A stretch of DNA of 64,000 nucleotides, from positions 744,001-808,000 of the forward strand of contig NZ_CP046244.1 in NCBI RefSeq assembly GCF_009735625.1. Direction: 5' to 3'. The translations under genes were made by a program, and so were the position numbers. The notes beneath the pieces were generated by a model, which saw only the letters and a list, made by a program, of their open reading frames with translations, did not search any database and was not told the origin of the DNA. Origin of the DNA: Moorella glycerini (lineage in GTDB: Bacteria; Bacillota; DSM-521; Neomoorellales; Neomoorellaceae). Numbering within the stretch: the first letter of the stretch is position 1; each line of letters begins with the position of its first letter. This document shows, in pieces, positions 1-64,000 of this stretch.

Positions 1-468
1 CAACACCTTCCCGGACACGGGAGTGCGGTAAAGGCAGATGGCCAGGTTGGAGTGGTCGCTCATGTACTTGAAGAAGTCGTAAATCTCATCATCGGTCCGG
101 AGCTGCACCGCCGGATTCATGACTTCGGCACCGCTGTAGCCCAGCTTTTCCACGAAGGCCATTTTTTCCAGGGCCTGGTGGACGCTGGGGTCCAGGATGA
201 TGGTCCAGAGGTCCATGCGCCCCTTGTTGGCATCGGCCACGATCTCGTGGTAGCGGAACCAGTCCGAGAGCTTCACGTTCCAGCACTCGGAAATGAATCC
301 GCCCACCACCAGGCCGTTCACGCCCATGTCAATATAGGCCTCGATGTTCTCCCGGATACCCTCTTCGTCCAGGGTCAGCTCCGGCGTCATGGGTGTCGGA
401 GGACACATGTAAAAGTCACGAAGATGCTCCTTGCACCAGGCCTTGGCTTCCTTGCGCGTGAATTCCAT
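1..468 (-). CDS. DapA-family (dihydrodipicolinate synthase/N-acetylneuraminate lyase) protein, 3' part outside window
   Basis: The N-terminal 156 residues of a class I aldolase/lyase of the DapA fold are visible; the rest lies beyond base 1. The protein begins MEFTRKEAKAWC, then shows CPPTPMTP (the usual substrate-loop strand), GVNGLVVGG and SECWN where DapA relatives have the G-T-T-G-E type signature. The family forms a Schiff base with a later lysine that is not visible here. The ATG at 468 follows a GGAGG-type SD at good spacing. A 13-bp element upstream (635-647) is repeated at the promoter of the GntR-AOR operon, so joint control is likely. The substrate is unknown; keto-deoxy sugar acid dehydratases/aldolases are in this family. 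The family call is firm, the function is not. Confidence 0.8.
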   Translation of the reverse strand, partial: MEFTRKEAKAWCKEHLRDFYMCPPTPMTPELTLDEEGIRENIEAYIDMGVNGLVVGGFISECWNVKLSDWFRYHEIVADANKGRMDLWTIILDPSVHQALEKMAFVEKLGYSGAEVMNPAVQLRTDDEIYDFFKYMSDHSNLAICLYRTPVSGKVL

Positions 469-1050
469 AACTTCATTTCCTCCTTATTATTTTTGATTTT
501 ATGATGACCCGCGCCAATGGCGCGCGACCCATCCATACCCCGCCAAGCAGTACCAACTTCGCCACATTACTGCGTCCCTGGTTTCCACCCCGCACCTCAT
601 GCGGGAAAACGGGAAAGTACCCATCTTTGGTATAACCGGTAAGACCACAACTCATACAAAAGGGGAAGCCCGGCGTGTGCGTGCGCCTTATAGACCTTCG
701 TCAAATTACGTTTTCCAGTTTCGAGGCCTGCAGGCCGACCTGTTCCCCGCCCGAATTTCTTCCCGCCAGCGGCTGGCTCTGCCCTCTGCCTGCCCTATAC
801 GCAGCGAGGGCGAGGGTCACGCCGGCGATAACGAGAAGCGCGCCAACTTTTTCCGCATATCCACAATCTGCTTCAATGCCCTGTCCTTTTTTTCCTTAGA
901 CTTTTCCCGGGCTTTTTCCTGCATTTTTCATTTTTTCGTGCTAGACGCACTGCATGGCGGGTGAACACCTCCTCCCCAGCGTTCATTTATTGAGACGGCG
1001 GAAGTCGCCCGGTGCCCGATGGGCGCGGCAGGGTGCTCGTCTATGAGCAC
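469..1050. other. 582-bp gap with no convincing gene
   Basis: This stretch separates the DapA-like gene from the MoaD-like gene; both run leftward. It holds the candidate operator at 635-647. On the minus strand about 910-705, one frame reads a charged stretch (RALKQIVDMRKKLARFS) and the next reads a hydrophobic one (VGALLVIAGVTLALAAY) ending near 710. This could be the wreck of a small membrane-protein gene. There is no start codon or SD for the second part, so I do not call a gene. The plus-strand reading frame at 599-964 has no SD and unlikely composition. Confidence 0.4.
635..647. promoter_or_regulatory. Candidate GntR/FadR-type operator upstream of DapA-like gene
   Basis: ACCGGTAAGACCA here is identical over 13 bases to 3982-3994, which overlaps the -10 box of the GntR operon promoter. 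Read on the minus strand it is TGGTCTTACCGGT, close to the TGGT-n3-ACCA pseudo-palindrome bound by FadR-subfamily GntR regulators. It lies about 170 bases upstream of the DapA-like start. Binding is inferred. Confidence 0.55.
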
Positions 1051-1263
1051 CTATCCCCCGCTCAGGGGCGGAAAGATCTCCACCGTGGCATCAGGATCGA
1101 CCACCGCCTGGACGCTGCGTAGGGAACCGTTGACCAGGACTGCGTAGTAGGGCGGCACTTCCAGGCCGGCCTCGATAAGCAGCGCGTGAAGGGAAACGCC
1201 CGGTCGATCGGGCAGGAGCAATTCCCGCACCGGCCCGGTTTCCGGCTGGAAGTAAACCTTCAC
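1051..1263 (-). CDS. MoaD/ThiS-like small ubiquitin-fold protein
   Basis: A 70-residue protein ending in Ser-Gly-Gly, the C-terminus that is adenylated and thiocarboxylated in MoaD/ThiS sulfur carriers. It shows the family's late strand pattern (VQAVVDPDATVEIFPPLSGG). Its start overlaps the AOR stop (ATGA, 1260-1263), so the two are translationally coupled. MoaD-like proteins next to tungsten AOR genes are thought to supply dithiolene sulfur for the pterin cofactor of that enzyme; a dedicated role here is an inference from position. No separate MoaE-like gene is seen nearby, while the general moa/moe set lies at 23-28.5 kb. Confidence 0.85.
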   Translation of the reverse strand: MKVYFQPETGPVRELLLPDRPGVSLHALLIEAGLEVPPYYAVLVNGSLRSVQAVVDPDATVEIFPPLSGG

Positions 1264-3128
1264 GGGAACCTCACCGCCGGATCCTTTTCCGGCAGAAGTC
1301 CCAACTCGGCCAACTTGCCCGGCGTGGGAACGCCGATTTCATCCCAGCCGCGAAGCTGGTAGTATTCCGCCAGCATGCGCCCCAGAAAAGGCAGGCTGCC
1401 GGCCGCCCCCGTATCCTTTTTCGCCAGGGTGAGGAACCTGGCCGGGAGGGTGTCATCCTTCCTGGAGACGCCCAGCTTCACGTTGTACATCCGTTTCAGG
1501 TTGAAGGCCCGCTCGCCGGCCACCATCAAATCTTCGGCGTCCATATCCCATCCGGTGGCCATGGACACCCACCCGGCCAGCATCTCCGGCCCCGTCCCGC
1601 CCCGGAGAAGGAACTTGCATAATCCCAGGGAGTTGTAGACCGCCGTCAGGTCCTGCATCCTCTTGGTGAGGAAGGCCTTCCCTTCCGGTGCGGCGGGTTC
1701 CAGGGCGCTCATCACCCCCACCAGGGCGGGATTGAAGGATCCCCCCTCAGCGTAGTAAGTCATCCCATCCAGGTGGCACGGCCCTCTGTTGGCCGTGGCG
1801 TATTCCAGGGCCATGCTGGTAAAGGCCCTGGGGTCGTGATAAGACGGCTCCATCCCCTTTACGTGCATGGCGAACTCATGACTCAAACCGCCCAGTTCCT
1901 CCGCAGCACGCTTGCTTCCCTGGCCCAGAAGTTCGCCCAGCCCTTCCCGGCGGGCAATCTGTTCCACAAGCTGGAGGATGGCGTTTCCGTTGCCCCAGGT
2001 GAGGTCCACGCCACCGGTTTCGCCGGGGGCGATCAACCCGTGTTCGTAGCACTCCATGGCAAAAGCGATGACGCCGCTGGTGGAGATAGTATCCAAGCCC
2101 AGGCGGTTGCAGAGGTCGTTGGCCGCTACAATGATCTCAGGGTCGTCATTCAGGAGGAGCGCCCCGAACCCGGCGGCCGTTTCGTACTCCGGCCCGTGGG
2201 CAAAGCCGCCCGCATGGGGACCCCGGGTGACCCGCACCACCTTGCCGCAGCGGATGGGACAGCCGAAGCACCCGTAATGTCCTTCGCCGAACCGCTCCAT
2301 GATGGCCTGTCCATTGGTGCGGCTGGCGCCTTCCGTCCATTTCCCGCCCGCCCAGTTCCGCACGGCGAGATCCCCGCTGACATCACAGGTCTTCACGGAA
2401 TAAGCCGTCCCGTACTGGCGCAAGGTGATCGTATTATCGCGCAGGGCCTGCATGTGGGCACGAATGGAATCCATCAGCCCCTCGCGATCGAAAACCACCG
2501 GCCTTTCTTTCCCCTCCACAGCAATAGCCTTCAGGTTTTTCGCTCCCCATAGCGCGCCAAATCCTCCACGCCCCGCGGCCCTGGCTTCCTCCCCACCGAT
2601 GATTATCCCGGCCAGGAGCACCCGCCTCTCACCGGCAGGGCCAATAGCGGCTACCTCCGTCTCCGGGCTTGTTTCAGCCTTGATGGTTCTCGTAGTTTCG
2701 TAGGTGTCCAATCCCAACAGGTGAGCGGCTTCGCGGATTTCCACCATGCCATGCTGCACATGGAGATACACCGCCCTTGGTGCCGCTCCGGTGATGACTA
2801 GGCCGTCCAACCCGGCGCCGCGCAGCCCGGCCGCCCAGTTGCCTCCGACAGTAGATTCCCCCCACCATCCGGTCAGGGGGGACCGCCCGCAAACATTGGC
2901 CTTGCACGCCGCCGGAACCATGGTCCCGGTAAGCAATCCAACCATGATGCAAAGCGGACTGTCATCCTGTAAGGGGTCGTCCGGAATAGTTAAATCCTGG
3001 CCGAGGAGCCGGACCGCCAACCCCGCTCCACCCAGATACTTTTGCCGCGCACGCTCACCCAATTCCCCATAAGAAACCTTTCCCGAGCTCAGATCTATCC
3101 AGGCAATTCGGCCCGTCCCGCAGAACAT
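1260..3128 (-). CDS. Tungsten-containing aldehyde:ferredoxin oxidoreductase
   Basis: At 622 residues this is full length for the AOR family, which oxidises aldehydes to acids (or the reverse) with ferredoxin at a tungsto-bispterin site in the cytoplasm. The N-terminal domain has the pterin-binding run GWWGESTVGGNW (about 87-98). The [4Fe-4S] ligands are C287, C290 and C294 (CFGCPIRC) with a fourth at about C504 (GLCKF). GPEYET (about 313-318) and DPRAF...NRGPCHL (about 432-452) are further family blocks. The ATG at 3128 has a GGGAGG SD about 12 bases upstream. It sits between the GntR gene (10-base gap) and the MoaD-like gene (4-base overlap). The physiological aldehyde is unknown, and the DapA-like gene with the shared operator may generate it. 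Confidence 0.95.
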   Translation of the reverse strand: MFCGTGRIAWIDLSSGKVSYGELGERARQKYLGGAGLAVRLLGQDLTIPDDPLQDDSPLCIMVGLLTGTMVPAACKANVCGRSPLTGWWGESTVGGNWAAGLRGAGLDGLVITGAAPRAVYLHVQHGMVEIREAAHLLGLDTYETTRTIKAETSPETEVAAIGPAGERRVLLAGIIIGGEEARAAGRGGFGALWGAKNLKAIAVEGKERPVVFDREGLMDSIRAHMQALRDNTITLRQYGTAYSVKTCDVSGDLAVRNWAGGKWTEGASRTNGQAIMERFGEGHYGCFGCPIRCGKVVRVTRGPHAGGFAHGPEYETAAGFGALLLNDDPEIIVAANDLCNRLGLDTISTSGVIAFAMECYEHGLIAPGETGGVDLTWGNGNAILQLVEQIARREGLGELLGQGSKRAAEELGGLSHEFAMHVKGMEPSYHDPRAFTSMALEYATANRGPCHLDGMTYYAEGGSFNPALVGVMSALEPAAPEGKAFLTKRMQDLTAVYNSLGLCKFLLRGGTGPEMLAGWVSMATGWDMDAEDLMVAGERAFNLKRMYNVKLGVSRKDDTLPARFLTLAKKDTGAAGSLPFLGRMLAEYYQLRGWDEIGVPTPGKLAELGLLPEKDPAVRFP

Positions 3129-3137
3129 TTCAGACAG

Positions 3138-3929
3138 TTACCTCCCATTTTGTGTTGAAGTTCCCTTGAGCGACGGGGGAGCCAGATGAGCGAAGTCGAT
3201 TTCGATATTCATGTCCTGCCGGAAAGCATCCAGGTGCTGCCACATGGCACTGTAAGCAGAGCAAGCATCACCGGCCTCGATGGCTTGGTAGATCCGCCGG
3301 TGGAAATCACGCACCCGGCCCACGCGTTCTGGAAGAAGCAAACTGATGCGGCGACTATCGCGGAGCATGGAGTCGATATTCTGGAAAAGGTCAATAAACA
3401 GGGTGTTCCCCGCCAGGCGCAAGATGCCCATATGGAACTGGACATCAGCCTCCACCCGTTTCTCCAAACGGTCGACCTCAGCGCTTTGTTCCATAGCGCG
3501 CAGCGTCTCCGCCAGGAAGCTGAGGTCCCGGTCATGACCCCTTACAGCGGCCATGGCGGCCGCGAGGGGTTCGATAGCAAACCTGGCTTCCACCAGATCC
3601 TGGATTGGAATGGGGTATACCGAGTTCCACAAGGCGTAGAAATTGCCCTCACCTTCCCGTTTGTCCGCAATGTAGGTGCCCTTGCCACTGATCACCCGGA
3701 TGAGGCCCATGGCCTGAAGCACCCGCAGGGCCTCTCGTACAGAGCCCCTGCCGGCTGAAAACCTGGCGCACAGTTCACGTTCTGAAGGCAGTTTATCCCC
3801 CGGGGCATATTTCCGGGCGCGAATATCTTCCAGAAGACGTTGAATAATTTCTGACGTGATTCCATTTGTAAGCATACCGCCATTGGGAATCCTAGCCTGA
3901 TCTAAAACCATAACGCTCTCCATCCTCAC
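3138..3929 (-). CDS. FadR-subfamily GntR transcriptional regulator
   Basis: An N-terminal winged helix (LEDIRARKYAPGDKLPSERELCARFSAGRGSVREALRVLQAMGLI, then SGKGTYI) is followed by an all-helical FCD ligand domain (VEARFAIEPLAAAMAA, DVQFHMGILRLAGN, HRRIYQAIEAGD). FCD regulators usually sense small carboxylates. It is the first gene of the AOR operon, and a 13-bp operator candidate overlaps its own -10 box, so autoregulation is likely. A GTG at 3929 (AGGA six bases upstream) or the ATG at 3911 (GGAGAG upstream) could be the start; the HTH is intact either way. Confidence 0.93.
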   Translation of the reverse strand: MRMESVMVLDQARIPNGGMLTNGITSEIIQRLLEDIRARKYAPGDKLPSERELCARFSAGRGSVREALRVLQAMGLIRVISGKGTYIADKREGEGNFYALWNSVYPIPIQDLVEARFAIEPLAAAMAAVRGHDRDLSFLAETLRAMEQSAEVDRLEKRVEADVQFHMGILRLAGNTLFIDLFQNIDSMLRDSRRISLLLPERVGRVRDFHRRIYQAIEAGDACSAYSAMWQHLDAFRQDMNIEIDFAHLAPPSLKGTSTQNGR

Positions 3930-3981
3930 TCGTTATCCTATTCCCTATAGCCGCTGGTATCCAACATGACCTACCATTCAT

Positions 3982-3994
3982 ACCGGTAAGACCA
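3982..3994. promoter_or_regulatory. Candidate GntR operator overlapping its own promoter
   Basis: ACCGGTAAGACCA, identical to 635-647. On the minus strand it directly follows and abuts the TATAAT of the regulator's promoter, the position expected for repression of initiation. Confidence 0.6.
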
Positions 3995-4022
3995 TTATAA
4001 CCACGCTATTGCGACTTGTCAA
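3994..4022 (-). promoter_or_regulatory. Consensus sigma-A promoter of the GntR-AOR-MoaD operon
   Basis: On the minus strand TTGACA (4022-4017), a 17-base spacer, then TATAAT (3999-3994): a perfect match to consensus. A promoter this strong normally needs a repressor, which fits the operator that overlaps its -10 end. Confidence 0.8.
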
Positions 4023-4137
4023 TAATTTTTTTGACCATGTGCGTGTCGAGGCCTCCATGCCGCCATTGATGACGCTACCGGTAAATTTCTTGGGCGTCTA
4101 CTTCCGCCCAGGAGTGATACCCCTGGTAAACGATAGC

Positions 4138-4166
4138 TTGAACCATATAAAAATTGTTATTATAAT
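4138..4166 (+). promoter_or_regulatory. Sigma-A promoter of the Crp/Fnr-family gene
   Basis: TTGAAC (4138-4143), 17 bases, TATAAT (4161-4166). It would give a leader of about 160 bases before the ATG at 4331. The gap 3930-4330 otherwise holds only the divergent GntR promoter and operator. Confidence 0.7.
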
Positions 4167-4330
4167 TATAATCAGCAGGAACCAAATCTTCCAGGCAGCT
4201 CTGCAATCATTCGATACCGTACAACTGGGTTGTTCTAAAAAAACTAGGTTATACCCAAAGAGGTTCTTAGAGTAAAATATCTCGGCTGGCCATGGCCAAG
4301 AGCTACCATAAGGAGGTGTTTTAAACTAAT

Positions 4331-5059
4331 ATGGCTACTACTAATAAACCGGGTATTTTTGATGATAAGTTTATAAAGGCGGCATCTCCCTGGGTAGTTC
4401 ATAACGGAGCAGAATGTTGGAAGAACCTGCTGGTCCACGGGCAACAAATAATATTACCGGAAGGGAGAGTACTGTTTGCTGTTGGTAGCCCGGTACCAAA
4501 CTTTTATTATTTGCATCGTGGCGAAATTATGATGAAAAGTTTTAACCAGGAAGGGCGCCAGAAAATTATCTGGTATATCGAAGAAGGTAATATTTTTGCC
4601 GAGGTGCCTTTTTTTTGCGGTATTCCCACCTTTTTTGAAATTGTAGCCAACCGCCCAAGCGAGGTATACAAGTTTTCCAGGGAGTTTATTTTTAATGAAC
4701 TCATTCCTAATTATCCCCAGGCTGCAATTGATATAATTAAAACCCTCAGCTATAAGGCATCTGTACTTGCCATGCAAATTCATGAAATAGTATTATCCAC
4801 CCCTTACAAAAGGATTTGCCGTTTATTTTATATCATTGGTCATTTGTACGGGGAGCCACATGATGAAGGATTGCTAATCAGGAAAATGTTAACCCAGCAA
4901 GAAATCGCCGATATTATTGGCGTGCATCGGGTAACCGTAAATAAAATAGTAAATTATCTCCATAATAAAGGAGTTATTAAAATTTCAGGCCGGTCATTGC
5001 TCATTACTGATCTCCCCTATTTGGTCAGGGCCATGTCAGAACTAGACCCGATCTTTTAG
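4331..5059 (+). CDS. Crp/Fnr-family transcriptional regulator
   Basis: A 242-residue protein with a cyclic-nucleotide-fold sensor domain (about 40-125, with HRGEIMMKS and EEGNIFAEVPFF) and a C-terminal Crp-type HTH (LTQQEIADIIGVHRVTVNKIVNYLHNKGVI, about 187-216). The scattered cysteines (about 29, 96, 163) do not form an N-terminal FNR cluster motif, so a redox [4Fe-4S] role is not supported. The start follows AAGGAGGTG about 12 bases upstream. It is adjacent and convergent to the MFS transporter and is the likely regulator of the 5.2-9.4 kb genes, an inference from position. Its DNA is more AT-rich than the neighbours. Confidence 0.9.
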   Translation: MATTNKPGIFDDKFIKAASPWVVHNGAECWKNLLVHGQQIILPEGRVLFAVGSPVPNFYYLHRGEIMMKSFNQEGRQKIIWYIEEGNIFAEVPFFCGIPTFFEIVANRPSEVYKFSREFIFNELIPNYPQAAIDIIKTLSYKASVLAMQIHEIVLSTPYKRICRLFYIIGHLYGEPHDEGLLIRKMLTQQEIADIIGVHRVTVNKIVNYLHNKGVIKISGRSLLITDLPYLVRAMSELDPIF

Positions 5060-5281
5060 TCAGCAGGCAACCCGACCAGCTTAAATATACTCCTTACCCT
5101 CTAATTATGGGCGTGGCGCAAATTGTAAAAACACGAACATAGGTAAGGGCCGTCCCGAAAATCTACGAAGTGCAGAACGGCCCTGAACCCTAATTCTCTA
5201 CGTATTCCAGTTTAACGTACCCCAATAATCATCTCTTTATCCATCACTATTGTTATCACTATCATTAACTTGTTTAAACTA

Positions 5282-6652
5282 CTATACCCGATCCATGCTG
5301 AAGTTCCCCAGTTGTTTCAGCCTAGCAAGGTCACCGGCGTAAGTTCGGGTGGCAAAAAAGAACAGCATAACCATGGAAATTATTGATATTAGCATGATAA
5401 TAAACAGGGCTAACGTCAACCCCATCCGATCGGATATAGATCCCGCCAGCCCCGGCCCGATAAAGGCAGTAATGTTCTGGAATAAGACAACAAAACTGGT
5501 GGCAAAGGCGCGGAAATGAGGAGCAGTTACGTCAATTATAGAAGAAATGACGGCAGCCGTCATTCCCGCCCAGGCGGGCTGGGACAGGGACCAGCAGATC
5601 AGCACCGGGACGAGGCCATAGCCCTTTATGGCCAAAGTAAACGTCAGGCTCCAGAAAACCCCGCACCAGCAAGTCAAAAACAAGGTGGCCTTTACCCGGC
5701 CGTTGACCGCTCGCCTGGCCCACCAGTCGCTTAACAAGCCCCCGATGGGCGCACCAAAGATAGTTACAAGACCGAAGAACATAACGGCCTGGCCGGCCTG
5801 GGCCATGTTTAAATTAAAGGTGCGGCCGTAAAAGCTGGGCACCCAGGCGGAAAAGGTAAAGGTCCACATCCCAATACCCAGCTGAGCCAGATAAAGGAGA
5901 ATCAGGCTAGGGGACTTTATAATATAGCGCATGGCTTCCCCAAAATTGAAGCCTACGGCTAATTCCTCCTGTTTTTCCTTCTTCTTGGTCTTGTAGTCAG
6001 GGGCAAAAAGCATCAGCGCGGCCAGGATGAACCCGGGGATGGCCACAATACCGAAAACGCTCCGCCAGCCGAAGGTTACAGCCAGCCAACCGGCCAGGCC
6101 CACGCCGACGAAAGCGCCAATGGGCTGGCCGGTATTGAAGAGCCCGGTCATCACGCCTCTTTGCCGCGGGGGAAACCATGCCCCGATGAGGGCGTAGCCG
6201 GCAGTATTATAACCGGCCCCGCCCGCCCCGACCATGAAGCGGGTAAACAACAGACCCCTATAATTCCCCATCCAGGCGGTAGCCCAGCAAAAAAAGCTCC
6301 AGATCGCCGACATGATGGCAATCATATACTTACGGCTCCAGCGGTCCACCAGTATTCCAACTGGTATCGCGGCTATAAGGGCAGCCAGCCCGCGGACGCC
6401 TCCCAGCCATCCCAACTGGGCGTCACTTAAGTGATACTCGGCCTTAATGGCCGGAAACACGGCGGAAATGGCCAGCATATCCAAAATATCGAACACATAG
6501 AGAAGCCAGATCACAATAAACCAGAAGATAGCAGTTCGCTTCGGCAGCTGGAGTTCAGCTTGCCCGCTCGGCCCCATCCTTTCGAGCGTCTTTCCATCGC
6601 CTGGTTTGCCGATTTCAGGTAAAGCATTCACCTGTAAGCACCTACTTTGCAT
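5282..6652 (-). CDS. MFS transporter (anion/organic-acid symporter type)
   Basis: A 456-residue integral membrane protein with about 12 hydrophobic segments and the MFS loop motif between TM2 and TM3 (GILVDRWSRKYMI). FDILDMLAISAVFPAIK in TM1 and GLFNTGQPIGAFVGVGLAGWL in TM4-5 resemble hexuronate/phthalate/organic-anion MFS carriers. A long central loop (KTKKKEKQEE) splits the halves. The substrate is unknown. The gene lies downstream of the arylsulfotransferase-like and glutaredoxin-fusion genes on the same strand, so it may import or export their substrate. A GTG at 6631 is an alternative start. Confidence 0.9.
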   Translation of the reverse strand: MQSRCLQVNALPEIGKPGDGKTLERMGPSGQAELQLPKRTAIFWFIVIWLLYVFDILDMLAISAVFPAIKAEYHLSDAQLGWLGGVRGLAALIAAIPVGILVDRWSRKYMIAIMSAIWSFFCWATAWMGNYRGLLFTRFMVGAGGAGYNTAGYALIGAWFPPRQRGVMTGLFNTGQPIGAFVGVGLAGWLAVTFGWRSVFGIVAIPGFILAALMLFAPDYKTKKKEKQEELAVGFNFGEAMRYIIKSPSLILLYLAQLGIGMWTFTFSAWVPSFYGRTFNLNMAQAGQAVMFFGLVTIFGAPIGGLLSDWWARRAVNGRVKATLFLTCWCGVFWSLTFTLAIKGYGLVPVLICWSLSQPAWAGMTAAVISSIIDVTAPHFRAFATSFVVLFQNITAFIGPGLAGSISDRMGLTLALFIIMLISIISMVMLFFFATRTYAGDLARLKQLGNFSMDRV

Positions 6653-7009
6653 TTAGGATTATATCAACCAGGTTTATGGTTTACCCCCAGATTTTGTGAT
6701 CAAACCATACCAGGCTATTTCCCCGGAGGATAACGAGCTTTAACCAGCATAATCTACCCCCTTTCCACAGCAGCAATTATTGCTTTGCGGGGCCTATCAC
6801 AGAAACCTGCAGCACTCCCCGCGCAACCATGTAAATGCGCCATCTCCAGTAATAAAAGAGGGGCTTGCCAGGGCGATTGCTAGGGCATATTCTCCAGTAT
6901 TGACCCGTGGAATAGTGATAAGTATGTTGCACCCGCAAAGCCTCTCCTAGTCATATACCATCCATTAACACGCAACCGGGCGGGAGGCCAATCTCCGGCT
7001 TATTAACCT
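6653..7009. other. 357-bp spacer between MFS and arylsulfotransferase-like genes
   Basis: No full gene is seen. It contains an 11-codon reading frame with a strong SD at 6715-6750 (minus), listed separately. No clear terminator hairpin was found, so read-through from the upstream gene is possible. Confidence 0.5.
6715..6750 (-). CDS. Possible 11-residue leader peptide upstream of the MFS gene
   Basis: The minus strand reads AAAGGGGGT, a six-base gap, then ATG and MLVKARYPPGK-stop. The SD is as good as that of real genes here, and the frame ends about 60 bases before the MFS start. It could be a leader peptide or the remnant of a lost gene. Nothing but the SD and the position supports it. Confidence 0.25.
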   Translation of the reverse strand: MLVKARYPPGK

Positions 7010-8452
7010 TTAAACGTCAGCAGCAACGCATAAAGGAGCAAAGCCTGGTGGTGGTGTGTGTGGTGGTAAAACTCCCTCCACGGTTGTCTCCTTCTTGCGG
7101 CCGATTGGTGCGGCACCGGGGACTCGGAAGGTCTTTACATCAAGGCGCTCAATGGGTGTTTCCTTGGGGGGATCCAGCTGTGGGATCCATTCATAAGGCG
7201 CCCGGTAAGCCCTGTAAACCATGTTTAACTTAATAACCTTGCCCCAGTACGGACTAATATATTCCCAAACAATCTCATGGTTCGGAGTTACCTCTATGAT
7301 CCGCCCGCCTGAACCTTCCGTAATCAATGTGTTGCCGTTCGGTAAACGCTGGGCGCCGCTGATGAACGGGCTGTAGAAGCGATTGGAGTCGAATGGCATC
7401 ATATAACCAGCCTCGGCCGGGGTATACTGCCAAACGATTTTCAGCGTAGTTGGGTCAATTTCCAGCACGCGCGAGTAATCACGGAGAGCATTCATCCTGC
7501 CCGTCGGTGAAGAGGGGTTAGGTGCACCGTAACCGGCCCATCCGCCGTTGTCAAAAAGTAATATATTTCCTTCTCCCGGCAATCCCTTTGGAATCATGTG
7601 GGCGTGGTGTTGCCCGATGATCCAGCCAAGGGCCTTGAGTTCCTTGCTCGTATTGTAATCGGGACCGATTTTCCAGACTATGTTTCCGCTCTTCTTGTCG
7701 ATTATCGCGATAATATTAGTTTCACGGCCGTCCCAAATAATATTGTCCGGGTGAAAACGTTCGTCGCCGGCGTCGTACCATTTATTTGACCCCAGGACAG
7801 ACATCGAGTTGATGTGCATCCAGTCGCCCATGCCGCCACCATTAGGCCGCATATTGGGGTCCCGGCACAGGATGTTTTTGGCTTCTTCGCTGAAACCGTA
7901 CTCATCAAAGTGGTCACTGCATATCCACTCCCAGACGATGTCCCCCTCCCACGTCACCTCGATAATGGTATCATCGAGTAGGAGCTTTTCGGAGATTTTG
8001 GGGTTTTTAAGGTTTTTATGACACAGGATAAGTGTGTTACCCCCATCAACCCGCGGTTCCATCCCCGGTACATAATACCCTACAGGGTTCCCTTCCCGCT
8101 GGTAGTCATGGTGCTGCCTGGCCATCCATTGAGGTTTCTCTCCCGGATCCTCAATAAACTCGTACATGTTAAACTTCCAGACGATATTACCTTCCCAGTC
8201 CACCTGGACCAGGTCAATCATATCTTGCATGCCATAAAAAGGATTCCTTTCGCCAGTGTGTCCCAACACGTAGCCACCGGGTAGAAGTTTGTTGGGGAAG
8301 CCGTATAACCCCTTCCATAGTTGGACCTCAGCCCCATTCATATCGATCACAAGAGCCCCCTGCTCAGCCGCCTGGAAAACCGTATAACCGTTCCAGCATT
8401 TTTCGGGGTTATAAATGGTAACCCCTGTTGGATAAACACTTGGATACGTCAT
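7010..8452 (-). CDS. Arylsulfotransferase (ASST)-family beta-propeller protein
   Basis: A 480-residue protein with repeated blade motifs of the ASST family: GALVIDMNGAEVQLWKG near the start, TIIEVTWEGDIVWEW, SGNIVWKIGPD, SRVLEIDPTTLKIVWQYTP and GGRIIEVTPNHEIVWEY. QHHAHMIPKGLPGEGNILLFDNGG and AQRLPNGNTLITEG are typical family blocks. Bacterial ASSTs move sulfate between phenols through a catalytic histidine, but I cannot assign that residue here. There is no signal peptide, unlike the periplasmic AssT enzymes, so a cytosolic location is expected. It is separated by 87 bases from the upstream glutaredoxin fusion and probably co-transcribed. The family call is good; whether the substrate is an aryl sulfate is unproven. 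Confidence 0.8.
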   Translation of the reverse strand: MTYPSVYPTGVTIYNPEKCWNGYTVFQAAEQGALVIDMNGAEVQLWKGLYGFPNKLLPGGYVLGHTGERNPFYGMQDMIDLVQVDWEGNIVWKFNMYEFIEDPGEKPQWMARQHHDYQREGNPVGYYVPGMEPRVDGGNTLILCHKNLKNPKISEKLLLDDTIIEVTWEGDIVWEWICSDHFDEYGFSEEAKNILCRDPNMRPNGGGMGDWMHINSMSVLGSNKWYDAGDERFHPDNIIWDGRETNIIAIIDKKSGNIVWKIGPDYNTSKELKALGWIIGQHHAHMIPKGLPGEGNILLFDNGGWAGYGAPNPSSPTGRMNALRDYSRVLEIDPTTLKIVWQYTPAEAGYMMPFDSNRFYSPFISGAQRLPNGNTLITEGSGGRIIEVTPNHEIVWEYISPYWGKVIKLNMVYRAYRAPYEWIPQLDPPKETPIERLDVKTFRVPGAAPIGRKKETTVEGVLPPHTPPPGFAPLCVAADV

Positions 8453-8539
8453 GCTATCTCCCCCTAAGTTTTTATTTTCATAGCAGCACCAAAGGCTGCC
8501 GCTACGACACCGTAATAAACGCTTAAATAGTTGGACTGA

Positions 8540-9388
8540 TCAGTGCTTTTCAATTTCAGTAAATACCTGGTAGGCCCGGGCCGCCGTCCTGTAGGTGAAA
8601 AGCATGTTCGGAGAAATCGGCTCCATCTGTCTAAAGCGCTCGTCTTGCGCTTCTTTGGGTTGGAATAAGCGAATGAAATAGGGATGCTTCTTACTCCCTG
8701 TTACCTCTTCAATTAACTTTGCCGTTTCGGCGATTTCTTCGGGAGTCATATAGCTAATAATTGGGGGAACCCTATCCTGGCGAATTACCGGGACGATGGT
8801 TGTCTGAAATTGATATTTAGGAAACTGCGGTACTATGGATATGGTTTTTTCAACATCATTGAGGTCAATCTCTGCTCCCAAAATACGTTTGTAAAGCCCA
8901 AGCGGCCCAACAACTTCCATGACGACGAAATCTGCCAAACCGTAATCGAGGATTTGACGGAGAACATGGCTATTTTTCCCATTTGTGTCTAACTTGAGCT
9001 TCATCCCCCTGCCTTTTAAATACATTAAGACCGCTATGAAATCCTCAGTATATTCGGGATTACCGGAAGAAACGTGTAAGCCGTCCACCCATTCCTTGTG
9101 TAAAGCGCCAATACTCACAAACCCATCCAGTTTTTTCCCGCCCTGGAGATAGGCAAGTACCGACCCAATTCCTTGCCTGATTTCCACGCCATCCGTAAAA
9201 ACGGGGAACTCAATTCCGTCCGGGCCTCGATAAATGGCTCTCCGGTTGGCTGTATAAAACTGTTGGAAGTCTTCCCTCCCCTCCTCCTTTATGTTCTTAT
9301 CTACAAAAGGGATGCCGCGTTCATTCATGAAATCCTTAACAATCTTGCACCTGATGCACCCCGTAGTTGAGAAAATTACATTTTTCAT
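8540..9388 (-). CDS. Glutaredoxin domain fused to a radical-SAM-like domain lacking the cluster motif
   Basis: Residues 1-84 are glutaredoxin-like (VIFSTTGCIRCKIVKDFM, active CxxC at 11 and 14; FPVFTDG as the cis-proline strand). Residues 98-282 align by motif with NrdG/PflA-type activases: SSGNPE (107-112) where they have GGEP, KLDTNG (132-137), and FVVMEV (154-159) in place of the AMDIK block. The CxxxCxxC that binds the [4Fe-4S] cluster is absent, so normal radical chemistry is unlikely. The ATG at 9388 has an AAAGGTGGG SD; an upstream in-frame extension is not supported. The gene precedes the ASST-like gene. The role is unknown. Confidence 0.75.
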   Translation of the reverse strand: MKNVIFSTTGCIRCKIVKDFMNERGIPFVDKNIKEEGREDFQQFYTANRRAIYRGPDGIEFPVFTDGVEIRQGIGSVLAYLQGGKKLDGFVSIGALHKEWVDGLHVSSGNPEYTEDFIAVLMYLKGRGMKLKLDTNGKNSHVLRQILDYGLADFVVMEVVGPLGLYKRILGAEIDLNDVEKTISIVPQFPKYQFQTTIVPVIRQDRVPPIISYMTPEEIAETAKLIEEVTGSKKHPYFIRLFQPKEAQDERFRQMEPISPNMLFTYRTAARAYQVFTEIEKH

Positions 9389-9594
9389 ATAAAATCCCAC
9401 CTTTAATCCCATAATGACTTGCCTGAAACTTGCTAACCTGCACGGGGAACCCCAGGATAAAAAGCACCCTTCCACATGCTTATTTCAACGTCCCGGTAGT
9501 TACAAAAACTTATCCTAACTTTCACTCCTTATAGGTTACTCAATATTTCAAGTTAAAAATACCCCATGGCATTGGTGCTTGTCTATAGTGATAA

Positions 9595-9909
9595 CTACAA
9601 CAAATATGTAGTTTTAATTACATAGAGTAGGCCTTGCCATATAGCCTTTAGGGCCGGCCTATCCCTTTGTTTTCCCTTTCTTCTAGGAGTGTCTCTACTG
9701 ACCCGACCATGGGAGGTATCCTCCATCTTCGCATGGATATTTTCCAAATTCCTCTTTATAACCTCATAACCTCGCCGCCGAAGGGCTTTATGAAGCGCCT
9801 TCCAACTCTTCCAATCCCGCATCTGCTTCATTCTCAGCCGTCGGCGTATCCATCCCATGAGTTCGCGAAATACTCCCTTGCAGTCTGCAATACGGATGGG
9901 GTAAGAGCG
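9595..9909 (-). pseudogene. Remnant of a group II intron reverse transcriptase/maturase (C-terminal end)
   Basis: The minus strand encodes, from a stop at 9912-9910 onward, YPIRIADCKGVFREL then GWIRRRLRMKQMRDWKSWK and HKALRRRGYE. This is the maturase domain X and C-terminal tail of group II intron RTs (GWIRRRLR is the most recognisable block). The RT palm and fingers are missing upstream and the frame is closed by a stop, so it is a dead fragment. The rest of the 9389-10020 gap shows no gene. No intact intron domain V was searched for successfully. Confidence 0.7.
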
Positions 9910-10012
9910 CTAACCTTCGCCCCGCGCCCTCCTCATATACTCTACCGTCCCTTGGCAGCCTGGGATTTAGCTGTGTAATGCCAGCTCATCCGGACCGGGC
10001 GCACTAAAAGCA

Positions 10013-10035
10013 AAACCGCCCTACTGGGGCGGTTT
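10013..10035 (-). terminator. Intrinsic terminator at the end of the methyltransferase operon region
   Basis: A nine-base stem (AAACCGCCC / GGGCGGTTT) with a short loop overlaps the stop of the membrane-anchored protein gene; the minus strand continues TTTTGCTTTTAG. Confidence 0.65.
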
Positions 10036-10710
10036 AATGTTGATGCGCTTATTAAAGTCGTAAAAGTCAACTGTCATGGTCAGTTTATCCTGGGGGCGCT
10101 GGCGATGGGCGGCTTCCAGGGAAACTTTGCGGATGTAGTTGCTGCCTCGTTCCACCCAGAACTGGTAGTAAAAATCCTGCCAGTAGCTGTTGAGGAACTG
10201 GTTGTTGACCAGCGGCCGGCAGGTGAGGAGGTAAGGCCTCCCCGGCACCTTTTTCTGGCGACCCAAAAACTTCAGGTCATCCACCCGGGTAATTTTTAAA
10301 ATAGAAAGGGGATTGATTTCGGCCATATACTTTTCCTGTTCCAGGGGGCTGTTGCCTGGGGTTACCATCCAGCGTTGGGAGGCCGGATCGCGGAAATAAG
10401 TGGTATCCTTTACCTGGTAGATCTCTACCGGCTGGCCGGTCATCTGGCCCTTTAAATACAGGCTGCCGTCACCGGCCCGCTCCCCGTCCAGGCTGCTCAG
10501 GGGTATTTTATTTTCCCCGGTAACCAGGCTGGCCTCGACGTGGAAACGGTAGCTGGCCGCCTGGTTGGTGGTATCCAGGGCCTGGACGATAAGTTCCTGG
10601 GGCTCGACCTTTATCTCCCGCAGGTAATAGGAATAAGACCAGCCGCCGGCTAGCGCCAGGAGTAGTACTACAGGTAAAATAACCTGCCAGCGTAAGAATT
10701 TAGAGGCCAA
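10021..10710 (-). CDS. Membrane-anchored protein with extracytoplasmic beta domain (LolA/LppX-like fold suspected)
   Basis: About 229 residues: one N-terminal transmembrane or uncleaved signal segment (WQVILPVVLLLALAGGW), then a soluble domain with alternating beta-strand patterns (ASYRFHVEASLV, GSLYLKGQMTGQPVEIYQVKDTTYFRDP) reminiscent of LolA/LppX lipid-binding half barrels. There is no lipobox cysteine. The TTG at 10710 has GGGAAGGTGG upstream at good spacing; a GTG at 10719 is too close to the SD. It is the last gene in the leftward run from 18.8 kb but is separated by 111 bases from the methyltransferase, so it may not belong to that pathway. The function is unknown. Confidence 0.7.
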   Translation of the reverse strand: MASKFLRWQVILPVVLLLALAGGWSYSYYLREIKVEPQELIVQALDTTNQAASYRFHVEASLVTGENKIPLSSLDGERAGDGSLYLKGQMTGQPVEIYQVKDTTYFRDPASQRWMVTPGNSPLEQEKYMAEINPLSILKITRVDDLKFLGRQKKVPGRPYLLTCRPLVNNQFLNSYWQDFYYQFWVERGSNYIRKVSLEAAHRQRPQDKLTMTVDFYDFNKRINIKPPQ

Positions 10711-10821
10711 AAAAACCACCTTCCCGCCAGAATCCCTATTTAATGATATGGCAGGCGGGAAGGGATATACCTGGATATTACTGGTAACATCTGGGCCGCA
10801 CCGAAGGTGGGTAGCATCAGG

Positions 10822-11874
10822 TCAGGAACCCGGTACCCGCGCAAGCTGGCTGGTTTTATAAGCACCATATTTAGCTACCGCCTGGTAAAGGGCCAGGACG
10901 TTCCGGGGTGGTAGGTCAGCGCTCAAGATACCACTGGAGGTGGAAAAGATATATCCGCCGCCGGGCGCCGCCGCTAGCAGGAGTTGCTGGACTGCCGCCG
11001 TAATGGTTTCCGGCGTACCTGTAGCCAGGAGGTCCAGGTCGAAATTGCCCATCAAGCACAGGCGCCCGCTGTACTCCTTCTTAATGGCGCCAATGTCCAT
11101 GCCGGCGGCCGGTTCCAGGCACTGGATGCCGTCCAGGGGTAAAGTTGCCAGGTCGGGTAAAATAGCCTGCAAGTTACCGTCGGAGTGGTAAAGGACCGGA
11201 ACGCCCATGGCTTTAATGGCCTCTACCTGGCGGCGCAAAAGGGGCAAAAAGATTTCCCGCCACAGGCCGGGGTGAATGTAGGTTCCCCGCTCATAGGCAA
11301 TGTCGTCACCGATGAACAGGCCATGGGCCCCGGCCTGGACGCAGAGGCGGGCCAGCTCCAGGTTAAAGTCGACTACAGCCGCGGCCAGGTCGCTGATGGC
11401 TCCCTCCCGGCCGGCCACTGCCAGGAGAAAATCCGTAAAGTCAAAAAGCTTATTGGTTCCCTGGAAAGGGCCGTCTACAAAGGCAAAAACGAAGAAATCC
11501 GTTTCTTCCCGCCAGCGCCTTAAGGAACGCAGGTCAAAGGCGCTCGCGTCCGGCAGGTGGTAACTGGCTGCTTCCTTGACGGCGGGGATGGCCGGGACCT
11601 GGACGGCAGTCAGGCTCCCCTGCCGCCGCAGCCGCCGGCCCCAGATATCCTGGTAGCAGTCATTTCCCTCTTCCTTTAACGGCGCCTGGGGAGTAACGGC
11701 CAGGAGGTCCATTCCCAGGAGTTCCCGGGCAGCCACTTCCTCAGCAAAACCCGCCGGTCCTTCCCGGCCCAGCAGGGCCGCCACCAACCCCGGTTCCAGC
11801 TCAAATTCTCCCGCCGGCACCCGGTCGGGTCGTCCCCGGGCCAGGGCCACCTGCACCCGTTCAACATGGTTCAC
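10822..11874 (-). CDS. UroD-domain methyltransferase (MtaA/MtbA/MtvB-type)
   Basis: About 350 residues of the uroporphyrinogen-decarboxylase fold used by corrinoid and CoM methyltransferases. Blocks are VNHVERVQVALARGRPDRVP at the start, FAFVDGPFQG, AHGLFIGDDIAYERGTYIHPG, VPVLYHSDGNL (metal/substrate region, His followed by Asp) and IFSTSSGILSADLPPRNVLA. The true haem-pathway UroD would be out of place in this operon. It likely moves a methyl group from an O-methyl substrate to the corrinoid protein encoded at 18.2-18.8 kb. The GTG at 11874 has GGAGGCGAAGG upstream, which is better than the more upstream GTG at 11913. The methyl donor is not identifiable from sequence. Confidence 0.82.
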   Translation of the reverse strand: MNHVERVQVALARGRPDRVPAGEFELEPGLVAALLGREGPAGFAEEVAARELLGMDLLAVTPQAPLKEEGNDCYQDIWGRRLRRQGSLTAVQVPAIPAVKEAASYHLPDASAFDLRSLRRWREETDFFVFAFVDGPFQGTNKLFDFTDFLLAVAGREGAISDLAAAVVDFNLELARLCVQAGAHGLFIGDDIAYERGTYIHPGLWREIFLPLLRRQVEAIKAMGVPVLYHSDGNLQAILPDLATLPLDGIQCLEPAAGMDIGAIKKEYSGRLCLMGNFDLDLLATGTPETITAAVQQLLLAAAPGGGYIFSTSSGILSADLPPRNVLALYQAVAKYGAYKTSQLARVPGS

Positions 11875-11983
11875 GGGCCTTCGCCTCCAAAATAAAATTT
11901 TCTTCCTTGACACCGGTGCGGTTCGCCCCTAATAGAGGCTCAGGCGTTTACAAGAGGCACGAAGCAAAGTTTTTGGCAGCAAA

Positions 11984-13831
11984 TTATGGTAGTAAAAGTG
12001 AATTCATAAACACATCCTGGAAGGACGGCCGGGTCATGAGTTCGATATAGCCCACCCGGCGGGCTATTGTTTCACCCCGCTGCCTTTCGGCCAGGGAAAG
12101 GAGGGCCAGCCGCGCCCCGGTGCCGGCAGCGTTGCCCACCTGGCGGAAGGCGCCCAGGGGAAGTTGGGGGAACATGCCGATGGTAATGGCGCTTTCTAGC
12201 TTCAGGTGGGTACCAAAGGCCCCGGCGACCACCACTTCTTCCAGGTCGTCTACGGTGAGGCCCGCTGCCTCCAGGAGCAGCAGGGTACCGCTGGCGATGG
12301 CTGCCTTGGCCAGCTGGATCTCGCTGATGTCCTTCTGGGTTACCACCAGGTCGCTGTCAATGCCGGTTTCCTCAGCCGGCACCAGCAGGAATTCCGCCGG
12401 GCCACCCCCGGCAGGTCGCCTTACCCGGGGATGGTTTAAATCCAGCCGGCCGCTGGCGTTAATGACGCCGGTGCGGTAAAGCTCGGCCACGGCATCCAGG
12501 ATGCCGGAGCCGCAGATGCCCAGGGGCGGTGCACCGCCAATGCTCTCCCAGTAGACCTCCCGCCCGTCGTCACTTAAGCGCACGGCGGCGATGGCCCCGG
12601 TAATGGCGCGCATCCCCTGGGCGATGTGGGCGCCTTCAAAGGCCGGCCCCGATGCGCAGGAGCAGGAAAGCATTTTACCGCCGTAACTTAAAACAATTTC
12701 CGTATTGGTACCGATATCCAGGCCCAGGGTGACTTTGCGGGCCTCGTCAAGGCGGCTGCCCAGGATCATGGCCACATGGTCGCCGCCGACAAAGCCGGCT
12801 ATTACCGGCTGGAGATAGACATAGGCTCCCGGGCTGAAGTTTAAACCCAGGTTCCGGGCTTTCACTTCTACCGGGGTGGTCAGGGCCGGGACGTAGGGGG
12901 CCCGGGCCAGCTGGGCCACCGGCAGGTGCAACAACAGGTGGTGCATGGCAGTGTTACCCACGATGACGGCTTCTTCTATGTCTGCCGGGGTTACGCCGGC
13001 CTGCTCGGCCAGGGTGGCGGCCAGCCGGTTCAGCCCTTCGATTGCTACTTCCTGGATGCGCCGGTAGGCGGCTTCTCCCTCCAGGGCATAGCCCAGGCGC
13101 GCCATGACATCTTCGCCGTAGGCGATCTGGGGGTTCATGATGCCGTCGGCAGCCAGGGTGGCCCCGGTTTCCAGGTTGATCAGGAAACCGGCTACCTTGG
13201 TGGTCCCCAGGTCGACAGCCAGGCCCAGGGGCGGCGGCGCCGGCCGGCCGGCATAAATGTTGATCACCTCTGTACCGCGGACCGTCACCACGCCGCTGCC
13301 GCCGGCCGCCAGGGGCTCCGTCGCTAAAGCCAGGTTAAAATCTACCTCCGGGCGGTCCAGGCCATAAGCGGCCTCCAGCTCGCCGGCCACCTGCTGCCAG
13401 AGAGGCCGGGGGGTTTCAATGGTCGTCCTGGTTAACGGCAGGTTATACCTTTTAACCGGCGCTTCCGGGACTACTGCGACATCCAGCCCTTCTACCTGAA
13501 GTTGCTGCACGCCAAGCATGGATTCCGGCGGAATTTCCACTTTCAGCGGTCCCTGGATGACTGCCTGGCAGGCCAGGCGATAGCCCTGTTCCAGTTGCTC
13601 CGGCTTCAAGAAACGCTTTTCCGCCGGCGTCGGCTCCCCGGCGTCGCCGGCGGCTACCCGTACCCGGCAGCGGCCGCACAGACCCCTGCCGCCGCAGGGT
13701 GCCGTCAGGCCCCCGGACCCCAGGGCCAGCCCTATTTGCTGGGCCGCGGCTAAAATAGTCTGGCCGGCCGCAACCTGGGCGCGCCGGCCCACCGGCTGGA
13801 AATCAACCAGCACTTCCTTCAAACTTAGCAC
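11984..13831 (-). CDS. RamA-like corrinoid reactivation ferredoxin/ATPase (ASKHA fold)
   Basis: A 615-residue protein: an N-terminal [2Fe-2S] ferredoxin domain with C46, C52, C55 and C88 (APCGGRGLCGRC, LACQAV) and a long C-terminal ASKHA domain (LGLAVDLGTTKVAGFLINLETG, LGLDIGTNTEIVL, CGSGILDAVAELYRTG, VVAGAFGTHLKLESAITIG). Relatives use ATP to reduce inactive Co(II) corrinoid back to Co(I) in methyltransferase systems, the job expected here. The open frame starts at a GTG (13831), but a TTG at 13822 lies eight bases after AGGGGG and is the more likely start. Either way it overlaps the end of the response regulator gene, indicating coupling. Confidence 0.92.
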   Translation of the reverse strand: MLSLKEVLVDFQPVGRRAQVAAGQTILAAAQQIGLALGSGGLTAPCGGRGLCGRCRVRVAAGDAGEPTPAEKRFLKPEQLEQGYRLACQAVIQGPLKVEIPPESMLGVQQLQVEGLDVAVVPEAPVKRYNLPLTRTTIETPRPLWQQVAGELEAAYGLDRPEVDFNLALATEPLAAGGSGVVTVRGTEVINIYAGRPAPPPLGLAVDLGTTKVAGFLINLETGATLAADGIMNPQIAYGEDVMARLGYALEGEAAYRRIQEVAIEGLNRLAATLAEQAGVTPADIEEAVIVGNTAMHHLLLHLPVAQLARAPYVPALTTPVEVKARNLGLNFSPGAYVYLQPVIAGFVGGDHVAMILGSRLDEARKVTLGLDIGTNTEIVLSYGGKMLSCSCASGPAFEGAHIAQGMRAITGAIAAVRLSDDGREVYWESIGGAPPLGICGSGILDAVAELYRTGVINASGRLDLNHPRVRRPAGGGPAEFLLVPAEETGIDSDLVVTQKDISEIQLAKAAIASGTLLLLEAAGLTVDDLEEVVVAGAFGTHLKLESAITIGMFPQLPLGAFRQVGNAAGTGARLALLSLAERQRGETIARRVGYIELMTRPSFQDVFMNSLLLP

Positions 13832-15449
13832 CCCCTATTTTGCGGAACACGCTGGGCGTGTACCCTTCCTGCTTTTTAAATACCTGGCTGAAATAACGGG
13901 CGTCGTGATAACCGACCCGTTCGGCTATTGCCGCTACCGGCAGGTTGGTATTTAACAGCAATTCTTTAGCTGCTCTCAGGCGTACCCTGGTCAGGTAGTC
14001 TATGAAGTTCTGGCCCTTAACCTGCTTAAAGAGGCGGCTGAAATAACAGGGACTTAAATATACCTGCTGAGCGACTTCTTCCAGGGTGAGATCCTGGCTG
14101 AAGTTGGCTTCGATAAACTTGCTGGCCCGTTCAATAAGGGAAGAATTGCGTTGTTCCCTGCTGGTTGCTACCTGATCTGCCAGGTCCGCCAGGCGCGCCA
14201 GGATGCGCTCCCGCATAGCCGCCAGGTTATCCAGGTTTAAAAATTCGCTGCTGCCGGCCAGGGTGAGGTTGGAAACGGCCTCCGGGTCGGCTCCGCCTTC
14301 CAGGGCGGCATTGGCTGCCAGGGCAACCAGTTCCAGGATCTTCATCTTTAACAGGGCCGGGCGCCTTTCCTGTTCCAGGAGCAGTTTCATTAAAATATTG
14401 CTGGCCTGGCGGTAGGCCAGTTCCCGCTCACCCATGCGGATGGCCTGGGCCAGCTCCTGTTCCACCTGCACCGGCAGGGAGCGGCTGGCCCTGGACCGGG
14501 TAGCAACGTCGTCAGCATGGATAACCTGGTCGCCGCCATAAAGCAGGCGGAATTCAGCTGCCGCCACCGCCTCGGCATAGGAGCGGGCCAGGTCGGTAAC
14601 CCGTTCAGCCAGGCGACCAATACCCACCGTCACGGTCACTTCCGTGTCCTGGCGCACCTGGCGGCAGATGGCCTCGCCCAGCTGGATGGCGGCCCGGCGG
14701 GGGTCGCGTTCCTTTTCCAGGTGATCGATGGGCAGGAGAACGGCAAATTCGTCCCTGGTGACAGGTGCTACCAGGGCTCCCGGCCAGCCGGCGGTTGCCT
14801 GTTCAATGCTCTCCTTTACCCGCTGCTTTAAAAGCTGCCGTTCAATTTCCGTCCCTTCCCGGGCAAGGCTAGCAAAATTATCAATATCCACCAGCAGGGC
14901 CAGCCGCGGCAGGGAGGTGATCCCCAGGAAAAGGGCGCGGCTTTCGGCTTCGGCTGCCGTTATATTCCCGTTGATCAGGTCCATAATAAAGCCCAGGCGG
15001 ATCAGGGGCTTCATTTCTTTCAGGGCCTTTTTGAGCCGGGCCGTTTCCTGCTGGCGCCGGCGGGCGACCGCTATATCTCCTGCCAGTTCGTCCAGAAGGG
15101 CGATCATCTCTTCCCCGTCAACAGGTTTTAACAAATATTTTGAAGCGCCTAGAGAAACGGCTTCCCGGGCGTAGTCAAATTCGCCATAGGCGGTGACAAA
15201 GATGAACCTGGTCTCAGGTAGAAGAGCCCGGATCTCCCGGCCGGCAGTAAGGCCGTCCATGACAGGCATCTTAATGTCCAGGAAGACAATATCCGGCCGC
15301 AAAGTTGCTGCCAGGTTTACGGCCTCCATACCATTACCTGCTTCAGCGGCCACCTGGTACTGGGGCCGTTCCCTGGCCAGCAAAAAACGCATGGCCTGCC
15401 GCTCCAGGGGTTCATCATCAACAAGCAGGATCTTGATTTCCGTGGACAA
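13803..15449 (-). CDS. YesN-type response regulator (REC - central domain - AraC HTH)
   Basis: A 548-residue protein: a receiver domain with the phospho-acceptor D58 (VFLDIKMPVMDG), a central region resembling a degenerate GGDEF-like domain (LALLVDIDNFASL, VTVTVGIGRLAERV), and a C-terminal AraC double HTH (DLTLEEVAQQVYLSPCYFSRLFKQVKGQNFIDYLTRVRL, VAAIAERVGYHDARYFSQVFKKQEGYTPSVFRK). It follows the corrinoid-domain kinase by 32 bases and is clearly its partner. YesN regulators bind direct repeats at promoters; the likely target is the operon promoter near 18850. The start is a TTG (15449) with GGGGG upstream. Confidence 0.93.
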   Translation of the reverse strand: MSTEIKILLVDDEPLERQAMRFLLARERPQYQVAAEAGNGMEAVNLAATLRPDIVFLDIKMPVMDGLTAGREIRALLPETRFIFVTAYGEFDYAREAVSLGASKYLLKPVDGEEMIALLDELAGDIAVARRRQQETARLKKALKEMKPLIRLGFIMDLINGNITAAEAESRALFLGITSLPRLALLVDIDNFASLAREGTEIERQLLKQRVKESIEQATAGWPGALVAPVTRDEFAVLLPIDHLEKERDPRRAAIQLGEAICRQVRQDTEVTVTVGIGRLAERVTDLARSYAEAVAAAEFRLLYGGDQVIHADDVATRSRASRSLPVQVEQELAQAIRMGERELAYRQASNILMKLLLEQERRPALLKMKILELVALAANAALEGGADPEAVSNLTLAGSSEFLNLDNLAAMRERILARLADLADQVATSREQRNSSLIERASKFIEANFSQDLTLEEVAQQVYLSPCYFSRLFKQVKGQNFIDYLTRVRLRAAKELLLNTNLPVAAIAERVGYHDARYFSQVFKKQEGYTPSVFRKIGGAKFEGSAG

Positions 15450-15481
15450 AACCGGCTATGGCCCCCTTCATAAATACTACG

Positions 15482-17302
15482 TTACTCTTTAGTATAGGGA
15501 AAAGTGAGCTGAATGCAAGTCCCTTTTCCCGGCGTGCTGGTCACATCCAGGGCGCAGTTGCTGCCAAATTGATGCTGCAGGCGCCGGTAAACATTGACAA
15601 TCCCCAGCCCGCTCACCTGGCCTTTGCTACCGCCCTGTACCCGGAGGTCAAAGATGGCCTTCTGGACCTCAGGGGGGATGCCAATGCCGTCATCCTTTAT
15701 TTCTATATGCACCTGGTCCCCCACCCGGCGGCCGGAAACGGTAATTCTCCCGCCCTCCTCCCTGGGCTCCAGGCCGTGGATGACAGCGTTTTCTACCAGG
15801 GGCTGCAGGACCATGCAGGGTACGCGAGCCTCCAGCACATCTTCCTCTACCAGCACCTGGCTCTGGACCCGGTCCGGAAAACGCGTCTCCTGGATAAAGA
15901 GGTAGTCGCGCACGGCAGCTATCTCCTCAGCCAGGGTCACCGTTTCTTTGACCTGGTAGAGGCTGTAGCGCATGAGGCGGGCCAGGGCGCGTACCATTTT
16001 TTCGGTAGTTGCCGCCCCCTCAAAGAGGGCCAGGCGGGCGATGGTATTTAAAGAGTTAAACAAGAAATGGGGATTAACCTGGGACTGGAGGACTTTTAGT
16101 TCGGCTTCCTTCAGGGCCTGCTCCAGCTGGTGCTGCCTTTTCAGGAAGTGGATAAAGCTCGTGCGCTGCTCCTCCAGTTCTTTATTGACCAGTAAAACGG
16201 CGTTGAGCTGCATGATCTGCCCGGACACAAAGGAAAGGAGGCCGCAGACGGCTTCCAAATCCTTTATGGACAGCACCGGTACGGCCGCCTGCAATTGTGC
16301 CGGGGCGGGGTCGCCCTCTAAAAGGCAGTGGCCGCAGAGGACGGCTCCCACCGTACCGTCTTCATTGGCCAGGGGATAGGATATTTCCACCAGGCCGGCA
16401 TGGCAGCGGTAAATAAAAGCCTCTTTAAAATTACCCGCCAGGGTGGTAACATCCACGTCTTTGGCCGGGTAGCCCTGGAGTAAATGGCAATGCCGGGAGC
16501 ATTCCAGGAAGCCTCCCAAAGGGGTCAAAGGATTACCGGCGGCATCCACCATGATCAGGTGCAGCCCGGTCATGCGGGTAAAGGCCAGCTGCAAGTCTTC
16601 CAGGGAACCTTCCCCAAAGAATAAATCCAGGGTAGCCGGTGCCAGGACCGCCTGGCGTTTCTGGCCGGTGCCGATCAGGTCCTTGATCAGCTGGACGGCG
16701 GCGGTGGCATCGGGCGCGTAGCCATCGGCCCCCATTTTGGCGGCAATAGTCTCATTCAGCGGCGTACCGCCCACCACCACTTTGACCTTGCCCCGCCAGC
16801 CGGCCTCTTGCAGGGCGGCAATGGTTTCGCCCATGGCTCCCCGGGTAGAGGAAAGGAGGGCCGACAGGCACAGGACGTCAGGATGGTATTTAATTACCGC
16901 TTCGACAAAGGTGCTGGGAGCGACATTGACGCCCAGGTCAATTACCTCGAAACCCGAGGCTTCGAGCATTATCCCCAGTAAATTTTTACCGATATCATGG
17001 ATGTCTCCCTGGACGGTGCCGATTATGGCCCGCCCCACCGGTTGCACCTGGCCGGTCAGCATAAAAGGCTTGAGCTCCTTCAAACCGGTGTGCATGGCCC
17101 GGGCGGTAATAATCAGATCGGTGACGTAAATCTCATTGCGTTCAAACCTTTCCCCCACCACATCCATGGCGGCCACAAAGCCGTCGGAAATAATCCGGGC
17201 CGGATCTACCCCGGCGGCCAGGGCCTGCTTAACTTCTTCCCGTACCTGAACGGCATTGCCGTTGATTACAGCCTGGATTAAATTTTCCAGGGAAAAAGGC
17301 AT
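15482..17302 (-). CDS. Hybrid sensor: corrinoid(B12)-binding domain + PocR domain + LytS-type histidine kinase
   Basis: 606 residues in three parts. Residues 1-88 are the helical cap and 90-210 the Rossmann B12-binding fold of methyltransferase corrinoid proteins, with GDIHDIGKNLL and the cobalt-ligand His at about 102; the DGYAPDA end block matches the operon's own corrinoid protein. Residues about 222-345 are a PocR-like sensory domain with C268, C272, C300, C323 and C326. A coiled linker leads to a LytS-type kinase: QVNPHFLFNSLNT with H412, ENAVIHG (504-510) and DDGIGIP. No transmembrane segment is seen, so it is cytosolic. It has an AGGAGG SD just downstream of a terminator-like hairpin. 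Sensing of corrinoid or its methylation state is inferred. Confidence 0.9.
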   Translation of the reverse strand: MPFSLENLIQAVINGNAVQVREEVKQALAAGVDPARIISDGFVAAMDVVGERFERNEIYVTDLIITARAMHTGLKELKPFMLTGQVQPVGRAIIGTVQGDIHDIGKNLLGIMLEASGFEVIDLGVNVAPSTFVEAVIKYHPDVLCLSALLSSTRGAMGETIAALQEAGWRGKVKVVVGGTPLNETIAAKMGADGYAPDATAAVQLIKDLIGTGQKRQAVLAPATLDLFFGEGSLEDLQLAFTRMTGLHLIMVDAAGNPLTPLGGFLECSRHCHLLQGYPAKDVDVTTLAGNFKEAFIYRCHAGLVEISYPLANEDGTVGAVLCGHCLLEGDPAPAQLQAAVPVLSIKDLEAVCGLLSFVSGQIMQLNAVLLVNKELEEQRTSFIHFLKRQHQLEQALKEAELKVLQSQVNPHFLFNSLNTIARLALFEGAATTEKMVRALARLMRYSLYQVKETVTLAEEIAAVRDYLFIQETRFPDRVQSQVLVEEDVLEARVPCMVLQPLVENAVIHGLEPREEGGRITVSGRRVGDQVHIEIKDDGIGIPPEVQKAIFDLRVQGGSKGQVSGLGIVNVYRRLQHQFGSNCALDVTSTPGKGTCIQLTFPYTKE

Positions 17303-17312
17303 ATTTTTCCTC

Positions 17313-17353
17313 CTAATAAAAACGACCGCAGCAGGGAACCTCCCTGCCTGCGG
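17313..17353 (-). terminator. Terminator/attenuator between methyltransferase and sensor kinase genes
   Basis: On the minus strand CCGCAGGCAGGGA-loop-TCCCTGCTGCGG forms a strong, slightly bulged stem (17353-17326), followed by TCGTTTTTATT. It sits after the pterin methyltransferase stop and directly before the SD of the kinase. Partial termination would give much more corrinoid protein and methyltransferase than sensor and reactivator. Confidence 0.75.
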
Positions 17354-17370
17354 CCGGATTTACTCTAAGC

Positions 17371-18168
17371 TTAAGCTTTAATTTTCCCGGCGCGGGCGGC
17401 GGCAATATACTCCAGGCAGTATTCATCCTGGCCGGCCAGGGCTGTAGCCGCTCGCAAAAGGCCCATCAGGGGCATATCCAGGGGGTCTAGGATAAAAGCA
17501 TCCATACCCCGGGTCAGGCACATGACCATAAAGGCCCGGTTTAACAGCCGGCGCTCCGGTAAGCCATAAGAAACATTGGATAGGCCGCAGATAGTATGAA
17601 CTTTGGGGTACTTTTCCTTTAAAGCCGCCACCGCTTCTAAAGCTTCGACGCCGTACTGGCTGTTAACCCCCAGGGGCTTAATCAGGGGGTCCAGGTAAAT
17701 ATCTTCTTCCGGTATCCCGGCTTCCACCAGCCCCGGTACCAGTCTGCCGGCTACCCGCAAGCGGTCGGCCACCGACTCCGGCATGCCGCCGTCGTCCATG
17801 CAGAGGGCAATGACCTTAGCTTTATATTTCTGCACCAGGGGCAAAACTTCCTGCCAGCGCTGCTTCTCCGCAGTGATGGAATTGATCATGGCCTGGCCTT
17901 TATGGGCCGCCAGGCCGGCGGCCAGGGCTTCGGCGCTGGGACTGTCGATACACAAGGGCACGTCAACGACTTCCTGGACGATATGCACCAGCCATTCCAT
18001 GACCTTATCTTCTTCGCCGATGCTTGTCCCGCAGTTGACGTCAATAATGTGGGCGCCGGCCTCAACCTGCTTTCTGGCCAGGTCCTGGATATATTCCTTA
18101 TCGCGTTCGGCAATGGCCCGGGCAATGGCCTTGCGGCTGGAATTTATCAGCTCACCGACAACCAGCAT
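17371..18168 (-). CDS. Pterin-binding methyltransferase (methylcorrinoid:tetrahydrofolate, MtvC/MtgA/AcsE-like)
   Basis: A 265-residue TIM-barrel of the dihydropteroate-synthase-like superfamily. Characteristic blocks are GELINSSRKAI (start), GAHIIDVNCG (pterin site), PLCIDSPSAEALAAGL, MINSITAEKQRW and GLSNVSYGLPERRLLNR, typical of AcsE/MtgA-type methyltransferases. It should pass the methyl group from the methyl-corrinoid protein to tetrahydrofolate, feeding the Wood-Ljungdahl pathway. It starts 13 bases after the corrinoid protein gene with a GGAGG SD, so the two are one translational unit. The chromosomal AcsE normally sits with acs genes; this copy's partner is the adjacent corrinoid protein, so a demethylation role is preferred. 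Confidence 0.9.
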   Translation of the reverse strand: MLVVGELINSSRKAIARAIAERDKEYIQDLARKQVEAGAHIIDVNCGTSIGEEDKVMEWLVHIVQEVVDVPLCIDSPSAEALAAGLAAHKGQAMINSITAEKQRWQEVLPLVQKYKAKVIALCMDDGGMPESVADRLRVAGRLVPGLVEAGIPEEDIYLDPLIKPLGVNSQYGVEALEAVAALKEKYPKVHTICGLSNVSYGLPERRLLNRAFMVMCLTRGMDAFILDPLDMPLMGLLRAATALAGQDEYCLEYIAAARAGKIKA

Positions 18169-18180
18169 CTCCTGGCCTCC

Positions 18181-18810
18181 CTACGAAGCCAGCAGCTGGC
18201 GGGCGAGATCTACAGCCGAGGCAGCATCGGGAGCATAGCCGTCGGCACCGATTTCATCGGCAAATTTCTGGGTAACCGGGGCGCCGCCGACCATAATCTT
18301 GATTTTATCGCGGTAAGCTGCCAGGCCCTCGACAGTTTTCTTCATCTGCATCATGGTAGAGGTCAGCAGGGCCGAAATGCCGACCAGCTGGGGCTTGTGT
18401 TCTTCTACCGCCTGGACAAATTTCTCTACCGGCACGTCAATACCCAGGTCAACTACCTTGAAACCGGCTCCTTCCATCATCATGATGACCAGGTTCTTGC
18501 CGATATCATGGAGGTCGCCCTTAACCGTACCGATAACCAGCGTCCCTTTATCCTCCATGGCATCAGCGGTGAGCAGGGGCTTGACCACGTCCATGCCGGC
18601 ATGCATGGCCCGGGCCGCCACCAGGACCTCAGGTACGTAAACTTCATTGTTCTTGAACTTAACGCCAATGATATTCATGGCCGCAATCAGGCCGTCGTTA
18701 ATAATGGTGGTGGGGGTGATGCCCTCATCCAGCGCCTTCTGGGTCAGCTCCTTGACCTTATTGGCATTGCCGGCCATCAAAGCTTCTTTAATTTCCTCCA
18801 GGACTGCCAC
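18181..18810 (-). CDS. Methyltransferase corrinoid protein
   Basis: A 209-residue two-domain corrinoid carrier: a helical cap (1-85, VKELTQKALDEGI, GVKFKNNEVYVPEVLVAARAMHAG) and a B12-binding Rossmann domain with GDLHDIGKNL (H101 as lower cobalt ligand), SALLTSTMMQM and DGYAPDAASAV. It accepts a methyl group as methyl-Co(III) and donates it to the next enzyme. The GTG start has AAGGAGG eight bases upstream. It is the first gene of the operon, behind a good promoter. The N-terminal 210 residues of the sensor kinase are clearly its relative, block by block. Confidence 0.95.
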   Translation of the reverse strand: MAVLEEIKEALMAGNANKVKELTQKALDEGITPTTIINDGLIAAMNIIGVKFKNNEVYVPEVLVAARAMHAGMDVVKPLLTADAMEDKGTLVIGTVKGDLHDIGKNLVIMMMEGAGFKVVDLGIDVPVEKFVQAVEEHKPQLVGISALLTSTMMQMKKTVEGLAAYRDKIKIMVGGAPVTQKFADEIGADGYAPDAASAVDLARQLLAS

Positions 18811-18836
18811 TTTACCTTGCCTCCTTAGAAATATTA

Positions 18837-18865
18837 ATGTTAGTTCATTTTTAAGTCTATTTCAA
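18837..18865 (-). promoter_or_regulatory. Promoter of the corrinoid methyltransferase operon
   Basis: Minus strand TTGAAA (18865-18860), 17-base spacer, TAACAT (18842-18837), about 27 bases before the GTG start. Its spacing is ideal and its boxes sub-optimal, as expected for an activator-dependent promoter. Confidence 0.65.
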
Positions 18866-18986
18866 GATTACTTGCGCTGCAAGGCTAAATTATTGCCAAA
18901 GGTTTGTTTTCTTGCCCTTGGAGGAAATTACCGGTATCTTCCCCGCTCGAGGGCACCCGGATTTTTGCAGTCCCCCTTCCAGGACC

Positions 18987-19547
18987 TCAAGGCGAAACCT
19001 CCCGGCGATACTTTGCCCGGCCGCTGGCATATAAATCATTCCCCTGGCAGTCAATACCCACAATCACCGGGAATTCTTCTACTTCCAGGCGGTAGATGGC
19101 CTCCGGCCCCAGGTCTGCGTAGGCAACGACGGTGGCCTTTTTAATGTGCCGGGCCAGGAGGGCCCCCGCACCACCGGTGGCCAGGAAATATACGGCCCCG
19201 GCTTCCTGCATGGCCCGGATTACTTCCGGGCTGCGGCCGCCCTTGCCGATCATCCCCCGCAGGCCCTTTTCCCTGATGAGTAGCGGTGCGTAGGCGTCCA
19301 TCCGCCCGCTGGTGGTAGGGCCGGCAGAGCCGACCACTTTGCCGGGCCGGGCCGGGCAGGGGCCGACGTAATAGATAATCTGGTCGCGGAGATCCACAGG
19401 CAGCTCGCCGCCGGCCCGGAGGGTTTCCACCATCCGCTGGTGGGCCGCATCCCGGCCGGTTAAAATGGTACCGCTGATTAAAACCTGGTCCCCGGCCTTT
19501 AAACTCCGGGCCGTTGCTTCATCCAGAGGCGTCGTTATGCTCAGCAC
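18987..19547 (-). CDS. Class I fumarate hydratase, beta subunit (C-terminal domain)
   Basis: About 186 residues of the class I fumarase/tartrate dehydratase C-terminal domain: GDQVLISGTILTGRDAAHQRM, YYVGPCPARPG, GSAGPTTSGRMD, GMIGKGG and PVIVGIDCQGNDLY. It catalyses fumarate/malate interconversion together with the alpha subunit that holds the [4Fe-4S] cluster. The GTG at 19547 has AGGGGGTGG upstream and starts 11 bases after the alpha stop; a longer reading into the alpha gene is not supported. Confidence 0.93.
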   Translation of the reverse strand: MLSITTPLDEATARSLKAGDQVLISGTILTGRDAAHQRMVETLRAGGELPVDLRDQIIYYVGPCPARPGKVVGSAGPTTSGRMDAYAPLLIREKGLRGMIGKGGRSPEVIRAMQEAGAVYFLATGGAGALLARHIKKATVVAYADLGPEAIYRLEVEEFPVIVGIDCQGNDLYASGRAKYRREVSP

Positions 19548-19558
19548 AGGCCCACCCC

Positions 19559-20401
19559 CTATAGAATTGCGGTAGCATGCCGGGCGGCATGGCACTGCAG
19601 GTTGACGGCGACCGGCAAAGAAGCGATGTGGGTCGGGTAGATTTCAATATGGACATCTAAAGCCGTTACCCTTCCCCCCAGGCCCTGGGGACCGATGCCG
19701 GTGGCGTTGATGACCGCCAGCAGTTCTTCTTCCAGTGCGGCAACATGGCTTAAAGGATGGCGCTGCCCCAGGGGGCGCAGGAGGGCCTTTTTCGCCAGGT
19801 AAGGGGCCTTTTCCAGGTTGCCGCCGATGCCTACGCCGGCAACAATGGGCGGGCAGGGATTGCCGCCGGCCTCCTCCACCACCTGGAGCACATATTTCTT
19901 GATGCCTGCCACGCCGTCGGCCGGTTTGAGCATCTTGACCCCCGACATATTCTCGCTGCCGGCGCCCTTGGGGGCTACCGTAATCTTCAAGCGATCCCCG
20001 TCAACTATCTCCGTATGGATAATGGCCGGCGTATTGTCGCCGGTATTTTTACGCAGCAAAGGATCGCCCACTACCGACTTGCGGAGGTAGCCTTCCAGGT
20101 AGCCCTGCCGCACGCCGGCGTTGATGGCTTCATAGAGATTGCCACCCGTCACATGTACTTCCTGTCCCACTTCCACAAAGACTACCACCACCCCGGTATC
20201 CTGGCAAATGGGCTCCCCGCTACCGGCCGCCAGCCTGGCGTTCTCCTGGAGTTGTTGTAATATATCCCGCCCTAAGGGCGCCTCTTCCCTGGCCAGGGCT
20301 GCCGCCATGGCCTGCCACCAGTCCGGCCCCAGCACCGAGCAGGCCTCGATGCACAGCCCGGCCACTGCCCCTGTGATTTCCCGGGCTTTAATTTCGCGCA
20401 T
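19559..20401 (-). CDS. Class I fumarate hydratase, alpha subunit
   Basis: About 280 residues, the normal size for the separate alpha subunit. GEPICQDTGVVVVFVEVGQEV carries the first cluster cysteine, NTGDNTPAIIHTEIV and KGAGSENMSGVKML are substrate-site blocks, and GGNPCPPIVAGVGIGG contains another conserved cysteine. The ATG at 20401 (MREIKAREITGAV) matches the family start; the in-frame sequence upstream is non-homologous and lies between this gene and pyrE. It probably serves the reductive or incomplete TCA branch; tartrate dehydratase cannot be fully excluded. Confidence 0.92.
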   Translation of the reverse strand: MREIKAREITGAVAGLCIEACSVLGPDWWQAMAAALAREEAPLGRDILQQLQENARLAAGSGEPICQDTGVVVVFVEVGQEVHVTGGNLYEAINAGVRQGYLEGYLRKSVVGDPLLRKNTGDNTPAIIHTEIVDGDRLKITVAPKGAGSENMSGVKMLKPADGVAGIKKYVLQVVEEAGGNPCPPIVAGVGIGGNLEKAPYLAKKALLRPLGQRHPLSHVAALEEELLAVINATGIGPQGLGGRVTALDVHIEIYPTHIASLPVAVNLQCHAARHATAIL

Positions 20402-20556
20402 TACCTTCCAGCCCCTCTGCACAAGTCCGGTATATTTATGGGACCGAAAAGAGTCGTTAATGTCAAGCAACAAAAGCCTGGATACAATTGTAAAAACTGC
20501 CGGACTCTTTAACTGGCCTTCTATATATCCTGGCCCCACTGACTGGTGAAATCCGG

Positions 20557-21141
20557 TTATTTTCCTGTACCCTGCCTGCTGCCCGGTTTGACAACCGGTA
20601 ACCCCTGCCGGCATAAGGGACAGTCTTCCGGTTTATACGTCTCAATATCAAAGGTGATCAATGACTGTACCGGTACACCTACATCCGCCCGGCCGCCGCT
20701 GCGATCCACCAGGACGCCGGCCCCCACCGGCACCGCGTTGTACTGTTTCACAACTTCAATGACTTCCTTCACTGATCCCCCTGTAGTGATCACGTCTTCC
20801 ACCACCAGCACCCGTTCCCCAGGCTCCAGGGTAAAACTCCGGCGCAGGGTCATGACGCCGTTTTCCCGCTCGGTAAAGAGGGCCCTGGCGCCGAGATGGC
20901 GGGCCATTTCATAAGACATAATAATGGCACCGATGGCCGGGCCCACAACGGCGGTAATACCCTGGTCCTTAAATCTCGCCGCCAGGTCCCGGCAGAGGAG
21001 GGCGTTTTCCTCCGGGAACTGCTGCACCCGGGCACACTGGAGATAACGGCCGCTGTGGAGGCCGGAGGTTAACACAAAATGTCCTTCCCATAATACGCCT
21101 GTGCGGCGAAAGATGGCCATGATTTCTTCCCGATCGAGCAC
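20557..21141 (-). CDS. pyrE: Orotate phosphoribosyltransferase
   Basis: About 194 residues. It converts orotate and PRPP to orotidine 5'-phosphate in UMP synthesis. The PRPP-binding block is VLVVEDVITTGGSVKEVI; TSGLHSGRYLQ and GPAIGAIIMSYEMAR are family blocks. The C-terminus has a CPLCRQG extension seen in PyrE of Clostridia. The GTG at 21141 lies eight bases after AGGAG and is preferred over the GTG at 21150. It follows pyrD and pyrK. Confidence 0.95.
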   Translation of the reverse strand: MLDREEIMAIFRRTGVLWEGHFVLTSGLHSGRYLQCARVQQFPEENALLCRDLAARFKDQGITAVVGPAIGAIIMSYEMARHLGARALFTERENGVMTLRRSFTLEPGERVLVVEDVITTGGSVKEVIEVVKQYNAVPVGAGVLVDRSGGRADVGVPVQSLITFDIETYKPEDCPLCRQGLPVVKPGSRQGTGK

Positions 21142-21214
21142 TTGCTTCACTCCTGTAGATATTTTACTTGTCTGCTATCTCCGCCCTCATATACACTCCC
21201 AGGCCGGTCCGCTA

Positions 21215-22150
21215 TCAAATTTGCAGCGCACCAATCAATTCCCGCACGTCTGCAAGGCCCTGTTCTGTCAGGTAGTTTTCCAGGCCAGCGATTATCTTCG
21301 TGATCGCACCCGGGTCGACCAGGGTGGCCGTACCTACAGCCACCGCAGTGGCCCCTGCCAGCAAGAACTCAATGGCATCGCGAGCCGTCATAATGCCGCC
21401 CATGCCGATTACCGGCACCTTTACGGCCCGGGCTACCCGCCAGACAGCATAAAGGGCCACCGGTTTAATGGCCGGCCCGCTTAAGCCCCCTACTATATTG
21501 GCCAGGGCCGGGCGGCGCCTTTCGATATCAATGGCCATGCCCTGGAGGGTATTAATCAGGGCTATGGCACCGGCACCGGCATCTTCCACCGCCCTGGCTA
21601 TAGTGGTAATATCAGTTACGTTCGGGGTTAATTTAACTATCACCGGCAGGTGGGTATGTTCCTTGACTATAGCCGTCACCCGGGCCGCCATGGCCGGCAC
21701 CGTACCAAAAACAATCCCCCCTTCCTTGACATTGGGACAGGAGATGTTGACCTCCAGGGCGGCAATGCCCTCGGCCTCGCTCAGGCGAGCGGCCAGCTCC
21801 GCGTACTCCTCCGTGGTCCTGCCGGCAATACTGACAATCAGGGGAGGTGTGTACCGGCGTAAATAGGGCAGTTTCTCCCGCAGGAAAATTTCCAGGCCCG
21901 GGTTCTGCAGGCCCACGGAATTAAGCAGGCCGCAATGGCCTTCCATTAAGCGCGGCGGCGGGTTGCCGGGGGTGGGATGCAGGGTGATGGTCTTGACCAC
22001 CAGGGCTCCCAGGCGGTTGAGATCAATAAAGGGGGCGTATTCCTCGCCAAAACCAAAGGTTCCGGAGGCTGGCATTACCGGATTCTGTAAAGTTAAACCG
22101 GTAATTTCCACCGCCAGGTTGACTCGGGGCCTTTTACCGGCCTGCTCCAT
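21215..22150 (-). CDS. pyrD: Dihydroorotate dehydrogenase, class 1B catalytic subunit
   Basis: 311 residues, FMN-binding TIM barrel. [35 protein letters not shown] (catalytic Cys in the loop), [24 protein letters not shown] and [18 protein letters not shown] are class 1B signatures. It oxidises dihydroorotate and passes electrons to NAD through PyrK. It starts two bases after the pyrK stop with GGGAGG upstream, consistent with the PyrDK complex. Confidence 0.96.
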
Positions 22151-22152
22151 TG

Positions 22153-22950
22153 TTAGTCCTCCCAGTACACGGCGACTGCGTCGAAGACAGGGCCGCCCGT
22201 GCAGACATTTTCGTAATACTTATTGCCTGAAGGATCCTGCAGGGCCGTTACGCAGCCACGGCAGGCACCCAGGCCGCAGGCCATCCTTTCCTCCAGAGAA
22301 ACCTCGGCCGGGAGGGAGGCCCGCCCCGCCAGGCAGGCGAAGGCCGCCAGGGCCGGCCGGGGACCGCAGGCATAGCCCCGGTCGTAGGACCTCTCTGGTA
22401 TATATTTTTCCCAGAGCTTTGTCACCGGCCCTTGAAAGCCGGCGCTGCCGTCGTCAGTAGCCAGGAATAAATTAACCTGCATGGCCTTTAATGTTTCTAA
22501 CTGGTACAACTGTTCCCTATCCCGGGCGCCATAGAAAAAATCAACCTCATTACCGGCCTCCAGGGCCCGCCGGGCGAGAAAAAGCAAGGGAACCATGCCC
22601 ATGCCCCCGGCTACTAGTGCCAGCCTCTTGTTTTGGGGTAAAGTAAAACCCCGGCCGCGAGGCCCTAGAATATTTATCTTCTGTCCTGACTGCTGTCGAG
22701 CCAGCCAGGCTGTGCCCCGGCCTTTGACCTGATACAGTAAAGTTAATTCTCCCTCGTTACCGGCATCATGGATGCTTAACGGGCGTCGCAATAAAGGATC
22801 GAAGGTTTCTGAGCAACGGACGTGCACAAACTGCCCCGGCTGGGCCGCTTCAGCAATCAACGGGGCGTGTAAGCGCAATAAGTAAACGTCCTGCCCCAAC
22901 TGGTGCGAGGCCAGTACTTCAGCTTCCAGGTCTTGCAGCAAGAGCTTCAC
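22153..22950 (-). CDS. pyrK: Dihydroorotate dehydrogenase electron-transfer subunit
   Basis: 265 residues: a ferredoxin-reductase-like FAD domain ([14 protein letters not shown]), an NAD domain ([16 protein letters not shown]) and a C-terminal [2Fe-2S] cluster with [10 protein letters not shown] and a final cysteine in NVCTGGPVF. It transfers electrons from PyrD to NAD. The GTG start at 22950 has AAAGG upstream. It is the first gene of the pyrKDE-fumarase run, downstream of the terminator that ends the molybdopterin operon. Confidence 0.95.
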
Positions 22951-23052
22951 CCTTTACCAAAAATCCCTATCTCTTTCGACACCAATTCTTATTTTCCTGC
23001 CCAGGAATACCGGTAACACAAATTTTAGTATACCTCATTTGGACTTACTAAA

Positions 23053-23087
23053 GAAGCCCCGAGATGCGCATGGCATGGCGGGGCTTC
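23053..23087 (-). terminator. Intrinsic terminator of the molybdopterin operon
   Basis: A nine-base perfect stem GAAGCCCCG / CGGGGCTTC, followed on the minus strand by TTTAGT. It lies just after the mogA-like stop and before pyrK. Confidence 0.75.
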
Positions 23088-23115
23088 AGTAATGCTGGAG
23101 CTGGATGGGGTGCCC

Positions 23116-23604
23116 TTACGGCCGGCCGCACTCGCCGGCCTCGCCCTTTAAAATGGCCAGGCCGTGGGGCAGGGCTGGTAGTATGGCCGCCAGGTTTTCC
23201 CGCACCCCTTTGGGACTGCCGGGCAGGTTGACAATGAGGGTTTTCCCCCGGATGCCGGCTATAGCCCGGGAGAGCATGGCCTGGGGGGTTAACTTCAGGC
23301 TTGCCGCCCGCATGGCCTCCGGCAGCCCCGGAACTTCCTTTTCAATTACATCCCGGGTGGCCTCGGGGGTCACATCCCGGGGGCTGAAGCCGGTGCCCCC
23401 GGTAGTGAGGACCAGGTCGGCGCCTACCACATCGCAGAACTCCCGCAATTTGGCGGCCAGGAGCCGGCGCTCATCAGGAACAACCTCATAGGCCACCACT
23501 TCGCCAAGATCCGCCACCATTTCCCGGATGACGGCCGCGCTCTTATCCTCCCGCTCGCCCCGGGCTCCCTTATCGCTGGCCGTGAGGATAGCTACCCGGA
23601 TCAC
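23116..23604 (-). CDS. MogA/MoaB-type molybdopterin adenylyltransferase
   Basis: About 162 residues with ASDKGARGEREDKSA, the substrate loop TTGGTGFSPRDVTPEAT and NLPGSPKGVRENL, the hallmark of MogA/MoaB. It adenylates molybdopterin before metal insertion. The GTG at 23604 overlaps the MOSC stop (GTGA), showing coupling. It is the last gene of the operon. Confidence 0.93.
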   Translation of the reverse strand: MIRVAILTASDKGARGEREDKSAAVIREMVADLGEVVAYEVVPDERRLLAAKLREFCDVVGADLVLTTGGTGFSPRDVTPEATRDVIEKEVPGLPEAMRAASLKLTPQAMLSRAIAGIRGKTLIVNLPGSPKGVRENLAAILPALPHGLAILKGEAGECGRP

Positions 23605-24038
23605 GAGGCCACCACCTCGATAGGATCGCCCACCTGGACCGGCCCACCCTCCAGGATGGCCACAAAGATGCCCTCGCGGGGCATGACGCAGTCGCCGGCC
23701 TGCTGGTAAATGGCACAGCGGCTGTGGCACTGTTTGCCGATCTGGGTCACCTCGGCCAGGACCCGGTCGCCGATTCTTAATTTCGTACCCACCGGCAAGG
23801 ATACCAGGTCAATACCCTCCGTCGTCAGGTTTTCGGCGAAGTCGCCGGGGCCAACTTTCAGTCCTTTCGCCTGCATTTTGGTAATGCTTTCCATGGCCAG
23901 GAGGCTTACCTGGCGGTGCCAGGGGCCGGCATGGGCGTCGCCCTCCAGGCCGTGGTTGGCGATTAGCATGCCCCTGGTGATATTCTGCTTGCGTTCCCCT
24001 TTATTAGCCGAAATACAGACGGCTACAATACGTCCCAT
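23601..24038 (-). CDS. MOSC-domain protein
   Basis: 145 residues, a stand-alone MOSC domain: [16 protein letters not shown] and [15 protein letters not shown] (blocks found in YiiM and molybdenum cofactor sulfurase C-terminal domains), with the conserved cysteine region KQCHSRC. MOSC domains bind molybdopterin or handle sulfur for Moco enzymes. Small MOSC proteins inside moa operons are common in Clostridia; the exact step is unknown. It overlaps moaC by 16 bases and mogA by four. Confidence 0.9.
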
Positions 24039-24526
24039 GGCTCCTCCCCTTCCCGCTGGAAGTGGCCGCTGCGGCCCCCCTTTTTTTCGATTAACCGGAT
24101 GTTATCAATAACCATACCCCGTTCCACGGCTTTGCACATGTCATAAATGGTCAGGGCGGCCACACTGACCGCCGTCAGGGCTTCCATTTCCACCCCGGTC
24201 TGGCCGGTGGTCTTCACCCGGGCTTCAATTTCCAGGGCCCCCGTTTCCCGGTCAGGGCGGAAGTCGACGCTTACCGCGCTGATGGGTAAGGGGTGGCAGA
24301 GGGGGATTAACGACCCCGTTTGCTTGGCGGCCATAATCCCGGCCACCCGGGCCACGGCCAGGACGTCACCCTTGGGCATCTCCCCTTCCAGGATGAGGTC
24401 CAGGGTGTTTTTGCTCATCAGTACCCGTCCCCGGGCTACAGCCACCCGTTCGGTAACGGCCTTGGCGCCCACATCTACCATTCGTGCAGCACCTTTGGCA
24501 TCAAGGTGGGTCAGGGGATTGCTCAT
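24023..24526 (-). CDS. moaC: Cyclic pyranopterin monophosphate synthase
   Basis: About 167 residues. [14 protein letters not shown] (active-site loop), [24 protein letters not shown] and KGGRSG at the end are MoaC signatures. With MoaA it makes cPMP from GTP. The ATG at 24526 has GGAGG at normal spacing, so seven more upstream codons are not used. [10 protein letters not shown] includes the catalytic histidine region. Confidence 0.96.
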
Positions 24527-24663
24527 ACCCGTGCCTCCATAATACACTGCTCGTTTACTTTGTGCCTTTACAGATACAAACTTTTATTAAAGGAACGACC
24601 CGGTTCCCCCCACGGACATTAACCTCACCGGAGCTTACTCTGAACCAACTCCTACTTCCCACT

Positions 24664-24679
24664 TCCCACCTCTCACTTC
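24664..24679. repeat. Copy 1 of a 16-bp intergenic repeat (inverted relative to copy 2)
   Basis: TCCCACCTCTCACTTC, exact reverse complement of 25701-25716. The two copies flank moaA in opposite orientation. The surrounding bases (CTACTTCCCACTTCCC) are a degenerate run of the same motif. Confidence 0.7.
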
Positions 24680-24686
24680 TTAAACA

Positions 24687-25658
24687 TCAGCCGCCGATCT
24701 GGGACATGACCCGGGGCTGGCGCCAGCCGGTTTCCATGTGGTGTTCGGCCGGCTTCAAGCTGACGGCCCGGGCAAAAATGGCCGCCAGTTCGGCCTCCGA
24801 AGCCCCGGCGCGTAAAGGCCCTTTGATGTCTATTTCCCCGTCCCAGTAGAGGCAGGGCCTGAGTTTCCCGTCGGCCGTCAGGCGCAGGCGGTTACAGCGG
24901 TGGCAAAAGTGACTGGACATGGCGCTGATAAAGCCGATACTACCTGTACCGCCGGCCACCTTAAAGTTAACTGCCGGGCCGTTGGTTACCAGGTTTGCTA
25001 AAGGTTCCAGGGGAAAGACCCGGCTGATCTGGCTTTTAATCTCGTCCATGGATACATAACCGCTACCAGAAGCAGCGGCGGCGCCAATGGGCATCAGTTC
25101 AATAAAACGAATATGCAGGGGTTCTTCCTGCGCCAGACGGGCAAAATCCAGGATCTCGTCGTCGTTAAAGCCGCGGGTAACGACAACATTGAGTTTTACC
25201 GGTGTAAGGCCCACGGCCAGGGCGGCGCGGATGCCCTGCCAGACGCTGCTGATATTGCCCCGGCGGGTGATATAGCGGTAACGGTCTTTCTTCAGGGTGT
25301 CCAGGCTGATATTCACCCGGCTCAGGCCCGCTTCTTTGAGGGGCCTGGCCAGGCCACTCAGGAATATGCCATTGGTGGTCAGGGAAACCTCTTTAATACC
25401 CGGTAGGGCGGCCAGGTCCCGGACCAGGGTCACCACGTTTTTCCGCACCAGGGGCTCACCACCGGTGAGGCGGATGCGGTTAATCCCGGCGCTGCCGGCC
25501 ACCCGCGCCAGGGTGACGATCTCCTCCAGGCGGAGGATGTCCTGGTGGCTCTTTAAAGGTACCCCGGTGGCCGGCATGCAGTAGCGGCAGCGCAGGTTGC
25601 AACGGTCGGTAATGGCAATGCGCAGGTAGTTTATCTGGCGGCGAAAGGTATCTTCCAC
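24687..25658 (-). CDS. moaA: GTP 3',8-cyclase
   Basis: 323 residues, radical SAM. The N-terminal cluster is C20, C24 and C27 (CNLRCRYC); the C-terminal cluster is HFCHRCNRLRL...LRPCLYW; the protein ends in Gly-Gly, needed for activity in MoaA. LTGGEPLVRKNV and SLTTNGIFL are the SAM-binding motifs. It catalyses the first step of molybdopterin synthesis with MoaC. It is flanked by inverted copies of a 16-bp repeat. Confidence 0.97.
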   Translation of the reverse strand: MEDTFRRQINYLRIAITDRCNLRCRYCMPATGVPLKSHQDILRLEEIVTLARVAGSAGINRIRLTGGEPLVRKNVVTLVRDLAALPGIKEVSLTTNGIFLSGLARPLKEAGLSRVNISLDTLKKDRYRYITRRGNISSVWQGIRAALAVGLTPVKLNVVVTRGFNDDEILDFARLAQEEPLHIRFIELMPIGAAAASGSGYVSMDEIKSQISRVFPLEPLANLVTNGPAVNFKVAGGTGSIGFISAMSSHFCHRCNRLRLTADGKLRPCLYWDGEIDIKGPLRAGASEAELAAIFARAVSLKPAEHHMETGWRQPRVMSQIGG

Positions 25659-25700
25659 CGGTTTCCCCTCTTTCCTCCGAATATGAGATGTGGGATTTGG

Positions 25701-25716
25701 GAAGTGAGAGGTGGGA
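25701..25716. repeat. Copy 2 of the 16-bp repeat
   Basis: GAAGTGAGAGGTGGGA, lying in a wider run of the form GAGATGTGGGATTTGGGAAGTGAGAGG. The adjoining TCTGACTTCTGACTTCC belongs to the same kind of sequence and encodes the last residues (SEAGSQKSEFL) of the neighbouring MoeA, so the repeat has altered that gene's end. Confidence 0.7.
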
Positions 25717-25744
25717 TCTGCGGTAGGAACGGCTACACCAGTTC

Positions 25745-26983
25745 CTACAGGAATTCTGACTTCTGACTTCCAGCCTCCGACTTCCGCAACAGATATACCG
25801 TCACTTCCTGGCCGGCGGCAAAGCCCTCGGCCAGGCGGGGGACCACCACAATGCCGTCGGCCCGGGCCAGGGCCATGATGGTACCGGCACCGCGGGAGGT
25901 CGGGATGGCCACCAGCCTGTCCCCCTCCCTCTCCAGGCGGACGCGGACAAACTCCTCCCGGCCCAGGGGGGAGTAAATTTTACGGGCCAGGACGGCCTGG
26001 ACCCGCTCCCGCCGGGGCGGTTCCAGTCCCTGGCGGTAATAGATAACGGGCCGGGCAAAGAGTTCCGCACACAGGGCGGCCGATACCGGGTAGCCGGGTA
26101 CGCCAATCACCGGCTTACCCTCGACTATACCCAGGATTACCGGTTTGCCGGGCCGGGTGGCAACCCCATGGGTTAAGACCTGCCCCAGCTCAACCACCAG
26201 GCGGGCGGTATAGTCCTCCCGCCCGGCCGAGGAGCCGGCATTGATGAGGACCAGGTCGCTTCCCGCCAGGGCCTGCAGCAGGCGTTCCTTTAAGAGCTGG
26301 TAATCATCAGGGGTAATGGGGTAAACCTGGGGCTCGCCCCCCCAGCGGGTGACCAGGCCGGCCAGCATGGTACCGTTGGACTCCAGGATCTGGCCGGGGG
26401 CCGGGTTGGGGGTGGGCGGCACAACCTCCGTCCCCGTGGGCAGGATAGCTACCCGCGGCCGCGGCCGGACGGCCACCCGCGTGACCCCGGCCGAGAGCAT
26501 CCCTCCCAGGTCGTAGGGGGTGAGGATATGGTTGGCCGGCACCAGCAGCTCGCCGGCCGTGATGTCCTCACCCACCGGCCGGATATTCTGCCCTGGCACG
26601 GCCGGGCGCCGGATAACAGCCGTTGCCTTATCTTTAAAGGCTACCTCTTCAATCATAATAACGGCATCAAAGCCCTCGGGTAAGGGATCGCCCGTGTCGA
26701 CAACTGCTGCCTCGCGGTCCAGGGCCAGTTCCAGGGGTTCCCCCTCGCTGGCACCAAAGGTCTTTTCCGCCCGCACGGCTATCCCGTCCATGGCTGCCGC
26801 CGGGTAGTGGGGTGAGGAGATAGCGGCATAAACCGGTGCTGCCGTCACCCGGCCCAGGGCCTGGGTAACGTCTATTTCTTCAGCCGGCAGCCCGGCCAGG
26901 TAACCATTGGATCTTAAAGTTCCCAGAAATTCCTCCAGGGCCTCCTGCCAGGGCCGGCTGGTGACAAAGACCTTGCGTGCCAA
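25745..26983 (-). CDS. MoeA-type molybdopterin molybdenumtransferase (copy A)
   Basis: 412 residues: MoeA domains with SSPHYPAAAMDGIAVRAEKTFGA, GDPLPEGFDAVIMIEE, the MPT-binding domain (GSSAGREDYT) and the C-terminal beta domain. Expected role: insertion of molybdate or tungstate into adenylated pterin. The start is a TTG with AGGAAGGG upstream. The C-terminus, SEAGSQKSEFL, is unlike MoeA and is encoded by the intergenic repeat. It differs from the second MoeA immediately upstream, so the pair may be metal-specific. Confidence 0.92.
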   Translation of the reverse strand: MARKVFVTSRPWQEALEEFLGTLRSNGYLAGLPAEEIDVTQALGRVTAAPVYAAISSPHYPAAAMDGIAVRAEKTFGASEGEPLELALDREAAVVDTGDPLPEGFDAVIMIEEVAFKDKATAVIRRPAVPGQNIRPVGEDITAGELLVPANHILTPYDLGGMLSAGVTRVAVRPRPRVAILPTGTEVVPPTPNPAPGQILESNGTMLAGLVTRWGGEPQVYPITPDDYQLLKERLLQALAGSDLVLINAGSSAGREDYTARLVVELGQVLTHGVATRPGKPVILGIVEGKPVIGVPGYPVSAALCAELFARPVIYYRQGLEPPRRERVQAVLARKIYSPLGREEFVRVRLEREGDRLVAIPTSRGAGTIMALARADGIVVVPRLAEGFAAGQEVTVYLLRKSEAGSQKSEFL

Positions 26984-27096
26984 TAACCAACCCTTCCTTC
27001 CCGGGTTTAATATAACTTAATTCAGCTTTCCGGACCCTCTCCGCTTTCTCGCCGCTTTCTCTCCGCTTTATGAACTATGGTATAATAAAGTAACAC

Positions 27097-28326
27097 TTAA
27101 AATAATTTAACCTCTACCCTCGTACCGGCTTCCAGGCCCTCTTCTTCCAGGGGAATGGTTACCAGGCCGTCGGCCTGGACCATGGATGAGATCATACTCG
27201 ATCCTCCCGGTACCGGTACGGCCAGGAACCCACCCGGGCCTGCTCCCAGGCGAACGCGGATATAGTCCTCCCGGCCGGGGGTGGAAGTAACTGTACGGCT
27301 TAAGATCGCCTCCACCGTCCTCCTCCCGGCCAGGTGGTCGTAGCTCCCGTAGCGCAGCAGGGGTTCAATTAAGATACTGAAAACAACCATGGCTGAAACG
27401 GGATGGCCCGGCAGGCCCAGGATCATCTTATCGCCGGCCACTGCCGCAACGGTGGGCTTACCCGGGCGGATGGCCACACCGTGAAAGAGGATACCCGGCT
27501 GTCCCAGGCCAGCCAGGACCTGGACGGTTAAATCGCGGGTGCCGACGGAACTGCCGCCGGAAAGGAGCACCAGGTGGTTCTCCGCCAGGGCTTTCCGGAC
27601 CCTGGCCGTGAGGTCCTCCAGGTCATCGGGAGCAATACCGTAGAGGGTGACCTTGCCACCGCACTCCTGGACCAGTCCGGCCAGGGTGTAGGAATTAATA
27701 TCTCTTACCTGACCGGGTCCGGGGTTAGCCTCGGGAGGGACGATTTCATTGCCGGTAGCCAGGATGCCCACCCGCCAGGGCTCATATACAGTCACCCGGG
27801 TTACTCCCAGGCTGGCCAGCACTCCCAGGTCCTGAGGCCGCAAAGTATGGCCGACAGGCAGGACGGTGGTACCGGCGCGGACGTCGGCACCCTGCCGCAC
27901 CAGGTCCTGCCCCGGGGCCACGGGTTTAAAAACGGCGATCCGGCCCTCCGGTAAGAGTTCCGTATTTTCCACCATAACCACGGCATCAGCCCCCGGGGGC
28001 ATCATACTTCCCGTAGCCACGGCCACCGCTTCGCCGGGGCCAACGGCAACTGTAGCCGGTTGCCCCATGGGCACCTCTCCTACCAGGCGCAAAATCACCG
28101 GCTGGCTTTCCCGGGCGCCAAAGGTATCGGCCGCCCGGACGGCATAACCGTCCATGGTGGCACGGGTAAAACCGGGAACGTCGTCCTTCGCCGCCACCGG
28201 CCGGGCCAGTTCCCGCCCCAGGGCAGCGAGCAGGGGTAAAATCACTTCCTGCCGTCCCGGCAAGGGCCAGTAGCGGGCCAGCAGCCGGCGTGCTTCTGCT
28301 AAAGTTACCACCCGAAAGAGTTCCAT
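27097..28326 (-). CDS. MoeA-type molybdopterin molybdenumtransferase (copy B)
   Basis: About 409 residues starting MELFRVVTLAEARRLL. It has PGFTRATMDGYAVRAADTFGA, MMPPGADAVVMVENTE, GNEIVPPEANPGPGQVRDINSY, LLSGGSSVGTRDLT and GLPGHPVSAMVVF: an orthodox MoeA. The ATG at 28326 has AGCAGGGGGA upstream; the longer reading overlaps the small gene before it. Together with copy A it gives two MoeA paralogues in one operon, common in organisms using both Mo and W. Confidence 0.94.
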   Translation of the reverse strand: MELFRVVTLAEARRLLARYWPLPGRQEVILPLLAALGRELARPVAAKDDVPGFTRATMDGYAVRAADTFGARESQPVILRLVGEVPMGQPATVAVGPGEAVAVATGSMMPPGADAVVMVENTELLPEGRIAVFKPVAPGQDLVRQGADVRAGTTVLPVGHTLRPQDLGVLASLGVTRVTVYEPWRVGILATGNEIVPPEANPGPGQVRDINSYTLAGLVQECGGKVTLYGIAPDDLEDLTARVRKALAENHLVLLSGGSSVGTRDLTVQVLAGLGQPGILFHGVAIRPGKPTVAAVAGDKMILGLPGHPVSAMVVFSILIEPLLRYGSYDHLAGRRTVEAILSRTVTSTPGREDYIRVRLGAGPGGFLAVPVPGGSSMISSMVQADGLVTIPLEEEGLEAGTRVEVKLF

Positions 28327-28339
28327 CCATATCCCCCTG

Positions 28340-28525
28340 CTACTCGAAACACCCCAGCTGGCACTGGATAATCTTGATCTGCAAGTCGTCAGTAGCCTGT
28401 CCCACCTCACGCATGGGCACCTGCAAACGGCGGGCCACTTCCTGGGCCACCGCGCAGGGCAGCTTGCCGCCATGGTTAGCCGCGGCTTCTTTTACTGCTG
28501 CTTTGATGGCTTCCCGGTCAACCAT
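28340..28525 (-). CDS. Small protein of unknown function, first gene of the molybdopterin operon
   Basis: 61 residues starting MVDREAIKAAV with GAAGGGGGT upstream. It is mostly helical (KAAVKEAAANHGGKLPCAVAQEVARRLQVPMREVGQATDDLQIKI) with QCQLGCF at the end: C23, C55 and C59 by rough count. The helix pattern could be a small DNA-binding or dimerisation fold, but I do not recognise the family. It lies 13 bases before moeA copy B and directly behind the Moco riboswitch, so a role in pterin or metal handling is suggested by context only. Confidence 0.75.
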   Translation of the reverse strand: MVDREAIKAAVKEAAANHGGKLPCAVAQEVARRLQVPMREVGQATDDLQIKIIQCQLGCFE

Positions 28526-28621
28526 GAAAATACCCCCTTCCAGAAGTTTCATGCTCTCTTCGCGTTGATTTATTATAGCCGGGCTTTATTCCTTTTTGGT
28601 AAAAATGTTACTTAAAATATA

Positions 28622-28641
28622 AGGCACCCGGAAGGGTGCCT
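28622..28641 (-). terminator. Riboswitch-associated intrinsic terminator
   Basis: AGGCACCC-GGAA-GGGTGCCT, an eight-base perfect stem with a tetraloop, followed on the minus strand by TTATATTTTAAG. It lies between the Moco aptamer and the first gene and is the likely expression platform. Confidence 0.75.
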
Positions 28642-28656
28642 GAAGTTACTAAAAAC

Positions 28657-28772
28657 TCCTTTCCCATTCCGGGAGGCAGGCAGGTTTCCCCGCCTACCCC
28701 GTCGCTGCCTGGCAAGCAGGCAGGAGGCCAGCAGCCATAGCCTCAAACCTTAGGCCCACTGGCTCGGAGGTA
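28657..28772 (-). promoter_or_regulatory. Moco/Tuco riboswitch (molybdenum/tungsten cofactor aptamer)
   Basis: The minus strand carries the features of the Moco RNA motif: CTCCGAGCCAGTGGGCC near the 5' side, an internal stem from the GCCTGC / GCAGGC region, and GCCTCCCGGAATGGGAAAG at the 3' side. This last block closely matches the E. coli moaA leader (GCCTCCCGTATCTGGAAAG, recalled from memory). It precedes a molybdopterin operon and is followed by a terminator stem. Binding of Moco normally lowers expression of synthesis genes. Some members respond to the tungsten form, which fits a tungsten-AOR organism. Confidence 0.8.
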
Positions 28773-28787
28773 TATGCAGTTATGTTT

Positions 28788-28816
28788 ATTGTAGCATAAC
28801 CATAAATAGGAGGCAA
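28788..28816 (-). promoter_or_regulatory. Promoter of the riboswitch-controlled molybdopterin operon
   Basis: Minus strand TTGCCT (28816-28811), 17 bases, TACAAT (28793-28788). Transcription would start about 10 bases before the aptamer. This supports the riboswitch call and strand. Confidence 0.65.
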
Positions 28817-28856
28817 GCAGGAATTAAAACGCATGAGCGTAGATGGTCCCTGACCT

Positions 28857-29034
28857 TTAGTTAATCATTTTAGCGAATATCTTATTGTATATATCTTCCG
28901 CCATCGCAATTGCTTTTTGGGCTTCATCGTGAGGGCTCCTCCTCGTCGTTGAAGGCCATCCTGGCCACACGCAAGTCCCTTCTTGCTTTATCCAGCCATC
29001 TTAATGCTTCCTGTTCCCTTTCCTCAGTGTTCAT
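28857..29034 (-). pseudogene. Decayed HEPN-domain gene (partner of the MNT nucleotidyltransferase)
   Basis: The first frame (ATG at 29034, overlapping the MNT stop) reads MNTEEREQEALRWLDKARRD then LRVARMAFNDEEEPSR-stop. This is the start of a HEPN helical bundle. The next frame then reads HDEAQKAIAMAEDIYNKIF to a stop at 28857, like the last HEPN helix. The middle of the domain (about 70 residues, including the usual RX4-6H region) is gone and the frame has shifted. It is an internal deletion that leaves the MNT gene without a working toxin. Confidence 0.65.
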
Positions 29035-29335
29035 AGAGCACCAACCCTTCTTTGAGGGCGGGGTGGTAAACAGTCCACCAGGCGTCTTTATACTTGCTGA
29101 TGTCCTCTAGATTAGCAACTATAATATCTTTCGGGACTTTAAATTCACGCAGCTCTTTTCTAATGGCTACTTGCATAGCCCGTTTTTGTTCACGGCTGCA
29201 ATCCAGAACAATCAAAAGGTCCACATCACTGCCTGGACCGGCTTCTCCCCTTGCCCATGAACCAAAAACGATTACTTTTTGGGGATGGAATTTCTCTACG
29301 ATACGTTTGGCCATAGACTGTACTATTTCATGCAT
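29024..29335 (-). CDS. MNT-type minimal nucleotidyltransferase (HEPN/MNT antitoxin-like)
   Basis: 103 residues with the polymerase-beta signature GSWARGEAGPGSDVDLLIV (G-S then two Asp) and an additional Asp in KDIIVA. Such MntA proteins AMPylate a partner HEPN RNase to neutralise it. The partner overlapping its end is broken, so the gene may be a leftover or may act on other HEPN proteins elsewhere. Confidence 0.88.
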   Translation of the reverse strand: MHEIVQSMAKRIVEKFHPQKVIVFGSWARGEAGPGSDVDLLIVLDCSREQKRAMQVAIRKELREFKVPKDIIVANLEDISKYKDAWWTVYHPALKEGLVLYEH

Positions 29336-29406
29336 AAATGCCGACCCTCCTTTCCTGTATTATACCAAAAATACGGCATTTCAATCTTAAGCGGCTTCCG
29401 GTAGGG

Positions 29407-29793
29407 TTAACTCAAATGGGCCGGCTGGTTACGATGGTTTTTCAACTGACCTCCTGGTCCTGTAATCTGCCGCCAGATAGTTTCCACCTGGTTTATGATA
29501 ACTTCCAAATCCTGTTCTTCTACTGGCTGGTGGCTTTCGGGTTCTCCAAAAGGATGACAATGCCAGCCGCGCAAATTATCCTTATCGATCCCCCAGATAC
29601 GTTTTTCCTTGTTTATTAATGCAAAAGCCAGGGTACCTGTCCGCTCGTTGCAATACACTTTAAGAAAGCCATCATCTTTAAGTTCAATCTTTCCCTTCAT
29701 CAGAAAAACTGCCACTTCCAGGTGACAATCCTTTACAAAGTCTTTTCCCGCCAGGCAGGAAAAAAGCTCCCTTAAAAACCTGGCTACATCCAT
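29407..29793 (-). CDS. TumE/DUF6516-like toxin candidate
   Basis: About 128 residues with a WGIDKDNLRGWHCHPFGEPESH block that resembles the W-D-N-x-P-H...P-H-H-x-H motif of TumE-type toxins. An alpha-beta N-terminal part with VYCNERTGTLAFALI precedes it. The ATG at 29793 overlaps the antitoxin-like gene's last codons (AAATGGATGTAG), typical of toxin-antitoxin coupling. The mechanism of this family is not certain to me; family membership is by motif only. Confidence 0.6.
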   Translation of the reverse strand: MDVARFLRELFSCLAGKDFVKDCHLEVAVFLMKGKIELKDDGFLKVYCNERTGTLAFALINKEKRIWGIDKDNLRGWHCHPFGEPESHQPVEEQDLEVIINQVETIWRQITGPGGQLKNHRNQPAHLS

Positions 29794-30086
29794 TTGTTTT
29801 TCAGCCCCTGGTAGTGTTTTAAAAGAGTTTCTACTTCTTCCCATTCCCAGTAATCATTCTCTACTTCATAAGAAAAGGGATCCTTGGGCAGGCTATTATC
29901 TTGCACCTGGCGGCAAAAAGCCTCGAAAGACATACCCCATTTTTTTTGTAGATTATCCCGGCGCTCTTCCAGTTTAGCGATTTTCAACTCAAGGTACTCA
30001 CTAAAAAGTTTAGATAAGGCTTCATCTATATCATGGGCGCGGGTGGCTTCCAGTAACAAACTACTGAATCGCGGTGAAATTGCCAT
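29784..30086 (-). CDS. TumA-like antitoxin candidate
   Basis: 100 residues, helical, with the run LELKIAKLEERRDNLQKKWGMSFEAF and a C-terminal ENDYWEWEEVETLLKHYQ. This pattern (long helix, K-x-G-M-S-F-E-x-F, then Y-x-W-E) is that of small antitoxins paired with TumE proteins. It precedes and overlaps the toxin-like gene. Start MAISPRF; the SD is GGGAGGAGGCA. Confidence 0.6.
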   Translation of the reverse strand: MAISPRFSSLLLEATRAHDIDEALSKLFSEYLELKIAKLEERRDNLQKKWGMSFEAFCRQVQDNSLPKDPFSYEVENDYWEWEEVETLLKHYQGLKNKWM

Positions 30087-30221
30087 GGCAGTGCCTCCTC
30101 CCGCGGTATATCATATAAGTATTGTATCACATACCAGTTTAAGCGAAAAGCCATCTCACCAACCGGCCAGGGCGGCCTGAATCAGGCCGATGAAAACTCC
30201 CGCAGGGCTTCCTCTTTTGCA

Positions 30222-32153
30222 TCAGTGCCCATTAATTCTTGCCACCAGGGCGCAGAGCCTCTCGGTGGCGTAGTAGGCCTCCGCTCCGGTTACTATCCCC
30301 TGGGGATCGCTTCCCGTTTTATCCAGGGGCAGGAGGCCCTTTGCCCCGGCCCGGGCCACGGCTGCCGCCGGGTCTAAAGCCGCCGTATCATCGCCCAGGT
30401 AGGTGAGGAGGAGAGAGGCCGCTGCCCCCCGCGTTAAAGGTTTCCGTTCGAGATAGGGCTCTAAGGCTGCTGCCCTGGCAGCCACCAGATCGCCCCGGCC
30501 GGCCGCCCTTTTTAAGGCATTGGCCGTCATATAGTAAAAGCTTGCCTGGTTGACCGGGTCATCCAGCTTCCAGTCGTTATTATAACCGGCGACAATCAGG
30601 CCCCAGCGATTGACGAACTGCAGGCCCGCAAAGGCCCAGTGATCGCTCAAGGGGTTTCTGATGTGGTAGTCCTTCAGGTAAGCGCCGGCCTTCACCAGGA
30701 GATCCTGGATGGCCTGGATATCCCGGGGGCTGGCCGCCAGCTCCCGGAAATTCTTATTCACCTGCAGGGAATAAGCGGCCGCCACCCCGGCAGCGTCGCC
30801 GGTAGCCATGCCGATGGGTACCACCCGGGCGCTGCCGGCAGCCAGGTGGGTATAGCCGGCCGAGCGCCCTACAACCAGGAGGTTGTCGATCCCCTGGGGT
30901 ACCAGGGAACGGAAGGGGATGCTGTAGACTTCCGGCCGGCCGTAGACGTAACCCGTATCCTGGGGTGAAGTCGCCTGGACATCCACCGGGTAGGACCCCA
31001 GGGCGATGGCGTCGGGGAAATAGCGGTTAAAGAGGACGTCATTCAGGTCCAGCTGGTAAAGGGCCTTGATGTGGCGGGTTTCCCGGACGTAGAGTTCCGG
31101 CGCCGCCCCCAGGAGCCTGGCCCCGGCAAAACCGGGCAGCCGGGAGCGCAAGAAGTCAGTAATAGCCGGCAGTTCTTGCCGGGCCAGCTCCATGGCTTCA
31201 GTTTTGGCAGCCTCGCTCAGTCCATCGACACCAAAGATCTGCAGGGCGTTAATGAGGATGGTGCCGTCATTCTGGCGGCCGATATTCAAGCCCCGCAGCC
31301 GCAAGCGCGAGGTGGAGGGCTGGTACGCCGCGCCAAGGCTGGCAAAGCCCCAGGCAGCCCGGTCGGAAATCTTAGCGTCTTTGATCTGGCCTCCCTTGAC
31401 GGCCTGCTCCAGGGCCGCCCAGTCGATTCCCCCCAGGTGAAAGACCAGGGTCACGGCCTGGCGCCGCTCTTTCTCGCCCATATCCTCGGCGCCTACCGTA
31501 TAAGGAACGCCGGCCGCGGCGGCAACGTCGGCGTCCTGGGTGGCGTCGATGACCCGGCCGGCGTAGAAGGCCATTTCCTGGCCGTCCCTGACGGCCTTAA
31601 TGCCCACCAGTTTATTGCCTTCCAGGATGGGCGCTTTAAAAGCAGTGTTCAGGCTTAAAGCCAGGTTGGGGTAACGTCCCACCATGGCCTGGAAGACTTG
31701 TTTGGCCACGGCGACATCAAAGATGCTGCCCCCTACCTGGCGATAGAAATCAAGAAAGGTACCGCGGGTCAGCAGTTCGTATTTCGGCCCGTAATTCATG
31801 TCAATAAAGTTCAGCCAGCCGTAGGTAAAGAGGCCGCCCAGGCCGTCGCGCCTTTCCACCAGCAGGACCTTCGCCCCCTGGCGGGCAGCAGATATAGCCG
31901 CAGCGACACCTTCCGGTTGCCCCCCTACTACCAGGACGTCGTAGCTGGCTCCGGCAACCGGCGGCGGCGCCGGCGGGAAAGCAGCTGGGTCGGGTGCCTG
32001 GTGGGGACCCACCTGCCCGGCCCGCCACATTGTTAGATAGTACCTGGCCTGTTCAACAGCCGTTGCCCTCCCTGGCCATAAGCGCCACCCCGCCAGGGCC
32101 GCTAAAAGCAAAATGAAGCTCAAAAAAAGATACAATTTCCTTTTGCCCGGCAT
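30222..32153 (-). CDS. Membrane-anchored/exported FAD-dependent oxidoreductase
   Basis: 643 residues: an N-terminal signal anchor (KRKLYLFLSFILLLAALAGW), a proline-rich linker, then an FAD-binding Rossmann fold (YDVLVVGGQPEGVAAAISAA, VLLVERRDGLGG) of the FAD_oxidored type. The conserved C-terminal FAD block is NLLVVGRSAGYTHLAAGSARVVPIGMATGDAAG. It ends in a helical domain of about 140 residues unlike the flavin core. The electron acceptor and substrate are unknown. It lies 63 bases downstream of the GH26-type gene on the same strand, so both may act on a cell-surface or exported sugar; an inference. Confidence 0.88.
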   Translation of the reverse strand: MPGKRKLYLFLSFILLLAALAGWRLWPGRATAVEQARYYLTMWRAGQVGPHQAPDPAAFPPAPPPVAGASYDVLVVGGQPEGVAAAISAARQGAKVLLVERRDGLGGLFTYGWLNFIDMNYGPKYELLTRGTFLDFYRQVGGSIFDVAVAKQVFQAMVGRYPNLALSLNTAFKAPILEGNKLVGIKAVRDGQEMAFYAGRVIDATQDADVAAAAGVPYTVGAEDMGEKERRQAVTLVFHLGGIDWAALEQAVKGGQIKDAKISDRAAWGFASLGAAYQPSTSRLRLRGLNIGRQNDGTILINALQIFGVDGLSEAAKTEAMELARQELPAITDFLRSRLPGFAGARLLGAAPELYVRETRHIKALYQLDLNDVLFNRYFPDAIALGSYPVDVQATSPQDTGYVYGRPEVYSIPFRSLVPQGIDNLLVVGRSAGYTHLAAGSARVVPIGMATGDAAGVAAAYSLQVNKNFRELAASPRDIQAIQDLLVKAGAYLKDYHIRNPLSDHWAFAGLQFVNRWGLIVAGYNNDWKLDDPVNQASFYYMTANALKRAAGRGDLVAARAAALEPYLERKPLTRGAAASLLLTYLGDDTAALDPAAAVARAGAKGLLPLDKTGSDPQGIVTGAEAYYATERLCALVARINGH

Positions 32154-32216
32154 TTATTAAGTCCGCACCTTTTTCAGGGCAATTTTAAATCCCGCTACCA
32201 CGCAAACAAAGCCAGC

Positions 32217-33773
32217 CTACCGGGGGATCACCGCCTGGAACCGGTAGTGAGAATCCTGCAGGCCCTCCTTAAAGGCCGCCTTGCTCCCCGGAGAAGAATC
32301 CAGGTTGTAGAGCCACTTGCCGTCCACCTGGTTAAACCATACGGCAATCTTTATATTGGGGTAGCGTGTCGCGAGGCTCCGGAAACATTCCCGGATCCAG
32401 GCCGCCTTGTCGCCGCCCGTTTCGTTGCTGGCGAACTCGGTAATCATGAAGGGCTTGCTCCCGAAATAATACATGTACTCGCGGTACAGGGGCTCATAGA
32501 TTGCATTAAACCCGCGCCAGGTGTCGGCGGCATGGCTGGTGCCGTTGTTGTAGCCCGTCAGGCCGATCCAGTCTACGGTTTGATCCCCCGGGTAATAGAG
32601 CAGGTAATTATTCCATTTAAAGTTGGGAAAGGAGCGATCGTGGGGGTTAAAGACAAAAAGGACATTCTTCGCTCCCTCCGCCTGGAAGAGGCGGTAGACA
32701 TGCTCCCAGGCCATTTTAAAAATATCCGTATCCTTACCGTAATACCACGCCGACCAGGTGGACCAGTCGCCGTTCATCTCGTTGCCGAAGCGGACGAAAA
32801 CGGGGTCCTCCAGGGCTTTAAACTGCCGCGCCCATTCCCGTAAAATATGGTCATACTTGCCCTGGATGAGGTCGATGAGGGAGGTATCATTCTTTTTGCC
32901 GTACCACCAGGGCTGCAGGGCAACCATTAGTACGCGATTATCATCGTAGATTTTCTTTAATTCTTCAAAGTTGAAGCGGGTATCAAAGGCAGCATAGGTA
33001 ATGAGAAATTGAAATTTAAAGTCGAGCTCTTTTTCCAGGGGCAGCAGCTTTTCAAAATACTCCAGGCGCCCCAGCTTGTGAGGGTTAAGGATGCCCCACA
33101 GGGTTTTATCTGCCGGGATCACCAGGCGGTGACGCCGGCCTTCGATTTCGATATCCCGCTGTACCGGCGGGGCTGCCGGCAGGGCAGGTAGACCTTGCGG
33201 CGGCAGGGGTTTAAAGGTCTGGATAATCCGGTTTAAATCCCGCGCCGCGGCCGTAAAATTGGCCTGGTTGCTTTTGAGCATAAAGGTATAGACGGTTTTG
33301 CCGGCGACCAGGTCATATTCGCGGTAGTAGTTCAGATCGCCGGGGCCCAGTTGCTGCCGCGTCCAGTCAAACTGCCAGGTATTATAACCCCGGATATTTA
33401 ACTGCTTCTGGCCGTGGAGCTTAATACTGCCCCACCCCTCCTGGAGGCTGCGGTTGCTGTAAAGGACGTATTCCTCGGCACTGATTTTCCCCAAAGGCTG
33501 GGCGAAAACAGTTAATCTGGCGTAACCGGGTTTGGCCAGGATGGTAGCTACCCCGGGGATAATCTCCTGCTGCCAGCCGGCAGGATAGTTTAAACTGAAA
33601 CCGTCATAAGTATTTACTAACTCCTGCCGTTCCTGGGTATCATTATCTACCGGGGTCATACTTAAGTTACCGGGGATATTGCCGGCAACCTGCGGCTGTG
33701 GCTGCAGGCGCCCGCTACCCAGGGCCAGGAGAAAAAGAACCAGGAAAACAAGCCAGGTCCACTTGCGCACCAA
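32217..33773 (-). CDS. Exported GH26-type glycoside hydrolase with N-terminal PsbP-like domain
   Basis: 518 residues. A signal peptide (MVRKWTWLVFLVLFLLALG) is followed by an N-terminal beta domain (about 55-190) with YDGFSLNYPAGWQQE, as in PsbP/DUF1795-like domains. Residues about 220-515 form the GH26 barrel: FVRFGNEMNGDWSTW with acid/base E332, IGLTGYNN, and ITEFASNE with nucleophile E446. GH26 enzymes are mostly beta-mannanases or related endoglycanases; specificity cannot be read from sequence. The start is a TTG at 33773 or the following GTG. Confidence 0.85.
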   Translation of the reverse strand: MVRKWTWLVFLVLFLLALGSGRLQPQPQVAGNIPGNLSMTPVDNDTQERQELVNTYDGFSLNYPAGWQQEIIPGVATILAKPGYARLTVFAQPLGKISAEEYVLYSNRSLQEGWGSIKLHGQKQLNIRGYNTWQFDWTRQQLGPGDLNYYREYDLVAGKTVYTFMLKSNQANFTAAARDLNRIIQTFKPLPPQGLPALPAAPPVQRDIEIEGRRHRLVIPADKTLWGILNPHKLGRLEYFEKLLPLEKELDFKFQFLITYAAFDTRFNFEELKKIYDDNRVLMVALQPWWYGKKNDTSLIDLIQGKYDHILREWARQFKALEDPVFVRFGNEMNGDWSTWSAWYYGKDTDIFKMAWEHVYRLFQAEGAKNVLFVFNPHDRSFPNFKWNNYLLYYPGDQTVDWIGLTGYNNGTSHAADTWRGFNAIYEPLYREYMYYFGSKPFMITEFASNETGGDKAAWIRECFRSLATRYPNIKIAVWFNQVDGKWLYNLDSSPGSKAAFKEGLQDSHYRFQAVIPR

Positions 33774-33829
33774 ATTTCTTCCTTTCGGGAAGTATTTCCA
33801 AACGAAGTAAGGATAGCCGTAGGAATGTT

Positions 33830-34447
33830 TTAGGAGCTGGCATTTGCTATCCAGGCTTTTGTTTGGAAGCGAGCAGGCTCAATAATTTCCGTATCGGTAA
33901 TAACCATATCCACCGGCCGGTCATGGGTTTCGGGATAAACGTCAGGGACAATTTGCTCGGCAAAGGCCAGGGCGATGGTCCTGGCACCGGGCCTTAAGTC
34001 CGCCAGGAAACGGTCATAGTAGCCAGCGCCGTAGCCCAGGCGGTTGCCGCCCCTGTCGAAGGCCACCCCTGGTACTATGACCAGGTCGATCAATGCTGGT
34101 GTCAGGGGGCGTAAGCTTTCCGGTTTGGGTTCCAGGATACCCCAGGTGCCGGGCTGCAAATCGGCCGGGAAAGCAAGGACTTCCGAGGCAATAAGGCGCC
34201 GCTCTTCCCGCACGCACAGGGGAACGGCCACCCGTTTTCCCCCGGCCAGGGCCGCTTTAATCAGGGCAGGGGTAGCTACTTCACTGCCAAAGGAGACATA
34301 ACTCATAATTATGCTGGCCTGCTGCCAGGCAGGTAGTTCCAGGACTTTTTTAACGATAATCTCGCTTTTAGCTTCCCTGACTGCTGCTGCCAGGTCGTTA
34401 CGCCTGGCTAGAATCTGCTGCCGCAGCTGCTTTTTCAAGGTGTACAC
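33830..34447 (-). CDS. 5-formyltetrahydrofolate cyclo-ligase
   Basis: 205 residues. GVAFDRGGNRLGYGAGYYDRFL is the ATP/folate signature and MSYVSFGSEVAT a family block. It converts 5-formyl-H4folate to methenyl-H4folate with ATP, recycling a dead-end folate in an organism that depends on one-carbon metabolism. A GTG at 34447 is the formal start; a TTG at 34438, six bases after GGGGGTG, is as likely. The 340-bp region upstream holds the DnaA-box cluster. Confidence 0.94.
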   Translation of the reverse strand: MYTLKKQLRQQILARRNDLAAAVREAKSEIIVKKVLELPAWQQASIIMSYVSFGSEVATPALIKAALAGGKRVAVPLCVREERRLIASEVLAFPADLQPGTWGILEPKPESLRPLTPALIDLVIVPGVAFDRGGNRLGYGAGYYDRFLADLRPGARTIALAFAEQIVPDVYPETHDRPVDMVITDTEIIEPARFQTKAWIANASS

Positions 34448-34787
34448 CCCCGGCCCGGCAAGCTGGCTTTTAGATATTAGACATAAAAGCGCCAGATTCC
34501 TCCCCTGACTCTAAGAAAACAGTCCCAGGACTTCTTAAATAAAAACACCGTTCCAGCCTGTATCCACAGTCTTTCCACATGTTAATACCTTGAAAATCAA
34601 GCCTTCCAGCCAGTTATCCACATTTAGTGAATAACCTGGGGCCAGCATGATTTCAAATTTATCCACAGCAGGGGAGGCCTTAATTCCCGGTTAGTCACAG
34701 ATTTATACACATTATCCACAGGCTAAATCATCCACAAAAACAGCCGTTCAGGTCCCAAAAAGGTCCCAGGACGGTCCCAGGAACCTG
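34448..34787. other. 340-bp spacer containing the DnaA-box cluster and GGTCCCA repeats
   Basis: No gene. It holds the box cluster (next entry) and three copies of GGTCCCA at 34751, 34762 and 34773, with a fourth TCCCAGGA near 34523. It separates tsaD and the cyclo-ligase, both on the minus strand. Confidence 0.8.
34560..34736 (+). promoter_or_regulatory. Cluster of DnaA boxes, all in one orientation
   Basis: Perfect TTATCCACA at 34614-34622, 34659-34667 and 34712-34720. One-mismatch boxes are GTATCCACA 34560-34568, TTATACACA 34703-34711 and TCATCCACA 34728-34736; weaker ones are CTTTCCACA 34571-34579 and TTAGTCACA 34691-34699. All point the same way within 177 bases. There is no dnaA/dnaN neighbour and no clear AT-rich unwinding element, so this is more likely a DnaA-binding or titration locus (like B. 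subtilis DBCs or E. coli datA) than the origin. Confidence 0.75.
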
Positions 34788-35810
34788 TTAATTAAGTGGT
34801 AAATCGGGGATAGCGTTTAAATCCAGGGGGGCAAAGTCCCGGCGCAAATACTGGTAGTAGGCGGCGCAGGCGATCATGGCGGCATTATCGGTGCATAGAT
34901 CAGGTGACGGGCAAAAAACAGGTAAACCTGCCTCCCGGCCTGCTGCCGCCAGCTCCCGGCGTAAAGAGCTATTGGCCGCCACACCCCCGGCCAGGAGGAT
35001 GGAACGGGTAGCCATGCGCCTGGCTGCCTGGATGGTCTTCGTTACCAGGACCTCGACCACCGCCGCCTGGAAGCTGGCCGCTACATCGGCCCGGTTAACC
35101 TCCGTACCGGTTTGCCGGGCATGGTGGAGGTAATTGATTACCGCTGACTTCAGCCCGCTGAAGCTGAAGTCCAGGCTACCTTCTTCCAGCCAGGCCCGGG
35201 GGAAATTGATCGCCCGGGGATTACCTTGCCGGGCCAGCTTTTCTAGCTCAGGGCCGCCCGGGTAGGGCAGGCCCAGTACCCGGGCCACTTTGTCAAAGGC
35301 TTCCCCGGCCGCGTCGTCCCGGGTAGCCCCCAGGATGCGCCGGCGGGTATGGCTTTCCAGGTAGACCAGGCTGGTATGGCCGCCAGATACTACCAGGCAG
35401 GCGGCCGGCAGAGGTAAATGGGGGTACTGCAAAAAGCCGGCATAGATGTGGCCCAGCAGGTGGTGAACACCGATGAGGGGTTTATCCAGGGCATAGGCCA
35501 GGCTTTTGGCGTAGGCCAGGCCTACCAGCAAAGCCCCTACCAGGCCGGGCCCATAGGTAACCGCCACGGCATCCAGGTCGGGGAAGGACAGGCCGGCGGC
35601 GGCCAGGGCTGCGGCCACTACCGGGACGATATTTTCCATGTGGCGGCGGGAGGCGATCTCCGGTACCACGCCGCCAAAGCGACGGTGGGTGGCAACCTGG
35701 GAAGCAACGATATTGGCCCGTATCTCAGTACCATTTATAACGATGGCTGCCGCCGTCTCGTCACAAGAAGTTTCAATGGCCAGAATAGTAGTTGCCGGTT
35801 CCAAGGCCAT
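34788..35810 (-). CDS. tsaD: tRNA N6-threonylcarbamoyladenosine transferase subunit TsaD
   Basis: About 340 residues (ASKHA fold). ILAIETSCDETAAAI at the start, VTYGPGLVGALLVGLAYAKSLA, the metal-binding HHLLGHIYAGF and SGGHTSLVY, DDAAGEAFDKVAR and GGVAANSSLR are TsaD signatures. It transfers threonylcarbamoyl to A37 of ANN-decoding tRNAs with TsaB and TsaE. The ATG at 35810 or TTG at 35804 (better spaced from GAGGAG) lies inside the end of rimI, so the genes overlap by about 35 bases. Confidence 0.96.
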   Translation of the reverse strand: MALEPATTILAIETSCDETAAAIVINGTEIRANIVASQVATHRRFGGVVPEIASRRHMENIVPVVAAALAAAGLSFPDLDAVAVTYGPGLVGALLVGLAYAKSLAYALDKPLIGVHHLLGHIYAGFLQYPHLPLPAACLVVSGGHTSLVYLESHTRRRILGATRDDAAGEAFDKVARVLGLPYPGGPELEKLARQGNPRAINFPRAWLEEGSLDFSFSGLKSAVINYLHHARQTGTEVNRADVAASFQAAVVEVLVTKTIQAARRMATRSILLAGGVAANSSLRRELAAAGREAGLPVFCPSPDLCTDNAAMIACAAYYQYLRRDFAPLDLNAIPDLPLN

Positions 35811-36255
35811 TCTCCTCAAAGAAATGTCTCCACATAATGATGGCGTCTTCGCGATTATCGTTATAATAACCTTTACGTACCCCGGCGCGGGAGAAGCCCA
35901 GGCGTTCATAAAGGCGCTGGGCTGGCCGGTTGGAAACCCGTACCTCCAGGGTCATCCTGTCGGCGCCCAGGCGCACGGCCTCCTGCATCAGGACCTTGAG
36001 GAGCAGTTCCCCCAGGCGCCGGCCGCGGTAGTGGGGGTGAACGGCCACATTGGTAATATGGGCTTCATCAAGGATAATCCACATCCCGGCATAGCCGACA
36101 ACCTGCCGGCCGGCCAGGGCTACATAATAATAGGCGAAATTGTTGTTATATATCTCATTTAAGAAGGAATGGCGTGTCCAGGGGGTAGGAAAGGAAACCC
36201 TTTCAATGGCCAGCACCCCGTCCAGGTATTCACTGGTCATGGGCAGGATTTGCAC
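35773..36255 (-). CDS. rimI: Ribosomal-protein-alanine N-acetyltransferase-type GNAT enzyme
   Basis: About 160 residues: VQILPMTSEYLDGVLAIERVSFPTPWT is the RimI start region, ITNVAVHPHYRGRRLGELLL the acetyl-CoA loop, and EVRVSNRPAQRLYERLGFSRAGVRKGYY the C-terminal block. It acetylates N-terminal alanine of ribosomal S18 in models. The GTG at 36255 or the ATG at 36240, which overlaps the tsaB stop (ATGA), may be the start. The tsaB-rimI-tsaD order is conserved. Confidence 0.92.
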   Translation of the reverse strand: MQILPMTSEYLDGVLAIERVSFPTPWTRHSFLNEIYNNNFAYYYVALAGRQVVGYAGMWIILDEAHITNVAVHPHYRGRRLGELLLKVLMQEAVRLGADRMTLEVRVSNRPAQRLYERLGFSRAGVRKGYYNDNREDAIIMWRHFFEENGLGTGNYYSGH

Positions 36256-36944
36256 TTCAACCGGGCCTGCCTCTCCGCCGGTGACGGGCGGAGGTAAAGT
36301 GGCTTTAACTGGAAAAGGTCGTCCTCCTTCCCGGCCAGGAGGCGTTCCCGCCCCAACCTGGCTATCTGCGCCGCCCGCGGCAAGGTGCTGGTGGAGGGAA
36401 GAAAGCGGGCCCGGCTGCCCAGTTGCTGCCATACTTCCCAGTAGGGTGCTACCCCATCGCCTAAAAAGTAGACCGGCATAGTGGAGGATTTTAATGAGTC
36501 GACCAGCGAATAAGGATCCAGGGCCTGATATGGCGTTAAACGGCATAATTCTCCCTCCTGCCAGCGGTAAAGGGCCGTATATACCTCCTGGCGGCGCGCA
36601 TAGAGCACCGGGCAGACCAGTCCCGGTACCTCCCAGGCGTTCCAGGCCAGGCCATCCAGGGTGGGGATACCGGCCACCGGTTTTTGCGCCGCGTGGGCCA
36701 GGCCTTTGACTGTAGCCAGGCCAATGCGTAAACCTGTAAAGGACCCCGGCCCCAGGGCCACGGCCAGGCCGTCAAGATCGGCCAGTTTCACCCCGGCCTC
36801 ACGGAGCAGGGCAGCGATCATGGGTAACAGGCGCTGGGAGTGGTTTTTGCGGGTATTGCAAAACAATTCGGCTACCAGCCGGTCGCCATCGATTAAAGCC
36901 ACCCCGGCAACCTGGGTGGCACTGTCAAGCCCCAGGACCAGCAA
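36237..36944 (-). CDS. tsaB: tRNA threonylcarbamoyladenosine biosynthesis protein TsaB
   Basis: 235 residues, ASKHA-like: LGLDSATQVAGVALIDG, NHSQRLLPMIAALLREAG, GPGSFTGLRIGLATVKGLA (the most recognisable TsaB block) and YARRQEVYTALY. It partners TsaD. It overlaps tsaE upstream by about 20 bases and rimI downstream. The start is a TTG at 36944. Confidence 0.95.
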   Translation of the reverse strand: MLVLGLDSATQVAGVALIDGDRLVAELFCNTRKNHSQRLLPMIAALLREAGVKLADLDGLAVALGPGSFTGLRIGLATVKGLAHAAQKPVAGIPTLDGLAWNAWEVPGLVCPVLYARRQEVYTALYRWQEGELCRLTPYQALDPYSLVDSLKSSTMPVYFLGDGVAPYWEVWQQLGSRARFLPSTSTLPRAAQIARLGRERLLAGKEDDLFQLKPLYLRPSPAERQARLKCKSCP

Positions 36945-37407
36945 TTTGTTTCAACTCCTCCAGGATACGGGCATAACGCTGCCCCCTGGCCGTCAAGGTG
37001 GCGCGGCGGCCTGCCATGGGATCATACTCCAGGCAAACCTCCAGGTACTCCGGGGGTAAAAGTTCCCCCAGGCGCTTCCCCCACTCAACCAGCGTCACTC
37101 CCTGGCCGTAAAAATATTCCTCCAGCCCCAATTCCAGGGCAGCCTCCGGGTCTTCCAGGCGGTAAACATCAATATGATAAAAGGGAAGGCGGCCCTGGTG
37201 TTCCTGGATCAGGGTAAAGGTGGGACTGGTAACCGTACCGCTCACCTCCAGGCCTTGAGCCAGGCCCTGGGCCAGGGTGGTCTTGCCGGCTCCCAGTTCC
37301 CCGGTGAGGATAACAACATCTCCCGGACCTAAAAGCCTGCCCAGGACCCGGCCCAGCTCCCTGGTGGCCCCAGCATCCTTTAACCGTATTTGCACAGCAG
37401 TCACCAT
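36925..37407 (-). CDS. tsaE: tRNA threonylcarbamoyladenosine biosynthesis ATPase TsaE
   Basis: 160 residues. The Walker A is ILTGELGAGKTTLAQGLAQGL, followed by VTSPTFTLIQEHQG, FYHIDVYRLEDP and VTLVEWGKRL. This small ATPase is needed for turnover of the TsaB-TsaD complex. It is the first of the tsaE-tsaB-rimI-tsaD set, all overlapping, 30 bases after the uracil-DNA glycosylase stop. Confidence 0.96.
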   Translation of the reverse strand: MVTAVQIRLKDAGATRELGRVLGRLLGPGDVVILTGELGAGKTTLAQGLAQGLEVSGTVTSPTFTLIQEHQGRLPFYHIDVYRLEDPEAALELGLEEYFYGQGVTLVEWGKRLGELLPPEYLEVCLEYDPMAGRRATLTARGQRYARILEELKQIAGPGA

Positions 37408-37436
37408 TCAGTCATTCTATTGCGAGTCGCGCCCGT

Positions 37437-38027
37437 TCACTGCTCAAACTCCAGGGACAGTTGTTCCGCCTGCAAGGCGCGGTAAACGTCCCGCAAACTT
37501 TTAAAATCCTCCCAAACCGGCCGTTTTTTAGCAGCATCCCTGAGCAGGGCGGCAGGGTGAAAGGTGGGCAGGTAACGAATACCATCCCGGGCAATCCACT
37601 GGCCCCGCAACCGGGTGATGCTGGCCCCGGGGGCAATTAAAGTCCGGGTGGCTATAGCCCCCAGGCAGACGATAATTTTAGGCTTAATAAGCTTAATCTG
37701 AGCCTCCAGGATGGGCCGGCAGGCCTGTACTTCAGCAGGAAGGGGCTGGCGGTTACCCGGCGGCCGGCATTTGACGACATTAGTTATATATAATTCTTCC
37801 CGTTTAAAGCCGGCAGCAACCAGGATGCGGTCGAGCAGCTCACCGGCAGGCCCGACAAAGGGTCGGCCCAGTTCGTCCTCCTGGGCCCCCGGGCCCTCCC
37901 CCACCAGCATTAAGCCGGCCCGGGGGTTACCCTCACCAAAAACCACCTGCCTGGCTCCCTGCCTTAAGCTGCATCCACGGCAGGCCAAGGCCTTCTGTCT
38001 CAGGTTTTCCAGGTCCATAAGCGACAC
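37437..38027 (-). CDS. Family 4 uracil-DNA glycosylase ([4Fe-4S])
   Basis: 196 residues. Cluster cysteines in LACRGCSLR near the N-terminus and NVVKCRPPGNR / VQACRPIL in the middle; the active-site motif is VGEGPGAQEDELGRPF, and the DNA-contact block is LPTFHPAALLR. It removes uracil from DNA, important in thermophiles where cytosine deaminates fast. The start is a GTG (38027) or the ATG three codons later. Confidence 0.94.
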   Translation of the reverse strand: MSLMDLENLRQKALACRGCSLRQGARQVVFGEGNPRAGLMLVGEGPGAQEDELGRPFVGPAGELLDRILVAAGFKREELYITNVVKCRPPGNRQPLPAEVQACRPILEAQIKLIKPKIIVCLGAIATRTLIAPGASITRLRGQWIARDGIRYLPTFHPAALLRDAAKKRPVWEDFKSLRDVYRALQAEQLSLEFEQ

Positions 38028-38119
38028 CCAAAACCTTACTTCTACTTTTCCGGCGATAATCCTGGCGGGTAATTACTTTTCCAGGCCGGCCTGGCACTGC
38101 CGCCTAGCATCGGTATACG

Positions 38120-38752
38120 CTAGTGCCGCGCCCGCCTGACGGCGGCCAGCAATTCCCTGGCGGCAGCGGCAATGTCCGGGGCACCGATAACTGCCGAGAC
38201 GACGGCCACGCCGTCGGCTCCAGCCGCAATGACGTCAGCGGCGTTGCTGCTGTTGATGCCGCCTATGGCGACAAGCGGGATGGTGACTGCGGCCCGGATG
38301 GCCTTTAACCCCGCCAGGCCGATGGGTTCGCCGGCATCTTCTTTACTTTTAGTAGCGTAGATGCTGCCAACGCCCAGGTAATCCGCACCGTCCGCAACCG
38401 CCTGCCGGGCCTCAAGTACCGTACCCGTTGATACCCCCAGGATTTTCCCCGGTCCCAAAAGCTCCCGGGCTACCCTGGCCGGCAAATCCTCCTGGCCGAT
38501 ATGCACGCCGTCGGCCTCTACCGCCAGGGCTACATCCAGGCGGTCGTTAACGATAAAGGTAGCCCCGGCAGCATGGGTAAGCTGCCGGATCTCCCGGCCC
38601 AGCTCTACCAGCTCCCGGGCCGGCAGATCTTTCTCCCGCAGCTGGATGGCTGTCGCCCCGCCGGCCAGGGCCTGGCGCACCAGTTCCAGGGTCGGCCGGC
38701 CCCCGCCCAGGTTGGTAGTAATAATGACGTACAGGTCCCATGGAGCCATCAT
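38120..38752 (-). CDS. thiE: Thiamine-phosphate synthase
   Basis: 210 residues, TIM barrel: AIQLREKDLPARELVELG, FIVNDRLDVALAVEADGVHIGQEDLPA (pyrophosphate and pyrimidine contacts), VSTGTVLEARQA, DYLGVGSIYATKSKEDA and AIGGINSSNAADVIAAGADGVAVVSAV. It couples HMP-PP with the thiazole phosphate. It has an SD GGAGGGGGACAAA before the ATG. No TPP riboswitch was recognised and no other thi genes are adjacent. Confidence 0.95.
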   Translation of the reverse strand: MMAPWDLYVIITTNLGGGRPTLELVRQALAGGATAIQLREKDLPARELVELGREIRQLTHAAGATFIVNDRLDVALAVEADGVHIGQEDLPARVARELLGPGKILGVSTGTVLEARQAVADGADYLGVGSIYATKSKEDAGEPIGLAGLKAIRAAVTIPLVAIGGINSSNAADVIAAGADGVAVVSAVIGAPDIAAAARELLAAVRRARH

Positions 38753-38774
38753 TTTGTCCCCCTCCAGGAAGTCT

Positions 38775-38808
38775 AAAAGCCACCTGCCGTAGTACGCAGG
38801 CGGCTTTT
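38775..38808. terminator. Bidirectional intrinsic terminator
   Basis: AAAAGCC..CCTGC and GCAGG..GGCTTTT form a strong stem (AAAAGCCACCTGC pairs with GCAGGCGGCTTTT with one mismatch). U-runs lie on both sides. It ends the spo0F-like transcript on the minus strand, just before thiE. Confidence 0.75.
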
Positions 38809-38819
38809 ATACTTCGTGA

Positions 38820-39209
38820 TTACGGTGCCAGTTTCCTGCAATCCGGTTCTTCCCCGGGTAAGAATGCCCTCACCCTAGCTTTTAATTCTTCCAGGTCAAA
38901 GGGCTTGTAGATAAAATCACTGGCCCCCAGGTGCCAGACTTCCGGCAGCGTCGCGGCATCAACGTAAGCCGACATAATAATTACTGCTGTATGCGGGGCC
39001 AGGGCCTTGATCCGCGGCAGGGCTTCCAGCCCGCCCATGATGGGCATCCTGACATCCATCACCACTACATCCGGCCGCCAGCGCTCTACCTGGCGCAGGG
39101 CATCCCGCCCGTTACCGGCCGTGGCAACCTGGTAACCTTCTTCCTGAAAAGCCAGCTGCAATAAGGTACGTACCCCGTGCTGGTCATCAACAACAAGTAT
39201 CCTGGGCAA
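38820..39209 (-). CDS. Single-domain response regulator, Spo0F-like
   Basis: 129 residues, only a receiver domain: ILVVDDQHGVRTLLQ, D52 (VVMDVRMP) as phospho-acceptor, the conserved Ser in IIMSAY and K102 (FIYKPF). It matches Spo0F in length and surface pattern, so it likely relays phosphate in the sporulation phosphorelay. A CheY-like role cannot be excluded. It has its own terminator downstream. Confidence 0.88.
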   Translation of the reverse strand: MPRILVVDDQHGVRTLLQLAFQEEGYQVATAGNGRDALRQVERWRPDVVVMDVRMPIMGGLEALPRIKALAPHTAVIIMSAYVDAATLPEVWHLGASDFIYKPFDLEELKARVRAFLPGEEPDCRKLAP

Positions 39210-39308
39210 GGCCTATGCATCCTCCGGCTAACATGGAAAATTACTTCCCCTAACTTACTCTATTCGACAGACAATGACCGGTTTCCTGCAACTATGGAAA
39301 ATAATGTT

Positions 39309-40019
39309 TTAGAAAACGTTGAACTGAAATTGCTCGACAAAATATTCAAATAGCTCTTTCTGCCGCCGGTCGTAACAATATAAATCCTCAGGGTGCCACT
39401 GGACGCCGATTACCGCTACCTTCCCCTCACCTTCCAGGGCCTCGGTCAGGCCATCAGGAGCCACGGCACTTACCTTCAACCCCTTACCCACCCGGCGGAC
39501 TGCCTGGTGGTGCAGGCTGTTGACCTGCGCCGTTGGCCCGAAAATTTCCGCCAGGCGGGTGCCCGGTATGACCTTAATATCGTGGCCGGGTTGCTCCCTG
39601 GGCCCGGCCTGGTTATGCTCCAGGGCAGCTGGAACTTCTATTTTGATGTCCTGGTACAGGTCACCCCCGGCAGCTACGTTCAGCACCTGGATGCCCCGGC
39701 AAATGGCAAGTATTGGCTTGCCAGCCGCCAGGGCGGCGCGGGTAAGAGCCAGCTCAAAGGCATCCCGCTCCGGCAGGACTTTATACAGCGTGGCTGCCGG
39801 CCGGGCGTTAAAAAAAGAAGGCTCAATATCACCGCCACCCGTTAAAAGCAAGCCATCGATTATTGCCAGGTAACCTGCCGCCAGTTCCGGGTTTACCGGC
39901 GGTAAGAGCACCGGCAGGCCCCCGGCGGCAGTAATAGCCTGGAGGTAGGCCGCCCGTAAAAAAACGCGTTCCCGGTCACGCTCCAGGTCACAGGTAACCC
40001 CTATTCTCGGCGCAGCCAT
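39309..40019 (-). CDS. Class I glutamine amidotransferase-like hydrolase (peptidase C26, PuuD-type)
   Basis: 236 residues. LLLTGGGDIEPSFF, the nucleophile elbow ILAICRGIQVLNVAAGG (Cys near 105), NSLHHQAV and GVQWHPEDL (His and Glu of the triad) identify gamma-glutamyl-GABA hydrolase-type enzymes. In PuuD this cleaves gamma-glutamyl-gamma-aminobutyrate; the natural substrate here is unknown as no other puu genes are near. Confidence 0.88.
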   Translation of the reverse strand: MAAPRIGVTCDLERDRERVFLRAAYLQAITAAGGLPVLLPPVNPELAAGYLAIIDGLLLTGGGDIEPSFFNARPAATLYKVLPERDAFELALTRAALAAGKPILAICRGIQVLNVAAGGDLYQDIKIEVPAALEHNQAGPREQPGHDIKVIPGTRLAEIFGPTAQVNSLHHQAVRRVGKGLKVSAVAPDGLTEALEGEGKVAVIGVQWHPEDLYCYDRRQKELFEYFVEQFQFNVF

Positions 40020-40051
40020 AAATCTTCCCCCGTAACTTTCTCTCCCAAAAA

Positions 40052-40402
40052 CTATAGCTCTATCAAACCCAGGCTGATCTCAATGGCCCGGTTCACCTTT
40101 TCCAGGGTCTCTTCATCAAGGACGGCTACCTTTTGCTTGAGGCGGCTTTTATCAATGGTGCGGATTTGTTCCAGGAGGATAACCGAATCCCGTTCCAGGC
40201 CGCTCCTGGCAGCGCTGATTTCCACGTGGGTAGGTAGTTTGGCCTTGGCAATCTGGGAAGTGATAGCGGCGACAATGGTGGTAGGGCTGTACTGGTTGCC
40301 AATGTCATTCTGGATAATGAGTACCGGCCGGGTTCCTCCTTGTTCGGAACCGACCACAGGATTTAAATGGGCATAAAAGACGTCTCCACGACGCACCAAC
40401 AT
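40052..40402 (-). CDS. ndoA: MazF/EndoA endoribonuclease toxin
   Basis: 116 residues starting [26 protein letters not shown], with [21 protein letters not shown] and [15 protein letters not shown], the classic Firmicutes EndoA blocks. It cleaves mRNA at short motifs. The ATG at 40402 starts two bases after the antitoxin stop. The context acpS-nnr-alr-ndoAI-ndoA is standard for this family. Confidence 0.96.
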
Positions 40403-40403
40403 T

Positions 40404-40679
40404 TTATTTACACTCCGCCAGCCTGTCATCGTAGTATCTCTGGGCTTCATTTTCTACATCATAGTTTTCCACCGCAAGGGCCAGATTGATTGCCGCCATT
40501 TCCTGGTAGCCCCGTTTCATTTGCTCCCGGATATTGCGGCGTTTACGCTCGGTAATATATAGTTTCATGGCTTCGCGAATAAATTCACTCCTATTACGCC
40601 TTTCCAGGGTCGCCAGGCCGTCAACCTCGGCCAGGAGGCTTTCCGGCAGACTGATCATGATCCGCTTGACACCCGGCAA
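40404..40679 (-). CDS. ndoAI: EndoAI-type ribbon-helix-helix antitoxin
   Basis: About 91 residues: [20 protein letters not shown] (ribbon) and [19 protein letters not shown] (helix-helix), then an acidic tail with [19 protein letters not shown] that binds the toxin. The likely start is a TTG at 40679 that follows GGGGGTGCCTTTTC; upstream in-frame codons run into the intergenic repeat and are not homologous. Confidence 0.93.
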
Positions 40680-40714
40680 GAAAAGGCACCCCCTAAATTG
40701 GATGTGAGCAATGA

Positions 40715-40730
40715 GAAGTGAGAGATGGGA
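40715..40730. repeat. Third copy of the 16-bp repeat, one mismatch
   Basis: GAAGTGAGAGATGGGA, differing from 25701-25716 at one base. It is preceded by GATGTGAGCAATGA, again a run of the same purine-rich motif, upstream of the antitoxin gene. Confidence 0.55.
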
Positions 40731-40837
40731 GAGGCAGCTAAACTTCTCAAAATAATATTGCTGACATGATATAACCAATTATAGCGGTAAAGGATTACCA
40801 GCGCAAGGCCGGGAGAAATCTTTTTAACGGCCATTTT

Positions 40838-41959
40838 TTAACTTTGCTTATATACCCTCGCTACCCTCCCGGAAATCAGGCAAAGAATTTCATAGTTTAT
40901 CGTTCCCATCCAGGCAGCTACTTCCTCCACCGGTAAGATCTGTTCCCCCTGGCGGCCGAAAAGGACAACTTCATCACCGGCGCGGGCTTCTGGTATAGCC
41001 GTAACGTCTATCATACACTGGTCCATGCAGACCCGGCCAATGACCGGCGCCCGCCGGCCCCGGATTAACACTTCCGCCCGGTTGGAAAGGAGGCGCGAGT
41101 AGCCGTCGGCGTAGCCCACCGGCAAAGTCGCTACCCTGGCGGGGGCTGGTGTACAGTAGGTGCAGCCGTAGCTAATAAACGACCCGGCCGGCACCTCCTT
41201 TACCAGGACGACCCTGGTCTTTAAGGTCATGGCCGGGCGTAGATCCAGGCGCTCCCTCTGGACCTCCGGGGAAGGATAATGGCCATAAAGGATGATGCCC
41301 GCCCGCACCAGGTTGAAATGGGTTTCCGGCAGGTCGATAATGGCCCCGCTGTTGGCAGCATGGCGCCAGGGGAAGGTTATGCCCCGTTGCTCCAGGTCGG
41401 TAATTACCCCTTGAAACAGGGCCAGTTGCCGTCTGGTATAGGTTTTATCGGCAGCATCGGCAGCGGCAAAATGGGTAAATATGCCTTCCAGCCGGACGTG
41501 GGGCAATCTGGCTATGGCCAGAGCCGCCGCTACGGCCTGGCCGGGCAAAAAACCCAGCCGTCCCATACCGGTATCAATTTTTAAATGCAGCCGCGCCCTG
41601 GTGCCGGCAGCAGCGGCGGCTGCATCCAGGGCCCGGGCCTGTTCCAGGCTGAAGACCGTCTGGGACAGGTCCGCGGCCACCACCCGGCCGGCATCTTCAG
41701 CCGGGGTATAGCCTAAAATAAGCAGAGGGGCTGTAATCCCCTCCTCCCGTAAAGCCAGGGCTTCATCCAATGTGGCCACTCCCAGCCAGGTAACCCCGCT
41801 GGCCAGGGCCGTCCTGGCTACCGGTACGGCCCCGTGGCCGTAAGCATTGGCCTTAACAATAGCCATAATCTCTGTTTGGGGGGCCAGTATTTTTTTAATG
41901 GCGCGGACATTGTGGGCGATCGCATCCAAATCAATCTCGGCCCAAACTGGCCGTGACAC
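40838..41959 (-). CDS. alr: Alanine racemase
   Basis: 373 residues. The PLP lysine is K36 in [12 protein letters not shown]; the catalytic tyrosine region is [45 protein letters not shown] and DTGMGRLGF are family blocks. It supplies D-alanine for peptidoglycan. The GTG start at 41959 has GGAGGTGGAGG upstream and overlaps the nnr stop by 29 bases. Confidence 0.97.
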
Positions 41960-43517
41960 CGGCCTCCACCTCCAAATTGCGGAAAACCGCTGGTAAAAAG
42001 TTTAACAAATCTCCCGCCAGGAGGGCATGCTGGCCCAGGCGGGCCTGCGCCTCGTCCCCGGCCGCTCCATGCAAAAAGGCCCCCACGGCCGCGGCCACCC
42101 CGGGCTCCAGCCCCTGGGCCATAAGGCCGGCAATAATCCCCGTCAGGACATCACCGCTGCCGGCGGTAGCCATGCCGGGATTTCCCGTAGGATTAATGTA
42201 GGCCTGCCCGTCGGGCCAGGCAATAATGGTCCGGGCGCCTTTAAGGAGGAGGACCACCTGCCATTCCCGGGCGTACTTCCTGGCTATCTCCAGGCGGTCT
42301 TCCTGGACTCTGGCCGCCGTTGTCCCAGCCAGGCGGGCCATCTCCCCCGGGTGTGGTGTCAGGACCAGGGGACCGTGGTTCCCGGTAAGGAGGCCGGTAT
42401 CCGTGGCCAGGGCATTGAGAGCATCGGCGTCGACCACCGCCGGAGCTTTAAGGCGGGGCAGGAGTTCCTTTACCAGTTCCACAGTTGCTGGGTCCCGGGA
42501 AAGGCCGGGACCAAGGGCCAGGACGTCACATGCCGCCAGGCGTTCCAGGATGGGTTCCAGGGCCTCCCGGCTTAAGTATCCGGCCGGTGTTTCCGGCAGG
42601 GGACAGGTCATGACTTCCGTCGTCTTCATTGCCAGGATCCCGTGGACACCCCGGGGTACGGCCGCCGTTACCAGGCCGGCCCCGGCCCTTAAAGCGGCCG
42701 TGGCCGCCAGGGCAATGGCCCCGGTCAGTCCCGGTGCACCGCCCACGGCCAGGACATGGCCGTAAAGGCCTTTGTGACCGCTGGCCTCCCGTTTGGGCAA
42801 GCGGGAACGGCACCAGGCCGCTGTCAGCAGGTGCAGGTTAAAACGCTGGCTGTCAATGAGTTTCTGGGGGATGCCTATGTCGGCCACCTCCAGGCGGCCG
42901 GCGTAGCTCGCCCCCGGCTCGACGACCAGGCCCAGTTTGGGCAGGGCAAAGGTTACGGTCCAGGTAGCCTGAATGCAGGGGCCAAAGGCCCGGCCGGTAT
43001 CGGCTTCCAGGCCGGAGGGCAGGTCAACGGCCACTGTATCCCGGTGGGCTTTATTGATCATGGTAATGACGGCTGCCGGTAAGCCCATGGCCGCTCCCTT
43101 AAAACCGGTACCAAAAATGGCGTCTACCACCAGGTCGGCATAAAGGAGGGCGATGTCAGCCCGCTGGAGGTGGCTTTCCCCCAGGAGGGGGAAGATACGG
43201 CCACCCATTTTCTGGTATATCTCTAAATTGGTGCGGGCATCGCCGCGCAGGTCTTCCGGCCGGGCCAGGAGGAAGACCTTGACCTCCGCCCCCTGGTTTA
43301 ACAGATGGCGGGCCACCACCAGGCCGTCGCCACCGTTATTGCCTTTGCCGCAGAAGATTAACACCCGGCGGTTCTTCACCCGGTCTTGAAAATGGCGCCG
43401 GATGGATTCCACTACCCTCAAGCCCGCATTTTCCATGAGCACAATGCTGGGCACCAGGTACTCGCTGGAAGCCAGGCGGTCCAGCTGCCCCATTTCCGCG
43501 GCCGTTACCAGGTACAT
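41931..43517 (-). CDS. nnr: Bifunctional NAD(P)H-hydrate epimerase/dehydratase
   Basis: 528 residues: an N-terminal NnrE epimerase domain ([59 protein letters not shown]) and a C-terminal NnrD dehydratase domain of the ribokinase fold ([62 protein letters not shown]). It repairs heat-damaged NAD(P)H, useful in a thermophile. Starts ATG. Confidence 0.96.
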
Positions 43518-43614
43518 GGCTCATCCGTCCTCCGAAAATATAGTTCTACCAAAAACAGTACTTTCTGGTGGGGATATGTCCCTCCGCCGCGAAAGGCACT
43601 ACGCGCCGACAGGA

Positions 43615-43986
43615 CTACTCTTCCAAAGCCAGGGCTACTGCCGTGGCATAAGCCCGGCAGTGGGACAGGCTAACGATTATGGTGCCGGCTCCCACCTGGC
43701 GGGCCAGTTCCCTGGCCCGGCCATAAAGCACTACCCGGGGCCGCCCGCCCTCTTCCCGGCTAATCTCAATGTCCCGGAAAGAACAACTACCCCATCCCAC
43801 CCCCAGGGCCTTCATTACCGCCTCCTTGGCGGCAAAACGGGCGGCCAGGGAAGCCCCGGGACGGTGCCGGCTGCTACAGTACTCCTGTTCCGCTGCCGTA
43901 AATAATCTGGCCAGCAAACGCGGGCGGCGCTTTATAGCCCTTTCCAGGCGCTCAATTTCAATAATATCAATGCCAAGGCTTGCCAT
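43615..43986 (-). CDS. acpS: Holo-[acyl-carrier-protein] synthase
   Basis: 123 residues: LGIDIIEIERLERAI with the metal-binding Asp, RFAAKEAVMKALGVG with the metal-binding Glu and CoA Lys, and IIVSLSHCRAYATAVAL. It transfers phosphopantetheine to acyl carrier protein. First in the acpS-nnr-alr-ndoAI-ndoA run. Confidence 0.96.
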   Translation of the reverse strand: MASLGIDIIEIERLERAIKRRPRLLARLFTAAEQEYCSSRHRPGASLAARFAAKEAVMKALGVGWGSCSFRDIEISREEGGRPRVVLYGRARELARQVGAGTIIVSLSHCRAYATAVALALEE

Positions 43987-44310
43987 AATCCCATCCTAAC
44001 CATTTTACTGCTGCTTAATTCCCCTTTGCTTTATTCGGCAATAATAGTGAAAAACCTCCTGCAAAATCCTGTTTGCTCCTCTCCTTTAATCTGGCTTTTT
44101 CCCTTCGTGCCCTTTAACTTCGTTTTGCTTTAAAACAGGAAAATGGGGATTTTCCCCCCTTTAATCCTTGTTTTTTGCCCCTTTTTTCCCAAAAGCTACT
44201 TAAACCTCTTAGCCTACCACTAAGACTGGTAAGACGACCTTTGGCGCCCAAAGCCTTTATTTTTCTTGCTTTCCCGCTTAAGATAGAAATACAAGAAGGG
44301 AGTGAAAACC
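43987..44310. other. 324-bp divergent intergenic region acpS/acetyl-CoA synthetase
   Basis: Pyrimidine-rich on the plus strand with repeated CCTTT/CTTTT runs. No convincing sigma-A boxes with 17-base spacing were found for the synthetase, and no riboswitch or hairpin stands out. The SD of the synthetase (AAGGGAG) is at 44296-44302. Confidence 0.5.
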
Positions 44311-46257
44311 ATGAGTAAAGACACCAGGACCATCGAAGCGCTGTTAAAAGAAAACCGCACCTTCCCTCCCCCGCCGGCCTTTGCCGCTGCAGCCAATGCC
44401 AGGGACGCCGGCTTATATAAGGAAGGCGAAGATATGGAAAAATTCTGGGCCAGGGAAGCTGCTCGACTCCACTGGTTCCGGCCCTGGGACCGGGTGCTGG
44501 AGTGGGAATATCCCCTGGCCTGGTGGTTTAACGGCGGCACCCTCAACGTCTCGTATAACTGCCTGGACCGGCACCTGGAAACCTGGCGCCGCAACAAGGC
44601 GGCCCTTATCTGGGAAGGGGAACCGGGGGACTCTGTCGTCCTTACCTACCGCGACCTCTACCGGGAAGTCAACAAGTTCGCTGCCTGCTTACGTTCCCTG
44701 GGGGTTAAGCGGAATGACCGGGTTACCATCTATTTACCCATGATCCCGGAACTGCCCATCGCCATGCTGGCCTGCACCCGCATTGGCGCCGTCCACAACG
44801 TGGTCTTCGGCGGTTTTAGCGCTGCCGCCCTGCGGGACCGGATTAATGATATTGGCGCCAAAGTGCTGATCACAGCCGACGGCGGCTTCCGTAAAGGAAA
44901 AATAGTTGCTTTAAAGGAAAACGCCGATACCGCCCTGGCCGAAACGCCTACTATCGAAAAAGTCATTGTTACCAAGCGTACGGGGCAAAGGATAAATATG
45001 CAGCCGGGCCGGGACCTCTGGTGGCATGAACTCATGGCCGCAGCACCCCTCTATACACCCCCGGAACATATGGAAGCCGAGGACCCCCTCTTTATCCTCC
45101 ATACCAGCGGCACTACCGGTAAACCCAAGGGAGTAGTCCATACCACTGCCGGTTACCTGGTAGGCGTCACCACTACCTCCCGTTATATCTTCGACCTTAA
45201 AGATGAAGACGTCTACTGGTGTACTGCCGACATCGGCTGGATTACCGGCCACAGCTACGTCGTCTACGGTCCCCTGGCCAACGGGGCCACCGTTCTCATG
45301 TATGAGGGCAGCCCCGACTACCCCCAGCCAGACCGTTACTGGCAGATTATTGAGAAATACGGGGTTACCGTTTTTTATACCGCACCCACGGCCATCCGTT
45401 CCTTTATGCGCGCCGGCCCGGCCTACCCGGCCCGGCACGACCTCTCCTCCCTAAGGTTACTGGGAACAGTCGGTGAGCCTATTAACCCCGAGGCCTGGAT
45501 GTGGTACTACAACTATATCGGCCACCGCCGCTGCCCCATTGTCGATACCTGGTGGCAGACGGAGACCGGGATGATCCTCATCACCCCCCTGCCGGGCTTG
45601 ACCCCCTTGAAACCCGGCTCCGCCTGCCGGCCCTTCCCGGGGGTGGAAGCAGCGGTAGTCGACGACCGGGGCGAACCGGTACCACCCGGTAAAGGCGGCT
45701 ACCTGGTCATTAAAAAACCCTGGCCGGCCATGATGCGCACCATCTTCAACGACCCTGAGCGCTATGTCAACCAGTACTGGAACCGCATCCCCGGTTATTA
45801 CTTTACCGGCGACGGCGCCCGCGTGGACGAAGACGGCTATTTCTGGCTCCTGGGCCGGGTGGATGACGTCATTAACGTCTCCGGCCACCGCATCGGCACC
45901 ATGGAAGTGGAAAGCGCCCTGGTGGATCACCCTGATGTCGCCGAAGCGGCCGTCATCAGCCGGGAACATGAAATCAAGGGGCAGGCCATAGTGGCCTTCG
46001 TTACGGTCAAGGACGGCGTCGAGGCCACTCCCCGCCTGGCCCAGGAACTGAAGGAACATGTGGTACAAAAGATCGGCGCCCTGGCCAGGCCGGAAGCCAT
46101 TTTCTTCACCGCCGAGTTACCCAAAACCAGGAGCGGTAAAATCATGCGCCGCCTCCTCAGGGATATTGCCGAAGGCCGCGCCCTGGGGGACACCTCCACC
46201 CTGGCTGACCCGGCAACGGTAGCCAGGCTGAAAGCCGCTTATGCTGAGGAAGCGTAA
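44311..46257 (+). CDS. acs: Acetyl-CoA synthetase (AMP-forming)
   Basis: About 648 residues, ANL superfamily. [20 protein letters not shown], the P-loop [36 protein letters not shown]-equivalent [44 protein letters not shown] and the catalytic-lysine motif [14 protein letters not shown] are all present. It activates acetate to acetyl-CoA via acetyl-AMP, and the C-terminal lysine is the usual acetylation site. The ATG at 44311 (AAGGGAG eight bases upstream) is preferred to the GTG at 44302. Followed by its own terminator and a LytS/LytR pair. Confidence 0.95.
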
Positions 46258-46311
46258 GTCGGCGGTCGGAAGCTCGGAGGAACCGGCTAAAGCCGGTTCC
46301 AGATGGAGAAG

Positions 46312-46344
46312 GGAGAGCCCGTGAACAGAAGGGTTCTCCTTTTA
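46312..46344 (+). terminator. Intrinsic terminator after acetyl-CoA synthetase
   Basis: GGAGAGCCC (46312-46320) pairs with GGGTTCTCC (46331-46339), one G-U pair, followed by TTTTATATTT. A second hairpin, GGAACCGGC/GCCGGTTCC, lies just before it (46279-46300). Confidence 0.75.
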
Positions 46345-46469
46345 TATTTGGGGCAGGGCAGTTATAGATGTCCCTGATTGACAAAGAAGCCAGTTCGTTG
46401 TAGCATGGAATTAACAAGGATTAGTACCTGCTTTCTTAATTTTCTTGCCGGCAGATGGGAGAAATGGCC

Positions 46470-47825
46470 ATGAATAATAAATTTTACCTCTTGTTTATTG
46501 CTTTGACCCTGGTGGAAACCATAGCCGCAATCATCCTTTTCCAGGCTTCACCCTTCCTGGCCTCCCTGGCCTTCGGGGGATTAAATGCCCTGGGGTTAGG
46601 GGCTTTAAAGGCTTTCCAGGGACCCCCTTGCTCATTAACCCAGTCGCCGGTGGAAGAAGAGGATGAGATCGGCGGGACCGAAGGTATTTTCGCTTCTACC
46701 CTGCAGATTGCCCATGAGACTCTACCGGTATTACGCGGGGGGTTAAATGAAGCAACGGCCGCCAAGACGGCCGAGATCATCCAGAATATCACCGAAGTCC
46801 CGGCCATAGCCATAACCGACCGCGAACACGTCCTGACCTTCCTGGGGGTAGGCTGCGACCAGCACCGGGCCGGTGACCGGATCTTAACGGAAGCCACCAA
46901 AGAAGTCATTGCCACGGGCAAGTTGAAGGTGGTGCATACCCCCCAGGGGCTCTGCTGCCCCAGGTATAATATGGGCTGCAACTGCCCTTTAAAAGCAGCC
47001 GTTATCGTTCCTTTAAAATGCCGGGAAGAAATTGTCGGCGCTTTAAAGCTCTACCAGACCAGGGAGGGGGTCTTCCCGCCCCAGATCATCCGCCTGGCCA
47101 TTGGCCTGGCCGATCTTTTGAGCCTGCAAATCGAGCTGGCCGAGCTGGACCGCCAGCGCCAGCTCCTGACTGAAGCCCGGCTGGAAGCATTGAACGCCCA
47201 AATCAACCCCCACTTCTTCTTTAATACCCTGAATACCATTATTAGCTTCAGCCGTACCGACCCGGAGCGGGCCCGCCGCTTGCTGATCCGCCTGGCCAGC
47301 CTCTTCCGCCGGACCTTAAACCGCCGCGGCAGCCTGACAACCCTGCGGGAAGAGCTGGAATGTGTGCGTACCTACCTGGTCCTGGAAAAGGCCCGTTTCG
47401 GTAATAAATTCCGATACTTCCAGGATGTACCGGTAGAATTGCTGGATTATCACATTCCCGTCCTCAGCCTGCAGCCGCTGGTAGAAAACGCCATCAACCA
47501 CGGCCTGTTGCCCAAAGAGGGGCCCGGGATGATCAAAATATCCGGGCGCCTGGCAGGCAATGAGCTCCATTTAACCGTAAAGGATGACGGTGTCGGTATC
47601 CCGCCTGAGAAAATCCCCCTGGTTCTCCAGCCAGGATACGGGTCTGGTAACGGCGTCGGTTTAAGTAACGTCAACCTGCGCTTCCAGAACCTTTACGGCC
47701 CGGATTATGGTTTGCGCCTGGATAGCAACATTAACGGCACGACTGTTTTTTTGCGGGTGCCCGTTATCCGGCCGGCAGTCGTAAAAGATGCCTCAGCAAA
47801 GGAGTTGCTGGTTAATGAAGCTTAA
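46470..47825 (+). CDS. LytS-family sensor histidine kinase with GAF-like Cys-rich domain
   Basis: About 451 residues. One or two N-terminal membrane segments (FYLLFIALTLVETIAAIILF, LASLAFGGLNALGLGALKAF) lead to a GAF-like domain (about 75-205) with cysteines in GVGCDQH, GLCCPRY and GCNCPLKAAVIVPLKC: six in all, more than usual. The kinase follows: NAQINPHFFFNTLNTI (His about 248), ENAINHG and DDGVGIP. It could bind a metal or Fe-S cluster; a signal cannot be named. It is followed by the LytTR regulator, whose start overlaps its end. Short N-terminal alternatives exist (ATG at 46455 or 46464); 46470 has GGGAG eight bases upstream. Confidence 0.88.
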   Translation: MNNKFYLLFIALTLVETIAAIILFQASPFLASLAFGGLNALGLGALKAFQGPPCSLTQSPVEEEDEIGGTEGIFASTLQIAHETLPVLRGGLNEATAAKTAEIIQNITEVPAIAITDREHVLTFLGVGCDQHRAGDRILTEATKEVIATGKLKVVHTPQGLCCPRYNMGCNCPLKAAVIVPLKCREEIVGALKLYQTREGVFPPQIIRLAIGLADLLSLQIELAELDRQRQLLTEARLEALNAQINPHFFFNTLNTIISFSRTDPERARRLLIRLASLFRRTLNRRGSLTTLREELECVRTYLVLEKARFGNKFRYFQDVPVELLDYHIPVLSLQPLVENAINHGLLPKEGPGMIKISGRLAGNELHLTVKDDGVGIPPEKIPLVLQPGYGSGNGVGLSNVNLRFQNLYGPDYGLRLDSNINGTTVFLRVPVIRPAVVKDASAKELLVNEA

Positions 47826-48576
47826 AGCCCTGATTGTCGATGACGAATACCCGGCGCGGCAGGAACTACGCTTTATGCTCCAGGAGTTTAAAGACGTAGA
47901 AGTGGTGGGAGAAGCCACCAATGCCCGGGAGGCTTTGAATCTCGTCAGCGCCCTTGATTACACGGTGCTTTTCCTGGATATCAATATGCCCGGGATGAAC
48001 GGCCTGGAACTCTCCCGGGCTATTCAAAAGCGACCCAACCCGCCCTTCATTATCTTTGTCACGGCCTATGAGGAGTACGCCCTGCAGGCCTTTGAAGTCA
48101 ACGCCGTCGATTACCTTTTAAAGCCCTTCGATGAAAAACGCCTGCGCCAGGCTATTGATAAAGTCCGCCGCCTGGTGGAACAGCGCCAGCAGCAGCCGGC
48201 AACTCCTGAAGCAGGCATCGGTAGCGACGGCAAAGGCCGCCTCAACCGCCTGCCGGTAGAAAAGGATGGCAAGACCATCCTCCTGGATCAAAACGACCTG
48301 ATTTATGCCTGTACCCAGGGGGATAATGTTTATTTAAAAACATTAAATGAACAATACCTCACCCGTTTTACCCTCAAAGAACTGGAAAACCGCCTGGACC
48401 CCCGGGTTTTCTTCCGCTGCCACCGCTGTTATATCGTCAACCTGACCAGGGTGCGGGAAATTGTTCCCTTCTTCAACGGCACCTACACCTTGATTATGGC
48501 CGACAAGCAGCAAAGCGAGGTGCCGGTAAGCCGCAACCAGGCCCGCAAGCTAAAGAGCCTCCTGGGCATCAATTAA
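47815..48576 (+). CDS. LytTR-family response regulator
   Basis: About 253 residues: a receiver domain (ALIVDDEYPARQELRFML, D55 in LFLDINMPGMNG, TAYEEYALQAF, YLLKPF) and a C-terminal LytTR DNA-binding domain (YACTQGDNVYLKTLNEQYLTRFTLKELENRL, FFRCHRCYIVNL, VPVSRNQARKLKSLLGI). The ATG at 47815 overlaps the kinase stop and is preceded by AGGAG. LytS/LytR pairs of this type often control uptake or use of a small carboxylate; next to acetyl-CoA synthetase, acetate or pyruvate is a guess. Confidence 0.94.
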   Translation: MKLKALIVDDEYPARQELRFMLQEFKDVEVVGEATNAREALNLVSALDYTVLFLDINMPGMNGLELSRAIQKRPNPPFIIFVTAYEEYALQAFEVNAVDYLLKPFDEKRLRQAIDKVRRLVEQRQQQPATPEAGIGSDGKGRLNRLPVEKDGKTILLDQNDLIYACTQGDNVYLKTLNEQYLTRFTLKELENRLDPRVFFRCHRCYIVNLTRVREIVPFFNGTYTLIMADKQQSEVPVSRNQARKLKSLLGIN

Positions 48577-48676
48577 AATATTTTAAGCCGGCCACCGGCC
48601 GGCATTCCTGCTCCTCAAGGGGAGAGCGTTCTTTCACCCTGGTCTTTCTCCCTGCAAATACAGGCATCCTCTCAGC

Positions 48677-49279
48677 TTAGAAACCGTACTTGCTTGCTAA
48701 TAAAACAGTTATTATTATAGCCAGGGCGCTGATAATCACACCGGCTAAAGTATTCCTTTGACTCCTGCTGTATTCATGTAATTCTTGATGTAGTAAGTTG
48801 AATTTTTCCTCCAACCTGTTATATGCTTCTCTCATTTCATCGCGTAATTGGTTTGATTTGCCTTCCAAGCCGTTGAGATCTTCCTTCGTCTCCCGGCCCA
48901 ATTTGTTGAGCTCTTCCTTCGTCTCACGGCTCAATTTGTCGAGATCTTCTTTCGTCTCCCGCCTCAATCTGCTGAAATCTTCCTTCGTCTCACGGCTCAA
49001 TTTGTTGAGATCTTCCTTCGTCTCCCGGCTCAATCTGTTAAGATCTTCTTTCATCTCCTGGCGTAATTGATCTATTCTTTGGTCCAGGGCTGCTATTTTC
49101 CCCTCTAAACTATCTTTTATACCGTCAATACGCTGGGATAAATTGTCTATCCGCAAGGAGAGGTTGTCCGTACGCTGGGCCAAGTGATAATAACCGAATT
49201 CCGCTATCTTAGATTCCACGCCTTCCGAAGCCGCGGCAATCTCTTTCGTTGCACCTTCTATTATTTCTTTTTCCGACAT
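48677..49279 (-). CDS. Coiled-coil membrane protein built of 11-residue repeats
   Basis: About 200 residues: N-terminal helix (MSEKEIIEGATKEIAAASEG), then heptads RTDNLSLRIDNLSQRIDGI, then five or six tandem 11-residue units of the type RETKEDLNKLS at about 95-160. A C-terminal transmembrane segment (TLAGVIISALAIIITVLLA) and a short tail follow. The unit is also visible in DNA as 33-base repeats between about 48880 and 49050, so copy number could change by slippage. The design (long coil anchored by a C-terminal TM) resembles DUF1640/Bdr-like proteins; function unknown. The ATG at 49279 follows GGAAGGG. Confidence 0.75.
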   Translation of the reverse strand: MSEKEIIEGATKEIAAASEGVESKIAEFGYYHLAQRTDNLSLRIDNLSQRIDGIKDSLEGKIAALDQRIDQLRQEMKEDLNRLSRETKEDLNKLSRETKEDFSRLRRETKEDLDKLSRETKEELNKLGRETKEDLNGLEGKSNQLRDEMREAYNRLEEKFNLLHQELHEYSRSQRNTLAGVIISALAIIITVLLASKYGF

Positions 49280-49430
49280 GGCCATCCCTTCCCCTCTCCT
49301 TTCTGCCAATATTTTAACACTTCCCGGAGATGCCAACAAGTAAAACTTACCTGTCTATCCCCCTACGATGTAATATTAAAAGGGATGCTTGCGGCCTCCC
49401 TTTTCCCGTCCGATTTCCCGCCTTTCCTAC

Positions 49431-50504
49431 TTACTTCCGGCCCGATACCGCTCCATAATACCGTCGCTGGAAGCTTAAGGCCACGTTTACCAGGCCGATC
49501 ATTACCGGCACTTCAATCAGCGGACCGATGACCGCGGCAAAGGCCTGGCCGGAGTTGATGCCGAATACGGCAACGGCCACGGCGATGGCCAGCTCAAAGT
49601 TGTTGCTGGCGGCCGTAAAGGAAAGGGTGGTTGTCTGCTCGTAGTTAACCCCCAGGCGCATGCTGAGGAAAAAGGAAATTAAGAACATGAGGACGAAATA
49701 ACAGATTAGAGGAACGGCCACCCTGACCACATCCATGGGTAGTGACACGATATACTGCCCTTTCAGGGAAAACATAACCACTATAGTAAACAACAGGGCT
49801 ATTAGGGCCAGGGGACTGATTTTGGGGACAAAGTTTTTCTCGTACCATTCTTTACCCCTGGCCGGGATGAGGGTAAAACGGGTGATAACGCCGGCCAGGA
49901 AGGGGATACCCAGGTAAATGGCCACGCTGATGGCCACCTCGCCGATGGAGACGTGGACTTTCATTCCTTGAAAGCCCAGCCACGCCGGCAGCAGGGTGAT
50001 GAAAATATAGGCGTAAACTGAATAAAAGATAACCTGGAAGATGGAGTTTAACGCCACCAGGGCCGCGGCATACTCGGCATCACCCCGGGCCAGGCTGTTC
50101 CAGACGATGACCATGGCGATGCAGCGCGCCAGGCCGATAAGGATAAGGCCGGCCATGTAATCCGGGTAATTGTGTAAAAAGATGATGGCCAGGACAAACA
50201 TCAGGATAGGGCCGATAATCCAGTTCTGGACGAGGGATAAGGCCATAACTTTGCCATTACGAAACACTTTTCCCAGTTCCTCATACTTGACCTTGGCCAG
50301 GGGCGGGTACATCATGACGATCAGGCCGATGGCGATGGGGATGGAAGTTGTTCCCACCGACATTTTATTCAGGGCCTCCGCCACCCCGGGCACTACATAA
50401 CCCAAGGCTACGCCGAAAGCCATAGCCAGGAAGATCCACAGGGTCAAAAAACGATCCAGTAGAGATAACCTGGCCACGGGCTGATAGTTATTTGCTGGTG
50501 CCAT
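49431..50504 (-). CDS. Arsenite/antimonite efflux permease, ACR3 family
   Basis: 357 residues, about 10 transmembrane segments of the bile-acid/arsenite transporter fold. [23 protein letters not shown] and [18 protein letters not shown] at the N-terminus, [19 protein letters not shown] with the conserved thiol in TM4, and [38 protein letters not shown] in the last helices, are ACR3 hallmarks. It expels As(III) through the membrane. It is downstream of arsR on the same strand (224-base gap) and most likely co-regulated. Confidence 0.95.
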
Positions 50505-50727
50505 AATTTCAGTCCTCCTCTATAATATTATTCTCTTTAAACGATCCACAAGTACTGTTTAGTTTAGTTAGGTGCTGGGCCGAAGCCTCCAATTTTCTGC
50601 CTTTCCCCTCCTACGCCGGTACCGGTAGCTAATCGTCATATAAGGGTCCCGGCTCTCTTATGGCGCCGTTGTCTGGTAGTCCGTGACCGTGGCTAACCGC
50701 AATTAGACGGCTACAGGCTCCCTTTCC

Positions 50728-51111
50728 TTAATAAGCGCCATCTTTCCTTTTCTGGGGCGGCCGGCAGGCAACTTTCGGATTCTCCATTAGTTGTTGGAGC
50801 TTATCATAATCGACGGCAAACTCCTTCTTCGCTTCCAGGGGTACATCCAGGTAGGCCAGCCAACCCTGGAGGACTGCGGCCAGCTTTTCTTTATTGAGGT
50901 GGTAAAAGACCCACTGGCTCACTTTTTCCTCCCAGACCAGGTCAGCTTCTTTCAGGACCCGCAGGTGCTGGGAGATGGCCGGCTGGGTTATGCCCAGGAT
51001 CTCTTCCAGCTCGCAAACGCACAGTTCCTGTTCGGCCAGCAGGGCAATAATCCGCAGTCGCAAATGCTGGCCCAGGGCTTTAAAAGCCTTTTCCCACTCC
51101 TTTAAGGTCAC
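50728..51111 (-). CDS. arsR: ArsR-family metalloregulator
   Basis: 127 residues: winged-helix with ELCVCELEEILGITQPAISQHLRVLKEADLV; C31 and C33 form the CxC metal-binding pair of the As(III)-sensing ArsR type, with a further C-terminal cysteine (VACRPP) that could be the third ligand. It dissociates from the operator on binding As(III)/Sb(III). The GTG start at 51111 has AAGGAGGCGAAGGA. It precedes acr3. Confidence 0.92.
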   Translation of the reverse strand: MTLKEWEKAFKALGQHLRLRIIALLAEQELCVCELEEILGITQPAISQHLRVLKEADLVWEEKVSQWVFYHLNKEKLAAVLQGWLAYLDVPLEAKKEFAVDYDKLQQLMENPKVACRPPQKRKDGAY

Positions 51112-51282
51112 TCCTTCGCCTCCTTAGATAAGCTATTTAGTATATAATATTGGGCTTTGGTAGGTTTGTCAAGATGAATTTAAAATGGGCGGCGGTGGCG
51201 GCCCTGGTGGTGAGGTTCAACATAGCCGCCCCGGCCAGGCTGGAACCAACCGGTGATACGCCATAAAAGGCGGGGATACCCC

Positions 51283-51311
51283 TTGACATGAGCATTAACC
51301 GGTAGTATCAT
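51283..51311 (+). promoter_or_regulatory. Promoter of the small Cys/His-rich protein gene
   Basis: TTGACA (51283-51288), 17-base spacer, TATCAT (51306-51311). It lies just upstream of the palindromic operator. Confidence 0.75.
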
Positions 51312-51318
51312 GTAATTA

Positions 51319-51347
51319 GCTTATATATGCTGTCAACATATATAAGC
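51319..51347. promoter_or_regulatory. Perfect 11-bp inverted repeat, candidate PadR operator
   Basis: GCTTATATATG (51319-51329), seven-base spacer, CATATATAAGC (51337-51347). It covers the expected transcription start of the promoter at 51283-51311. PadR proteins often bind ATAC/TATA-rich palindromes of this size, and a PadR gene lies 230 bases away. A half-site-like TATATATAAG sits at 61103-61112 near another promoter. Confidence 0.75.
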
Positions 51348-51372
51348 AGATCAAAAAGGAGGGAAAGAAACA

Positions 51373-51585
51373 ATGTGTAACTATGCCGGTTACGGTCATA
51401 ACCGTGGCCATGATTGGGGCCCGCAGCGGGGCTGCTGCTGCCACGGCCATCACCCCATGGGCTTCCACCGCCACTTTTTAACTGCTGCGGAGAAAAAAGC
51501 CCGCCTGGAGGAGTATCTTAAGGAGCTGCAGGCCGAAGTAAAAGCCGTGGAGGAAAGGCTGAAGAAACTGGGAGAAGGGGCTTAA
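51373..51585 (+). CDS. Small Cys/His-rich protein with coiled-coil tail (DUF5320-like)
   Basis: 70 residues: the N-terminal third is rich in Cys and His (MCNYAGYGHNRGHDWG, GCCCHGHHPMGFHRH) and could bind metal; residues 36-68 are a charged coiled coil (KKARLEEYLKELQAEVKAVEERLKK). Similar small proteins are found beside PadR regulators and permeases in Clostridia. The SD AAGGAGGG is strong and the promoter and operator lie just upstream, so it is a regulated, expressed gene. Its stop and that of the convergent PadR gene share bases. Confidence 0.78.
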   Translation: MCNYAGYGHNRGHDWGPQRGCCCHGHHPMGFHRHFLTAAEKKARLEEYLKELQAEVKAVEERLKKLGEGA

Positions 51586-51989
51586 TTCCCCTTCTCCATC
51601 TCTTTGTCCTGCCCAAAAATGTCTTCGTAACGCCGCAGGAAGGTTTCCAGGGCGGCTTTATTGCGCCGGATGGTCACCGCCCAGTCATGGAGGTAATCTA
51701 TCCCTTCCGGGGTTATCTCATACCGGCGGCGGGCCGGTCCCGGGCCGCCGGTCGACCAGTGGGACCGTACCAGGCCTTCTTCCTCCAGGCGCCTTAAGTT
51801 GCGGTAAACGGCCCCGGCATCGGGAACGCCCTCCCATAACCCCAGGCGGTTCATGCTTTCCATCAGCTCGTAACCGTGGGTGGATTTCTCATAGAGCAGC
51901 AACAATAAGCAGGGCTGCAAAAAGCCTTCCATGCGGGCGCCGCGACAATCGCAGCGATGGTGATGCCCGCCGGGTTCATAACCGCACAT
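51582..51989 (-). CDS. PadR-family regulator with N-terminal Cys/His motif
   Basis: 135 residues: an unusual N-terminus CGYEPGGHHHRCDCRG that can bind metal, then a PadR winged helix (FLQPCLLLLLYEKSTHGYELMESMNRLG, DAGAVYRNLRRLEEEGLVRSHWSTG, RRRYEITPEGIDYL) and a C-terminal dimerisation helix. The Cys/His tail suggests that the regulator itself senses a metal or metalloid. It converges with the small Cys/His-rich gene, which is likely under its control. Confidence 0.88.
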   Translation of the reverse strand: MCGYEPGGHHHRCDCRGARMEGFLQPCLLLLLYEKSTHGYELMESMNRLGLWEGVPDAGAVYRNLRRLEEEGLVRSHWSTGGPGPARRRYEITPEGIDYLHDWAVTIRRNKAALETFLRRYEDIFGQDKEMEKGN

Positions 51990-52100
51990 GGATTCACTCC
52001 CTATCTGCTATTTACATATGTGTGTTAATATACAATAATAGAATAAACCAATAATTCCATCTCGTCAACAAGACGCTATAACCCATAAAGGAGAGAGGCC

Positions 52101-52583
52101 ATGTTTACCCTGCTTCTTTACCTGCTGGCCCTGGGCGGGCTGTTAATTTCTTTTGGGAAAGACCGCCATAAAACCAGGCTGGCTTTAATGAAAGGCTGGA
52201 AGGCCTTTACCAACATCTTACCCGACTTTGCTGTCGTCCTAGCCCTGATAGGGATCATGCTGACTTACCTGTCACCTCATACCATTGCCGCCCTGGTGGG
52301 CAAAAACAGCGGCTTCCCGGGCATGCTGGCCAGCTCCATAGTGGGCTCCGTTACCCTTATTCCCGGGTTTGTCGCCTTTCCCCTGGCCAAATCTTTGCTC
52401 GACCGGGGCGCCGGTATCATGCAGATGGCCGTCTTTGTTTCGACCCTGATGATGGTGGGCGTCGTCACCGCTCCCCTGGAAAGCAGGTATTTCGGTAAAA
52501 AAGAAACTATCCTCCGTAATTCTTTGAGCTATGTCTTTTCCTTTATCGTGGCTATGATCATCGGGATGGTGGTGGGAGCGTGA
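52101..52583 (+). CDS. Permease half protein A (DUF318/YraQ-related)
   Basis: 160 residues with about five transmembrane segments. The pattern (LPDFAVVLALIGIMLTYLSP, GMLASSIVGSVTLIPGFVAFPLAKSLLDRGAGIMQMAVFVSTLMMVG) is that of one repeat of the YraQ/DUF318 permease fold, which normally holds two repeats in one chain. Its stop overlaps the start of half B (GTGA). Family members export organoarsenicals or metal-thiol compounds; the substrate is not established. Confidence 0.8.
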   Translation: MFTLLLYLLALGGLLISFGKDRHKTRLALMKGWKAFTNILPDFAVVLALIGIMLTYLSPHTIAALVGKNSGFPGMLASSIVGSVTLIPGFVAFPLAKSLLDRGAGIMQMAVFVSTLMMVGVVTAPLESRYFGKKETILRNSLSYVFSFIVAMIIGMVVGA

Positions 52584-53122
52584 ACTTGCTTAACTTAATC
52601 AAGACTTACCGCTACTTTTTATTAATCATCCTCTTTGATGTGGTAATAACCGTCTTCCATCCCGGCACCGGCTTGACAATTTTTAAATACACCGCCGGTA
52701 ACTTTGCCGAGATGCTCGCCATTATCCCGCCGATCTTTCTCCTCCTGGGCCTCCTAGATGTCTGGGTACCGCGGGAAACAATTATCCGCTATCTAGGTGA
52801 GGGTTCCGGGCTAAAGGGCATTGTCCTAAGCATAGTACTGGGGGCAGCCGCCGCCGGGCCCCTTTACGGCGCCTTCCCGGTGGCCGCCGTCATGGCGAAG
52901 AAAGGCACCAAATACAGCAACATTATCATTTTCCTCTGTTCCTGGTCGACTTTAAAAATCCCTATGTTTCTCTTTGAAATGTCTGCCCTGGGCATAAAGT
53001 TTGCCCTGACCCGCTGGCTGGTCAACATCCCCGGGATACTGGCGATTGCTTATATTATCGACCGCCTCATAGGAGCGGAAGACAAAGCGGAATTCTACCG
53101 GCGCCAGATGGCAAATCCTTAA
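52580..53122 (+). CDS. Permease half protein B (DUF318/YraQ-related)
   Basis: 180 residues, about five transmembrane segments, with MLAIIPPIFLLLGLLDVWVP, IVLGAAAAGPLYGAFPVAAVMAKKGTKYSNIIIFLCSWSTLKIPM. It is the second repeat of the same fold. The GTG start overlaps the previous stop, so the two halves are made as a pair and probably form one heterodimeric permease. Neither has the SCS-type TPFCSCSTIP motif of the full-length relatives in this window. Confidence 0.8.
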   Translation: MNLLNLIKTYRYFLLIILFDVVITVFHPGTGLTIFKYTAGNFAEMLAIIPPIFLLLGLLDVWVPRETIIRYLGEGSGLKGIVLSIVLGAAAAGPLYGAFPVAAVMAKKGTKYSNIIIFLCSWSTLKIPMFLFEMSALGIKFALTRWLVNIPGILAIAYIIDRLIGAEDKAEFYRRQMANP

Positions 53123-53126
53123 CGGC

Positions 53127-53642
53127 TTACCCCAGCAACCCCTGCAAGGCGTTGAAGCGTTCACTATTTTCCGGCTCTGCCAGGGGTGGGCAATCAGTCA
53201 GGGCGTTTTCACCGCCCAGCAACCTGGCGGCAAAAGCCAGGCAGGTCAACTGGCCGCACCGGCGGCAATTGGTCCCGGGCAGCCATTTGTATATTTGCAG
53301 CGCTGTGGGCCTCTCCTTTTTGGTGAATAAAGGAGGGATTTCCTTTTGCCGCCGGTGGGTATCGTTGATTAAATCCTTGAGCCAGTCCAGCACCTGGAGG
53401 GCGTCCGTCATATTGACCGCTTTGGCCATGGTAAGCTTGCGGGGGTAAAGGGTTATAAGCCGAAACTCTTTCATAAAGGTCAGGTTTTTAGCGTAATGGT
53501 TATATACGGCATTTTTAATCACGGTATTGAGGTAGGGTAATAACTCCTCAATGTCCTGGCTCAAAACCGCCTGCAGGCGGATCTTTTCCGCATCGGCCAG
53601 GCAGGTTTCCACTTTGGTGACGTCAATCTTTTCCAGATACAA
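53127..53642 (-). CDS. [4Fe-4S]-domain protein, AcsC/CFeSP N-terminal domain type
   Basis: About 171 residues. The C-terminal third has IYKWLPGTNCRRCGQLTCLAFAARLLGGENALTDCPPL, the four-cysteine domain found at the N-terminus of the corrinoid/Fe-S protein large subunit AcsC and in RnfB-type ferredoxins. The first 115 residues are helical and unrecognised. A TTG at 53642 with GGAGG upstream is the likely start; an in-frame reading from 53690 lacks an SD. It converges with the permease B gene (4-base gap). Function unknown; an electron carrier is suggested. Confidence 0.7.
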   Translation of the reverse strand: MYLEKIDVTKVETCLADAEKIRLQAVLSQDIEELLPYLNTVIKNAVYNHYAKNLTFMKEFRLITLYPRKLTMAKAVNMTDALQVLDWLKDLINDTHRRQKEIPPLFTKKERPTALQIYKWLPGTNCRRCGQLTCLAFAARLLGGENALTDCPPLAEPENSERFNALQGLLG

Positions 53643-53759
53643 CAGGTACCGCCTCCAATCTGTCCACTCCTTGTTCAGCCATGCTTGCAAGGCACAACAA
53701 TCAGGAAAATAACTCCGGATAGTCCACCGGGTCCATGATAGTAAAACCTCTCAAACACT

Positions 53760-54911
53760 TCAGCTTGTTAGTACAATAATTTCCTTTACCGCCGTTAAAA
53801 AGGTGTCTATCTCTTCCGCGGTATTAAAATAACTTACGCTGGCCCGCACCGTTCCCCGGTCCAGGGTGCCTATGGTTTTATGGGCCAGGGGCGCGCAGTG
53901 CAGGCCCACCCGGACCATAATTTCATGTCCCTCGTCCAGGGCGTAGGCCACCTCTTCCGGGGCCAGTTCTTTAATGTTAAAGGAAACCACGCCCACCTTG
54001 CGCGCCGTTTCCCGGGGACCATAGACGGTCAATCCAGGTAACTCTTCCAGCCCGGCCAGCATCCTGGCCGTCAGAATCTCCTCGTGGGAACGGATGCGGC
54101 TGATCCCCTGGTTGAGGATGTATTCCACAGCGGCTTTGAGGCCGGCGATGCCGACAACGTTCAGCGTCCCGGCCTCAAAGCGATCCGGCAGGCCCTCAGG
54201 CATGTACTCCAGGCGGGATACCGAACCGGTACCCCCTTCCTTCAGGGGATGCAGGTCGAAACCGGGACGTATATAGAGGCCGCCGGTACCCGTGGGCCCG
54301 AGCAGGCCTTTGTGACCGGTAAAGGCCAGGAAATCGATATCCAGTTTCCGGACATCGATGGGATATGCCCCAGCCGTCTGGGCGGCGTCCAGCAGAACAG
54401 GCACCCCGTGCCGGTGGGCCGCGGCAGTAATTGCCTGCACCGGCATCACCGTTCCCGTAACATTGGAGGCGTGGGTGCAGGCCAGCAGGCGCGTTTCCTC
54501 CCGGAAGGCCGCATCCAACTCTGGCATTAACAGTTCGCCGTCTTCCCGGCAGGGCACTACCGTAATGCTTATCCCGCGCTCCTTCTCCAGGGTTTTCAAA
54601 CAGCGCCAGACGGCATTATGCTCCATAGCCGTAGTAATGACATGATCGCCGGGGTTCAACCACCCCTTGAGGGCCAGGTTGATGGCCTCGGTGGCATTGG
54701 CGGTAAAAATGATGCGGGTGGCGTCATTAATGTTAAATAACTTCCCCAGTAGCCGCCGGCATTGGAAGACTATCTCTTCCGCCGCCAGGGCGCGGCAGTA
54801 GCCGCCCCGGCCGGCGCTGGCCCCTATATTCTTCATAAAATGCTCCATAGCCTGCCAGACTGCCGGCGGCTTGGGATAAGTAGTGGCGGCGTTATCCAGG
54901 TAAACGGCCAT
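53760..54911 (-). CDS. Cysteine desulfurase-family aminotransferase
   Basis: 383 residues, class V fold: VYLDNAATTYPKPPAV start, ITTAMEHNAVWRCL, VPVLLDAAQTAGAYPIDV, FLAFTGHKGLLGPTGTGGLYI with the PLP lysine in GHKGL, and RVGLHCAPLAHKTIG with the catalytic cysteine. This is the TIGR01977 subfamily (often near sulfur or selenium genes). It removes sulfur (or selenium) from cysteine-type substrates. With the TusA and YedE genes at 61-64 kb it may feed a sulfur or selenium carrier, by inference only. Confidence 0.9.
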   Translation of the reverse strand: MAVYLDNAATTYPKPPAVWQAMEHFMKNIGASAGRGGYCRALAAEEIVFQCRRLLGKLFNINDATRIIFTANATEAINLALKGWLNPGDHVITTAMEHNAVWRCLKTLEKERGISITVVPCREDGELLMPELDAAFREETRLLACTHASNVTGTVMPVQAITAAAHRHGVPVLLDAAQTAGAYPIDVRKLDIDFLAFTGHKGLLGPTGTGGLYIRPGFDLHPLKEGGTGSVSRLEYMPEGLPDRFEAGTLNVVGIAGLKAAVEYILNQGISRIRSHEEILTARMLAGLEELPGLTVYGPRETARKVGVVSFNIKELAPEEVAYALDEGHEIMVRVGLHCAPLAHKTIGTLDRGTVRASVSYFNTAEEIDTFLTAVKEIIVLTS

Positions 54912-55057
54912 TATTTACACCCCCCGTTAGGGCCTTAATGACAGGCGTTTATCAAGAGTATGGGTTTTGTCTATTACCTGGCAGCCGTTTTAAGTTTTGT
55001 CGGGGCTGCTATTTCGTCCCGGCGTGGTAAATAAACTAACTCAGAGGTGGGAACGTC

Positions 55058-55504
55058 ATGTCACAACAGGAAAATTGGTACCTGCCCTATATGGATAAAA
55101 AGGTAAAGGGCATTGAAGTGGTGGAACGCCCGGCACAGGTAGCTGTTTTTTACTGTACCGGGGCCTCAAATGTGGGCCAGAGTACGGTGCTGGGTGGTAA
55201 CGAGGCTGCCCGGCGCCTGGGTTATGACCGGGCCGCCCTCCTGTGCCTGGCCAGTATCTCGGCCGGCTTGAAGAATATCAGCCGCGCCGCGGCTGAAGCC
55301 AAAGGTATCGTGGCCGTAGACGGTTGCCCCATGCAGTGTGCCCGGCGTACCCTGGAGAAGGCCGGGTTTAACGTCGAGGAGAGCCTGGTGGTTACCCGGG
55401 ACTGCAATGTACCCAAATCATTTATCCTGGAGGACGCTGCCGCTATTACCAACGTCGCCGACGCCATTGTTGCCCGGGTGGAAAAAATTGAAACCGAAAA
55501 ATAA
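55058..55504 (+). CDS. DGC-domain putative zinc-binding protein (copy 1)
   Basis: 148 residues. YCTGASNVGQSTVLGGNEAARRLGYDRAALLCLASISAG and GIVAVDGCPMQCARRTLEKAGF carry the conserved cysteines and the Asp-Gly-Cys that names the DGC family. These proteins cluster with arsenic-resistance and metal genes; function unknown. SD GAGGTGGGA at normal distance. Confidence 0.85.
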   Translation: MSQQENWYLPYMDKKVKGIEVVERPAQVAVFYCTGASNVGQSTVLGGNEAARRLGYDRAALLCLASISAGLKNISRAAAEAKGIVAVDGCPMQCARRTLEKAGFNVEESLVVTRDCNVPKSFILEDAAAITNVADAIVARVEKIETEK

Positions 55505-55639
55505 GGATAAGGGGCGCAATTGCCCCTTCTTCCGGCATTTTCATCAAAAGACGTCGTCATAAATCCCGTCGGAGGAGACTTCTCCTTTTCCCGACCAAGC
55601 GCCGCCTGGAAAATTTCGCTTCCCAAGATTTACAATTTA

Positions 55640-56593
55640 TTAGATGAGTTGACTGCGGGTATCACGAACAAGCCCCGTCCCAGGACAGCCTTCATATTCC
55701 ATCTGGAGCATGACGTGTTGGATGCCGAATTTGTCACGCAATGTGGCTTCCACTTCCCGGCGCAGCTTTTCCGATTCACTGATAGATATATCCTTATCCA
55801 GGTCGATGTGGCCTTCGAAATTAATCTGTCGCTCCCCGAGCTGCCAGACATGGACATGATGCAGGTCGCGGATACCCGGCAGGCTCTTGACAGACTTATA
55901 AATTTCCTCCAGCTTCACGCCCTTTGGCGTGCCTTCCATTAGAATTTGAACTGTATCAGAAACAATTTCGTAACTTTCCTTCAAAACATACAGACCGATT
56001 AATATTGTCAAGAGGGGGTCTATCCAGGTGATATGCCAGAAATAGATCGCCATACCGCCAGCTGCTACAGCCACTGAAGATAAAGCGTCGGAGAATAAAT
56101 GGAGGTAAGAAGACCGCACATTCAGGCTCCGGCTGGCATCGCGCCGCAGGAGAAAGACCGCCAGGGTGTTGACTAATAACCCGGCGGCTCCGACACCTAC
56201 CATCATTGAGCTATTGATATCCTGGGGGTGTAGTAACCGGGTTGCGGATTCTTTGAAAAGCAAAATGGAAATCACCATCAATACGGCGGAATTGAACAGG
56301 GCCGCCAGGATCTCCAGGCGCTGAAAACCGAAGGTTTTTTCCAGGGTTGCCCCCCGCCGGGAAAAGCGTAACGCAGCCAGGCTGATTGCCACGGCCGCCG
56401 CATCACTCAAGTTGTGCAGGGCATCAGAAAGGAGGGAAAGGCTCCCCGACAGTAATCCTCCTGCCACCTCCGCCGCGGTAATAAGCAGGTTTAATAACAT
56501 CGTTAGTACCAGGTTCAGGCCGCTCACTGCTTCTGTTTCCAGGTGGCTGTGGTGGTGATGATGAGTATTGCCATCATGCTGATCACTGTTCAC
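55640..56593 (-). CDS. Cation diffusion facilitator (CzcD/ZitB-type)
   Basis: About 317 residues: a His-rich N-terminus (DQHDGNTHHHHHSHLE), six transmembrane helices with the metal-site motif SLLSDALHNLSDAAA in TM2 and YLHLFSDALSSVA in TM5, then a C-terminal metal-sensing domain (GIRDLHHVHVWQLGE). It exports Zn/Co/Cd-type divalent ions in exchange for protons. The GTG at 56593 with AAGGAG upstream is preferred; 56602 is too near the SD. Confidence 0.94.
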   Translation of the reverse strand: MNSDQHDGNTHHHHHSHLETEAVSGLNLVLTMLLNLLITAAEVAGGLLSGSLSLLSDALHNLSDAAAVAISLAALRFSRRGATLEKTFGFQRLEILAALFNSAVLMVISILLFKESATRLLHPQDINSSMMVGVGAAGLLVNTLAVFLLRRDASRSLNVRSSYLHLFSDALSSVAVAAGGMAIYFWHITWIDPLLTILIGLYVLKESYEIVSDTVQILMEGTPKGVKLEEIYKSVKSLPGIRDLHHVHVWQLGERQINFEGHIDLDKDISISESEKLRREVEATLRDKFGIQHVMLQMEYEGCPGTGLVRDTRSQLI

Positions 56594-56822
56594 CTTATGC
56601 ACTCCTTACCGCGCATTTTTCTCGCCTAACTATATCTCGCCTAACTATATTCTTTATTACTAATAAAATAACGCCTACCCGGCCTTCCGTCAACCAAATA
56701 AAAACAAAATCAATCTACCGTCTATGATTGTGGCATGACGAGAACTCTATATATCAGCACCCCCGCCAGGCAGGAAATCCACGTAAGAACACACCGTCCG
56801 GCGAAACACCCGGATAAATACC

Positions 56823-56851
56823 TTGACACCACCAGCCGGGTACCATATAAT
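56823..56851 (+). promoter_or_regulatory. Perfect sigma-A promoter of the second PadR operon
   Basis: TTGACA (56823-56828), 17 bases, TATAAT (56846-56851). The 312-bp gap 56594-56905 otherwise shows only CTATGTATAG near 56874, a possible operator half. Confidence 0.82.
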
Positions 56852-56905
56852 ACAAGCAGCAAGCATTGCCCATCTATGTATAGAGGTTAAAGGTAGGAGG
56901 AAAAT

Positions 56906-57268
56906 ATGGATTATACGGATCGCGAGTACTGGAACGGTATCATCAAGATGTGCCTGTCGAAGTTTTTTATCCTGCGGGTTCTCTACACCCAGCCCATGCA
57001 CGGCTACGAGATAGCCCGTACCGTAGCTGAAGTCACCAGGGGCTGCTGCACGCCTACCGAGGGGACGATTTACCCGGTACTCAGGGAATTCGAGGAGGGC
57101 GGCTACGTCACTTCTTCCCTGGAGATAGCCGGCGGCCGGGAGCGTAAAGTCTATACCCTTACGCCAAAAGGGCAGGAGGCCTTCCGGGTCGCCGTCGAGG
57201 CCTGGCGGGAGGTTACCAATTATATTTTACAGGCGGTAAAAGTACAGGAAAATAACGACCAATTGTAA
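56906..57268 (+). CDS. PadR-family regulator with Cys pair
   Basis: 120 residues: LSKFFILRVLYTQPMHGYEIARTVAEVTRGCCTPTEGTIYPVLREFEEGGYVTSSL is the PadR HTH, with an adjacent Cys-Cys in the recognition region, and RKVYTLTPKGQEAFRVAVEAW follows. The two cysteines suggest sensing of a thiol-reactive metal(loid). The SD is AGGAGGAAAAT. It precedes the full-length permease and DUF2703 genes, probably as their autoregulated repressor. Confidence 0.92.
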   Translation: MDYTDREYWNGIIKMCLSKFFILRVLYTQPMHGYEIARTVAEVTRGCCTPTEGTIYPVLREFEEGGYVTSSLEIAGGRERKVYTLTPKGQEAFRVAVEAWREVTNYILQAVKVQENNDQL

Positions 57269-57351
57269 TGATATTGATACAGCTCAAATGCATAAACCAA
57301 AATAGCACTTAACATCTGTTAACTGGAGCTAATACATAGGGAGGTACAAAA

Positions 57352-58248
57352 ATGGGCATCAACTCCTTAAGCCAGGCTCTTCATTTTTTCTTTATCATTA
57401 CAATCGAACTGGTGGTACTCTTCATCGGCGTCAGCTTCCTGGTGGGGTTGCTACAGGAATATATCCCGGCGGCAACCGTCCAGCGGCTACTTACTGGACG
57501 CCGCGGCCAGGGTAACGTTCTTGGTGCGGTTCTGGGGGCTATTACTCCTTTTTGCTCCTGTTCCACCATCCCGATTATGGTGGGACTGATAAACGCCGGC
57601 GCCCCCTTTGGCGCCGCAAGCTCCTTCCTCCTGGCCTCCCCCCTTCTCAATCCCGTAATCCTTGGTTTATTGCTCGCCTTTCTGGGCTGGCAAGCCACGG
57701 TGACCTACGCGGCCGTTACCTTCATCCTCAGTGTAGTCCTGGGAGCCGTATGGGAAAAAATAGGCCTGGCCAGCCAGGTAAAGAGGGTCCGCATCAGCGG
57801 CGGCCACGTTGGCAACCGGGAAAACCAGGATTTCCGCTCCCGGTTGGTTCGCGCCCTGGGCGGAGCGTGGAATCAGTTTATCGGCGTATTGCCTTATCTC
57901 TTTATCGGTGTGGCCATCGGCGCTTTTATCTACGGCTTTGTCCCGGCTGAGTTTGTGGCTCGAGTAGCTGGCCCCGGTAACCCCCTGGCCATACCGGTGG
58001 CGGCAGTTATAGGCATCCCTCTCTATATCCGCGTCGAAACGATGATCCCCATTGGTATGGTGCTGCTCCAGAAAGGCATGAGCCTGGGTACCCTCATGGC
58101 CCTGATCATCGGCGGCGCGGGGGCCAGCATTCCCGAAGTTTCTCTACTAGCAGGTATCTTTAAGCCCCGCCTGGTGGTAGCTTTCGTTCTCACCATTTTT
58201 ACGGTTGCCGTCCTGGCCGGGTATGCCTTTAATATTATTTTTGTATAA
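57352..58248 (+). CDS. Full-length DUF318/YraQ-type permease (ArsP-related)
   Basis: 298 residues, about eight transmembrane segments in two repeats. Repeat 1: GNVLGAVLGAITPFCSCSTIPIMVGLINAGAPFGAASSFLLASPLLNPVI, with the CSC motif; repeat 2: GIPLYIRVETMIPIGMVLLQKGMSLGTLMALIIGGAGASIPEVSLL. ArsP relatives export methylarsenite. Located between PadR and DUF2703. The second half lacks the Cys motif, so it differs from the permease at 59.8 kb. Confidence 0.88.
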   Translation: MGINSLSQALHFFFIITIELVVLFIGVSFLVGLLQEYIPAATVQRLLTGRRGQGNVLGAVLGAITPFCSCSTIPIMVGLINAGAPFGAASSFLLASPLLNPVILGLLLAFLGWQATVTYAAVTFILSVVLGAVWEKIGLASQVKRVRISGGHVGNRENQDFRSRLVRALGGAWNQFIGVLPYLFIGVAIGAFIYGFVPAEFVARVAGPGNPLAIPVAAVIGIPLYIRVETMIPIGMVLLQKGMSLGTLMALIIGGAGASIPEVSLLAGIFKPRLVVAFVLTIFTVAVLAGYAFNIIFV

Positions 58249-58262
58249 GGAGGAACTGTATT

Positions 58263-59009
58263 ATGGCGGAAAAAAAAGGATTGCTGGCCAGGGTTTTTGG
58301 CCGGCAGGGAAGTAATTGTTGCTCTATCCGTATCGAGGAGATCCCTGAAGGAGACATCCATACCCCTGATAACGGTTGCTGCTGCGGCAGTTCTTGGCCG
58401 GGCAGTACCGAAAAAGCTGAAGGGCGAGAAATAGAGATATCGCCCGAAACCCGGGCGTTCCAGCGATCCCTCGACATCGAGTTTCTCTATCTGGACCTGG
58501 ATGCCTGCACCAGGTGCCGGGGAACGGCGCGCAACCTGGAAGAGGCCCTCAACGAAATGGTAGGGGTTTTACAAGCAACCGGGATCAAGGTCAACCTGCG
58601 CAAGATCCACGTCCAGACGGAAGAACAGGCCCTGGCCCTGGGATTTGTCAGTTCGCCCACCATCCGCATCAACGGGCGGGACATCCAGCTGGACGTCAGG
58701 GAAAGCCTGTGCGAATCCTGCGGCGACCTTTGCGGCGAGGATGTGGACTGCCGCGTCTGGGTGTACCAGGGGAAGGAATATACCGTCGCCCCCAAAGGGA
58801 TGATTATTGAGGCCATCCTGAAGCACGTTTACGGGGAAGGAACTGAAGCTCCCGCGGAAAGGGAAACACCAAAGGAGCTGCCCGATAATTTAAAGCGCTT
58901 CTTTGCGGCCAAGCGTAAGAAAGAAGAAGGCGCAGCCGGCCGTAAGCCCGCGCCGGAACCACAAGATTGTTGTTGCGGCGTTTCCCCGTTATCTAAGTGC
59001 TGCGACTGA
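58263..59009 (+). CDS. DUF2703 protein with extra cysteine clusters
   Basis: 248 residues. The core (about 70-185) has LDACTRCRGTARNLEEAL (C82, C85), FVSSPTIRINGRDI and CESCGDLCGEDVDCRVWVYQGKEYT, the DUF2703 signature. The start adds GSNCC and GCCCGS clusters and the end CCCG and CC. It resembles a thioredoxin-like redox or metal chelation protein. It starts 14 bases after the permease with AAGGAGG, so the pair is one transcript. Cytosolic, function unknown. Confidence 0.85.
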   Translation: MAEKKGLLARVFGRQGSNCCSIRIEEIPEGDIHTPDNGCCCGSSWPGSTEKAEGREIEISPETRAFQRSLDIEFLYLDLDACTRCRGTARNLEEALNEMVGVLQATGIKVNLRKIHVQTEEQALALGFVSSPTIRINGRDIQLDVRESLCESCGDLCGEDVDCRVWVYQGKEYTVAPKGMIIEAILKHVYGEGTEAPAERETPKELPDNLKRFFAAKRKKEEGAAGRKPAPEPQDCCCGVSPLSKCCD

Positions 59010-59085
59010 CGTGCTATGGCCTGCTCTTCTTGCGGGTATCAGAAACAAGCGCGTAGCTTTTACTAAAGCTATAACTTTAGAACAG

Positions 59086-59116
59086 GGCCACGGGCAGTAT
59101 AGAGCAACCCGTGGCC
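59086..59116. terminator. Hairpin between convergent genes
   Basis: GGCCACGGG (59086-59094) and CCCGTGGCC (59108-59116), a nine-base perfect stem with 13-base loop. U-runs are weak on both sides, so it may be a rho-independent or processing structure serving both convergent genes. Confidence 0.5.
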
Positions 59117-59122
59117 ACGCAA

Positions 59123-59494
59123 TTAATATCCCAGGGATTCTTTTACCGCCTGCACCACCCGGTCCAGCTCTTCGCCCGTCCAGGCAAACTCATGATTTTT
59201 TTGGATTCCCAGCCGGGTCACCATAACATAGTCTGTCACCGGAAAGCCGGCATGCTCCACAGTTGCTTTAGCACAGCCTATAGGGCAGCCGTCTATCGCC
59301 ACAATTCTCCTGGCCACCCTGGTGGACTCAACAATACTCTGGACATGGCCACCCAGCCCGGCCAGGCAAAACAACTTGCCTGCGCCCTCTTGATCCAGCT
59401 TTACCGCCGCCTGGTTGGCAAGCTGGCCTACGTTCGAACCTCCCGCGCAGGGAAAAAGCATAATTTCCGCCGGTTCGCAGGTGCATTTCTCCAT
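59123..59494 (-). CDS. DGC-domain putative zinc-binding protein (copy 2)
   Basis: 123 residues: LFPCAGGSNVGQLANQAAVKLDQEG, KLFCLAGLGGHVQSIV and RIVAIDGCPIGCAKATVEHAGF match copy 1 (55058-55504) motif by motif, including Asp-Gly-Cys-Pro. N-terminus MEKCTCEP adds two cysteines. It lies 21 bases downstream of the thioredoxin-like gene. Function unknown. Confidence 0.85.
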   Translation of the reverse strand: MEKCTCEPAEIMLFPCAGGSNVGQLANQAAVKLDQEGAGKLFCLAGLGGHVQSIVESTRVARRIVAIDGCPIGCAKATVEHAGFPVTDYVMVTRLGIQKNHEFAWTGEELDRVVQAVKESLGY

Positions 59495-59515
59495 TACAAG
59501 CTCATCTCCCGTTTA

Positions 59516-59758
59516 CTAGCTTATTTCCTCCTGGATCCATTTCTTGATCTCTTCTTTGTCGGGCACCCGGCCGAACACTTTGAGCTTGTTGTTGACCATC
59601 AGTCCCGGCGTCATCATAACCCCATAATCGGTTATCTTGTTGATGTCCGTCACTTTTTCCACATCAGCGGCCACGCCCATTTCCGCCAGGGCGTTCATCA
59701 CGTTTTGTTCCAGCGCCTTGCACCGGGCGCATCCCGTACCTAAAACTTTGATTTCCAT
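59516..59758 (-). CDS. Small thioredoxin-like redox-active disulfide protein
   Basis: 80 residues, thioredoxin fold: EIKVLGTGCARCKALEQNVMNAL has the CxxC (Cys-Ala-Arg-Cys), MMTPGLMVNNKL the cis-proline region. This is the redox-active disulfide protein 2 family, common in metal and arsenic operons. SD AAGGAGATGG. Confidence 0.92.
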   Translation of the reverse strand: MEIKVLGTGCARCKALEQNVMNALAEMGVAADVEKVTDINKITDYGVMMTPGLMVNNKLKVFGRVPDKEEIKKWIQEEIS

Positions 59759-59795
59759 GACTATCCATCTCCTTTTTCAATTTTTTAATTTAATT

Positions 59796-60965
59796 TTAGC
59801 CCACCAGGGCTCCAAATACTATCCCCGTTAAGGTAGCCATGATGACTACCAGGGAAACGTAGGCAAAGGTTTTCTTGAACCCCAGTACGCTGTTGATAAC
59901 GAGCATACTGGGCAAACTCAAGGCCGGGCCCGCCAGTAAGAGGGCTAAAGCCGGCCCCTGGCCCATCCCGGACCCGATAAGTCCCTGGACGATCGGTACT
60001 TCCGTCAAAGTAGCAAAGTACATAAAAGCGCCTGCAATAGAAGCGGTAAAGTTGGCTAAGAGGCTGTTGCCCCCTACCACCATGGCGATATATTTTGCCG
60101 GTATAATACCGGTATCGACGTTGGGCCTGCCCATCAGGAAGCCGGCCACCAGCACGCCCCCGAAAAGGAGGGGCAGGATTTTAATGCTGAAATCCCACGT
60201 AGAATCCACCCAGGCTGACAGTTCTTCCCGCTTAAACCAGGCCTTTAAAATCACGGCCAGGGCTACCAGAAGAGCGATAACTAGATACCATTTGACGCTG
60301 TATACCGCATACCAGAAGCCCGCTTGTTCCGACGGCTTGCCCCAGGCGGCAAAAACAAGGATTAAGACCAGGACCAGGAAATACAGAACAGTCTGCCCAA
60401 GCGTGCGGGGTGGTTCTCCTCCTTCCGGCATGAGCAGCCCTTTGGCCCTCTCCTGCTCTTCTTCTCTGAAGAGCAGGGCCATGATCAGGCCGATTATTAC
60501 CGAAAACAGGACGGCCCCCAGAGCCCTGGCCAGGCCGATCTGCCAGCCCAGCACCCGGGCCGAGAGGATAATGGCCAGGACGTTAATGGCCGGCCCGGAA
60601 TACAGGAAAGCTATGGCCGGTCCGAGGCCGGCGCCGCGCTTATATATGCCCATGAACAAGGGTAAGACGGTGCAGGAGCAGACGGCGAGGATTGCTCCCG
60701 ATACAGCCCCCACTCCATAAGCTGTAACTTTGGGGCTTTCCGGTCCCAGGTACTTCATGACAGCCTGGGAGGAAAGGAAATTGCTCATGGCCCCGGCGAT
60801 GAAAAGAGCGGGTACCAAGCAGAACAGCACATGTTCCCTGGCGTATTCCTGCAGCATGTAGAAGGCTTCCAGGATGGCGCCCTGCATCCTGGGATGCTGG
60901 AAGGGCAGGAAATAGGCAGCCAAAAACACGGCGACAATCAATAACAATTTGCCCTGCTTGCTCAT
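59796..60965 (-). CDS. Full-length YraQ/DUF318-type permease with long central loop
   Basis: 389 residues, two five-helix repeats joined by a soluble linker (REEEQERAKGLLMPEGGEPPR). Repeat 1: GVGAVSGAILAVCSCTVLPLFMGIYKRGAGLGPAIAFLYSGPAINVLAI with Cys-Ser-Cys; repeat 2: GNSLLANFTASIAGAFMYFATLTEVPIVQGLIGSGMGQGPALALLLAGPALSLPSMLVI. It belongs to the same family as the 57.3 kb permease but is longer. It is the first gene of the permease-thioredoxin-DGC operon. Confidence 0.9.
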   Translation of the reverse strand: MSKQGKLLLIVAVFLAAYFLPFQHPRMQGAILEAFYMLQEYAREHVLFCLVPALFIAGAMSNFLSSQAVMKYLGPESPKVTAYGVGAVSGAILAVCSCTVLPLFMGIYKRGAGLGPAIAFLYSGPAINVLAIILSARVLGWQIGLARALGAVLFSVIIGLIMALLFREEEQERAKGLLMPEGGEPPRTLGQTVLYFLVLVLILVFAAWGKPSEQAGFWYAVYSVKWYLVIALLVALAVILKAWFKREELSAWVDSTWDFSIKILPLLFGGVLVAGFLMGRPNVDTGIIPAKYIAMVVGGNSLLANFTASIAGAFMYFATLTEVPIVQGLIGSGMGQGPALALLLAGPALSLPSMLVINSVLGFKKTFAYVSLVVIMATLTGIVFGALVG

Positions 60966-61111
60966 AAAAAAGCATCTCCTTTTTACAGTTTGGTAAAATA
61001 AAAGCCAGTCTCACCTTCACCCGGCCAGAACCCATGCATAAAGAGGATTAACCCTATTACATGCGGGCAGGTGGAACGTTTTATTATTACATTAGAATTT
61101 TGCTATATATA

Positions 61112-61140
61112 AGTTTAGAGACAGCCGCTAGTTTTGTCAA
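61112..61140 (-). promoter_or_regulatory. Promoter of the permease-thioredoxin-DGC operon
   Basis: Minus strand TTGACA (61140-61135), 17 bases, TAAACT (61117-61112). It is followed on the minus strand by TATATATAG, similar to half of the operator at 51319-51347. Confidence 0.65.
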
Positions 61141-61247
61141 GGGCAATAACCTTTAACCTGAAACTTTATTTATGATTGGCTGGGAACAAACCGCCGGCAG
61201 GAATTTCCCCTTTCAGGTGCGAAATAGGATAACTGAGGTGAGGGCTG

Positions 61248-61475
61248 ATGGCAAAATATTTTATTGACGCCCTGGGCGAAATGTGCCCGGTGCCCAATAT
61301 CAAGATCCGGGAAAAGCTTAAAGATCTGGAAGTAGGCGACGCCATCATCCTGAAAACCGACCATAGCTGTGCCTCCATATCTATCAGGAACGAAATGCGT
61401 CGTAAGGGTTATAAAACAGCAGTCCAGGAGATCGATACCGGCATCTGGCAGGTAACTGTGCGGCGGGTGAAATAA
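61248..61475 (+). CDS. TusA/SirA-family sulfur-carrier-like protein (copy 1)
   Basis: 75 residues: IDALGEMCPVPNIKIREKL with the catalytic Cys-Pro of TusA, KTDHSCASISI with a second cysteine, then IWQVTVRRV. TusA proteins carry persulfide sulfur; related YedF forms go with selenium genes. SD GAGGTGAGG. It abuts the LysR stop (61476) in convergent orientation. Confidence 0.93.
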   Translation: MAKYFIDALGEMCPVPNIKIREKLKDLEVGDAIILKTDHSCASISIRNEMRRKGYKTAVQEIDTGIWQVTVRRVK

Positions 61476-62378
61476 TTAACAGAAACCCCGGTTCGGGGAA
61501 CGTAGGAAGTTGATAAAGGCTTTACCCAGCCTGGTCTGGATCCTTTCGCGGTTATAGGCCAGGTATATTTTTTGCTCAAAGGAAAGGCCTTCAAGTTCCA
61601 GAGCCAGCAGGGTGCGCGTATGGAGTTCCTTACGCAGGGCCAGCCGGGACATGATGGAGATGCCGACGCCGGCCTCTACGGCGGCTTTGATGGAATCAAC
61701 GCTGGCCAGCTCCACTACTATATTGAGGTGGGACAAATCGATACCTATAGAGTTCAGGGTTTCTTCAATGACCTGGCGGGTACCCGAACCGGCCTCGCGG
61801 ATGATAAAAGGCTGATTTTTTAATTCTTCGATGCTGATCCACGTACGACCGGTCCAAGGTTTCCTATTAGGGGCGATAATCACCAGCTGGTCTACGGCCA
61901 GCTCACAGGCAACAAAGGGCCCCTTTAAATCCTTGCCCTCAATGAGGGCGATGTCGACCCGCCCTTCTTTTAAATCATTGATAATCTGCTGGCGGTTGGC
62001 CACCTTGAGCTTTAATACAGCTTCAGGAAATTTTTCTTTAAAAATGCAGATGCTGCAGGGAACAGCATAACCGCCAATCGTCGAGGTAGCCCCCACGGTC
62101 AACTGGCCGCTGACGGAGGCACGTAAGCCCTCCATGGCGCTTTCCAGCTCGTCGTAAAGGGATACAATCTTTCGGGCGTAGTCCTTTAAAACTTCGCCGG
62201 CATCGGTGAGGGTAACCCCCCGGTTGGTGCGCTCCAGGAGCTGGATGGCAAAAACCTGCTCCAGGTGCTTGATCTGCTGGCTGACCGCCGGCTGGGTCAG
62301 GAAAAGACGCTGGGCCGTTTCCGAGAGGCTCCCGGTCTCGGCAATAGTAGCGAAAACGCGCAAGTTGTTCAGGTTCAT
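61476..62378 (-). CDS. LysR-family regulator (CysL/CbbR-type)
   Basis: 300 residues: HTH NLRVFATIAETGSLSETAQRLFLTQPAVSQQIKHLEQVFAIQLLERTNRG and a LysR effector domain (VGATSTIGGYAVP, VDIALIEG, FIIREAGSGTRQVIEETL). The sequence around the effector pocket resembles CysL/CbbR-type sensors. It is divergent from the YedE-TusA genes, with a palindrome in the gap, and so is the likely regulator. SD GAGGATAAA. Confidence 0.93.
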   Translation of the reverse strand: MNLNNLRVFATIAETGSLSETAQRLFLTQPAVSQQIKHLEQVFAIQLLERTNRGVTLTDAGEVLKDYARKIVSLYDELESAMEGLRASVSGQLTVGATSTIGGYAVPCSICIFKEKFPEAVLKLKVANRQQIINDLKEGRVDIALIEGKDLKGPFVACELAVDQLVIIAPNRKPWTGRTWISIEELKNQPFIIREAGSGTRQVIEETLNSIGIDLSHLNIVVELASVDSIKAAVEAGVGISIMSRLALRKELHTRTLLALELEGLSFEQKIYLAYNRERIQTRLGKAFINFLRSPNRGFC

Positions 62379-62416
62379 TTTATCCTCACCTGCCGGTAGG
62401 TTCTTTAATCCCTTTG

Positions 62417-62435
62417 TTATAAGTTATACTTATAA
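62417..62435. promoter_or_regulatory. Candidate LysR operator
   Basis: TTATAAG (62417-62423), five-base spacer, CTTATAA (62429-62435): a perfect inverted repeat in the LysR/YedE intergenic gap, with the T-N11-A-like geometry used by LysR proteins. CATAAG (62440-62445) repeats one arm. Confidence 0.65.
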
Positions 62436-62490
62436 TAGCATAAGTGAAGCTAAGTTTACAAGGGGAGGTTGTTGTTTTAAACTGGTGATA

Positions 62491-62504
62491 GTGAAGGCCT
62501 TCAC
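62491..62504. repeat. 14-bp perfect palindrome upstream of yedE
   Basis: GTGAAGGCCTTCAC, 18 bases before the yedE SD and start. It could form a hairpin close to the ribosome binding site or act as an operator. Confidence 0.5.
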
Positions 62505-62532
62505 GATAATAAAGCTTAATGGAGGTGGGAAC

Positions 62533-63204
62533 ATGGCACAAAGTGAGACTTCTTTACGCTCCCGTGTCGGCACGCGGTCTAAAGCCACAAAAAAGAGCCA
62601 GGTGGGTTATGCTATCCTGGTCCTGGCCCTAGTGATCGTCTTTGGTGTTTTCCTGGGAAGCCTGAAGGTTGCCCTGGCTGCCAAGTGGGTCTTCGGCCTT
62701 GCTTTCGGCTTCGTTTTGCAGCGCTCCCGTTTCTGCTTTACCGCATCCATGCGTGACCCTGTACTAACAGGCAGCACCTCTTTAACCCGGGCCGTAATTA
62801 TAGCCATAGCCGTAGCCACCGTTGGCTTTGCCGCCATCCAGTTCTCCGCTTATATGGCCGGCAAACCTATCCCGGGCTTTATCAGCCCCGTAGGTATCCA
62901 TACCGTGATCGGCGCCATTCTCTTCGGCACCGGTATGGTTATCGCCGGCGGCTGTGCCTCCGGTACCTTGATGCGCGTAGGCGAGGGTTTCATCATGCTC
63001 ATGGTCACCCTGGTCTTCTTCGTCGCCGGTTCGGCCCTGGGCGCCTATCACTTCGGCTGGTGGCAGGGTTTCTCCATGAAATCCTCGCCGTCAATATTTT
63101 TACCCAACGTCCTGGGCTGGCCCCTGGCCCTCCTGGTCCAGTTTGGCCTCCTGGGCGCCCTGTACTGGCTGGCCACCTGGTGGGAATACCGGAAGGCCGA
63201 TTAA
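62533..63204 (+). CDS. YeeE/YedE-family thiosulfate/selenium-type transporter, first half
   Basis: 223 residues, about five transmembrane segments. KWVFGLAFGFVLQRSRFCFTASMRDP and GAILFGTGMVIAGGCASGTLMRVGEGFIMLM are the conserved motifs of the first YeeE repeat, with C-containing sites in FCF and GGCASG. In YeeE (TsuA) such cysteines line the thiosulfate path. The protein is only half of a YedE, with the other half in 63569-64000. ATG at 62533 has GGAGGTGGG. Confidence 0.93.
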   Translation: MAQSETSLRSRVGTRSKATKKSQVGYAILVLALVIVFGVFLGSLKVALAAKWVFGLAFGFVLQRSRFCFTASMRDPVLTGSTSLTRAVIIAIAVATVGFAAIQFSAYMAGKPIPGFISPVGIHTVIGAILFGTGMVIAGGCASGTLMRVGEGFIMLMVTLVFFVAGSALGAYHFGWWQGFSMKSSPSIFLPNVLGWPLALLVQFGLLGALYWLATWWEYRKAD

Positions 63205-63303
63205 TGGCAAAAACCATACTGACCATCAATTTTCCACCTCATATCATACGTCCCTGCTGGCGAGGAGCCATTATGGTAATCTAAATATGGAGGTTGATTA
63301 ACC

Positions 63304-63531
63304 GTGGCTGAATATACCCTTGATGCCCTGGGCGAAGCCTGCCCGGTGCCTTTAATCCGCACGGAGAAAAAGATGCAGGAGCTGAAAGTAGGGGACATCC
63401 TGGTTGTCCAGGTTGACCATAGCTGCGCCATGAAAAACGTCCCGGAATGGGCGCGCAAGCAGGGTTATAACGTAGAGCTGGAAGAGGTTGAAGAAGGCCG
63501 CTGGGACATTATTATCGAGAAAACCAAGTAA
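63304..63531 (+). CDS. TusA/SirA-family protein (copy 2)
   Basis: 75 residues: LDALGEACPVPLIRTEKKMQEL and QVDHSCAMKNVPEWARKQGY; Cys-Pro-Val-Pro and a second cysteine as in copy 1. Between the two YedE halves, it may pass sulfur or selenium from the transporter. GTG start with ATGGAGGTTGAT upstream. Confidence 0.93.
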   Translation: MAEYTLDALGEACPVPLIRTEKKMQELKVGDILVVQVDHSCAMKNVPEWARKQGYNVELEEVEEGRWDIIIEKTK

Positions 63532-63568
63532 TCATCCGGAATATTACGGGCAGGAAGGGAGGATTACG

Positions 63569-64000
63569 ATGAGCAGGTATCAGGAAGAGGCGCTGAAGCT
63601 CAAAAATGCCCTGCTCAAAGACCCGTTTCCCTACTGGCTGGGGGGCATTTTTCTAGGCGTCCTCAATATTGCCCACTTTGCCACCTTTGGTGCGCCGTGG
63701 GGTATCACCACCGCCTTCGCCAACTGGGGTGCCTGGATCGGCCAGGCTCTAGGCCTGCACCCGGAGAAGTGGGCCTTCTACCAGTCAGAGGCCAACGCCA
63801 AAATGCTGGCCGGCGGTTTCCTGAATGACGGGGGTTCCATCCTTGATGTGGGCATCATCCTGGGAGCTCTCCTGGCGACGCTGCTGGCCTCCCAGTTTCG
63901 CATTAAAAAGATTAAGAATTACAAGCAGGTTGTCGGTGCCGTGGCCGGGGGCTTGTTGATGGGTTACGGCGCCAGAATAGCCTATGGCTGAAACATCGGT
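63569..64000 (+). CDS. YeeE/YedE second half, candidate selenoprotein with in-frame TGA; continues beyond window
   Basis: Reads MSRYQEEALKLKNALLKDPFPYWLGGIFLGVLNIAHFATFG..., then GGFLNDGGSILDVGIILGALLATLLASQF and VVGAVAGGLLMGYGARIAYG followed by TGA at 63989-63991 and AAC ATC GGT. In YedE the motif is G-A-R-x-A-x-G-C-N-I-G, so the TGA replaces the motif cysteine and the next codons continue the motif (N-I-G) to the window end. Read through, the protein has 144 residues here, with the rest outside. The ATG at 63569 has AAGGGAGG. A plain stop would cut the family's essential motif. Confidence 0.82.

Follow-up and report, generated by a model that had tools for sequence, protein, structure and literature searches.

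The PocR domain was reportedly defined by Anantharaman and Aravind in 2005. In MecA of the mec cassette and in the PDU1D two-component system, a PocR input is combined with a histidine kinase and a neighboring regulator, and both systems sit in corrinoid or B12-enzyme operons (PMC9768040, PMC4207490). The kinase described here, P0001, shares all of these features, but whereas MecA (430 aa) and PDU1D are reported, in the accessible text of those papers, with PocR only, P0001 adds an N-terminal corrinoid carrier of 212 residues.

Like the carriers MtgC, MtvC, CobDH (4jgi), and 1y80, P0001 has a cap and a Rossmann fold with the motif DxHxxG..SxL..GG; unlike them, it is fused to PocR and a kinase, falls in a separate clade, has a cap proline replaced, and scores below the NCBIfam cutoffs. 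Cap-plus-Rossmann domains that bind B12 also occur in the regulators CarH/LitR, CtMerR, and the photocobilins. As far as the accessible portions of the literature describe them, these are photoreceptors that use adenosylcobalamin and bear a Wx9EH-type signature, which P0001 lacks, and they have neither a kinase core nor a link to a corrinoid methyltransferase operon; indeed, the known B12 sensors described there are photoreceptors (PMC9304148, PMC10979010, PMC11796333). The YesM/YesN-type systems, to which the GanS core (6swj) belongs, share with P0001 the PF06580 kinase core and a REC-AraC regulator, but P0001 has no clear membrane segment and carries an intracellular cofactor domain instead. 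P0001 is a new combination of known parts. A full-text literature search, with most subscription papers outside it, found no described kinase with a methyl-carrier corrinoid domain.

The question on which P0001 bears is how anaerobes choose among their many corrinoid methyltransferase systems, the regulation of which is, according to a 2026 paper, largely unexplored (PMC13222342). We read P0001 as a sensor of corrinoid state, located in the cytosol and tuned by PocR, that would drive the adjacent regulator at a repeat box and thereby autoregulate its methyltransferase operon; from the sequences we give this reading a probability of about 0.6. Together, a soluble kinase and its predicted corrinoid, a regulator, a probable DNA site, and an operon make up a compact, testable unit, which Moorella thermoacetica, a model acetogen, has as well. 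A kinase driven by the state of its cobalt would be an example of B12-state sensing beyond light sensing, possibly with a cobalt-methyl mark as the signal.

Gene, domains, and fold of the kinase

P0001 is encoded in a 64,000-nucleotide stretch of the Moorella glycerini genome, which was analyzed as a whole and is called the window (Table 1). The open reading frame given in the initial annotation is real, but it belongs on the minus strand; on the plus strand of 15482-17302, stops interrupt frame 1. The domain order found with Pfam is B12-binding_2 (the cap; residues 5 to 78, E = 2.8e-20), B12-binding (91 to 203, E = 3.3e-23), PocR (PF10114; 233 to 339, E = 2e-15, 57.4 bits versus a gathering score of 23.9), His_kinase (PF06580; 400 to 479, E = 2.6e-27, 95.3 bits), and HATPase_c (497 to 604, E = 1.6e-17, 64.4 bits). 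All five are above the curated cutoffs, which bears out the PocR and LytS-type kinase domains named in that annotation. The motifs of the kinase core are the H-box HFLFN from residue 412 (H412), VENA at 503, DDGIG at 537, and GLGI at 565.

Residues 1 to 210 had been said to resemble the operon's carrier, including its GDIHDIGKNL motif, and they do: BLASTP aligned residues 5 to 212 of P0001 with the carrier P0002 at 92 identities in 208 positions (44%, E = 7e-64), and GDIHDIGKN starts at residue 99, so that by homology H102 is the predicted cobalt-ligand histidine. A likeness this strong goes well beyond what chance would give, and relatives keep the architecture as a whole. P0001 fell below the NCBIfam whole-protein cutoffs for MtgC (198.9 bits versus 370) and pyl_corrinoid (166.5 versus 215.3), as did the operon carrier itself (250.5 and 210.2 bits, respectively).

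The best solved match to the front of P0001 was the Moorella corrinoid protein 1y80, and the best match to the back was the GanS kinase core 6swj (E = 8.9e-45). Another Moorella genome, G005, encodes a protein that matches the M. thermoacetica stretch of 1y80 at 100% identity. No clear membrane segment was found in P0001 (the top 19-residue mean hydropathy was 1.56). With a pLDDT of 71 and a pTM of 0.37, the structure model, which includes a low-confidence linker helix at residues 346 to 408, is too weak to give the domain arrangement; Foldseek searches with it returned already known folds only.

Table 1. Features of the kinase operon, with positions in the window
Feature	Position	Strand	Basis
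UroD-family methyltransferase P0006, putative MTI	10822..11913	−	Domain searches
RACE/RACo-type corrinoid reductive activase P0005 (2Fe-2S + ASKHA)	11984..13831	−	Domain searches
Response regulator P0004: REC + GGDEF_2 + AraC-type HTH	13803..15449	−	Pfam
Sensor histidine kinase P0001, 606 aa	15482..17302	−	Open reading frame and Pfam
PocR region of P0001, residues 225-372, with C268, C272, C300, C323	16187..16630	−	Pfam, alignment
MtgC/CobDH-type corrinoid-carrier module of P0001, residues 1-212	16667..17302	−	Pfam, BLASTP, solved-structure match
MTII P0003, pterin-binding methyl-THF:corrinoid methyltransferase	17371..18168	−	PRK07535, 375 bits, cutoff 259
Stand-alone corrinoid carrier P0002, 209 aa	18181..18810	−	Domain searches
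Sigma-70-like promoter TTGAAA-17-TAACAT, 9 of 12, just downstream of box	18837..18865	−	Motif scan
Conserved repeat box upstream of operon, candidate regulator site: GGCAAGAA, GGCAATAA, CGCAAGTA	18869..18916	−	Alignment, core search

Predicted corrinoid-binding residues and common descent

In an alignment of 22 kinases of this type, F53, D100, H102, G105, S147, L149, G178, and G179 were kept in every sequence. The cobalamin motif DxHxxG...SxL...GG is complete in all 22, which fits a corrinoid carrier domain of the base-off/His-on kind. D100, H102, S147, G178, and G179 are the equivalents of D757, H759, S804, G833, and G834 of MetH. In MetH the methyl cap is formed by F708 and L715; the matching residues of P0001 are F53, invariant among the kinases, and V60. 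In CobDH, the crystallized O-demethylase carrier, the cobalamin contacts are Asp100, His102, and Ser147, the same numbers as in P0001 (PMC3727330).

The kinases and the carriers differ at the cap. The proline corresponding to MetH P716, beside the match to L715, was present in 86 of 88 carriers but in none of the 22 kinases, in which the position is taken by T (16 kinases), M (3), V (2), or I (1). The residue after it is typically D in the kinases (20 of 22) and E in the carriers (74 of 88), and C145 is found in all the kinases versus 14 of the carriers. Judged by MetH, the cap substitution makes the sensor distinguishable from the carrier exactly where the cap meets the upper face.

Conservation was uneven along the protein. 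Mean pairwise identity among the kinases was 64% in the B12 part, 62% in the kinase, 52% in the cap, and 39% in PocR. When nine distant kinases were scanned with Pfam, the B12 domain was recognized in all nine. PocR exceeded its cutoff in five of them (L013, L029, L030, L012, and, narrowly, L032, at 25.8 versus 23.9), fell short in L031 (22.6 versus 23.9), and was unrecognized in L033, L035, and L038. Across five Moorella pairs, dN/dS of the B12 part was 0.033 to 0.147. Because the B12 part is well kept and PocR is divergent, the corrinoid part would be the input that stays constant, with PocR as the one that varies.

The kinase cores of the 22 kinases, plus a fragment from G007, formed one clade in a tree of 43 rows (support, 99/98). 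In a tree of 119 rows, the 23 kinase B12 domains formed one clade (91/92, which is just under the tree tool's star mark), and the carriers encoded in those operons fell outside it. The two clades together mark the B12 domain as an old, co-inherited sensor part, and the trees indicate that both halves of P0001-type kinases stem from a single old fusion. A recent local duplication of the operon carrier was rejected, as the kinase B12 domains have their own clade. The initial annotation had called the domain a duplicated corrinoid fold that mimics the real carrier; the likeness stands, but the recent duplicate does not, and the separate clade and the diagnostic cap substitution make "mimic" a hypothesis rather than an observation.

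A survey for kinases with this domain order had also been proposed. With a profile of close relatives, and with up to three candidates scored per genome, the full B12-PocR-kinase architecture recurred in 20 of 398 genomes of the phylum, in five families; 18 rows cover it without a break; G048 and G213 were confirmed as single frames. The B12 kinase was present as one frame in 12 of the 22 genomes of the class, in addition to a copy split over two contigs (G015) and the G007 fragment, and it was present in 6 of 20 genomes of the order of G237. Among the 80 loci listed from a scan of named genomes, mostly carriers and kinases, there was no full-length relative.

The G007 fragment (L148 5316-6200) covers kinase residues 310 to 604 only, and the other operon genes had no clear match around it. 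In Bacillota MAG-64, a PocR-like gene (173 aa) directly precedes a corrinoid carrier gene (L062 9046-10220), so that the two sensor parts of the kinase are separate neighbors. A weakly PocR-like protein, which also resembles the C-terminal half of an AraC-type regulator, is encoded beside a corrinoid carrier gene in Desulfosporosinus sp. BG (L085 9013-11000).

Operon, repeat box, and the G006 deletion

The six minus-strand genes run in the order carrier, MTII, kinase, REC-AraC regulator, RACE-type activase, and UroD methyltransferase, separated by no more than about 70 bases or overlapping briefly. This order was complete in nine of the 10 Moorellaceae loci with flanks (G000, which is the window, and G001, G002, G004, G005, G009, G010, G016, and G017), the exception being G006. 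A response-regulator gene adjoins the B12 kinase in all 19 loci examined, the window included; in the window the REC-AraC gene is directly downstream, which supports the earlier proposal that the kinase acts through an AraC-type regulator. At least one corrinoid-methyltransferase gene was near the kinase in 16 of the 17 loci with enough flank (G160 and G368 were left out because their contigs were too short to judge). In G086 the kinase-regulator pair has rpoN and gap/pgk as neighbors and methyltransferase genes are missing from its surroundings, which counts against our reading of P0001.

UroD partners varied. UroD was not found near the kinase at the G129 and G086 loci, and a dedicated UroD partner family was rejected, as the kinase-adjacent UroDs are scattered in the tree (15 labeled rows of 40, with 5 changes). 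The genome of the window has 21 matches to P0006, a large set of possibly substrate-specific enzymes. In G105 the genes for UroD, the B12 kinase, and the regulator overlap end to end, by 14 and 4 bases (L144 8015-11557), and no carrier, MTII, or RACE gene was found in the surroundings of the kinase. None of the zinc-motif patterns E-x14-E-x20-H, D-x27-C-x39-C, and H-x-C was found in P0006. Since zinc is reported to be absent from Cdm and the M. thermoacetica O-demethylase (PMC13222342), the missing motifs are uninformative.

A repeat block of the GGCAAGAA type upstream of the carrier gene is conserved among seven aligned Moorella genomes. Three units were recognized in G000 and G002, two in G001, G004, and G005, and one in G009 and G010; in the window the units start 19 and 21 bases apart. 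When 16 genomes were searched for the core CCTTTGGCAAGAATTTAGCCTTGC with up to three mismatches, nine had it: these are precisely the Moorella genomes in which the carrier gene is present, and in each of them the core lies upstream of that gene. It was absent from G006, G007, G015, G016, G017, G053, and G129. The sole extra site was a weak one in G002 (three mismatches), and the reversed core, used as a control, gave zero matches. Both Moorella genomes without the carrier gene (G006 and G007) are thus also without the box. The family relatives G016 and G017 have the whole operon, and the box was not found in them, a second point against our reading. Sigma-70-like sites like the one listed in Table 1 were no commoner in the region than in shuffles. 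It is plausible from these alignments that the box serves its own operon as a local switch, and a conserved box nearly unique to the operon promoter suggests that the operon-level regulation proposed in the initial annotation takes the form of autoregulation.

By position and order, the carrier-MTII pair corresponds to mtvC5 (Mothe_c21700) and mtvA3 (Mothe_c21690) of M. thermoacetica DSM 521, a match made by hand arithmetic at about 2.11 Mb of 2.53 Mb. Transcripts of both genes are reported to increase on methanol versus glucose; the accessible account of this response does not name the operon's kinase gene (PMC13391211). The reported increase speaks for our reading; that it belongs to genes matched by position weighs against it.

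G006 provides a natural experiment. Its carrier gene is gone (the best other match was 56%; the genome is estimated to be 100% complete, in 50 contigs), and its MTII gene is a decayed remnant in two fragments, 88.7% and 89.4% identical to G005 (L056 9832-10480), that lies directly before an intact kinase-regulator-RACE-UroD run. Mismatches at the three codon positions were 0.078, 0.085, and 0.13 in the remnant versus 0.049, 0.030, and 0.155 in the kinase, for which dN/dS versus G005 was 0.14. All four remaining genes are open and conserved (dN/dS versus G005 of 0.14 to 0.21, in a single genome that split from G005 recently); dN versus G009 was slightly raised for the kinase (0.071 versus 0.057) and the regulator (0.109 versus 0.083). 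This retention fits a sensor that itself uses RACE and UroD, but as one recent event in which the box was lost too, it decides nothing alone. A kinase kept without the carrier, MTII, and box is a poor fit to a function limited to autoregulating the operon, and in this respect G006 also counts against our reading.

Proposed mechanism and its rivals

Because a complete B12 methyl-carrier domain is encoded in a methyl-stripping operon, P0001 probably senses the state of the cofactor to switch the operon. P0001 would be a LytS/YesM-type kinase whose main input is the corrinoid held by its own methyl-carrier domain, with the cobamide predicted, by homology only, to bind base-off with H102 as the lower ligand. 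Cobalt alkylation or redox state, occupancy, or both would move the four-helix cap, and this movement, together with a PocR ligand signal, may travel along the long helix into the kinase core. The methylated substrate is probably what PocR reports on, and the corrinoid domain probably indicates in what state the system is working. The constant adjacency of the regulator gene suggests that P0001 would phosphorylate the REC-AraC regulator. As the box upstream of the carrier gene is conserved and near-unique, the regulator may act there to adjust its own operon.

The kinase could even be a decoy carrier inside the catalytic cycle under its own control, an idea that we regard as possible but tentative. 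The UroD-type methyltransferase would move the substrate methyl onto the kinase's own Co(I), MTII would unload it to tetrahydrofolate, the RACE activase would rescue oxidized Co(II), and the methylated fraction of the kinase would be a direct readout of methyl flux. The cobalt-methyl bond would then be a covalent organometallic mark on a kinase, placed by the regulated enzymes. The genes left intact in G006 after carrier deletion and MTII decay hint at such a decoy, as does the UroD-kinase overlap in G105, around which carrier, MTII, and RACE genes were not found, but the loci where UroD was not found (G129 and G086), the loss of the box in G006, and the kinase cap's own signature speak against it. 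It is rather unlikely that the kinase reports only whether the cofactor is present (apo versus holo), sparing the operon when it is lacking, with methylation state irrelevant. The conservation of all binding residues would agree with this, and the replacement of the cap proline in every kinase could mean that exposure of the cobalt to a methyltransferase is no longer needed. A supply sensor leaves unexplained, however, the retention of a complete methyl-carrier cap (F53 and V60), the linkage to several UroD methyltransferase subfamilies, and the PocR domain.

That the B12 domain is no sensor at all but serves as an accessory methyl carrier or docks the kinase to the methyltransferase complex seems improbable: the 44% identity to the real carrier, the complete carrier residues, and the kept kinase, RACE, and UroD of carrierless G006 would suit it, but the domain is fused to a complete kinase core with a conserved H-box, a regulator is adjacent at 19 of 19 loci, and the cap substitution is kinase specific. 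We consider it very improbable that the B12 domain has become a relic and that PocR is the only signal input, the latter as proposed for the dichloromethane-cassette kinase MecA. Our searches commonly returned PocR kinases that lack a B12 domain, and MecA is described as one (PMC9768040), but in the P0001 type the B12 domain is the better-conserved sensor, under the low dN/dS seen in the Moorella pairs, and it is the PocR part that is decaying. Light sensing of the CarH/photocobilin kind was rejected and is hardly credible, even though B12 regulators of similar solved fold include CtMerR and the photocobilins. The signature given for these proteins (Wx9EH, or GxxW and EH; PMC9304148, PMC11796333) is missing in 22 of 22 kinases: F stands where the Trp would be in all of them, and in place of EH there is D/E and then L/V. 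Kinases are not mentioned in the main text of the photocobilin paper.

Two further loci were noted in the genome of the window. A second LytS-type kinase lies at 46455-48576 of the window, outside the P0001 operon (match at genome positions 791151-791762), and a same-strand open reading frame overlaps its end. Outside the window, at G000:C1:474521-475133, a carrier match falls in two pieces with short frames and is possibly a frameshifted gene.

Follow-up and report, generated by a model that had tools for sequence, protein, structure and literature searches.

An in-frame TGA at the conserved cysteine of a half-size transporter gene

The window analysed here, a 64,000-nt stretch of a Moorella-type genome of 3.56 Mb (G000:C1:744001-808000), ends inside a gene for one half of a YeeE/YedE-family transporter whose frame meets a TGA, raising the question of whether this codon closes the gene or is read as selenocysteine (Sec). 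Translation of positions 63569–64000 (forward strand) gives ...GGLLMGYGARIAYG*NIG, with the TGA at 63989–63991 in the context MGYGARIAYG-TGA-NIG. The earlier note had placed this codon at the cysteine of a G-C-N-I-G motif and expected an open frame beyond the window, and both points held. In the source genome, 39 further open codons precede a TAG at window-equivalent 64109–64111, so that the complete frame encodes 180 amino acids, has the TGA at codon 141 as its sole internal stop and ends where Cys-containing homologues end. The product belongs to Pfam Sulf_transp (PF04143; 117.3 bits, cut-off 27) and aligns to the second (C-terminal) half of that profile, whereas the product of an upstream gene at 62533–63204 (forward strand, 223 aa; 105 bits) aligns to the first. 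The second-half gene of M. mulderi DSM 14980 is 98–99% identical to that of the window. An AlphaFold2 model of the second half alone was too poor for a fold search (pLDDT 56, pTM 0.40).

To place the codon in a wider context, we compared it across relatives. TGA occupies the codon 141 position in ten species-level genomes from five genera (six Moorellaceae and four members of one other, heat-loving family that includes Fervidicola and Thermovorax), with no other in-frame stop in any. The orthologues with TGC or TGT that the earlier note had suggested looking for were found, as all remaining orthologues examined carry one or the other; Cys or TGA stands at the site in 25 of 25 aligned homologues, the conserved-cysteine alignment looked for in a selenoprotein. 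Between the two groups of carriers the second-half genes are only about 65% identical, and third codon positions hold 98 of the 172 differences downstream of the TGA (six pairwise comparisons), which indicates that the downstream part is selected as protein. A chance or sequencing slip or a premature stop was ruled out, since ten genomes share the codon and the downstream frame is conserved; an alternative code is unlikely, because the neighbouring reductase gene is itself terminated by TGA. In 398 genomes of the phylum, no first-half homologue was listed with TGA as the only in-frame stop, and the first halves of the TGA carriers themselves have none; searches of plasmids returned distant homologues only. 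Separately, a YedE half in genome G348 (L145:5318-6709) carries a TGA in frame at a position not occupied by cysteine (GUEHMLVLG); this is probably a nonsense codon and, its position being different, was not counted as Sec.

A SECIS-type hairpin and the selenocysteine machinery

Bacterial Sec decoding was expected by the earlier note to show as a SECIS hairpin within about 40 bases of the TGA, and a hairpin of this type lies 21–43 nt from the TGA start, just beyond the window (window-equivalent 64010–64032; L083:7011-7033). The RNA folds as AGCGGCA/UGUCGCU, a 7-bp stem closing a 9-nt loop (CGGCUACGA) 25 nt from the UGA; an alternative fold adds two pairs to give nine, with the loop GCUA 27 nt from the UGA. 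The folding energy is −11.2 to −11.7 kcal/mol; when the peptide is recoded synonymously, 0.25% of the sequences reach the latter value. The hairpin falls within the limits published for bacterial SECIS elements (PMC13188914), namely an apical loop of 3–9 nt with G in its first two positions, a 4–16 bp stem, a distance of 16–37 nt from the UGA and a minimum free energy of −7.5 or below. It is embedded in a 29-nt block, TTTAGCGGCACGGCT[T/A]CGATGTCGCTTCA, that begins 18 nt after the TGA start and is identical in ten of ten carriers except at one site. Degenerate codons for conserved residues are invariant in 7 of 7 cases inside this block vs 6 of 63 outside it (Fisher p = 1.4e-6, indicative only as the ten sequences are related). 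Because the hairpin block is invariant, no compensatory changes could be counted and covariation is uninformative.

The remaining components of Sec insertion named in the earlier note, selA, selB, selC and selD, are all present in the genome: selB (389 bits, over cut-off), a selA frame adjoining it (identified by reading), tRNA-Sec (73.6 bits) and selD (405 bits), the last with a TGA of its own. The note's example of Moorella Sec usage, formate dehydrogenase, is borne out by an fdhA gene with a TGA and a SECIS-like hairpin. tRNA-Sec was also found in all nine other TGA carriers, and selB in every one of those tested. Taken together, the open frame, the hairpin, the Cys orthologues and this machinery support the proposal that the TGA is read as Sec and that the gene runs on, and the importer of Moorella and of the second heat-loving group almost certainly carries Sec at the site of a cysteine essential to its characterised relative.

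Homology to the thiosulfate importer YeeE/TsuA

Among solved structures, both halves convincingly match only the Spirochaeta thermophila YeeE/TsuA entries, and in 6leo/8k1r the residue aligned with codon 141 is Cys293. By alignment, all three in-line chalcogen residues are present, with Cys68 and Cys141 of the first half (both encoded by Cys codons) and U141 of the second corresponding to Cys22, Cys91 and Cys293 of StYeeE, respectively. StYeeE reportedly cannot do without Cys91 or Cys293 (PMC11582611), and the proposed substrate path runs from Cys293 through Cys91 and Cys22 to Cys17 of YeeD (PMC11073785). This correspondence would put the predicted Sec in the substrate path, as the earlier note had suggested. 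In the solved structure, Arg28, Arg98 and Glu101 make contact with the TusA-like partner (PMC11073785); equivalents of all three are retained in Moorella, and Glu261 is replaced by Gln109. The S. thermophila system (YeeE/TsuA with YeeD/TsuB; 6leo, 8j4c, 8k1r) shares with the Moorella locus the three cysteine positions and the counterparts of Arg28, Arg98 and Glu101, and it too encodes a TusA-like partner bearing a CPxP motif at the same locus; it differs in that TsuA is one all-Cys chain, whereas Moorella has two chains and one predicted Sec. Both halves score far below the cut-off of 400 of the TsuA equivalog NF052577 (59.9 and 77.2 bits), a model of the full-length chain.

Operon organization and neighbourhood

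Between the two halves lies a gene for a 75-aa TusA-like sulfur carrier with a CPVP motif (63304–63531, forward strand; Pfam TusA, 86 bits), and a thioredoxin-reductase-like gene follows the second half. A divergent LysR regulator of a selenium-metabolism-associated family (61476–62378, reverse strand; NF040786, 268 bits, cut-off 250) stands to one side, accompanied by a second TusA-like protein (61248–61475, forward strand; 75 aa, CPVP) that is conserved beside the LysR gene. The order first half, tusA, second half, reductase, with the LysR gene to one side, is shared by the TGA carriers and most of the Cys relatives. Second-family Cys orthologues (L124, L125, L155), unlike the Sec carriers, have no TusA gene between the halves and no close reductase. 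The operon is complete in its Cys form in three genomes (G022, G355, G202), all without tRNA-Sec and without SelD above cut-off.

The Moorella genome itself encodes two further YedE relatives (L142:6676-7983 and L143:10982-12202), fused, all-Cys and opposite to each other in the order of their halves; one stands beside a thiosulfate-reductase-like operon and one has the YedE/FdhT half order. Elsewhere in the window, positions 49434–60965 hold genes of metalloid and sulfur chemistry, including an ACR3 arsenite efflux protein, an ArsE-type thioredoxin-like protein, a cation diffusion facilitator, two permeases with weak resemblance to SaoE/SO_0444 and a cysteine desulfurase (TIGR01977, over cut-off); a homologue of the DF (seleno)protein family in Cys form lies at 58263–59006 (52 bits vs a cut-off of 70).

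Relation to known YeeE/YedE families

The best-scoring NCBIfam family of both halves is YedE/FdhT, at scores (102 and 115 bits) below the NF033796 cut-off of 350; TIGR04112 gave 46 bits against a cut-off of 200. The locus resembles YedE/FdhT and seleno-YedE in its selenium-associated LysR and TusA-like neighbours, and differs from YedE/FdhT in that the half equivalent to the window's gene comes first there and second in Moorella. The TIGR04112-type confinement to SelD organisms is not seen here, given the orthologous Cys operon of G022, G355 and G202. Serratia PmpA/PmpB are likewise half-size proteins, made as two separate subunits whose pairing has been proposed, and PmpA has the Cys293-type cysteine (PMC11582611), but they are about 130 aa each and all-Cys, with no Sec.

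One YeeE/YedE selenoprotein, with the motif GUxSG (WP_012471001.1), appears in a 2026 inventory that treats different Sec positions as distinct subfamilies (PMC13188914, Table 1). Like the Moorella protein, it is a PF04143 member in which one predicted Sec stands in for a conserved cysteine of the substrate path. Its Sec, placed from the printed motif for WP_012471001.1, corresponds to the first-half GGCxSG cysteine (the Cys91 equivalent), whereas the first half in Moorella reads GCASG with TGT and the predicted Sec lies at GUNIG in the second half, in a separate half-size gene. Sec-YeeE/YedE proteins are thus known as a kind, and the GUNIG position and split-gene form appear new relative to that inventory, though the site may have been listed earlier in the supplements of the 2008 and 2016 surveys.

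Gain and loss of the Sec codon

In trees of the second half alone and of the concatenated operon, TGA sequences and Cys sequences of a second order together form a single, well-supported group. A single clade of TGA sequences was rejected (AU p = 0.0046), Cys lineages being nested among them, and the history is therefore either one gain with at least three losses or two gains. One gain is favoured because the 29-nt block is common to the carriers, and the simplest history is one Cys-to-Sec change followed by several reversions, one of them recent enough to leave its hairpin. This last case is G341, whose orthologue (L118, minus strand, around 1618–1640) has TGC at the site and keeps the hairpin block with one base changed, in a genome that still has tRNA-Sec and a TGA-containing selD; its hairpin is a relic of a recent Sec-to-Cys change. 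SECIS remnants in Cys genes have precedent (PMC1794560). G298, also with TGC at the site, lacks tRNA-Sec, and its selD contains no TGA. The split operon is missing from several Moorella genomes, consistent with its absence from the 2006 selenoprotein list of M. thermoacetica (SelD, two FdhA, HdrA, FrhD and glutaredoxin).

Proposed mechanism and alternative explanations

Our favoured explanation, in which we have high confidence, is a split YeeE/YedE importer with Sec, inserted via SelB, tRNA-Sec and the SECIS element, as the outermost residue of its relay and with thiosulfate or another sulfane-sulfur species as its likely substrate. SelB and tRNA-Sec would decode the TGA through the hairpin just downstream, and the two halves would jointly form the membrane channel. 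Substrate would first meet Sec141, would pass on to Cys141 and next to Cys68 in the first half, and after this chalcogen relay would reach the TusA-like carrier encoded between the halves, with the thioredoxin-reductase-like neighbour probably keeping the relay reduced. Sec is largely ionised at neutral pH. A largely ionised selenolate fits poorly with the purely S-H hydrogen-bond relay proposed for TsuA, and nucleophilic capture of a sulfane atom would fit better than hydrogen-bond donation. It is accordingly possible, and we suggest it only tentatively, that the entry Sec attacks the sulfane or selane atom and that a persulfide-type relay continues via the two cysteines to TusA, in which case the channel would import by group transfer and would not serve as a hydrogen-bond conduit.

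Other readings must be weighed against this split importer. Sec is predicted here from sequence rather than at the protein level, and under standard annotation the gene would end at the TGA as a truncated or decaying gene; such a true stop is extremely improbable in view of the ten genomes with the same TGA, the purifying selection downstream, the SECIS hairpin and the Sec machinery. A more serious alternative, which we nevertheless regard as unlikely, keeps the same Sec importer and gives it selenium as cargo, either as selenosulfate or in a selenite-derived or zero-valent form; selenium import would then itself depend on selenium, a positive feedback. The selenium-associated LysR, above its cut-off, and the best NCBIfam match of both halves to YedE/FdhT lean this way, as does the resemblance of the TusA-like neighbour to YedF; archaea, moreover, have split yedE genes (PMC5322559), and the yedE transcript of Methanococcus maripaludis rises on selenium starvation (PMC11097638). 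Yet neither half reaches the YedE/FdhT or TIGR04112 cut-off, and deletion of M. maripaludis yedE abolished the use of no selenium species (PMC11097638). Furthermore, reports of selenium YedE are almost confined to organisms with SelD (PMC5322559), and sulfane sulfur or thiosulfate is the likelier cargo because the Cys operon occurs in genomes lacking tRNA-Sec and SelD above cut-off; the paralogue beside a thiosulfate-reductase-like operon points the same way. A respiratory role for such cargo is not assured, as the relative M. carbonis does not use thiosulfate as an electron acceptor (PMC11328732).

That the pair is mainly a sensor, informing the regulator of sulfur or selenium status as has been suggested for Hyphomicrobium SoxT1B, with Sec conferring a response to selenium and redox state, seems improbable. 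The conserved divergent LysR gene adjoins the operon and the YeeE-like SoxT1B does work in signalling (PMC11582611), but the three relay positions and Arg28, Arg98 and Glu101 are retained, and the operon also encodes a TusA carrier and a reductase, as would be expected for an importer.

Implications

Most known selenoproteins are redox enzymes, and Sec in the substrate path of a membrane transporter would therefore be unusual. The locus provides a further predicted Sec position, one where routine annotation would end the protein at codon 140, and G341 clearly illustrates reversion from Sec to Cys, its SECIS being still recognisable. As the predicted Sec replaces a residue reported to be indispensable in the solved thiosulfate importer, Sec/Cys pairs would offer a direct handle on hydrogen-bond passage vs covalent sulfur transfer, and orthologues in which Sec, Cys, or Cys with a relic SECIS occurs naturally are already at hand for testing a covalent relay.
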